From positions 1-28,541 of IMG/VR virus record IMGVR_UViG_3300021425_000129: a stretch of DNA of 28,541 bases; one strand, written 5' to 3'. Both the position numbers and the translations under genes were made by a program. Source of the stretch: a virus. This document shows positions 1 through 28,541 of the stretch, piece after piece (position 1 is the stretch's first letter; each line of letters begins with the position of its first letter). The notes under the pieces were generated by a model that was given only the letters and a program-made list of their open reading frames with translations, ran no database searches and had not been told where the DNA came from.

Positions 1-857
1 AGGCTCCTATTATGATCTCTACGTGGCAGAGTCTACAAAACTTAGATCGAAGTTTCTTCTATAATTTTGACACTGTTGTTGTCGACGAAACTCACCTCGC
101 CACAGGTAACACCCTTCAGAAAATTTTGAATTCATGTATTCATGCCGACTTTCGAGTAGGTCTGACGGGAACTTTGACAGGAGAAAAAGTTCATGAAATG
201 TTGCTGATTGGCTCGATAGGTGAACCCAAAAAGATCATCAGCACAAGTGAGTTGATCGAAAACCAGATGTTGAGCGACTTAAAGATTAAATGTTTAATCC
301 TTAATCATAAACTTTCTTCACTAAAAATGGATTATCAGGAAGAGATTCAATATCTGATTTCTCATGAAAAAAGAAACAACTATATCATCAACTTAGCTAA
401 AAAACTTCAGGGCAACACACTGATTCTTTTCAACTATGTGGAGAATCACGGCCTTGTTCTTTTCAATCAAATCGAAAAAGAGGTCTCAGACAAAAACATT
501 TTCTTTATGAGTGGCGACACAAAAGCTGAATTGAGAGAAAATATTCGCCAACATGTTCGAAATCATCATTCCGACAATATTATATTAGCAAGCAGTGGAG
601 TCTTCTCAACTGGTGTTAATATTCCCGCACTTCACAATGTAATTTTTGCTTCACCAACAAAATCGAAAGTTCGAGTTTTACAATCAATTGGCAGAGTTTT
701 GCGAAGGCATAATTCGAAAGAAACTGCTGTTGTATATGATATTGCTGACAAAATTTACACAAGAAAAAACTGTTACGTTTACTCACATTTTCAAGAAAGA
801 TACAAATATTACATTGAAGAAGACTTTGACGTCAAATATTTTGAAGTCTCTTTATAA
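1..857 (+). CDS. uvsW: UvsW-like SF2 DNA/RNA helicase, C-terminal part (5' end outside window)
   Basis: This is the C-terminal part of a superfamily 2 helicase of the T4 UvsW type, which in T4 branch-migrates recombination and replication intermediates and unwinds R-loops at origins. The frame is open from base 3 to the window edge, so the gene begins upstream and the ATG at 12 is internal. Seen in the sequence: a motif II of the DETH kind (VVVDETH), motif III (GLTGTL), then a second RecA-like lobe ending in a motif V region (SSGVFSTGVNIP) and a motif VI of the form QSIGRVLRR. The lobe-1 motifs Q, I and Ia are not in the window. The next gene is gp55, followed by gp47, which fits the T4-like core. 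The UvsW assignment rather than a generic SF2 helicase rests on the motif spellings plus this neighbourhood. Confidence 0.9.
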   Translation, partial: APIMISTWQSLQNLDRSFFYNFDTVVVDETHLATGNTLQKILNSCIHADFRVGLTGTLTGEKVHEMLLIGSIGEPKKIISTSELIENQMLSDLKIKCLILNHKLSSLKMDYQEEIQYLISHEKRNNYIINLAKKLQGNTLILFNYVENHGLVLFNQIEKEVSDKNIFFMSGDTKAELRENIRQHVRNHHSDNIILASSGVFSTGVNIPALHNVIFASPTKSKVRVLQSIGRVLRRHNSKETAVVYDIADKIYTRKNCYVYSHFQERYKYYIEEDFDVKYFEVSL

Positions 858-865
858 TATTTTAT

Positions 866-894
866 TTGACTTTTTATCCTTTTTATGATATAAT
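866..894 (+). promoter_or_regulatory. Sigma-70-type promoter with extended -10, upstream of gp55
   Basis: TTGACT at 866-871, a 17-base spacer, and TATAAT at 889-894 preceded by TGa. Transcription would start near 901, giving a leader of about 47 bases before the gp55 start at 948. It sits just after the uvsW stop codon and shares its architecture with eight other sites in the window. Confidence 0.8.
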
Positions 895-947
895 AAGATT
901 GTATCTCTGTGCAAACCTATTTGAACATTCAGATAAAGGAAAACTTT

Positions 948-1607
948 ATGTCTAAAAATTTCGTTGACAAACAAAAATTTTATGAAAATCTTAAAATAAG
1001 ATATGAAACTGTTCTTTCTGTAAAAGAAAGACAGAAAAAGTATTATATGATGGTAGATGCTGCTGAAGGGCCATTAGAAAGAAAGACAGAAATAAAAGCT
1101 AAAATAAAACAATTACTTCACCGTATTCCTGTAAATGATTTTATCGGTGACTGTATATTAAAGATCTGTAAGAATCTCATTCGTAAGAAAGGATTTATTG
1201 AATTTAGTCAGACACACTCAGAAGATATGATTGGTGATGCAATTGAAAACTGCATTTTGTATGTTTCATCTTTTGATCCTCGCAAATCATCAGAACCCTT
1301 TTCATATTTTACTCAGGTTGCGACATGGGCATTTGTTCGAAGAATCGAAAAAGAAAAACGTGAGGTATATTTTAAACTGAGGACATTACATAATATTGAT
1401 GGTTTGATGGATAGTTCTTTTCAAGAAGAACATGATGATACTTATGATGGTAAGATTATGAGTGAAGATTATAAAATTCACACAAGAAATTATGTTGATG
1501 AATATGAACAAAAAATGGAAAAGAAACGAAATCGTCAACGGAAGAAAAAAGAAAAAAAGAATCTTATCGAATTTTTTACCAATGATAAAGAGGTCGTAAA
1601 TGAATGA
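948..1607 (+). CDS. 55: Late-transcription RNA polymerase sigma factor (gp55-like)
   Basis: A 219-residue protein resembling T4 gp55, the highly diverged sigma-70 family factor that directs host RNA polymerase to TATAAATA late promoters together with the sliding clamp. The recognisable block is DMIGDAIEN (about residues 93-101), FDPRKSSEPFSYF (109-121) and AFVRRIEKEKRE (about 128-139), corresponding to sigma region 2. A very basic Lys/Arg run near residues 185-205 is followed by a short tail. I chose the ATG at 948 over an in-frame GTG at 909 because AAAGGA lies at 935-940 and the GTG has no ribosome site. The stop overlaps the gp47 start by 8 bases, implying translational coupling. An extended -10 promoter lies at 866-894. 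Late-type promoters it could serve are present elsewhere in the window. Confidence 0.92.
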   Translation: MSKNFVDKQKFYENLKIRYETVLSVKERQKKYYMMVDAAEGPLERKTEIKAKIKQLLHRIPVNDFIGDCILKICKNLIRKKGFIEFSQTHSEDMIGDAIENCILYVSSFDPRKSSEPFSYFTQVATWAFVRRIEKEKREVYFKLRTLHNIDGLMDSSFQEEHDDTYDGKIMSEDYKIHTRNYVDEYEQKMEKKRNRQRKKKEKKNLIEFFTNDKEVVNE

Positions 1608-2655
1608 ATGGGTAGCACTCATCACTGACCAACATTTTGGAGTGAGAAATAATTCACAGGTTTTTCTTGAATATCAATTAGACTTTTATGAGGATGTTTT
1701 CTTTCCTGCTCTTGAAGAATATAATGTTTTAGATATTATAGACCTTGGTGACACTTTTGATCGAAGAAAATCAATTGATTTCAATATTTTACATCAAGTG
1801 AAAGAAAGATATTATCGCAAGTTACAGAACATGGGTAAAACGCTTTACTCAATCGTAGGTAATCATACTGCATATTACAAAAACACAAATCGTGTAAACA
1901 CATTAGATTTAGTTCTCAGTGACTTCGATAACATTGTAATCGTAGAAAATCCTGAAATCATTCATGTGAATGAAATGGATGTTCTGATGATGCCATGGAT
2001 CAATGATGAAAATAAAGAACAGGCATTTCAACTACTTCAGCAGAAACATAAGTATTGTTTTGGTCATTTGGAAATCAATGGGTTTGAAATGTATTCAGGA
2101 CATGTTCATCGTGATGGTGAATTTGACAGTAGTTTGTTTTCGAATGTAGAGCATGTATTCTCAGGACATTTTCATAAGAAGAATAAAAAAGGTAACATCA
2201 TGTATCTGGGGAATCCCTATCAACTTACCTGGGGTGACTATGGTGATGTTCGTGGGTTTCATTTGTTGAACATGAAGACAGGTGAGTTGAAGTTTATTGA
2301 AAATCCATATCAGATGTTTCACACAATTGAATATACAGAAAAACCTAAAAAGATTAACTTTGATGAATATAAGAACAGTTATGTCAAGGTAATTTGTCGT
2401 AAGAAAGGAAGTGTGACGAAGTTTGAGAATTTTGTGAAGAAACTTTTAGCAGCAAATCCAATTGATGTGATCATTATTGAAAATGAAAGTGTTTTTGAGA
2501 TTGATGAAATGGAAGACTTTGAAGAAGAAAACACCGCAGAAATTTGTCGAACATCTTCAAGAAAATATGTTGATGAGAATTCAATTTCAAACGGTGCTAA
2601 AATTGAAAATAAAATTCTAAGCTTACTCAACAAGGCTGAAAGGGAGGCTGCTTGA
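1600..2655 (+). CDS. 47: Recombination nuclease subunit gp47 (SbcD/Mre11-like)
   Basis: The nuclease subunit of the phage Mre11-Rad50 type complex, which resects DNA ends for recombination-dependent replication and degrades host DNA in T4. The 351-residue protein carries the calcineurin-like phosphoesterase motifs in order: DQH (D10, H12), GDTFDRR (G50-R56), GNH (G87-H89), GHLE (155-158) and GHFH (189-192). These residues would bind the two metal ions. The start overlaps the end of gp55 (ATGAATGA arrangement). Its partner gp46 lies about 2.2 kb downstream, separated by three genes, whereas in T4 genes 47 and 46 are close together. The length is near T4 gp47. Confidence 0.95.
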   Translation: MNEWVALITDQHFGVRNNSQVFLEYQLDFYEDVFFPALEEYNVLDIIDLGDTFDRRKSIDFNILHQVKERYYRKLQNMGKTLYSIVGNHTAYYKNTNRVNTLDLVLSDFDNIVIVENPEIIHVNEMDVLMMPWINDENKEQAFQLLQQKHKYCFGHLEINGFEMYSGHVHRDGEFDSSLFSNVEHVFSGHFHKKNKKGNIMYLGNPYQLTWGDYGDVRGFHLLNMKTGELKFIENPYQMFHTIEYTEKPKKINFDEYKNSYVKVICRKKGSVTKFENFVKKLLAANPIDVIIIENESVFEIDEMEDFEEENTAEICRTSSRKYVDENSISNGAKIENKILSLLNKAEREAA

Positions 2656-3068
2656 AAAAAAATACTGATCCGCCTAAAGTTCGTAGTTTGGCTGTTAGGT
2701 CAACAACAGATGGTCTTACGAAAAAACAAAGAGAACGTCAACAAAGACTTGAACAACAGAAACTTCAAGCTCAAAAACTTCAAGCTCAAAAACCTAAAAC
2801 AATTTCAATCGAAAAGCAAAATTTTAATGTTGATGATATTTTCACAGAAGAAAAAAGAGCAGTTCGTTTTGCTCAGGGAATGGGAATCAAGAAAATTGAA
2901 TTGAATCGTAAAACAAATAAAATTGAATTTGAACTTGAACCTGAGTTTGACAGTGTTCTGCAAACAATTTGTTCATGGAAACAAATTCAACCAGAAATTT
3001 ATTTGAGTCAGTTATTAATGGAATACTTACTTTCAGTTCAAGAAAAGAAAAAGAAAAAACTTAACTGA
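2652..3068 (+). CDS. Hypothetical protein, Gln/Lys-rich N-terminus
   Basis: A 138-residue protein that I do not recognise. It appears to start at a TTG at 2652, 4 bases inside the end of gp47, with AGGGAGG immediately upstream at 2641-2647; an in-frame ATG occurs much later, so the TTG start is favoured. The first 55 residues are basic and Gln/Lys-rich with a repeated KLQAQ unit, probably an extended or coiled segment. Residues about 60-130 look folded (ERAVRFAQG-like turn, alternating beta pattern IEFELEPEFD, then a helix with YLSQLLMEYLL). The tail is again polylysine. Coupling to gp47 suggests it is translated with the recombination nuclease; a DNA-binding or accessory role is only inference. 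Confidence 0.7.
   Translation: MKKNTDPPKVRSLAVRSTTDGLTKKQRERQQRLEQQKLQAQKLQAQKPKTISIEKQNFNVDDIFTEEKRAVRFAQGMGIKKIELNRKTNKIEFELEPEFDSVLQTICSWKQIQPEIYLSQLLMEYLLSVQEKKKKKLN
2761..2790 (+). repeat. 15-bp perfect tandem duplication inside a gene
   Basis: The unit AACTTCAAGCTCAAA occurs twice head to tail at 2761-2775 and 2776-2790, encoding KLQAQ twice. It is in frame, so a slippage event would add or remove five residues without breaking the gene. Confidence 0.9.
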
Positions 3069-3072
3069 AATA

Positions 3073-3080
3073 GATAAATA
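3073..3080 (+). promoter_or_regulatory. Putative late promoter GATAAATA
   Basis: GATAAATA differs by one base from the T4 late promoter TATAAATA. It lies just after the 3068 stop codon and 29 bases before the ATG of the secreted protein at 3109, with the ribosome site (CAGGAG) in between. This suits a gp55-dependent start near 3087. Confidence 0.5.
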
Positions 3081-3108
3081 TCTTTTTTACTTTCTTTCAG
3101 GAGTTCCT

Positions 3109-3759
3109 ATGAAGAAAATTTTCCTTTCTGCTTGTTTAGCACTTTTTTCAACAGTTGGTTTTGCTGGTGGTCATGAGATGAGCATCGTTGATGAACTTCA
3201 ACCTCGTTGGGTTGGTCTCGGAGAAGCAAGCGCAGAATTCAACAACTATACAGATGATGTAAGTGTAACAGATCAGAGTAATGTAATTGAATTTACTCCA
3301 AGTTATATTCTTGATGAACAAGAGAATGGAATCTCGGCAACTTATCGTGTTTCAATTTTAGCCACTGAATTCAAGAGAAACATTCGTGATAATCGAAATA
3401 TCATGCATCGTTTCAGCGCAAGAACATTGGCACCTATGGTTGGTCTTGGAATCGCAAAAGAATTTCCAATCGCAGACGATACTGAAAAATTGATTATTGG
3501 AACAGACCTATCCTTTGGTCTTTCTTACGATGAGTTTGAAGAAAACGGTGAACGAGTAAACTATGGTCTTTTGGATCACCGAATTCATTTCATTGGAGGA
3601 ATGAACTTCATCAGCTTGGTCAGTTTGACTGATGATACGTTTGTTGGTCTCCAGCACAATATCTATTATCATACGGCAAAAATTCAATATGATGACCGAC
3701 CCGATTCACACTATAAGTTGAAAGACAGTTCAGTGTTTGTCATCGGTATGAAAATGTAA
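3109..3759 (+). CDS. Secreted, predicted outer-membrane beta-barrel protein
   Basis: A 216-residue protein with a clear Sec signal peptide: basic MKK, hydrophobic core IFLSACLALFSTVG, and a probable cleavage after FAG or AGG near residue 20. The mature part alternates polar and hydrophobic residues in strand-like segments (for example VIEFTPSYI, ISATYRVSIL, IIGTDLSFGLSY) and ends with SVFVIGMKM, in the style of membrane barrels whose last strand is hydrophobic. I infer a small outer-membrane or periplasmic barrel; I cannot name a family. AGGAG at 3100-3104 precedes the ATG. A late-type promoter at 3073 and the export signal suggest it modifies the host envelope during infection, for example to block superinfection or affect uptake, but this is speculative. 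Confidence 0.8.
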   Translation: MKKIFLSACLALFSTVGFAGGHEMSIVDELQPRWVGLGEASAEFNNYTDDVSVTDQSNVIEFTPSYILDEQENGISATYRVSILATEFKRNIRDNRNIMHRFSARTLAPMVGLGIAKEFPIADDTEKLIIGTDLSFGLSYDEFEENGERVNYGLLDHRIHFIGGMNFISLVSLTDDTFVGLQHNIYYHTAKIQYDDRPDSHYKLKDSSVFVIGMKM

Positions 3760-3774
3760 CACAAGGAAAACATT

Positions 3775-4878
3775 ATGCGAATTGAAAATGAATTGAAACT
3801 GGATTACAGTGATGTCTTGTTGCGGCCTAAAAGATCGACTCTTGGCTCTCGTAAAGATGTTTCTCTCGTAAGAGAGTTTACTAAGCTCAAGTGGTCTGGT
3901 TTACCAATCATGGCCGCAAACATGGATGGTGTTGGTACAATCGAAATGGCAAGAAAACTTGCTGAGAAGAAGATGTTCACTTGTTTGAAGAAAACATATG
4001 ATACATCTACACTAGTCAAGTTCTTTTGTGATACAGACCATAAAGTTCCAGAATATAATTGTGAATATTCTGCAATGAGTATTGGAATCACTGACTATGA
4101 TTTTCGAAAGTTCTGTGATGTCTTTGCTATGTGTCCTAATCTCAAGTTTATTTGTATTGATGTAGCGAATGGATACAGTGAAAGATTTGTATCTTTTGTG
4201 AAAAAGATTCGTGAGATTTCGAGTAAATTGAAAATCATTGCGGGTAATGTTGTCACTGGTGAGATGACAGAGCAATTGATTCTCAGTGGTGTAGATATTG
4301 TCAAGGTGGGAATCGGACCTGGAAGTGCATGTACCACTCGCATTCAGACAGGAGTCGGTTATCCTCAACTGTCAGCGGTGATTGAATGTGCCGATGCTGC
4401 ACATGGGCTTGGTGGTTTAATCATTGCTGACGGCGGTTGTACGTGTCCTGGTGATGTAGCCAAAGCATTTGCGGGTGGTGCCGATTTCGTGATGCTTGGT
4501 GGCATGTTAGCTGGTCATGATGAAGGTGGTGGCAATATTATTGAAAAACATTATGTCACAAATGAGATTGAATACACCTCTGAAGATTATCCTCAATCGT
4601 ATGAATTGATTCGTGAGACAAAGAAGTTTGTTGAGTTCTACGGCATGAGCAGCAAGAAAGCCAATGACATTCACTTTGGTGGTCTCAAAGATTATCGTGC
4701 CTCTGAAGGTCGTGAGGTGCTGGTGCCCTATCGTGGTCCTGTTGAGAACACAATTCAAGAAATCTTGGGTGGCTTACGAAGTTCTTGTACATATATTGGC
4801 GCTCAAAACTTGAAAAATTTACCAAAGTGTGCTACAATGATTCGAGTATCAAATCAATATAATGAAATTTTCTCTTGA
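3775..4878 (+). CDS. guaC: GMP reductase (IMPDH/GuaC family)
   Basis: A 367-residue TIM-barrel enzyme of the IMPDH/GMPR family, which reductively deaminates GMP to IMP with NADPH. GMPR-type features are the early AANMDGVGT segment, [11 protein letters not shown] with the catalytic cysteine at residue 186, [30 protein letters not shown], and [17 protein letters not shown]. The C-terminal YRGPVENT followed by [12 protein letters not shown] is also typical. There is no CBS domain, as in GuaC. It is slightly longer than the bacterial enzyme (about 347 residues). The ribosome site AAGGAA lies 9 bases ahead of the ATG. It follows the secreted protein by 15 bases, so both may share a transcript. Returning guanine nucleotides to IMP would favour adenine supply in an AT-rich phage. 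All core catalytic motifs look intact. Confidence 0.93.
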
Positions 4879-4902
4879 CATTTTCCTCAGAGGTGATATA
4901 AT
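4875..4902 (+). promoter_or_regulatory. Extended -10 promoter abutting the gp46 start codon
   Basis: TTGACA at 4875-4880 overlaps the guaC stop codon (TGA 4876-4878); a 16-base spacer and TGa lead to TATAAT at 4897-4902. The gp46 ATG is the very next base (4903), so a start about 7 bases downstream of the -10 would fall inside gp46. The gp46 ribosome site AGAGG (4889-4893) lies between the two promoter boxes. Confidence 0.7.
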
Positions 4903-6639
4903 ATGCAGATTCAATTCGAAAAAGTGCGCTTCACAAACTTTCTCTCGTTTGGAGCGCATCCTACTGAAATAAAACTCAATGCTTACAAATCAACATTGGT
5001 GACAGGCACGAATTTTTCAGGCAAATCTTCAGCAATACTTGACACTGTGACATTCGCATTGTTCGGCAGAGCCTTTCGCTCAATCAACAAGCCACAACTG
5101 ACCAACATGTATAATGGTAAAGACTGTCTTGTTGAGTTGACCTTTCGCAAAAACAATGTGGGCTACCTTGTTCGCAGAGGAATCAAACCAAATATCTTTG
5201 AAATCTATCGTGATGGGAATAAACTTGACATTCTTTCATCTGCAAAAGATCAACAGACAGAGTTTGAGAAAACTGTTCTCAATTTCTCCTATCAAACCTT
5301 TCAGCAAATTGTAGTTCTTGGTTCAGCAAACTATGTGCCTTTCATGAGATTGAAACCTCAAGAAAGACGATTGATTGTTGATGACATTTTGAATCTACAT
5401 GTTTTCACCAAGATGTCTGATCATTTAAAAACTGAAGTCGCTGAGACAAAAGCTGAGTTACAAACCACTGAAAATCAATTGTTTCTTAAAGAAGAGTTAC
5501 TGAATTCAAAGAGAGAACATTTAGAGGCTCTTTCGAATGTGAATGTTTCAACAGTTGATGAAGAAAAGATTCGTGAAATCAAGGCAGAGATTCGGCATTG
5601 TGTTGAGTTGTGGGAAGAAAAGAATGAAGAAAAAGATAAAATTGTAATTGAAGAAGAAGTTAGCACAGAGGATATTGAAAAAGAAATCAAGAAATATGAG
5701 AAAGTTAAAAACAAAATTATGTATGGTGTGGAGAGCCAAAAGAAAACCTATGACTTTTTCCTAGACAATTCTGAATGTCCTACCTGTCATCAAGAAATTG
5801 CTGAAGACTTTCGCAATTCTCAGATCGAAACTTTGAAAACGAAAATGATGGAGAAGAGAGATGGTGTGGAGAAATTATTAGTTCGTATCAGTGACTTGAA
5901 GAAAAATCAATCCTTGATTGAAGAAGAAAACACTGAGAAAAGAAAGAAGAAAATTTACAAGAGAGAACTTGAAACAGAACTTGAGAACATTCAATATAAG
6001 ATTTCAAGTCGCATCGAAAAGGTTGAGATTCTACAAAATCCTGCCAGCCTGGATGAAACAAAAATTGATCGAACAAAAAAAGAAATCTCTGACCTTGAAA
6101 ATGAAATTGAGATTTTGAACAAAAGAAATCTTGAGTTAGCAGAAGAAGTGGATGTTCAAAAGAATTGTTCATTTCTATTAAAAGATACGGGCATCAAAGC
6201 GACAATCATGAACAAGTATCTGAAATTGTTGAATCAAAACATGAGTACCTATTTGAAACGATTTGGTTTGAAACTGAACTTTTCACTTGAATCTACCTTT
6301 GATGAAAATATCACAAACTTTTCAGGACACACATTCAGTTACTTCTCTTTGAGTGAAGGTGAGAAACTGAGAGTTGACTTAGCAATGATGTTCAGTTGGC
6401 GTAATCTAGCTGCCAAACGAGCAAAGATGAAAACAAATCTGTTGATTATGGATGAAGTGATGGATGGTGCTGCTGATCAATTCCTACAACAAGAATTAGT
6501 TCACCTACTGAATGATATGAAAGGTACAAATTTCTTTGTGATTTCTCACCGAACAGATGGATTACAAGATAAATTTGACCGTAATCTGCATGTTTCTCGC
6601 AACACAGGCTTTTCAATGATTGAGGAGAATCTTTTATGA
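4903..6639 (+). CDS. 46: Recombination nuclease ATPase subunit gp46 (SbcC/Rad50-like)
   Basis: The ABC-type ATPase partner of gp47. The 578-residue protein has Walker A GTNFSGKS (G35-S42), a long charged coiled coil (about 165-290 and 300-425) split by a zinc-hook motif CPTC (C292, C295), the ABC signature SEGEK (from S484), Walker B LLIMDE (D517, E518) and the H-loop histidine H549. This is the complete Rad50 layout at about T4 gp46 length. The start is set by AGAGG at 4889-4893 and by homology of the first strand and Walker A spacing. The stop overlaps the next gene's start (ATGA, 6636-6639). In this phage gp46 is separated from gp47 by accessory genes and has its own promoter-like site that abuts the start codon. 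Confidence 0.95.
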   Translation: MQIQFEKVRFTNFLSFGAHPTEIKLNAYKSTLVTGTNFSGKSSAILDTVTFALFGRAFRSINKPQLTNMYNGKDCLVELTFRKNNVGYLVRRGIKPNIFEIYRDGNKLDILSSAKDQQTEFEKTVLNFSYQTFQQIVVLGSANYVPFMRLKPQERRLIVDDILNLHVFTKMSDHLKTEVAETKAELQTTENQLFLKEELLNSKREHLEALSNVNVSTVDEEKIREIKAEIRHCVELWEEKNEEKDKIVIEEEVSTEDIEKEIKKYEKVKNKIMYGVESQKKTYDFFLDNSECPTCHQEIAEDFRNSQIETLKTKMMEKRDGVEKLLVRISDLKKNQSLIEEENTEKRKKKIYKRELETELENIQYKISSRIEKVEILQNPASLDETKIDRTKKEISDLENEIEILNKRNLELAEEVDVQKNCSFLLKDTGIKATIMNKYLKLLNQNMSTYLKRFGLKLNFSLESTFDENITNFSGHTFSYFSLSEGEKLRVDLAMMFSWRNLAAKRAKMKTNLLIMDEVMDGAADQFLQQELVHLLNDMKGTNFFVISHRTDGLQDKFDRNLHVSRNTGFSMIEENLL

Positions 6640-7439
6640 TGTTGATGTCCAATTTGGATGTTGGTTTTGAAATTGAAGGAATGGCTCTTGAATCAAATTA
6701 TTCTTTTATCAAAAAGAAAGCGAAAGAATTTGGTATTGTTTTTTGGACCGGTGATTCATCCATTGTAGTTGATGACGAAATGTATGAAGTTGGAATCTAT
6801 GAAGATGAAGATCTTTATGAAGAGGAAGAAGTCATACCATTTGAAATCAATACAAAATGTGTAACGATTACACCAAGAAACATTCTCAAAGTTCGTAAGT
6901 TTTTTGAAGACTTATACTATGAAGGTTTAGTGACAAATGATACCTGCGCCTTACATCTTCATGTAAAAAGAGTTGATGAGAAATTGAAGTCTCAAAGTGC
7001 CTTATATACATCTGCAATGATGTTGGCATATCTTGTTGAAACAAAAAAATATGAATCATTTCTGACTTTTGAATATGAAAAGATGTCTCATAGTTTTTGG
7101 TCAGATGAAAAGGGTATGCTTGAAGAATATGAATATCTGAAAAAAACAATTGACAATGATTCGAAGAAACTTTCAACAAAAAGAAAACGAGGATTGTTTC
7201 ACATACATGAGACAGGAACTCTTGAATGGCGAGGACCAAGAGGCTTTCTGGATGCGAATCCAATTGTGTTCTGTAATCATGACTTGAAATCATATCATAC
7301 TCGACTGTTTCGTTTTATAAAGTTTTTGTTTAGTGTAATACCAGTTCTTCGTGATGCTTGCAATGGTGTAGGCATCGAGTATAGTGAAGAAAGTGTATAT
7401 TGGAAAATATATCAAAAGAAAATTCAGAAAGGATACTAA
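6636..7439 (+). CDS. Amidoligase-like protein (putative COOH-NH2 ligase)
   Basis: A 267-residue protein with the motif series I associate with the amidoligase family related to glutamine synthetase and glutamate-cysteine ligase: an N-terminal strand with GFEIEG (residues 10-15), GDSS (39-42), FEINTKCVTITP (69-80) where the family has an E-x-VSP-like element, LHLHV (106-110) resembling the family's H-x-H metal site, and TLEWRGPRG (195-203) resembling the late E-x-R. Between them is a helical region. Such enzymes join a carboxyl group to an amine using ATP, making peptide-like bonds. The start at 6636 overlaps the gp46 stop; GAGGAG at 6622-6627 supports it. It overlaps the deformylase start by one base. 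The family call comes from motif resemblance only; the acidic insert DEDLYEEEE (57-65) is unusual. Confidence 0.55.
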   Translation: MMLMSNLDVGFEIEGMALESNYSFIKKKAKEFGIVFWTGDSSIVVDDEMYEVGIYEDEDLYEEEEVIPFEINTKCVTITPRNILKVRKFFEDLYYEGLVTNDTCALHLHVKRVDEKLKSQSALYTSAMMLAYLVETKKYESFLTFEYEKMSHSFWSDEKGMLEEYEYLKKTIDNDSKKLSTKRKRGLFHIHETGTLEWRGPRGFLDANPIVFCNHDLKSYHTRLFRFIKFLFSVIPVLRDACNGVGIEYSEESVYWKIYQKKIQKGY

Positions 7440-7951
7440 TGGACTTTCAACTTGTGACTGAAGACAATTTAGATTATCTCCGTCAAAAATCAACACCTTT
7501 TAATTTTGAACAACCTCAATGTGATGCTGATGATTTGGCAAAAGGTATTGCTGATTATGTTACAAAAGCAAAGGCATTTGGTGTAGCGGGTGTTCAGTTG
7601 TCAATGCCATATCGTGTGTTTGGTGTTTATGTCGAAGAAGGTAAGTTTCAAGTGATGTATAATCCAGAATTACTTTTAGCAAATGAACAGAAAAAAATAG
7701 TTGAAACCGAAGGATGTCTGAGTTTTCCTGATTTGTTTCTAAATATAAATAGACCAAAAGAAATTTGTGTCAAATACCAAGACACTACAGGTAAGCTAAA
7801 TACTATAGAGTTAAAAGATTATTATGCGAGAGGTTTTTTGCATGAATTAGATCATTTGAATGGTGTTGTTTTTACTGATTATGTTGGCAAACTTGCTCTC
7901 AAAATGGCGAGAAAGAAAGTGCAAAAACTTAATAAAAGAAAAAGGAAATAA
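7439..7951 (+). CDS. def: Peptide deformylase
   Basis: A 170-residue metallohydrolase that removes the N-formyl group from nascent proteins. The three family motifs are present: GVAGVQ (residues 48-53, motif 1), EGCLS (91-95, with metal ligand C93) and HELDH (135-139, two histidine ligands and the catalytic glutamate). The C-terminus is a basic tail rich in lysine and arginine (about 155-170), where phage deformylases are often short. The start at the ATG at 7439 overlaps the previous stop codon (TAATG), with AGAAAGGA upstream; an in-frame ATG at 7400 lies inside the preceding gene and is rejected. Phage deformylases are known from marine T4-like phages. The tight overlap suggests that it is made together with the amidoligase-like protein. 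Confidence 0.95.
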   Translation: MDFQLVTEDNLDYLRQKSTPFNFEQPQCDADDLAKGIADYVTKAKAFGVAGVQLSMPYRVFGVYVEEGKFQVMYNPELLLANEQKKIVETEGCLSFPDLFLNINRPKEICVKYQDTTGKLNTIELKDYYARGFLHELDHLNGVVFTDYVGKLALKMARKKVQKLNKRKRK

Positions 7952-7953
7952 CA

Positions 7954-8673
7954 ATGGCATATTCAGCAGAATTTTTAGCAAAAATTGCAGAAAAACCAGA
8001 TTGGTTGACACCATCAGAAAAAGCAAGAACTTTCGCCACTTTGAGAGGTTGGGAGTATCGCCCAGCACAATTTACCGGTGAACGTTACGCTAATCATAAA
8101 ACAGAACTTTTAGTAGCAATTCCAGGGTTATCAAAAATTCTTGATTTAGATACAGCAGGAGTTGCTCAGTTAGCCAAATTCATTATCAATAAAACAGATA
8201 TAGGTTTCACACGAAGAAGCCGAAGACGATATTCTTTGAATGTAGGTTTTCAAGAAGCGATATATCTAGGAGTAGGTGTTGACATTAACTTTAGACTACA
8301 TACAAATTTCACAACAGCTTTAGCTAAAGATGGTAGTCCATTGCAAGATACTGGATCAAATGCAGTTACTGGAATACCCTACCTTGACTTAAATGTAGCC
8401 AATCCAGCTTCAGCAACAGAACTTTTACGAGTCGGTTCTTTGACTTTTGATATTCCTACTTTTAGTGCTGATCCTGGTGAACTAAAAGTAACTATTACTG
8501 ATTTTAAGGTTGAATCTGCTTCAGTAAAAGATAATGATATCTGGCCAGGTAGCAATATATTTGCGGATGCTGATAGTACAAGAAACATGGATAATGGTCA
8601 AGCTATGGGTGGAGATTTTGCAAATTACGAAGTTGAAATCGTAGCACCTGATGATCCAGAAACACCAAGATAA
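7954..8673 (+). CDS. Hypothetical protein, possibly structural
   Basis: A 239-residue protein I do not recognise. It has no signal peptide or membrane segment. The N-terminal 60 residues look helical (FLAKIAEKPDWLTPSEKARTFATLRGWE), a short very basic stretch RRSRRR lies near residues 88-93, and the rest is strand-rich with many Asn, Thr, Ala and Asp residues, ending in the acidic/proline tail APDDPETP. That composition is common in phage virion proteins, but nothing specific supports it. It follows deformylase by two bases with AAAGGAAA as ribosome site and is the last gene before the strong terminator at 8705-8744. Confidence 0.7.
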   Translation: MAYSAEFLAKIAEKPDWLTPSEKARTFATLRGWEYRPAQFTGERYANHKTELLVAIPGLSKILDLDTAGVAQLAKFIINKTDIGFTRRSRRRYSLNVGFQEAIYLGVGVDINFRLHTNFTTALAKDGSPLQDTGSNAVTGIPYLDLNVANPASATELLRVGSLTFDIPTFSADPGELKVTITDFKVESASVKDNDIWPGSNIFADADSTRNMDNGQAMGGDFANYEVEIVAPDDPETPR

Positions 8674-8678
8674 TATAA

Positions 8679-8708
8679 CTTGACATTTATGTCAAGCCGT
8701 GTTAAAAT
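8679..8708 (+). promoter_or_regulatory. Extended -10 promoter with perfect palindrome over the -35 box
   Basis: TTGACA (8680-8685), 17-base spacer, TGt, TAAAAT (8703-8708). The -35 lies inside a perfect palindrome, CTTGACAT-TT-ATGTCAAG, at 8679-8696, which could be an operator. Expected start near 8715, inside the overlapping terminator stem. Confidence 0.7.
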
Positions 8709-8744
8709 GTCTTTCGAGTAAAATCGGAAGACATTTGTTTTTTT
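8705..8744 (+). terminator. Strong rho-independent terminator
   Basis: A 13-bp stem pairs 8705-8717 with 8724-8736 (one U-G pair at 8714/8727), with a six-base loop GTAAAA at 8718-8723, followed by G and seven T residues (8738-8744). It ends the gp46 to 8673 unit. Its first bases are shared with the -10 box of the downstream promoter. Confidence 0.9.
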
Positions 8745-8769
8745 ATCGAAGAAGGAGAAAAAATTATAT

Positions 8770-8973
8770 ATGCGTGACAAGCAGTATCGTAAGCAACAAG
8801 AACAAAAAAAATCTTACAAAAAATTTGTTTCAGAAATGAAAAGAGATAAGTTTAAGAATCCACAAAAAGGTTCAAAACATTCAAATAAGTTAAATCAAAT
8901 TGATTTTAATAATTTGACTGAAGAAGAACTTGAGGATCTAGAAGATGATCTTGACTTTGAGGACGAGTATTAA
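8770..8973 (+). CDS. Small hypothetical protein, basic N-terminus and acidic C-terminus
   Basis: A 67-residue protein of unknown function. Residues 1-45 are very basic and Gln/Lys-rich; the last 20 residues are dominated by Glu and Asp (LTEEELEDLEDDLDFEDEY). Such bipolar charge resembles small nucleic-acid or polymerase-binding phage proteins, but that is only an analogy. The ribosome site GAAGGAGA at 8750-8757 precedes the ATG. It is the first gene after the promoter at 8680-8708. Confidence 0.75.
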   Translation: MRDKQYRKQQEQKKSYKKFVSEMKRDKFKNPQKGSKHSNKLNQIDFNNLTEEELEDLEDDLDFEDEY

Positions 8974-8975
8974 GT

Positions 8976-9440
8976 ATGGTCTCAATAGCGGAATTAGAAA
9001 GGGCTAGGCGTGAAGCAAGAGAAAAACCAAATACACTTAACTTAGAGCCAAATATTACAAGGCAATTAAGAGTCCTTACTGATCCGCTTGTTGATGAATT
9101 TTTGACTAACTTCGACGGTCAATTTGAAGGTAAAATTAAACAAGAAATTATTGATGAAACAAATCGTATTCGTAGAAGAGTATTTGAAGTGCTTGAGCTA
9201 AAATGCACAGCGATTATGAATCAATTTAATAATCATTATGATGAGTTTATTAAACTTCAAGGTTGGTATGAAAGCGCAGGAAGAAGGCATCAAATCACAA
9301 GAGATGAATTAGCATATGAACTTTGTGAATGTATACGAAAGGTGTATTATACATATATGGAAGACCGTTTACCGGAAAAATATAGACTTGAAGTTTTAGA
9401 AACTTATTTATTACAGGATAAAGATGCCGCAAAAGATTAA
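8976..9440 (+). CDS. Hypothetical protein, helical
   Basis: A 154-residue, largely helical and charged protein that I do not recognise. It has no export signal, and contains three cysteines, two of them close together in LCECIRK near residue 120. The start is two bases after the previous stop, with only a weak ribosome site (GAGGACGAG at 8959-8967) inside the previous gene, so coupled translation is likely. It overlaps the next gene by 17 bases. Confidence 0.7.
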   Translation: MVSIAELERARREAREKPNTLNLEPNITRQLRVLTDPLVDEFLTNFDGQFEGKIKQEIIDETNRIRRRVFEVLELKCTAIMNQFNNHYDEFIKLQGWYESAGRRHQITRDELAYELCECIRKVYYTYMEDRLPEKYRLEVLETYLLQDKDAAKD

Positions 9441-9639
9441 CTCTACAGATTTTTTACCTAGCACACCGCAATGGTCTGCTTTTTGTGCTTCTGAAAAAGG
9501 TGTTCAGAAAAAACAAAAACCTGATTTTGTTGTTGATAAAAGACAAACCGTAACAGATCCTGTTACAAAAAAAGTTTTTTATGTTTGTCGTATGACAAGT
9601 GATGCTGAAATTTATAAAGAAGTTAAAGGTATGCTATAA
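9424..9639 (+). CDS. Small hypothetical protein
   Basis: A 71-residue protein with no recognisable domain. The sequence is polar (TDFLPSTPQWSAF, then Lys/Gln-rich, then a VTDPVTKKVFYVCR strand pair). It starts inside the preceding gene in another frame, with AGGATAAAG at 9416-9424 as possible ribosome site, and belongs to the string of small genes 8770-10046. Confidence 0.65.
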   Translation: MPQKINSTDFLPSTPQWSAFCASEKGVQKKQKPDFVVDKRQTVTDPVTKKVFYVCRMTSDAEIYKEVKGML

Positions 9640-9646
9640 GGTACAT

Positions 9647-9820
9647 ATGATTATAAGAAAAAAAGGAAATGATTTATTTGTTTTTGAAGACGAACAAGAA
9701 CTAAAAGATTTTTGTGCCGATAATAAAACTGTTTCAGTTTCTCAGTATACAAAAATTAACGTAAATCGTTTTAATAAAAGAACAAAACGATTTGATAAGA
9801 TTAGTTCAGATAAACTATAA
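9647..9820 (+). CDS. Small hypothetical protein
   Basis: A 57-residue basic protein with an alternating strand-helix-strand look (MIIRKKGNDLFVFEDEQELKDF in pieces, then VSVSQYTKI and a Lys/Arg-rich end). I prefer the ATG at 9647, after the previous stop and with TAAGG at 9637-9641; an in-frame ATG at 9599 lies within the previous gene. Function unknown. Confidence 0.6.
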   Translation: MIIRKKGNDLFVFEDEQELKDFCADNKTVSVSQYTKINVNRFNKRTKRFDKISSDKL

Positions 9821-9821
9821 G

Positions 9822-10046
9822 ATGCATCAAAAAATAGATTATGACAATTATCAGATATATCCCCCTCATCTGAGACGTGAGATGTTTGAAATTGATGAGC
9901 AATATCAAATCATTGACCAATTGCTCATCGCAGGAAAGCTTCCGAAAATCGAAATACCGGATTTCCCACTTTCGGTTTCTCTTCTTGAAGAGTTGTTTTT
10001 TGGACGAAAAAGCAAAAGAATTAAAATTTTTTTAAAAAAGTCTTGA
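9822..10046 (+). CDS. Small hypothetical protein
   Basis: A 74-residue protein starting one base after the previous stop. It contains YPPHLRREMFEIDEQYQIIDQLL (in two parts helical), a proline-bounded strand, and a basic C-terminus GRKSKRIKIFLKKS. Unknown function. Its TGA stop (10044-10046) lies inside the TTGACA box of the next promoter. The message can form a 10-bp hairpin (9894-9903 with 9920-9929). Confidence 0.6.
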   Translation: MHQKIDYDNYQIYPPHLRREMFEIDEQYQIIDQLLIAGKLPKIEIPDFPLSVSLLEELFFGRKSKRIKIFLKKS

Positions 10047-10071
10047 CATTTTAGATTCTCTCTGATATACT
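10043..10071 (+). promoter_or_regulatory. Extended -10 promoter for the VWA protein gene
   Basis: TTGACA (10043-10048), 17-base spacer, TGa, TATACT (10066-10071). Start expected near 10078, about 30 bases before the ATG at 10108, leaving room for CAGGAGA (10097-10103). Confidence 0.85.
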
Positions 10072-10107
10072 ATTCTCATATCTCGTAATTCTTTACAGGA
10101 GAACCGA

Positions 10108-12696
10108 ATGAGTGAAATATACAGTGATGTTCTGGCCAAACTGTTTGCTGCCGAGAATATCAACATTAGTATTAAGAATGCCAGCACGGCTTATTTTAAT
10201 CCAGAAACAAGATCCATGGTCTTCCCTCAATGGATTCTAACTCTACCAATCGCATCCCGTGAATTGCTGATGTTACATGAGGCGAGCCACGCCCTTCACA
10301 CACCCAAGTTTGGCACCCATGAAAAAGCAAAAGAATACGAAACAGTCTTTCGTAACATTCTGAATATTCTTGAAGATAAAAGAATTGAAGATGCCATGAA
10401 AGAAAAGTTTCCTGGCGCAAAATCTACTTTCATTCGTGGCTTTTATGAGCTTGTGAATTCAAATCTTTTCGGCATTCATTTCGAAGATGATATGAGTGGA
10501 ACAAGTTTGCTCGATCGAATGAATCTATATTTCAAAGGTGATTATTATTTTGATTGTGAATTCACCGAAGAAGAGCAGTACTGGGTAGACCGAGCAGCAC
10601 AAAATAAAACCTTTGAAGAAGTTTATGATAATGCTGTTGACCTATTAGAACATCTAAAAGAAAACTACGCAAAAGAAGTTCTCGAAAAGGCCAAGGTCAA
10701 TTGGGAGGATGTTGAGTTTGTTGATAGTGATGAATATGATGATTATGAAGGTGATGGTGGAGAAACTGAACATCTGACAATGGAAGACCTTGAGAACATG
10801 CTTGATGAAGAGTCTTTCGAAAAGTTACAAGAAGCTCTCGAAGAACACAATGAACAGAAAGCAAAAGAGGTCATTAAAGAAGCCATCAATAATGGACTTC
10901 AGCCAGATTTTGAAGAAAAGAATTCTGCTCAAACAGATACAGAATGGGAAAGAAATCAAGAGAGAATGAAAAGTAGCAATGAAGATAAGTTTGCAAGCAT
11001 TCTTAACGCAAATCTCTCTCGCTATCTCAACTGGAAAGATTTTGTTGTTCCAAATTCACTTGTCACTGACCAGATTCGCAAAAGTATTTCTTTAGTGAGT
11101 TCAAATAAAATTGAAGAGTTTGAAAAATTCATGAGTGAACATCGTGTCGAAATGGCACCTGTGATTGCTCATATGGTCCGTGAATTCATGAGAAAGAAAG
11201 CCGCTGAAGATTTTCGAAGAACAAAAGAATCGAAAACAGGAAATCTTGACCTTCATAAGTTAGTTCACTACAAGTATGAATCAAATCTGTTTTTGAACAA
11301 AGCAGTGACAACAGAAGAAAAGAATCATGGCTTTGCCTTGTTGCTTGACTGGTCTGGTTCCATGAACAACATTATGACCAATGCGATTCTTCAATTGATT
11401 GTCAATGTAATCTTTTGTAAAAGCATTCAAGTTCCTTTCGTAGCATATGCTTTTTCAACAGACGCAACAGATACTTATGATGCGACAGAGCAAATAGGTA
11501 TCTGTACTCATGGTGTTGATATTGATAGTATGAGATTAAATCCTAAATTCAAATTAGTTGAATTGATTGATTCAACAAAATCAAACTATGAAGAGCAACT
11601 TCGCAATCTGTATTATGTTGCCTATTCATTTTTGAACGTTCATCAAACAAGAATGGGAATTCTTGAATTTGAAAAATATGCGGCGAGACTCGATAAAAGA
11701 AGAAAAGAAAATAAGATTAGTCGCTATGACTATGACGGTACTGATCATATAATGGTCTTGAGTGATATCTTTGAACTCGGTTCCACACCACTGAATGATG
11801 GTTTGATTCTGATGAATTATATTTTACCAGATTTGAAACAGAATATGGTTGTTGATGTAATGAATCTGATTGTAATCACAGATGGTGATAGTGATGGTAT
11901 GCAGATGATGGCAACTCGAAAAGAAACAGAAACACTCAAAGCAACCGCTCATTTTTCTGAAGTTCTGAACAGTTGGGGAAAACCTGAATTGAGAAGACAA
12001 AAAGGTGATTGGGATGATGTTCTTGACGCCTTTTATCACAATGGCACACAAAGCCGTTATAGTTATCGTGGCGATGAATCAAAATTTTATTGCCGTCTGC
12101 GACAATCAAATCGTGTAGTTTGTATCAATGATTTGATGACAAGAAAATTCAACAGTTATGTGAATAATAGCAATCGTGAATTTACTCGACGATTAGCTGC
12201 ACTTGTCAAAGAAGAAACTGGTGCGAATGTAATTTGTATTGAACTTTTGACCTATAAGTCAACTGCTCTTCGACGATATCTGTCAGCCTATTACAACGTC
12301 ACTGAACTGGATGAAACAGAACAAATAATCAATGATTATCGTAAGAATGGCTTTGCCGTGATCAATCGTAATGGTTATGATCAAATCTTTTGTGTGAATA
12401 CAAATGTGATTTGTAATTCTCGCTATAATAGTTATTACTATGGCTGGGATGACGATGATAGTGAGCAGAAACAAGAAAATGCCTTTGATAATATGAAAGA
12501 AAATTCGAAAGGTACTTTCACCACAAGACAATTGGCTGTTGCTCTTGAAAAGAACGTGTCACAAAAGAATCGCAGAAAATTCTTGGCGACTCGAGTTGTG
12601 GATGTGATTTCAGAAAAGCAAGTCAAAGAAGAGAAAAAACAAAAAATAGTTCTTGACATTCCTGAAAATCTCTGCTATGATCAAGAAACAGTTTGA
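10108..12696 (+). CDS. Large VWA-domain protein with HExxH motif (CobT/metallopeptidase-like)
   Basis: An 862-residue protein. Near the N-terminus is a zincin-type HEASH motif (H57-H61) followed about 30 residues later by NILEDKRIED, a helix with acidic residues placed as in predicted metallopeptidases associated with VWA domains. Residues about 200-290 are extremely acidic, as in CobT-like chelatase subunits. A VWA domain follows with a MIDAS signature DWSGSM (D414, S416, S418) and a later ITDGDSDG (D592). The gene after it encodes a CobS/MoxR AAA+ ATPase, the usual partner of such VWA proteins, so the two probably form an ATP-driven remodelling or metal-insertion complex. Whether it is a cobaltochelatase subunit, a peptidase or something else cannot be decided. 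Its own promoter sits at 10043, and the promoter of the ATPase gene lies within its 3' end. Confidence 0.85.
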   Translation: MSEIYSDVLAKLFAAENINISIKNASTAYFNPETRSMVFPQWILTLPIASRELLMLHEASHALHTPKFGTHEKAKEYETVFRNILNILEDKRIEDAMKEKFPGAKSTFIRGFYELVNSNLFGIHFEDDMSGTSLLDRMNLYFKGDYYFDCEFTEEEQYWVDRAAQNKTFEEVYDNAVDLLEHLKENYAKEVLEKAKVNWEDVEFVDSDEYDDYEGDGGETEHLTMEDLENMLDEESFEKLQEALEEHNEQKAKEVIKEAINNGLQPDFEEKNSAQTDTEWERNQERMKSSNEDKFASILNANLSRYLNWKDFVVPNSLVTDQIRKSISLVSSNKIEEFEKFMSEHRVEMAPVIAHMVREFMRKKAAEDFRRTKESKTGNLDLHKLVHYKYESNLFLNKAVTTEEKNHGFALLLDWSGSMNNIMTNAILQLIVNVIFCKSIQVPFVAYAFSTDATDTYDATEQIGICTHGVDIDSMRLNPKFKLVELIDSTKSNYEEQLRNLYYVAYSFLNVHQTRMGILEFEKYAARLDKRRKENKISRYDYDGTDHIMVLSDIFELGSTPLNDGLILMNYILPDLKQNMVVDVMNLIVITDGDSDGMQMMATRKETETLKATAHFSEVLNSWGKPELRRQKGDWDDVLDAFYHNGTQSRYSYRGDESKFYCRLRQSNRVVCINDLMTRKFNSYVNNSNREFTRRLAALVKEETGANVICIELLTYKSTALRRYLSAYYNVTELDETEQIINDYRKNGFAVINRNGYDQIFCVNTNVICNSRYNSYYYGWDDDDSEQKQENAFDNMKENSKGTFTTRQLAVALEKNVSQKNRRKFLATRVVDVISEKQVKEEKKQKIVLDIPENLCYDQETV
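12653..12681 (+). promoter_or_regulatory. Extended -10 promoter for the CobS-like ATPase gene
   Basis: TTGACA (12653-12658), 17-base spacer, TGc, TATGAT (12676-12681), within the last 15 codons of the VWA gene. Start expected near 12688, some 46 bases ahead of the ATG at 12734; AAGGAGA lies at 12720-12726. Confidence 0.85.
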
Positions 12697-12733
12697 GAAC
12701 TGATTTTTTTACCAACTCCCAAGGAGAATAATT

Positions 12734-14182
12734 ATGAGTATTGAAGTTGCGAAAGTTCGTGAATATCTCGATAAAGATGTAGCCACTCGTAAAGAAATTG
12801 TTCAAGCTGCGGCTGAACTCGGATTGAAACACAATAAAATCCTTCGTGCCGTCAAGAAAATTGATTATGGTGTCTACAATCTTGAGTTGGCTGAAAAGAA
12901 TGAAACTCCTGAACCAGTTGCTCAACCCACTAAAGTTGTGCCGTTTCGGCAAGACCGCAAGATTCTTTCAAAAGAAGATATTCAAAAAGGATACATTCCT
13001 GAGAAAGATCCTTGTTTCGTTCCCTTCGGTGATTACAGTGTGATTGATGCTGTGATTGCTTCAAAGAAATTCTGCCCTACTGTCATCACTGGTGATTCTG
13101 GTAATGGCAAGACAAAGATGGTAGAACAAGCCTGCGCCAAGAACAAACGGCACTTCTATCGTATGAATGTGACCATTGAGACAGATGAGATGGACATTCT
13201 CGGTCACTACAATCTTGTGAATGGTGAGACCGTATGGGAAGATTCACCACTTGTTGAAGCCGCTAAGGTTGGTGGTGTTGTACTACTTGATGAAATCTTT
13301 GCGGGGAATCCTGCGAGAATGTTGTGTCTTCAGGGTATTCTTGAGGGCAAGCCATTCCTCATCAAGAAGACGGGTGAGCGTATCGTTCCTGCCAAAGGAT
13401 TCAACATCATTGCGACAGATAACACAAAAGGTAATGGTTCTGAATCTGGTCGTTACATCGGCACAAACATTCAGAATACCGCTTTCCTTGAGCGATTTGT
13501 AATGTGTATTGAGCATGATTATCCAACAAAGGCGAAAGAAATCAAAATGTTGGATAAGTATCTTGAAGTTCACAACATTGATGTTGAAGATGCTAAGTTT
13601 ACAGAGAAACTTTGTCAGTGGGCAGAAGTCACTCGAAAGTCCTACAAAGATGAGGCGATTGATGAAATGATCACCACTCGACGTTTGTTTCACATTCTGG
13701 ATATCTATTCAATTCTGGGTGACAAAGAAAAGGCTCTTCAATATGCGATTGCTCGATTTGATGAAGAAGTTCGTGATTCATTTGTTTCACTCTACAAAAA
13801 ACTTGATGAGACAATTCAAGATCCGAATCATCAGCCTGTCGACCCTGAGAATATGGTGACTTTCGATACAGTGCTTGAACAAGTTGCCAATCAGTTCACC
13901 TCATCTACCACCTCAGATGAACGTGATGAAATCAAAAAAGAATTGATTCAAATATCAGCAGATGAGATACAAAATTGGAAACAAGCATATGATTCGAATT
14001 CGCAATCAGATTTAGAAGAGTTAAGTGATATGCGAAACTGGTTGAATTCAAAGTATAGTGACCTTGTTCGTGCAAGAGATTCGCATGAAGATGAACAACC
14101 GGTTGAGCTAGATAAACCAATCACTCATAATGAAGAAACCGCTATTGACCGATTGATGAAAGATCTTTCGGGAACTGAATAA
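12734..14182 (+). CDS. cobS: MoxR/CobS-type AAA+ ATPase
   Basis: A 482-residue AAA+ ATPase. Residues 1-55 form a small helical, winged-helix-like segment. The ATPase core has Walker A GDSGNGKT (G120-T127), a conserved segment NVTIETDEMDILGHYNLV, Walker B VVLLDE (D186, E187), sensor 1 IIATDN, and FLERF near residue 255 as a likely arginine finger. The region LEGKPFLIKKTGERIVPAKGFNIIAT is typical of CobS and MoxR. CobS genes are known accessory genes of marine T4-like phages, but the name reflects similarity rather than proven cobalamin synthesis. The adjacent VWA gene is the expected partner. The C-terminal 100 residues are helical and acidic, longer than bacterial CobS (about 330 residues). 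Confidence 0.88.
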   Translation: MSIEVAKVREYLDKDVATRKEIVQAAAELGLKHNKILRAVKKIDYGVYNLELAEKNETPEPVAQPTKVVPFRQDRKILSKEDIQKGYIPEKDPCFVPFGDYSVIDAVIASKKFCPTVITGDSGNGKTKMVEQACAKNKRHFYRMNVTIETDEMDILGHYNLVNGETVWEDSPLVEAAKVGGVVLLDEIFAGNPARMLCLQGILEGKPFLIKKTGERIVPAKGFNIIATDNTKGNGSESGRYIGTNIQNTAFLERFVMCIEHDYPTKAKEIKMLDKYLEVHNIDVEDAKFTEKLCQWAEVTRKSYKDEAIDEMITTRRLFHILDIYSILGDKEKALQYAIARFDEEVRDSFVSLYKKLDETIQDPNHQPVDPENMVTFDTVLEQVANQFTSSTTSDERDEIKKELIQISADEIQNWKQAYDSNSQSDLEELSDMRNWLNSKYSDLVRARDSHEDEQPVELDKPITHNEETAIDRLMKDLSGTE

Positions 14183-14184
14183 TC

Positions 14185-14325
14185 ATGAAACTACCCAAAG
14201 AAGAATGGATAGCAGATCCAAAAGATATAAAATTTGATAAAATTTGGAATCTACTTCTTGCGATTGCATTTTTGATACCAATCACTTTGGGTAGTTTTTT
14301 ATTTTGGATATGGATTGAAATCTAA
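14185..14325 (+). CDS. Small single-pass membrane protein (46 aa)
   Basis: A short reading frame directly after the ATPase gene encodes 46 residues: a charged N-terminal 20 residues (MKLPKEEWIADPKDIKF) followed by a long hydrophobic segment (about residues 21-44: WNLLLAIAFLIPITLG and FLFWIWI). It would be a single membrane span with the N-terminus probably in the cytoplasm. No good ribosome site is visible, so translation would depend on coupling to the ATPase stop two bases upstream. It is the last gene before the hairpin at 14333-14371. Confidence 0.6.
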   Translation: MKLPKEEWIADPKDIKFDKIWNLLLAIAFLIPITLGSFLFWIWIEI

Positions 14326-14332
14326 ACAGACT

Positions 14333-14371
14333 AAATAAAGAAATGAGATTGAATGATTCTCTTTATTTTTT
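14333..14371 (+). terminator. AT-rich hairpin with T-run, probable terminator
   Basis: AAATAAAGA at 14333-14341 pairs with TCTTTATTT at 14360-14368, followed by further T residues to 14371. The stem is AT-rich and the loop is 18 bases, so it is weaker than the 8705 and 21385 terminators. It separates the CobS unit from the glycosyltransferase gene. Confidence 0.5.
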
Positions 14372-14391
14372 ACTATTTTATGGAGTTATAA

Positions 14392-15324
14392 ATGTCAGAA
14401 CAACCCGTACAACCTACCGATGGTGATCTAAAAACTCAACTTGAACCTAAAGATTTTGAAGGCAAATCATTGATGATTATGATGCCTTGTTATGGTGGTC
14501 AAATGATTGCCGAAACAGCATCTCGCCTGATTGACCTCAACACTCTTTGTTCCTATTTCGGAATCAAGCTACAATGTAAGTTCATCATGAACGAAAGTTT
14601 GATTCAACGAGCCAGAAACTATCTTGCACATTATTTCGAAATCAGCGAATTCACACATGGCATGTTTATTGATGCTGACGTTGTGTTTGATCCTCGTGAT
14701 GTTCTTCACCTTCTATATCTTTCTGATGATGAGCATTCAATCATTGGTGGTCTTTATCCTAAAAAACATATTCTCTGGCCAAGAGTTGACAAAGCTGCCA
14801 AGATGGATGGCTTCTTAGATTCACCTGCTAAACTAGCAGATTTTGGTGGAGATTTTGTTTTCAATCCAGCAAGCCGTGGTGAGATTGAAATTTTTAAACC
14901 AGTTGAAGTTCTTGAGATTGGAACAGGTTTCATGATGTTGAACAAAACCGCTTTGAACGCCTACAAAGAAGCTTATCCAAATTATGAATATAAGCCAGAT
15001 CATAATCATTCAAAAGATTTCAACGGCTCAAAAAATATCACCGCATATTTTCATGTTGATTTTGACCGACCGGAAACAACTGGTGGATCAACTAATCGTT
15101 TGCTATCTGAAGATTATTTCTTCTGTCAAATGTCTCGCAAAGCAGGCACAAAAATCTGGGCTTGTCCTTGGATGCAATTGAGTCATGTAGGTACCTATGT
15201 CTATCGTGGTTCTGTTCAGGCACTTGCTGCTATGGAGCAATTTAGTCAACAAGGTCCCGCAATTGCTTCGACACAATCTGACGCACCTGACATTGATTTA
15301 ACAGGATTGAAAGCAGCCTCTTGA
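14392..15324 (+). CDS. Glycosyltransferase, GT-A fold
   Basis: A 310-residue protein with the hallmarks of a nucleotide-sugar dependent glycosyltransferase: an opening strand SLMIMMPCYGG, RARN (73-76), a DxD-type metal motif in FIDADVVFD (D94-D96), GTGFMMLNK, and a late acidic SEDYFFC (about 237-243), followed by a W/H-rich segment (KIWACPWMQLSHVGTY). There is no signal peptide or membrane segment, so it acts in the cytoplasm, perhaps on phage DNA, proteins or a lipid-linked sugar; the target is unknown. GGAG at 14382-14385 serves the ATG at 14392. The C-terminal 35 residues are Ala/Gln-rich and probably disordered. The TGA stop overlaps the next promoter's TTGACA. Confidence 0.85.
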   Translation: MSEQPVQPTDGDLKTQLEPKDFEGKSLMIMMPCYGGQMIAETASRLIDLNTLCSYFGIKLQCKFIMNESLIQRARNYLAHYFEISEFTHGMFIDADVVFDPRDVLHLLYLSDDEHSIIGGLYPKKHILWPRVDKAAKMDGFLDSPAKLADFGGDFVFNPASRGEIEIFKPVEVLEIGTGFMMLNKTALNAYKEAYPNYEYKPDHNHSKDFNGSKNITAYFHVDFDRPETTGGSTNRLLSEDYFFCQMSRKAGTKIWACPWMQLSHVGTYVYRGSVQALAAMEQFSQQGPAIASTQSDAPDIDLTGLKAAS

Positions 15325-15349
15325 CAAATAACTTAAAATATGTTATTAT
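15321..15349 (+). promoter_or_regulatory. Extended -10 promoter upstream of the clamp operon
   Basis: TTGACA (15321-15326) overlaps the glycosyltransferase stop; 17-base spacer, TGt, TATTAT (15344-15349). Start expected near 15356. The ATG at 15340 is inside this promoter. Confidence 0.7.
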
Positions 15350-15585
15350 TCATTGCAGCGAATGAATGTGAACAGTGTGTGAGAGACAATCCTCACATGC
15401 TGAATCATATGTATAATGCGGGAATTGATTATGCTACAAATGATATCACAGGTTTTTATGAAGAACGAGAATATTGTTTGCTTCGTTTCGAAAACTTTGG
15501 TATTCATTTAGATAATCGTTGGAATACTTATGAGATCTCTCTCAGTTCCATTGGAATTACAATTGAAATTTTAACAACGAGGTAA
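15340..15585 (+). CDS. Small hypothetical protein ahead of the sliding clamp
   Basis: An 81-residue protein (or shorter) of unknown function with three cysteines in its first half and a strand-rich second half (REYCLLRFENFGIHL, TYEISLSSIGITIEIL). The ATG at 15340 has no ribosome site and lies within the -10 region of a strong promoter, so a transcript from it would need a later start, for example the ATG at 15397 preceded by GAGAGA, giving 62 residues. It ends 4 bases before gp45. Confidence 0.5.
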   Translation: MLLFIAANECEQCVRDNPHMLNHMYNAGIDYATNDITGFYEEREYCLLRFENFGIHLDNRWNTYEISLSSIGITIEILTTR

Positions 15586-15589
15586 TATT

Positions 15590-16291
15590 ATGCTAAATTT
15601 GTCAAAGTCTGACCTTCTCTTTCTCTCAAACTTTGCCTCTATCAATGAATCAATTCACTTTTATCCTGGCTCACAGCAAAGCACTGTCAGTAATTCAGGT
15701 AATTCTTTTGCTTTCGCAACCTTTGAAGAAGAATTTCCAAAAGAATTCTGTATCTTTGACTTGAATCATTTCATTTCTGTTTATTCACTTGTCTCTTCTA
15801 CAGGTGATACAGTTTTGAAATTTCCAAAAGATGAACAATATCTTGTGATTCAATCAGATAAGACCAGTCAGGATATTCGCTTTTGTGATCCAAAACTTGT
15901 TGAAGAATTAGACCGTTCGAAAAAGTATGTGATTGAAAAGCCAGACATTGAATTCACCTTGTCTGAAAGTATGCTTGAGTATGGTAAAAAGTCTGCCGCT
16001 GTAAATGGTTTTCAAAATCTTGTGTTTGAAGGTGATGAAAATGATATCTATATGGTATCAGAAAATATTTCACAAAATGGCTCAACAATTTCCGAAAGAC
16101 ATCGCCGAAAACTTGAGCAAAAAAATACTACAGAAAAAAGATTCTCAGCAGTGTTTGAAGTTTCAAAACTCAAAATGTTGAATGACGATTATGAAGTTCG
16201 TATTGCTGCTAAGGGCGGCGCTCAGTTCACTTCAAAAAATCGTGAATATACTTTCTTTGTAGCTTTACAACAACCAGTAACCTTTGGATAA
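15590..16291 (+). CDS. 45: Sliding clamp (gp45-like), DNA polymerase processivity factor
   Basis: A 233-residue protein matching T4 gp45 in size, position and sequence style: LNLSKSDLLFLSNFASIN at the start, the central FCIFDLNHFISVYSLV, DTVLKFPKDEQYLVI, and a C-terminal strand EYTFFVALQQPVTFG. gp45 forms a trimeric ring loaded by gp44/62 that tethers polymerase and, in T4, also activates late transcription with gp55. GAGG upstream of the ATG at 15590 is a suitable ribosome site. It is followed after two bases by the Sm-like gene; in T4 it directly precedes gene 44, while here four small genes and a tRNA intervene. Confidence 0.93.
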   Translation: MLNLSKSDLLFLSNFASINESIHFYPGSQQSTVSNSGNSFAFATFEEEFPKEFCIFDLNHFISVYSLVSSTGDTVLKFPKDEQYLVIQSDKTSQDIRFCDPKLVEELDRSKKYVIEKPDIEFTLSESMLEYGKKSAAVNGFQNLVFEGDENDIYMVSENISQNGSTISERHRRKLEQKNTTEKRFSAVFEVSKLKMLNDDYEVRIAAKGGAQFTSKNREYTFFVALQQPVTFG

Positions 16292-16293
16292 GA

Positions 16294-16617
16294 ATGTATT
16301 ATTCGTATACTATAAAATTAATAACAGGTGAAGAAGTTTTAATTCAATCAAAAATTCATGAACTTGAAAAAAAATGGATAAGTGAAAAAGTCCTTGAAAT
16401 TATTCATCCAAGGGCTTTTATTATAGACCTTGAAAAAGGACCAAAGGGCGCAATTCCTTGGTTGGGAGCGGCTGAACTTGAAGGTGCTCCAGACGAACCA
16501 CCTGTTTATTTGATACCTACTTTACAAATTGTTAGTGTTCAAATTGTGGACGCTCATATAGAAAATTTATATGAACAACAATCAAGAGAAAAAGTATTAT
16601 TACCTAAAGGCGTTTAA
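16294..16617 (+). CDS. Small Sm/LSM-like protein (tentative)
   Basis: A 107-residue protein whose first strand reads YTIKLITGEEVLIQ, a pattern like the Sm1 strand of LSM folds (a strand, G-E/D turn, strand). It then has PRAFIIDLEKG, PWLGAAE, and a late strand VYLIPTLQIVSVQIVD that could be Sm2, followed by a helical tail. Small LSM-like proteins of this pattern are common in marine T4-like phages, with unknown function; an RNA-binding role is inference. It starts two bases after gp45 and its end overlaps the transglycosylase by 47 bases. Confidence 0.55.
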   Translation: MYYSYTIKLITGEEVLIQSKIHELEKKWISEKVLEIIHPRAFIIDLEKGPKGAIPWLGAAELEGAPDEPPVYLIPTLQIVSVQIVDAHIENLYEQQSREKVLLPKGV

Positions 16618-17215
16618 ATTATTTTGTTTCAGTTTATTATTTTATTCAACATCAATTTCAGCTACAATCTTAGAAAGAGAAAAAGTTGACCGCTGGTATC
16701 AAAGTGAAGGATTTATTCGTCATGTTGAAAGATGCTTGAAAACTGGCGAAACTCGTTTTTATATCGAACATATTGAAAATGTTTTTCGTCAGTATGGTCT
16801 ACCTAAAGATTTGATTTACCTACCTATAATTGAAAGTTGTTATGACCCGTTTGCTGTTTCTTCTGCCGGTGCTGTTGGTATGTGGCAAATCAATGATATC
16901 ACAGCCGAACATGTTGAACTACGAGAAGGTTTCTTTCTTGATGAACGATACAATTGGAAAAAGTCCACAGTTAAGGCTGCTGAATATCTTCTTTTCTTGA
17001 GAGAAAGATTTCCTAATTGGACATTAGCTTTAGCAGCCTACAATGTTGGACCTGGCTATGTTCGTTCTCAGATGAAAAGAAGAAAGACAACTGATGTTGA
17101 AAAGCTAAGATTACCCAGAGAAACAAGAGATTATGTTTACAAATTTGCCGCAATGATTCGGCATATAAATGAGATGAAAAGTAATAAGGAGTTAGTGAAG
17201 AATGACCCAAAATAA
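16571..17215 (+). CDS. Exported lytic transglycosylase (MltD/Slt-like)
   Basis: A 214-residue murein enzyme that cleaves the glycan strands of peptidoglycan. The N-terminus has a positively charged start and hydrophobic core (KAFKLFCFSLLFYSTSIS), a likely signal peptide ending near residue 31. The catalytic SLT domain shows IIESCYDPFAVSSAGAVGMWQI in pieces, with catalytic E88 and the GAVGMWQ motif, then LALAAYNVGPGYV and RETRDYVYKFAA. All motifs of the family are present. It starts 47 bases inside the previous gene, and no later start codon would keep the signal peptide. Its place between clamp and DsbA genes is unusual for a lysis enzyme; it may act in lysis or in local wall remodelling. Confidence 0.9.
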   Translation: MNNNQEKKYYYLKAFKLFCFSLLFYSTSISATILEREKVDRWYQSEGFIRHVERCLKTGETRFYIEHIENVFRQYGLPKDLIYLPIIESCYDPFAVSSAGAVGMWQINDITAEHVELREGFFLDERYNWKKSTVKAAEYLLFLRERFPNWTLALAAYNVGPGYVRSQMKRRKTTDVEKLRLPRETRDYVYKFAAMIRHINEMKSNKELVKNDPK

Positions 17216-17486
17216 CACACCCTCAGCCGTAGTTCTACCTTCTTCAACAGAAGATAAGGCAACTATTCGAAAAGTCCTTAAAGAAGTCTCTGATTCACTC
17301 ACTCGCATTGATGGTGAGAAAGATTTCATCAAAGATGCAATCACAGACCTTTCGAAGACTTATTCGATTCCAAAGGCGAGTTTGAATAAAGTTGTCAAAA
17401 TTTATCATAAGAGAAACATCGCAGAAGAGAGAGCCAAAGTGGATGAAGAGTTCTACATCTACGATGAAATTTTCCGTCAACCTTAA
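17202..17486 (+). CDS. dsbA: DsbA-like double-stranded DNA-binding protein
   Basis: A 94-residue protein resembling T4 DsbA, a small double-stranded DNA-binding protein that stimulates late-promoter transcription in vitro. Similarity is seen in the KIxG-x-x-x-x-IKDxI style region (RIDGEKDFIKDAITDL), the LxKVVKIYHKRN helix and the tail EEFYIYDEIF. It overlaps the transglycosylase end by 14 bases with AAGGAG at 17187-17192. Its company with gp45 and gp55 in this window fits a late-transcription role. Identification rests on short-motif resemblance and context. Confidence 0.75.
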   Translation: MTQNNTPSAVVLPSSTEDKATIRKVLKEVSDSLTRIDGEKDFIKDAITDLSKTYSIPKASLNKVVKIYHKRNIAEERAKVDEEFYIYDEIFRQP

Positions 17487-17498
17487 GCAGGAGAGCTT

Positions 17499-17705
17499 AT
17501 GATTCGTGGCAGTGCCGCAAAGAATGTGCGCCGCAAAAGCGCCATTGAACGAATTGAGCGAAACGTCGAGGCGTATAATCGCTTGATTCCAACCTTGAGC
17601 AAGTCCAATGAGGACGATGCCAAGGAGATTAAAAAACTTGAGGGCAAGCTGAAAGCCCACAAGTTGACGATTGAAAACACAATGAAGGCGTTAAAGAAGA
17701 ATTGA
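17499..17705 (+). CDS. Small basic helical protein
   Basis: A 68-residue, strongly basic and helical protein (ERIERNVEAYNRLIPTL, then KLEGKLKAHKLTIENTMKALK) with no recognisable family. The coiled-coil-like pattern suggests self-association. CAGGAGAG at 17488-17495 is a good ribosome site. The stop TGA lies inside the TTGACA of the tRNA promoter. Its base composition is visibly less AT-rich than its neighbours. Confidence 0.7.
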   Translation: MIRGSAAKNVRRKSAIERIERNVEAYNRLIPTLSKSNEDDAKEIKKLEGKLKAHKLTIENTMKALKKN

Positions 17706-17730
17706 CATTCTTCGGAGATTGTGTTATGAT
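17702..17730 (+). promoter_or_regulatory. Extended -10 promoter whose start lies at the tRNA 5' end
   Basis: TTGACA (17702-17707), 17-base spacer, TGt, TATGAT (17725-17730). The tRNA begins at 17737, seven bases after the -10, so transcription may start at or very near the mature tRNA 5' end. Confidence 0.85.
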
Positions 17731-17736
17731 CTAGGA

Positions 17737-17813
17737 GGTCCCATAGTTTCAACTGGTCAAAATATCGGACTGTCACTCCGAAGTCACGGGTTCAAATCCC
17801 GTTGGGACCGCCA
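17737..17813 (+). tRNA. tRNA-Asp (anticodon GTC), CCA encoded
   Basis: A complete 77-base cloverleaf. The acceptor stem pairs GGTCCCA (17737-17743) with TGGGACC (17803-17809), then discriminator G and an encoded CCA (17811-17813). The anticodon stem TCGGA/TCCGA encloses loop CTGTCAC with anticodon GTC at 17772-17774. The T arm is ACGGG-TTCAAAT-CCCGT. The D stem is weak (GTTT with AAAT, including a G-U pair). It precedes the clamp loader genes by 34 bases. Confidence 0.96.
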
Positions 17814-17847
17814 AGTATATTATTGAAAATTCAAATGTGAGGTATTC

Positions 17848-18798
17848 ATGATTGTAAGAGATGAATTTTTATGGGTACAAAAGTACCGTCCTCAAGAAGT
17901 TTCTGAATTGATTCTCTCAGAAGATATCAAAGAAACTCTCACCGCCTTTGTCGAAAAAGGTGACCTTCCAAACTTTCTTTTCCATTCACAATCAGGTGGC
18001 ACAGGTAAAACATCTGCTGCCATGGCAATTGCTGCTCAACTGAATCTTGAAACAATGCTCATCAATGCTTCTGAAGAAAGAGGTATTGATACCATACGAA
18101 CAAAGATGACCGACTTCTGTTCAGCAATGTCAATGGATGGTAGACGCAAGATGCTGATTCTTGATGAGGCTGATCATCTAACAGATATTTCACAAAACGC
18201 ATTGAGAAACTTCTTCGAAAAGTTTTCATCAAATTGTTGTTTTGTGATGACCGCAAATCAAGCACAAAAGATTATTTCACCACTTCAGTCTCGTTGTGCC
18301 GTCATTGAGTTTCGTTTTCCGAAAGATGAAAAACCTAAATTGGCTTTGAACTTCTTTCAAAAGCTGTGCACAATTTTAGACCGAGAAGGTATTAACTATG
18401 AAAAGAAATTAGTTCAACATGCGGTCGTTCATTTCTTTCCTGACTTTCGACGATGTATCAATGAGATTCAAAGATACAGTGGCACAGGAACCTTATCTGA
18501 CAAAATTCTTTCGAATGTTCAGAATGAAAACATTGATGTTCTTGTTGAAGCCATTCGTGAAAAAAAGTTTCAAACAATTCGTAAGTTTATTCTCGAAAAC
18601 TGGCATGGTTCTGAAACAGAACTTTATCGTTCTCTCTATGACCAACTTCTCGAGAGAGCAAAACCAGAATGTCTGCCAGATGTGATTTTGATTCTTTCTC
18701 GTTATGGTTATGAATCTTTATCAGCGGTAGATAAAGAAATTCACACATTGGCTTGTATGACTGAGTTGATGTTACTTCCTAACTTTGAAGTGAAGTAA
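17848..18798 (+). CDS. 44: Clamp loader large subunit (gp44-like, RFC-type AAA+)
   Basis: A 316-residue AAA+ ATPase that loads the gp45 ring on DNA. It carries Walker A SGGTGKTS (K54, T55), Walker B LILDEAD (D106-D109, the DEAD-type box of RFC family loaders), sensor 1 around FVMTANQ, and the arginine finger motif SRC (R149). The opening WVQKYRP is characteristic of RFC-like loaders. Length is close to T4 gp44 (319). It follows the tRNA and is four bases from gp62. Confidence 0.96.
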   Translation: MIVRDEFLWVQKYRPQEVSELILSEDIKETLTAFVEKGDLPNFLFHSQSGGTGKTSAAMAIAAQLNLETMLINASEERGIDTIRTKMTDFCSAMSMDGRRKMLILDEADHLTDISQNALRNFFEKFSSNCCFVMTANQAQKIISPLQSRCAVIEFRFPKDEKPKLALNFFQKLCTILDREGINYEKKLVQHAVVHFFPDFRRCINEIQRYSGTGTLSDKILSNVQNENIDVLVEAIREKKFQTIRKFILENWHGSETELYRSLYDQLLERAKPECLPDVILILSRYGYESLSAVDKEIHTLACMTELMLLPNFEVK

Positions 18799-18802
18799 TG
18801 CC

Positions 18803-19240
18803 ATGGAAAACTTTTTCGGTCTCAAGAACAATGAATATGTCGAGCCAGAACTCGAAAAGAAAAAGAAACGAAGTCCCTTTGATTATGTGAAATCCATCAA
18901 CACAAAAGAAATCTATCTTGGTGAAGACCTGAGTGGATATTCACAATTTCTTGTCACAAGATCCTTCGCAGGTTTTACAGATACAGTTTTCTATGCGAAA
19001 GAAATCAATCTTGTTCCTGCGCTAAGTGACAGAATGCATTATGATTTTTATTATTATGGTGTGCCAAAGAAAAAGCGATATTCAGAATGGTTCAAAAAAG
19101 ACAACTATGAAAATATATCCATGATTTCGAAATTTTACAATGTCTCCTTTAAGAAAGCCGAAGAATTCCTAGAGATTCTAACTGTTGACCAAATAAAACA
19201 GATAGAACATTCAATGGTTTATGGTGTCATAGAAAAATAA
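18803..19240 (+). CDS. 62: Clamp loader small subunit (gp62-like)
   Basis: A 145-residue protein immediately after gp44. It resembles T4 gp62 in PFDYVKSINTKE, LSGYSQFLVTRSF, LSDRMHYDFYYYGVPKKKRYSEW (in parts), where T4 has a similar short acidic LSD followed by an aromatic strand and a PRGKRYGKW-type motif. It is shorter than T4 gp62 (187). It forms the non-ATPase part of the loader. The charged N-terminal EKKKKR stretch is not seen in T4. Confidence 0.85.
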   Translation: MENFFGLKNNEYVEPELEKKKKRSPFDYVKSINTKEIYLGEDLSGYSQFLVTRSFAGFTDTVFYAKEINLVPALSDRMHYDFYYYGVPKKKRYSEWFKKDNYENISMISKFYNVSFKKAEEFLEILTVDQIKQIEHSMVYGVIEK

Positions 19241-19245
19241 AAAAG

Positions 19246-19253
19246 TATAAATA
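19246..19253 (+). promoter_or_regulatory. Perfect T4-type late promoter TATAAATA
   Basis: TATAAATA at 19246-19253 is an exact match to the T4 late promoter, six bases after the gp62 stop and 53 bases ahead of the RegA start, in non-coding DNA. The match is exact, but an AT-rich genome yields some by chance. Confidence 0.55.
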
Positions 19254-19305
19254 TGAGTAATGACAATACTTATGTAATACGATAAAATTATTTTAGGAGA
19301 TTTGT

Positions 19306-19734
19306 ATGTTGAATGAACATGAAATTGATCATGATGGTGATATTTTTCGGGGAGTTGGTGTGGAAGTTGACTTGAAAAGTCAAGATGACTTTTTGAAAGT
19401 TCGTGAAACATTGACAAGAATCGGAATTGCCTCAAAAAAAGAAAAGAAATTATATCAATCCTGTCATATTCTTCACAAACGTGGACGATATGTGATTCTT
19501 TCTTTCAAGGAACTTTTCAAACTGGATGGAAAAGAAAGTAATTTCACTGAATCGGACTTGGCAAGACGCAACACAATCGCTAAACTACTACACGATTGGA
19601 ATCTTGTTCAAATCAAAGATCTAAATCCGATTGAAAATCCTGTAGTTCCTATTTCTCAGATTAAGATTATTCCTCATAAAGAAAAATCTCAATGGGAATT
19701 AGTAGCTAAATACCAAGTAGGTTCAAAAAACTAA
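19306..19734 (+). CDS. regA: RegA translational repressor
   Basis: A 142-residue protein matching T4 RegA, which binds start regions of early mRNAs and represses their translation. The core is unmistakable: DDFLKVRETLTRIGIASKK, LYQSCHILHKRGRYVILSFKEL in pieces, LDGKESNFTESDLARRNTIAKLLHDW, and WELVAKYQVG near the end. It has about 20 extra N-terminal residues (rich in His/Asp) and an insert near 105-120 compared with T4 (122 residues). AGGAGA at 19294-19299 gives a good ribosome site. It follows gp62 as in T4, but DNA polymerase does not follow. Confidence 0.95.
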   Translation: MLNEHEIDHDGDIFRGVGVEVDLKSQDDFLKVRETLTRIGIASKKEKKLYQSCHILHKRGRYVILSFKELFKLDGKESNFTESDLARRNTIAKLLHDWNLVQIKDLNPIENPVVPISQIKIIPHKEKSQWELVAKYQVGSKN

Positions 19735-19739
19735 ACTTA

Positions 19740-19747
19740 TTTAAATA
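19740..19747 (+). promoter_or_regulatory. Weak late-type promoter candidate TTTAAATA
   Basis: TTTAAATA differs at one position from TATAAATA, in the gap between RegA and the next gene. It is only 5 bases before that gene's ATG, so a start here would leave no leader; it lies inside the AT palindrome TTATTTAAATAA. Confidence 0.3.
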
Positions 19748-19752
19748 AATCG

Positions 19753-20244
19753 ATGACTTATTCAGACATTACATCAAACTTTAATAAGTATGCTCAGTTG
19801 ATGATTGATTTACATACCGAGCATTCTTATGGTCTTATTCTAAGAAATCCTTATTATTATGATGTAATGAAACTTCTTGCTGATGAAGTATATCAGACTT
19901 CTTACGTTCCTCTTGAAGCTATTGTTAAGCCCTATATTGATGCTGAAAAAAATAAGTATGACTTAAAAATCACTGACTTGAATGCTTATTCAAATGATTT
20001 ATATACAAATGGTAGAACAGTTACAATTGTAAGTGAATTTGATGACCGAAAGCGTATAGATTATTTTGAAGAAGTCGATAACATGTATAAACTGTATTAT
20101 ATCTTGGAATATTACCAAGAAATGACAGATACAACTTTACCCACTTGCTGGATAAATACACCAGAAAGATTTGCTGTTGTGAATGAGCAATCTCATATAT
20201 ATTTCGAACAACAGTCTGTTAATTTACTTACTCAACTAACATAA
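19753..20244 (+). CDS. Hypothetical protein
   Basis: A 163-residue protein, Tyr-rich and largely helical (MTYSDITSNFNKYAQLMIDLH, NPYYYDVMKLLADEVYQ, MYKLYYILEYYQEM) with one strand-rich section. No family recognised, no export signal. No ribosome site is visible. It forms a pair with the following gene between regA and a strong terminator, so the two are likely co-transcribed; a virion or tail-associated role is possible but unproven. Confidence 0.65.
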   Translation: MTYSDITSNFNKYAQLMIDLHTEHSYGLILRNPYYYDVMKLLADEVYQTSYVPLEAIVKPYIDAEKNKYDLKITDLNAYSNDLYTNGRTVTIVSEFDDRKRIDYFEEVDNMYKLYYILEYYQEMTDTTLPTCWINTPERFAVVNEQSHIYFEQQSVNLLTQLT

Positions 20245-20258
20245 CGGGATAGACAACA

Positions 20259-21371
20259 ATGATTTCCTACACCAAATTGACAGCAACACAAATTCTTGAA
20301 AAGCCCTTGCGAGTTCGAGATGTTGCTAGAGGACTCAATCGATTAGAAGTCGAAAACATCATCACACAAAATACTGTGAATGCTTGTATGAATTTGATTT
20401 ATTCTGATTTTCAATCAGAAGGCGTTGCTTTGATTGAAGAGATGAAAGCAGTACAAACTTCATTAACTGATTACGCCGGTTATCTATATCGAACAACAGA
20501 TGAACTTACTCAAGCAATCTCTGCGGACGCTTCAAATACAACTTTGATCAACGATGTTCGGACAGAATTGAATACAGTATTTGATAAAATGACAGAAGGT
20601 TATACAGATTCTGCTGGTCTGACAATTCATACAGTAGACCTTGAAACAAATTTCTGGTCAAATACTGCCATGTATCGTGTAGATCCTACCTTGTATGAAG
20701 TAGCATCAGGTTGGCCATATTACGATGGTCCAATTCCAAGCGGACTATCATATCCAGCAACTCCACCATATTCATATGATGCTTCAATCAATACAATTAT
20801 TGATGAATTCTTCGATGCAAATACTCAATATCTAGATTACGCAAATCATCTTGCTGGTTTGATGAGTAAGTATCCTTGGATGACAATTGAATCTTCTGAA
20901 AGTATTGGTGGACATACTCAAACAGTTCTTTCACGTAGACTACCAAAAGAATTCTGGTTTGTTCTTCAAGATCCTCCATCTGGAGGAATTCATCCTGAAT
21001 TGTTTATATATGGACATGATCCGGTGACATCAACTTACAATGAAATGGAAAGATATCCTATTATTCATCATGCTTTTATTGCTGATAACAATGTACAATA
21101 CACAGCGCATTTTGAAAATAAAGCATCAGGAGCATTCAACACTTATGAAGTTTCTTGGCTTGATAGTAGTGTTGATCCTTCAGGTGCTGGATGGAGTGCT
21201 GCTGTGGGCTCCGCATCATCAATAACGAATGGAAACTCTGCGGCAATAAATGGTGTAGAATTATGCCATTTAATCGTAAAAACAACAGCCACGGGTATAA
21301 AAGACCTACATAATCGATGGTGGTCAGGACCACCGCATCCAAATCAACCTGGTTACTATGCTATAATGTAA
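20259..21371 (+). CDS. Hypothetical protein, possible virion or fibre component
   Basis: A 370-residue protein. The first 130 residues are helical (RDVARGLNRLEVENII, SEGVALIEEMKAVQ, DELTQAI). From about residue 150 the sequence becomes rich in Tyr, Pro, Ser and Gly with short strands (SGWPYYDGPIPSGLSYPATPPY in part), and the last 90 residues are Ser/Gly/Asn-rich (YEVSWLDSSVDPSGAGW), as in phage appendage proteins. I do not recognise a domain. It ends 13 bases before the terminator at 21385. There is only a weak ribosome site (CGGGAT). Confidence 0.65.
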   Translation: MISYTKLTATQILEKPLRVRDVARGLNRLEVENIITQNTVNACMNLIYSDFQSEGVALIEEMKAVQTSLTDYAGYLYRTTDELTQAISADASNTTLINDVRTELNTVFDKMTEGYTDSAGLTIHTVDLETNFWSNTAMYRVDPTLYEVASGWPYYDGPIPSGLSYPATPPYSYDASINTIIDEFFDANTQYLDYANHLAGLMSKYPWMTIESSESIGGHTQTVLSRRLPKEFWFVLQDPPSGGIHPELFIYGHDPVTSTYNEMERYPIIHHAFIADNNVQYTAHFENKASGAFNTYEVSWLDSSVDPSGAGWSAAVGSASSITNGNSAAINGVELCHLIVKTTATGIKDLHNRWWSGPPHPNQPGYYAIM

Positions 21372-21384
21372 TTTTATTTTTGTC

Positions 21385-21409
21385 ACGGAGTCTTCGGACT
21401 CCGTTTTTT
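21385..21409 (+). terminator. Rho-independent terminator with UUCG tetraloop
   Basis: ACGGAGTC (21385-21392), loop TTCG, GACTCCGT (21397-21404) and a T-run to 21409. An 8-bp perfect GC-rich stem with the very stable UUCG loop makes this the cleanest terminator in the window. Confidence 0.96.
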
Positions 21410-21432
21410 GATCTTTTCATGATGGAGTTATT

Positions 21433-21969
21433 ATGTCAACTGGTGTGGAAGATTTCATTCCCAAACAAACTCTCGGTTTCTACAAACACAATTCAAAAGC
21501 GGTAGCACCTTATTTCGCAACAGAAGGTTCTGCTTGTTTCGATCTGTTCTGTAATTTTGAACCCACTTCAATCATTCGTGCCTTTCAATCATCTTCTGAT
21601 CAGAGTATTGAATTGAAGCCTGAATTTGGTCATCTTGAGATTCATCGTGGTCTACGAGTGATGATACCAACAGGAATCATTTTTGATATTCCCAAAGGTT
21701 TCAGCGTAAGATTACATCCTCGTTCTGGTCTGGCCCTCAAAAATGGTATTGTTCTGGTGAATCAGGAAGCGGTGATTGATTCTGATTATGTTGAAGAAAC
21801 ATTTGTTTTGATTCAAAATCTCACTGATGTTCCTTATAAGCTACCAAATCACACACGAATCTGTCAAGGTGAATTAGTTCAAAATGTTCCAACAACTATC
21901 GTTGAAACAAAAACACGACCATCTCAATCAACAAGAGCCGGAGGTTTTGGTTCAACTGGCACCGCATAA
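21433..21969 (+). CDS. dut: dUTPase (dUTP diphosphatase)
   Basis: A 178-residue trimeric-type dUTPase, which hydrolyses dUTP to dUMP and pyrophosphate, keeping uracil out of DNA and feeding dTMP synthesis. All five motifs are present: ACFDLFC (34-40), RSGLALKNG (97-105), NQEAVIDSDY (110-119), RICQGEL (142-148) and RAGGFGSTG (168-176). An extra segment of about 25 residues lies between motif 1 and the HRGLRVMIPTGI region. GGAG at 21424-21427 supports the ATG. It follows the UUCG terminator, so it must have its own promoter, which I do not see clearly. Confidence 0.95.
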   Translation: MSTGVEDFIPKQTLGFYKHNSKAVAPYFATEGSACFDLFCNFEPTSIIRAFQSSSDQSIELKPEFGHLEIHRGLRVMIPTGIIFDIPKGFSVRLHPRSGLALKNGIVLVNQEAVIDSDYVEETFVLIQNLTDVPYKLPNHTRICQGELVQNVPTTIVETKTRPSQSTRAGGFGSTGTA

Positions 21970-21972
21970 ATA
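21965..21972 (+). promoter_or_regulatory. Late-type promoter candidate CATAAATA
   Basis: CATAAATA (one mismatch to TATAAATA) overlaps the dut stop codon and ends just before the ATG at 21973. A start near 21979 would miss that ATG but could serve the endolysin gene at 22178. Confidence 0.35.
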
Positions 21973-22188
21973 ATGTTGAATCTAAGAAGTATTTCAACAC
22001 TAATTATTTTATATGTGCTTTGGTTGTTTGTCGCTCAATTGTTCACAACACCAGACAATCACAAATACATTGAGTTTCATCAACGTGTATTTCGTGGTTT
22101 ATGTGACACGAATTACGATAAGCTAACAATCGAAGCCGCTAAAAATTGCGAATATTTTAAGCAAGTAAAGGAGAACAATGGCGTTTAA
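21973..22188 (+). CDS. Small membrane-anchored protein, possible holin or spanin component
   Basis: A 71-residue protein with one N-terminal hydrophobic segment (about residues 6-24: SISTLIILYVLWLFVAQLF) and a soluble C-terminal part with two cysteines (C44, C59). The layout of an N-terminal anchor plus a periplasmic domain with paired cysteines recalls class III holins, but at a third of the T4 holin size. It overlaps the endolysin start by 11 bases, which supports a lysis link. No ribosome site is visible upstream. Function unproven. Confidence 0.6.
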   Translation: MLNLRSISTLIILYVLWLFVAQLFTTPDNHKYIEFHQRVFRGLCDTNYDKLTIEAAKNCEYFKQVKENNGV

Positions 22189-22639
22189 ATTATCACAACG
22201 ATCCTTAGGTAGATTAGAAGGTGTAAAACCAGAATTGGTGGATGTAGTCAAACGGGCAATTGAATTGACAACAATTGATTTCGGAGTAACAGAAGGTCTT
22301 CGAACAGAAGAAAGACAGAAAGAACTTGTCGCCAAGAAAGCTTCAAAAACTATGAAGTCAAAACATCTCACAGGTGATGCGGTGGATCTCGTTGCTTACT
22401 TAGGAAGTCAGGTTCAGTGGGAAATTTCTCTCTATGATGATATAATTGATGCTGTTAAACAAGCTGCCGCAGAAAAGGGAGTATCGATTCGCTGGGGTGC
22501 TGCTTGGCATATTAACAACATCGTAGATTATGAGGGCACTATGGAAGAGGCAATGAACGAATATGTTGACTTGAGAAGGTCACAAGGAAAAAGGCCCTTC
22601 ATTGATGCGTGCCATATCGAACTAACTGATATTACTTGA
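22178..22639 (+). CDS. Endolysin, L-alanyl-D-glutamate peptidase (M15 family)
   Basis: A 153-residue murein peptidase of the VanY/M15 type, similar in plan to phage T5 endolysin. Motifs: VTEGLRT (38-43), SKHLTGDAVD (61-70, metal ligands H63 and D70), RWGAAW (105-110) and DACHIEL (143-149, ligand H146). It cuts the peptide bond between L-Ala and D-Glu. There is no signal peptide, so it needs a holin. AAGGAGA (22168-22174) sets the start. It overlaps the small membrane protein upstream. Confidence 0.92.
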   Translation: MAFKLSQRSLGRLEGVKPELVDVVKRAIELTTIDFGVTEGLRTEERQKELVAKKASKTMKSKHLTGDAVDLVAYLGSQVQWEISLYDDIIDAVKQAAAEKGVSIRWGAAWHINNIVDYEGTMEEAMNEYVDLRRSQGKRPFIDACHIELTDIT

Positions 22640-22660
22640 TAAAAAAAATCGAAAAATCCC

Positions 22661-22688
22661 TTGACATTTTCATCCAGTCTGATATGAT
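22661..22688 (+). promoter_or_regulatory. Extended -10 promoter for the lipoprotein unit
   Basis: TTGACA (22661-22666), 16-base spacer, TGa, TATGAT (22683-22688). Its 3' part, TCTGATATGATCTGATCAT (22678-22696), recurs exactly in the promoter at 23881. Confidence 0.88.
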
Positions 22689-22721
22689 CTGATCATGATG
22701 AACACCAACCCAAGGATAATT

Positions 22722-22868
22722 ATGAGAATCTTGATTGTTTTGAGTCTGTTTGTTGCTTCGTGCGGTTTGTTCCCTGACGGTGAAACATATCGCACGGATC
22801 AATGTATCAATTGTGAGCCTGACAACACAACCTCAACTGCCGAAGTCTTGGCAATTTTCCGAAACTGA
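22722..22868 (+). CDS. Small lipoprotein (48 aa)
   Basis: A short reading frame encoding 48 residues: MRILIVLSLF, then lipobox VASC with the lipidated cysteine at residue 14, then a mature part of 35 residues with two further cysteines (C28, C31) in QCINCEPD. Two in-frame ATGs at 22695 and 22698 would add nine or eight residues, but AAGG at 22712-22715 favours 22722. Its size suits an outer-membrane spanin subunit (Rz1 style), and it lies after the endolysin, though under its own promoter. Spanin function is inference. Confidence 0.7.
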   Translation: MRILIVLSLFVASCGLFPDGETYRTDQCINCEPDNTTSTAEVLAIFRN

Positions 22869-22871
22869 CCT

Positions 22872-22994
22872 ATGCTTGATTTTGAAACATGGATGTTTAT
22901 AATCGCATTTTTGCCGATTATTATTATTGTTATTTTTATTGAAGTTTTTCTGAGATTTTTCTTTTCAGTTCCAGAGGAGAATGAAAATGAGTGA
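22872..22994 (+). CDS. Small single-pass membrane protein (40 aa)
   Basis: Directly after the lipoprotein stop, 40 residues with a hydrophobic run (FIIAFLPIIIIVIFIEVFL, about residues 9-27) and an acidic tail PEENENE. A single membrane span, too short for a typical inner-membrane spanin. It overlaps the following gene by 8 bases. Translation is probably coupled to the lipoprotein. Confidence 0.6.
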   Translation: MLDFETWMFIIAFLPIIIIVIFIEVFLRFFFSVPEENENE

Positions 22995-23319
22995 GCATCC
23001 CTTCGGTCAAAAGTTAGAAATTCCTAGCACTCATAAATTTAATGATGGCTCAGGAGCACAATATCAAAAATACTTTAACAATGGCTACGCCACTTCTGTC
23101 ATTTGTCACAGCCATTCTTACGGAGGCGACCAAGGACTATTTGAGTTAGGTTTACTTCGTATTGCTTCAGATGACGTTTCAGAAGATAACTATGAGTTTG
23201 TTTCTGTTGATGAAATCACCGGCGAACATGACACTGTAGTTGGTTGGTTGACTGAAGACCAGGTATTAGAACTACAAGAACGAATTTCTCAACTGCCTTC
23301 TGTGATTACCTATAATTGA
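22987..23319 (+). CDS. Hypothetical protein
   Basis: A 110-residue protein of unknown function. The start at 22987 is chosen over the ATG at 22981 because GAGGAGA ends at 22980, the right distance for 22987. It contains a His/Gly-rich stretch (VICHSHSYGGDQGLFELGLL) that could bind metal, then an acidic region and a final helix (DQVLELQERISQL). The TGA stop overlaps the late-type promoter at 23318. Confidence 0.7.
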   Translation: MSEHPFGQKLEIPSTHKFNDGSGAQYQKYFNNGYATSVICHSHSYGGDQGLFELGLLRIASDDVSEDNYEFVSVDEITGEHDTVVGWLTEDQVLELQERISQLPSVITYN

Positions 23320-23325
23320 TAAATA
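23318..23325 (+). promoter_or_regulatory. Putative late promoter GATAAATA
   Basis: GATAAATA overlaps the preceding stop codon and lies 42 bases before the ATG at 23367. The same octamer is found at 3073-3080, which makes both more credible. Confidence 0.5.
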
Positions 23326-23346
23326 TTTGAAACTACTCAAATATTT
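23321..23346 (+). repeat. Perfect inverted repeat overlapping a late-type promoter
   Basis: AAATATTTGA (23321-23330) and TCAAATATTT (23337-23346) form 10-bp perfect arms around AACTAC. It overlaps the late-type promoter and would lie in the start region of the message, so it could be an operator or a leader hairpin. Confidence 0.75.
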
Positions 23347-23366
23347 GAAATCAATATAGGAGGAGC

Positions 23367-23723
23367 ATGTCGGCAGATCCGAGAAAACAACTCATGGAAG
23401 CAGTTCAATCGATTGAGCGATGTGAAAATACAATCGTTCAAGAAATCAAGAGATGCCCAGAAGAAAATGCTGAATTGCAGGAAGCTCTGGGCAATCTTCG
23501 CATTCAACTTCTAAAAATTCTATATCCTTTTAACATGCAAAGAGCCAAGTATGGGCTTGAGCGCAGGGCTGATCCAGAAGTCAGTGGTATTACTCGACGA
23601 AGATTCCCTCGCAGAGAAAAGCCCAGAGAAGGCAGCACAGACCGCAGAATCAGTGCGGGTCGCAGGTCTTCTGATATCTATGGCATTGGCATGGACCGTC
23701 AATCTCGTCCAATGTTCGGCTGA
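23367..23723 (+). CDS. Hypothetical protein, Arg-rich C-terminus
   Basis: A 118-residue protein. Residues 1-55 form an amphipathic helix pair with acidic and polar residues (SIERCENTIVQEIKRCPEENAELQE in parts). From about 68 the sequence is strongly basic and Arg-rich (TRRRFPRREKPREGSTDRR) and probably disordered and nucleic-acid binding. AGGAGGAG at 23358-23365 is a strong ribosome site. Not recognised. A second frame overlapping its 3' half was considered and rejected. Confidence 0.7.
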   Translation: MSADPRKQLMEAVQSIERCENTIVQEIKRCPEENAELQEALGNLRIQLLKILYPFNMQRAKYGLERRADPEVSGITRRRFPRREKPREGSTDRRISAGRRSSDIYGIGMDRQSRPMFG

Positions 23724-23767
23724 TGAGAGATTCGAACGGATATCCTATTCGAACTGAAAAAGGTAAA

Positions 23768-23872
23768 ATGATAACATTTATTGAGATGTACAAAGAACAA
23801 CCGCTGGTCGCCAAGATTTTCTATCCCTATCTCGCTTGGATTGTCTTGGTGACCACCATCGAATTTTTTTAA
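23768..23872 (+). CDS. Small membrane protein (34 aa; 49 aa if started at 23723)
   Basis: A short frame with one hydrophobic segment (FYPYLAWIVLVTTIEFF at the C-terminus). AAAAAGG just ahead of the ATG at 23768 supports the 34-residue form; an in-frame ATG at 23723 overlaps the preceding stop codon (TGATG) and would give 49 residues by coupling. Ends 9 bases before the next promoter. Confidence 0.5.
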   Translation: MITFIEMYKEQPLVAKIFYPYLAWIVLVTTIEFF

Positions 23873-23880
23873 AAAAGTTC

Positions 23881-23908
23881 TTGACTTTTGAATTCGATCT
23901 GATATGAT
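23881..23908 (+). promoter_or_regulatory. Extended -10 promoter for the helicase gene
   Basis: TTGACT (23881-23886), 16-base spacer, TGa, TATGAT (23903-23908). Start expected near 23915. It shares a 19-base segment exactly with the promoter at 22661. Confidence 0.88.
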
Positions 23909-23921
23909 CTGATCATTGATT

Positions 23922-23940
23922 GAGCGAAATCGTTTCGCTC
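23922..23940 (+). other. Perfect hairpin at the 5' end of the helicase message
   Basis: GAGCGAAA (23922-23929), loop TCG, TTTCGCTC (23933-23940). It would begin about 7 bases from the predicted transcript start and has no T-run, so it is not a terminator; a stabilising 5' hairpin or protein-binding site is likely. Confidence 0.75.
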
Positions 23941-23972
23941 TGAATGCGTGACACTTAAATCATGGAGATGAT

Positions 23973-25514
23973 ATGAATCCTACTTCAGAACAACAAGCTA
24001 TCCTCGACGCCTTCGAAGCAATTCGCAACAACATCAAAGTTCTTGCTCTCGCAGGCACCGGCAAGACAAGCACTCTGCTTGAGCTTGTGAAGCAGCATCC
24101 TGAGACTTCTTTCCTCTACCTCGCCTTCAACACCGCAATCAAAGAAGAAGTTCAGCAGAAGGCCAAAAGTCGTGGTCTTGACAACATCAAAGTTAAAACT
24201 CAAAATGGCTTCTGCCTTGAATTGGCCCGAGGTGCTGGCTGTAACAGCCGCAACATCAAAGGCTACATGTCTGTCAAAGACACAATCGACCGTTTGCGAT
24301 TGAGCGGTGATGACAAGTTCTTGGCAAATCCCGCATTTCAAATCATGCGCCAATTCATGATTTCCGATGACACTGAAATGACACTCCGCCACGTTCCTAA
24401 ATCAGTCGAAGACCGCTTCCATTCTCAATTGCTGAGATTCACCAACATGCCAGCAGAAAAGATCCTTCAGGCAGTTGACAAGAAGAAGAAGCGTGCACTT
24501 GAGATCGCTAAAACCCTATTTTCTTCGTTTGGCTTTTCAAGTGATTTGATGTTACATGACATGTATGTTAAGCTCGTTCAACTTCACTACAATGACATTC
24601 AGATTGCTGAAGAAGTTGTGTTGCTTGATGAGGCGCAAGATATCAATCCTGTGTTCTCTGATATTGCTTCACGCATTCAAGCACAATTGATTGCTGTTGG
24701 TGATTCGAATCAAGCCATCTACCAGTTTCGTGGCGCACAGGACTTCTTGAAAGATATGCCAGCAGAAGCCACTTTCACCTTGACACAATCTTTCCGCTTT
24801 TTGCCAGAGATTGCTGACAAGGCAAATCTGTTGCTTGAGCATATGACTGACCTACGAATGAAAGGCTTTGAAGGTGTTGAAGAAGAAGACACCTCTGCTG
24901 TTCTCTGCCGCACCAACATGGGTTGTCTGACTGAGGCATTTCAAATGCTTGAAGATGAAAAGACCTTTGCTCTTGAGGGTGGCGTTGACAATGAAGGATT
25001 CAAGATGATTGAGAACCTTGTATCTCTCAATGCTGGTGATACCTACAATGTTTCACACCCTGACCTGAAAGGTCTGAGAAACATTGAGCAGTTTCACAAA
25101 GAACTCGAAGAGGATTTGCTAAATAATGAATGGAAAACTGCTTTGCGAGTGATTGATAAGATTGGTGGATTTGAAATGGCTCTTGATAATCTCAAGCGTA
25201 TCAAAGATGCTCAGAAAAATATTCCTGCCAATGCTACGATGATCACAACAATGCACAAGTCTAAAGGTAAAGAATGGAACCATGTGACTATAGCTGACGA
25301 TGCTGAGAATGTTTTCTATCGTTCAGAGATGGATGAATTAGGAAGAAAAGTTCGAGTACCTATCTCTTTTTCCGAGGCTCCATTGATGGAGAAAAACCTG
25401 TTTTACGTTGCTGTAACTCGAGCAAAAAGAGTCTTGGACCTCGGACTATGTTCACGATTGTTCCCAAGTGTAGATGAAGAAACAGCCAACACCGAAATGT
25501 CAGTTGCAGCTTAA
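23973..25514 (+). CDS. SF1A DNA helicase, UvrD/FBH1-like
   Basis: A 513-residue superfamily 1 helicase. Motifs in order: Walker A LAGTGKT (G28-T32), motif II LLDEAQD (D219-D223), motif III VGDSNQAIYQFRGA (about 242-255), motif IV QSFRF, motif V MHKSKGKEW (about 426-434) and motif VI LFYVAVTRAKR (476-486). The motif III and V spelling (GDSNQAIYxFRGA, MHKSKGKEW) is of the UvrD/Rep and FBH1 group rather than T4 Dda (SF1B). It probably unwinds DNA in replication or recombination. ATGGAGATG holds the ribosome site, within a small hairpin. The 5' third is less AT-rich than the rest of the window. Confidence 0.9.
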   Translation: MNPTSEQQAILDAFEAIRNNIKVLALAGTGKTSTLLELVKQHPETSFLYLAFNTAIKEEVQQKAKSRGLDNIKVKTQNGFCLELARGAGCNSRNIKGYMSVKDTIDRLRLSGDDKFLANPAFQIMRQFMISDDTEMTLRHVPKSVEDRFHSQLLRFTNMPAEKILQAVDKKKKRALEIAKTLFSSFGFSSDLMLHDMYVKLVQLHYNDIQIAEEVVLLDEAQDINPVFSDIASRIQAQLIAVGDSNQAIYQFRGAQDFLKDMPAEATFTLTQSFRFLPEIADKANLLLEHMTDLRMKGFEGVEEEDTSAVLCRTNMGCLTEAFQMLEDEKTFALEGGVDNEGFKMIENLVSLNAGDTYNVSHPDLKGLRNIEQFHKELEEDLLNNEWKTALRVIDKIGGFEMALDNLKRIKDAQKNIPANATMITTMHKSKGKEWNHVTIADDAENVFYRSEMDELGRKVRVPISFSEAPLMEKNLFYVAVTRAKRVLDLGLCSRLFPSVDEETANTEMSVAA

Positions 25515-25531
25515 CTTTTTTTAAAAAGTTG

Positions 25532-25539
25532 AATAAATA
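25532..25539 (+). promoter_or_regulatory. Late-type promoter candidate AATAAATA
   Basis: AATAAATA (one mismatch to TATAAATA) 57 bases before the secreted protein's ATG. A start near 25546 would place the hairpin at 25552 at the very 5' end of the message. Confidence 0.4.
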
Positions 25540-25551
25540 CAATTAACAATC

Positions 25552-25569
25552 GGCACTCTGTGGAGTGCC
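25552..25569 (+). other. Leader hairpin before the secreted protein gene
   Basis: GGCACTC (25552-25558), loop TGTG, GAGTGCC (25563-25569): a perfect 7-bp GC-rich stem with no T-run, so not a simple terminator. It lies between a late-type promoter and the ribosome site. Confidence 0.7.
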
Positions 25570-25588
25570 TAAACAAAGGACAATCTTT

Positions 25589-26089
25589 ATGAAAAAGTTT
25601 ATCATCGCTATTTCTTGTATTCTGATGACTGTTACGCCAGTTTCATTGACTTATGCGGATAGTCACAAGGGTCCAGATTATGATTACGATTTCGCACCAG
25701 AACCTAAGCAAGAGCAAAAAAAAGTTCCTAATCTAAAGGGCAGAAATCCTTTTGAATGGCAAAAAATTCTACCGACTGATTATCCTAAAGTTGAATATCC
25801 TACTGCAATGATTGGTCAATTCATGAATTTTTGTGGTACGATTATGATGCAAAGATTTCAATATGAGAATGTTCAACCGCAGATTGCTCAAGCATCATCA
25901 GGGTTCGTTTGTTCATGTATCATGGATAGTTACCGAGAGAATAATGCTCAGGCAGAATTTCAATTTGAGTTTACAAGAGCAACAGCAAAAGAAGTTCCTT
26001 TGTTCACCGAATATCTGAATAAATGTTCATCTATGAATGCACAAACATTGTCGCTATTCAAAAGGCCGAACCAACAAACTTCATTTTAA
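25589..26089 (+). CDS. Secreted hypothetical protein with signal peptide
   Basis: A 166-residue protein beginning MKKFIIAISCILMTVTPVSLTYA, a classic Sec signal peptide with a probable cut after YA (residue 23). The mature part starts acidic (DSHKGPDYDYDFAPEPKQEQK in pieces), and carries four cysteines in the second half (FCGT, VCSC, KCSS), which suggests disulfides in the periplasm. No family recognised. AAAGGA (25575-25580) sets the start at 25589; an in-frame ATG at 25565 would hide the signal peptide behind eight polar residues and lies in the leader hairpin. Confidence 0.8.
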   Translation: MKKFIIAISCILMTVTPVSLTYADSHKGPDYDYDFAPEPKQEQKKVPNLKGRNPFEWQKILPTDYPKVEYPTAMIGQFMNFCGTIMMQRFQYENVQPQIAQASSGFVCSCIMDSYRENNAQAEFQFEFTRATAKEVPLFTEYLNKCSSMNAQTLSLFKRPNQQTSF

Positions 26090-26107
26090 TATAAAAAAGA
26101 GATAGAG

Positions 26108-26848
26108 ATGTCAAAAACAAGACTTACCTTTCCAACCGAATTTGCGAGAGAACAAAATAGTTATGTTGTCAAAGATGGTACAAAGATGTATCTTTTTGAT
26201 GAAAGAACACAATTTATCTACAAAATTTCTTTTAAGTTAGGTCATGTTTCTGGCGAAGGTTTGGATAAATATGTTGAAAAAAGTTACTCTGCCGTTGAGA
26301 AAAAATTCTATGTAGACAATTATGATATTCTTTTTTCGAGAAGAGACTTTCGTGAAACAGGTGCTCCTGCTACTGATCCTTATTTGTGTCAAGTGAATGA
26401 TGAGCAAGCTCCTGATGTACGTTGGCAGGAATTCACATTTGATGGTTCTGGGAATCGAAAAGTGAAAAATTGTTATATCTTTTTAAATGACCAACTTGTA
26501 TATGATCCTCAACTCGATAAATTAGCTTTTCGGCAAGATAAAAAAACATTTGATATCTTAAGTTCAGCATCAACGTTTGATGGCTTCGGTCCAACATTTC
26601 CTGTGAATAATGTTGATGCTGTAAAAGAAGCGGCTGAAAGAGCAAAGGTAGAATTATTTAATTCGTATGCAGACCAATTAGTTTCTTCAAAAGAACAGAT
26701 GTCTGATAAAACTTGGATCAGAAGATTTGCTCAAAAACATTTTCTATTGATTTTTAAAGCAAATCATATAAATCCAAATCCAAGAGTTTTCTATGGATTC
26801 CCAATTAAAGATTTGAGAATTCATCCATATGACCAACAAAAATATTAG
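26108..26848 (+). CDS. Hypothetical protein
   Basis: A 246-residue soluble protein of unknown function. It has no export signal. The first half is strand-rich with aromatic residues (KMYLFDERTQFIYKISF, RWQEFTFDGSG), and the second half contains a helix (VDAVKEAAERAKVELF) and a charged C-terminus ending PKDLRIHPYDQQKY-like. AGATAGAGATG is only a weak ribosome site. It is followed within eight bases by the next gene, suggesting an operon. Confidence 0.7.
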   Translation: MSKTRLTFPTEFAREQNSYVVKDGTKMYLFDERTQFIYKISFKLGHVSGEGLDKYVEKSYSAVEKKFYVDNYDILFSRRDFRETGAPATDPYLCQVNDEQAPDVRWQEFTFDGSGNRKVKNCYIFLNDQLVYDPQLDKLAFRQDKKTFDILSSASTFDGFGPTFPVNNVDAVKEAAERAKVELFNSYADQLVSSKEQMSDKTWIRRFAQKHFLLIFKANHINPNPRVFYGFPIKDLRIHPYDQQKY

Positions 26849-26855
26849 GATTTTT

Positions 26856-27176
26856 ATGGATTATAATGAATTGAAAAAAATAGTAGCAGATGTGCCCGTC
26901 CTGGGAACAGGAACAGGCACAGGATCTACTTCAGGACTTTATATTTTATTTGCTAAATGGAAAAATCGTGATGCTTCTGAACCAGATGTTTGGGGATTTA
27001 CTCAATCTTATACAACAAAAGAAGGAGTAACTCATATGTTCAATGCTATGAATGAAGAATTGAGTGAAAAAATCGATATAAAGTTGATGTTTGCCGACGG
27101 TCAAAAAAATACTTTGACTGAAATTTTTAATACTATGGAGATTCAAAATGAAACAGAAAGTGGAGCTACAGTTTGA
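26856..27176 (+). CDS. Hypothetical protein with Gly/Thr-rich segment
   Basis: A 106-residue protein starting at the ATG at 26856 with TAGGA at 26846-26850; an in-frame ATG at 26829 lies in the preceding gene. It contains a simple GTGTGTGST run near residues 17-25 and then a strand-helix pattern (YILFAKWKNR, TKEGVTHMFNAMNEEL). No family recognised. It overlaps the next gene by 29 bases. Confidence 0.65.
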   Translation: MDYNELKKIVADVPVLGTGTGTGSTSGLYILFAKWKNRDASEPDVWGFTQSYTTKEGVTHMFNAMNEELSEKIDIKLMFADGQKNTLTEIFNTMEIQNETESGATV

Positions 27177-27363
27177 AATGCCTGATTGGGCAAAATACCA
27201 TGCGATTGATGAAAATGGTGATTTTTGTGTATTTGAAACGCAACCTTTTTTGATTGATGAAATTGTAGGTGAAGGTATTTTTGAGACAAGAGACAACTTC
27301 ATGCTTCTTGCTAAAAATTGTTCAACATCTAATTGGAAAGAATCGCTCACTACCATTGCTTAA
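27148..27363 (+). CDS. Small hypothetical protein
   Basis: A 71-residue protein, strand-rich at the start (KVELQFEMPDWAKYHAI) with two cysteines. The start lies inside the preceding gene, with TGGAG at 27136-27140. Unknown function. Confidence 0.6.
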   Translation: MKQKVELQFEMPDWAKYHAIDENGDFCVFETQPFLIDEIVGEGIFETRDNFMLLAKNCSTSNWKESLTTIA

Positions 27364-27381
27364 CATTATTGGAGTTTTGAG

Positions 27382-28455
27382 ATGAAACGAAGAAGAAAAC
27401 AAGAGATGAGTATTCGTGAACCCGAATCACTTGTTCTCAGTGAATTTGATGTTCTTCATAAGTATAATTGGTATCGGCAAAATTTTACCGATAAAGACGC
27501 AAAGCAGTTTTTGTTAAACTATGCTCGAACAGAAAATCAAAGAAAAAACATCAATAGTCAAACCTATCTTCCTTTCTCTTACTGCTGGTGTGCACGATTG
27601 ATTTCAAATGGTAACACTCTACCTGAAGAATTAGTTCGACGCCTTGATTCCTTTATTGAAAAGTTACAGAAAGAAGTTCGTCCTACAAAGAAGGTTGAGG
27701 CAGTAGTTCGTGTTTCAACTGAACGAAAAAATGAGAATCGAACCTATGATGCCTATGCTTACCTTGAAAATCAAATTGAAGAATTGTTTGATTCGAAAGG
27801 TAAGAAAGAAATCACCGCACAATCAATCCTGACGATTTACGAATTGAATAAATCTCAATCAACTGAAATTGCTGAAATGCTCGATAAAGATCATTTGAAT
27901 GATTTGAGGCATATTCAAAGTGATGAAGAGATCAAAGAAGCATATTCCTTTCTCACAAGACGCCAGCAGAATCTAATTTTCAAGAATCTCAAGCAAGTCA
28001 AGGAAGAACTTCTTTCAGTGAAGAGTGTTGTCACTGAACAAAAGAAAAAGAAACGTGCTGTTCGACTGAAGCCTGTTGAAGAATTGATTCGTAAACTAAA
28101 GTTTTCAACATCTGTTTTTGAATTTCCTCAGATTGATATGAAATATTTGATTGGTAAGAGAGTTGTCTATCTCGCTTCTCAAGACAAGCGTTCATTGATT
28201 CGACTTGAATCAAAATCAGGAATTGAAACTCGTTCAGCCTTTTTGACAAATATAGATCGTGCTGAAAAGATTGTTGTTTATGGTAAGAATCTTGAAAGCG
28301 CCATTCGTTATTTGGCAAAATCAAAGCATGAACTGATGGCGAAAAAATTATCAAAACATGTAATTGTTCGACGAATGGAAGAAATCGAACTCAAAAACAA
28401 TGAATATCGCTCAACAGATAAGTTTTGCGTGTTTCAAGCATTTATAGATTTATAG
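27382..28455 (+). CDS. Hypothetical conserved-looking phage protein
   Basis: A 357-residue protein with a very basic N-terminus (MKRRRKQ) and a helical body. Residues about 100-200 are helical and charged; a Lys/Arg-rich segment (QKKKKRAVRLKPVEELIRKLKF) lies near 217-240, after which comes a strand-rich domain (IGKRVVYLASQDKRSLIRLESK). I have a sense that similar proteins occur in marine T4-like phages, but I cannot name a function. GGAG at 27371-27374 supports the start. Nucleic-acid binding is plausible from its charge, not shown. Confidence 0.65.
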   Translation: MKRRRKQEMSIREPESLVLSEFDVLHKYNWYRQNFTDKDAKQFLLNYARTENQRKNINSQTYLPFSYCWCARLISNGNTLPEELVRRLDSFIEKLQKEVRPTKKVEAVVRVSTERKNENRTYDAYAYLENQIEELFDSKGKKEITAQSILTIYELNKSQSTEIAEMLDKDHLNDLRHIQSDEEIKEAYSFLTRRQQNLIFKNLKQVKEELLSVKSVVTEQKKKKRAVRLKPVEELIRKLKFSTSVFEFPQIDMKYLIGKRVVYLASQDKRSLIRLESKSGIETRSAFLTNIDRAEKIVVYGKNLESAIRYLAKSKHELMAKKLSKHVIVRRMEEIELKNNEYRSTDKFCVFQAFIDL

Positions 28456-28461
28456 GTAGTT

Positions 28462-28541
28462 ATGCAAAATGTAAGGTCAATTCCTTTAGTGTTTCAGGAA
28501 ATTTCAAACAAGAAAACACATTTAGAAAAAGTGAAACATTT
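28462..28541 (+). CDS. Start of an unknown protein, cut by window end
   Basis: An ATG at 28462 opens a frame that continues to the last base, giving 26 residues (MQNVRSIPLVFQEISNKKT then HLEKVKH). It follows the preceding stop by 6 bases, with TAGGTAG as a possible ribosome site. Too short to classify. Confidence 0.5.
   Translation, partial: MQNVRSIPLVFQEISNKKTHLEKVKH

Follow-up and report, generated by a model that had tools for sequence, protein, structure and literature searches.

A MoxR-type ATPase and its VWA partner with a predicted HExxH metallopeptidase domain in a T4-like phage: a possible remodelling machine of DNA replication or recombination

The cobS genes of marine phages are widely counted as auxiliary metabolic (vitamin B12) genes, including in metagenome surveys. 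Liu et al. 2021 (PMC8651126) described two-gene 'cobST' clusters in tailed viruses, both in T4-like cyanophages and in archaeal ones; they considered the cyanophage cobT to have been 'mistakenly annotated as a peptidase' and suggested that host CobN is hijacked. In the NorQD system, the VWA domain plugs the AAA+ ring, and through it ATP-driven rotation reaches the target, which is gripped by the MIDAS together with the N-terminal domain (PMC13036017). A MoxR/VWA block is reported to be common to the mobile elements pCAR1, R478, Rts1, SXT and R391 (PMC2642839).

The window analysed here, a 28.5-kb viral fragment, derives from a T4-like phage and encodes a late sigma factor, gp47, gp46, gp45, gp44, the clamp-loader small subunit and RegA; no relatives at the DNA level were found among phages. 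An IMP dehydrogenase/GMP reductase-like gene (3775-4878; PF00478, E 1.5e-68) is localised in this T4-like core between the gp47 and gp46 genes, and a gene of like size occupies the same slot in the relatives L004 and L005. A tRNA-Asp (gtc) gene is found at 17737-17813. A preliminary description had noted two adjacent genes, with HEASH, LEDKRIED, an acidic middle and DWSGSM in the product of the first, all of which were confirmed in place; the two ORFs code for proteins of 862 and 482 aa. It had also put the pair forward as a candidate for an undescribed system, which does not hold, as the two genes belong to phrog_459 and phrog_249, are adjacent in T4-like cyanophages and have been published as 'cobST' (PMC8651126). 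The features of the locus are as follows:

10043..10071, plus strand: sigma-70-type promoter TTGACA-17-TATACT with extended -10 TG, 5' of the VWA gene (11/12 match)
10108..12696, plus strand: VWA-domain protein with N-terminal HExxH domain, 862 aa (phrog_459 'peptidase', E 8.8e-113; CobT in Liu et al. 2021)
10276..10290, plus strand: HEASH (HExxH), residues 57-61 (H57, E58 and H61 invariant in 60 relatives)
10369..10392, plus strand: LEDKRIED glutamate helix, residues 88-95 (E89, D90 and R92 invariant in 60 relatives)
10693..10983, plus strand: acidic linker, residues 196-292 (33/97 residues D/E)
11347..11895, plus strand: MIDAS of the VWA domain, DWSGSM (414-419), T560 and D592 (invariant in 60 relatives)
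12653..12681, plus strand: sigma-70-type promoter TTGACA-17-TATGAT with extended -10 TG, within the 3' end of the VWA gene (11/12 match)
12734..14182, plus strand: MoxR-type AAA+ ATPase, 482 aa (AAA_5, E 1.4e-19; phrog_249, E 2.7e-95, annotated CobS)
13091..13114, plus strand: Walker A GDSGNGKT, residues 120-127 (glycines and lysine invariant in the ATPase alignment A2)
13277..13297, plus strand: Walker B VVLLDEI, residues 182-188 (D186 and E187 invariant in A2)
14185..14325, plus strand: 46-aa ORF with one hydrophobic stretch (judged outside the system)

Each gene of the pair had been placed under a strong promoter of its own. Both promoters are real and hold their position in L001-L005, including relatives whose proteins are about 50% identical, but the pair has no monopoly on them. 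On the plus strand of the window (866-22688), eight extended -10 sigma-70 promoters with at least 11/12 matches are found against 0.75 expected by chance, and there are none on the minus strand. Many genes of this phage are thus driven in this manner, and the promoters were rejected as a mark of special regulation of the pair. The 46-aa membrane protein, thought to end the unit, was likewise rejected as a component, as its ORF is present only in L001 (98% identical) and is missing even from L002 (95%), as well as from L003-L005. The next gene after the pair (14392-15324) is kept in relatives and belongs to phrog_1574, to which no function is assigned; its sequence (GMFIDADV) suggests a glycosyltransferase-like product.

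The phrog_459 profile match spans most of the VWA protein. Its MIDAS is complete (DxSxS-T-D; D414, S416, S418, T560 and D592), the DWSGSM motif being encoded at 11347-11364, and N86 joins the residues listed above as invariant in 60 diverse relatives. Since this set was partly baited by motif (HExxH and EDxRI in the A1 scan), conservation was measured again on loci reached through the ATPase alone, where HExxH is present in 58/58 relatives with a readable N-terminus, 52 of them with the form HEVGH. The intact HExxH and glutamate helix of the preliminary description are thus strongly conserved. An HExxH followed by a glutamate on the next helix is also the arrangement of minigluzincin-like zincins, and E89 is the candidate third metal ligand beside the two histidines. 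In the model of the whole protein, the C-terminal half matches the MIDAS domain of Rea1/MDN1 (Z 16-17) and the VWA domain of NorD (Z 15.9). The related VWA protein of a Shinella plasmid (L013:2856-5570) carries an IPT/TIG-like insert between the HExxH domain and the acidic linker.

Modelled alone with 57 relatives, the N-terminal domain was predicted with confidence (pLDDT 89, pTM 0.84); besides three strands, the model contains one helix with the HExxH (48-64) and another with the glutamate (79-100). The top Foldseek matches were ArdC, selecase, jannalysin and abylysin, with weak E-values (best 0.014). With VIA, all rows with a Z of at least 5 were HExxH metallopeptidases, namely abylysin (7.0), selecase (6.8), jannalysin (6.6), BlaR1 (6.4), ZMPSTE24 (6.3), ArdC (5.6), SPRTN (5.5), PprI (5.2) and IrrE (5.0), so that the zincin matches fall at Z 5-7, below the level of 8 that VIA treats as safe. 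A search of solved structures by sequence with the alignments A1 and A5 gave no useful match; no solved CobT structure was among the listed fold matches of the domain, which excludes nothing. The N-terminal domain is predicted to be a small, minigluzincin-like HExxH metallopeptidase, and an earlier description of this phage domain may exist in the subscription literature.

The phrog_249 profile match similarly spans most of the ATPase, and its AAA_5 domain and Walker A and B motifs, together with the complete MIDAS of its neighbour, uphold the proposed pairing of a MoxR ATPase and a VWA protein resembling CobT. When solved structures were searched by sequence, NorQ and CobS structures were matched. 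Against the CobS profile TIGR01650 the ATPase scores 51 bits, far below the equivalog cut-off of 558.55.

Relatives of the VWA protein and of the ATPase were found by tblastn in 463 and 784 phage records, respectively, each list including 365 Synechococcus, 61 Cyanophage and 24 Prochlorococcus records. To avoid bias, the partner was surveyed in 78 loci reached through the ATPase (CobS) alone, five of which were excluded because the contig ends less than 600 bases upstream of the ATPase. The VWA gene lies upstream on the same strand in all 73 assessable loci. Outside these loci, in different phage families, the Kayvirus (L014) and Listeria (L017) phages encode a CobS-like phrog_249 ATPase with no convincing VWA partner genome-wide; a weak match of the VWA profile in the Listeria phage (16.7 bits, in the acidic-linker region) was taken as low-complexity noise. 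The neighbours of the ATPase gene in these phages belong to phrog_1909/phrog_7005, with no assigned function. In relatives on Acinetobacter and Stenotrophomonas phage-plasmids (L012:3493-5421 and L015:3640-5625), both histidines of the HExxH are lost while the pair and the Glu/Arg helix are kept, so that any catalysis is dispensable at least there.

The relatives are encoded in several distinct genomic settings. In HTVC008M and syn9, gp46 is followed by small genes and then by VWA, ATPase, gp45 and gp44, and among the T4-like loci with enough flank gp46 is found upstream in 26/32 and gp45 downstream in 45/49. The order VWA, ATPase, dnaE occurs in all phage-plasmid loci examined. Genes for RecT and/or YqaJ exonuclease, MoxR, DUF3150 and VWA follow one another in this order in five chromosomal loci, in a conjugative plasmid and in an IncA plasmid, in the last with the MoxR gene first; an IncHI2 plasmid combines MoxR, DUF3150 and VWA with a toprim gene. 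The RecT-YqaJ-MoxR-DUF3150-HExxH/VWA block (L212, L216, L218, L221 and L222) is found in purple sulfur bacteria, other gammaproteobacteria and the IncA plasmid, with DUF3150 as a third, uncharacterised component. The gp46/gp45, dnaE and RecT/YqaJ neighbourhoods indicate that unrelated elements carry the pair in the company of replication or recombination genes, although, gene order having been inherited once within the T4-like phages, only some three to four independent contexts back this link.

Whether the HExxH region is an ordinary part of CobT had been raised as a possible objection, and it proves to be so by descent but not in its motif. No Pfam CobT model (PF06213 or PF11775) matches the VWA protein, the only match being VWA_CoxE (E 0.096). 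By hhalign, the T4-like phage family aligns directly with cellular CobT (93%, E 3e-7) and with the CobT-like proteins of phage-plasmids and conjugative elements (99.7%, E 7e-27), and the latter align with cellular CobT (100%, E 7e-53). By these profile alignments, the VWA protein and cellular CobT have homologous N-terminal domains. HExxH is nevertheless absent from all 41 alphaproteobacterial CobTs, in which 'RG-ADA-ALR-HHD' takes its place and the Glu/Arg helix is retained; an apparent HExxH in one cellular CobT (L240) was dismissed as a wrong reading frame. Four groups are resolved in the tree, comprising the T4-like, conjugative/island, phage-plasmid and cellular CobT proteins, the last adjoining the phage-plasmid group (92/87) inside a set otherwise mostly with HExxH. 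The simplest reading of this tree, which is midpoint-rooted with the root not established, is an ancient HExxH that cellular CobT and the Acinetobacter/Stenotrophomonas phage-plasmids have since lost.

The explanation we favour, with about even confidence, is that the pair is a MoxR-VWA remodeller with a predicted metallopeptidase domain that serves DNA replication or recombination. It builds on the kept adjacency of the two genes, the ATPase and MIDAS motifs, the invariant HExxH and glutamate, the predicted fold and the recombination/replication neighbourhoods. The ATPase would form a MoxR-type AAA+ ring, and the VWA domain of the large protein, by analogy with NorQ-NorD and Rea1, would dock on this ring in a complex of the two proteins, with the metal-ion site of the MIDAS gripping the target. 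ATP-driven motion would then remodel, and probably cleave or clear, a substrate protein engaged in phage DNA replication or recombination. The invariance of the catalytic E58 suggests that the pair, its HExxH site presumably binding a metal, can also cut. The location of the relatives beside DNA replication and recombination genes, together with the protease-like metal site, indicates that the vitamin B12 label of the pair is probably wrong.

The published view, in which the pair is CobST, borrows the CobN of the host and raises cobalamin for a B12-dependent ribonucleotide reductase, was stated by Liu et al. 2021 (PMC8651126), PMC9146016 quotes a presumed connection with ribonucleotide reductase, and the homology of the VWA protein to cellular CobT speaks for it. 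We nonetheless regard it as very unlikely, given the low CobS score of the ATPase, the lack of a CobT match for the VWA protein and the loss of HExxH from the cellular CobTs. As the preliminary description had claimed, no cobalamin gene was found in the window, and a CobN search of seven records, namely the window, a 146-kb relative (G082, locus L004), HTVC008M, syn9, S-SCSM1, a Rhizobium phage and an E. coli phage-plasmid, found none. The pair is present in E. coli phage-plasmids (L100), yet the E. coli control genome has no CobN match. A first pass with a B12-reductase model was ambiguous, with matches below the cut-off; class-level models, used thereafter, assigned the ribonucleotide reductases of the four tested relatives to class I, three over the cut-off and that of the Rhizobium phage just under it. 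Class I ribonucleotide reductases are B12-independent. The control genome of Caulobacter vibrioides has a CobT match and no CobN match, suggesting that cellular CobST may also act without CobN.

A NorQD-like metallochaperone, whose HExxH domain would hold or place a metal but not cut, for insertion by the machine into an enzyme of the phage or host, is unlikely. In its favour, NorQD, which among structural analogues of the VWA part is the best characterised, inserts iron (PMC13036017), cellular CobST inserts cobalt and an HExxH can bind metal without proteolysis. The catalytic E58, invariant in 60/60 relatives, would however not be needed for plain metal carriage, and no metalloenzyme gene is a constant neighbour across the lineages. 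The predominance of the pair in phages, phage-plasmids and conjugative elements, as well as the plasmid antirestriction protein ArdC among the structural matches, could point to a protease machine of counter-defence or host takeover, directed at a host defence protein. Such a role appears improbable, as a general role on DNA accounts better than a host-specific defence target for the invariance over hundreds of phages of unrelated hosts and for the setting in the replication/recombination core, and a PADLOC search for a known defence system gave no match. A more far-reaching form of the DNA role, to which we attach an equally low probability, is that the pair is a metalloprotease which uses ATP to remove proteins from DNA while phages and plasmids replicate and recombine. 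On mobile elements it would thus correspond to SPRTN/Wss1, which work with Cdc48 on DNA-protein crosslinks, and cellular CobST would be a derived form, its protease site lost and its machinery recruited to metal insertion.

If the favoured reading, that of a DNA-metabolism remodeller with a protease-like domain, is correct, the counting of phage 'cobS' as a B12 gene is wrong, and a testable role is provided for a pair that over 400 sequenced T4-like phages encode and that has relatives on clinical plasmids. The pair further offers a possible origin for the cobaltochelatase CobST.

Among the known systems, the minigluzincins (abylysin, jannalysin and selecase), SPRTN, PprI/IrrE and ArdC are matched by the predicted fold and the HExxH helix of the N-terminal domain at Z values of only 5-7, but have no VWA domain or MoxR partner. 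NorQ-NorD resembles the pair in its MoxR AAA+ ring and in a VWA/MIDAS partner with an N-terminal domain and linker (VWA Z 15.9), whereas NorD serves a respiratory enzyme, in iron insertion into nitric oxide reductase, and no HExxH domain is described for it in the NorQD literature examined. The MoxR-DUF3150-VWA block of conjugative elements (IncA, IncHI2) likewise joins MoxR and HExxH-VWA proteins beside DNA-processing genes, but has an extra DUF3150 gene, another order, RecT/YqaJ in place of gp46/47 and low sequence identity. Cellular CobS-CobT comprises a MoxR-type ATPase and an acidic-linker VWA protein with a homologous N-terminal domain, including the Glu/Arg helix; unlike the phage protein, cellular CobT lacks HExxH (0/41) and works with CobN, and the window ATPase falls far below the CobS cut-off. 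The 'cobST' of Liu et al. 2021, phrog_459 ('peptidase') and phrog_249 ('porphyrin biosynthesis'), is the same system, with the same families, order and synteny (gp46 - VWA - ATPase - gp45/44); the HExxH evidence, however, supports neither its cobaltochelatase function nor the dismissal of 'peptidase' as a mistake, and the evidence favours the HExxH-peptidase-like reading of the preliminary description over that of Liu et al. 2021 (PMC8651126).
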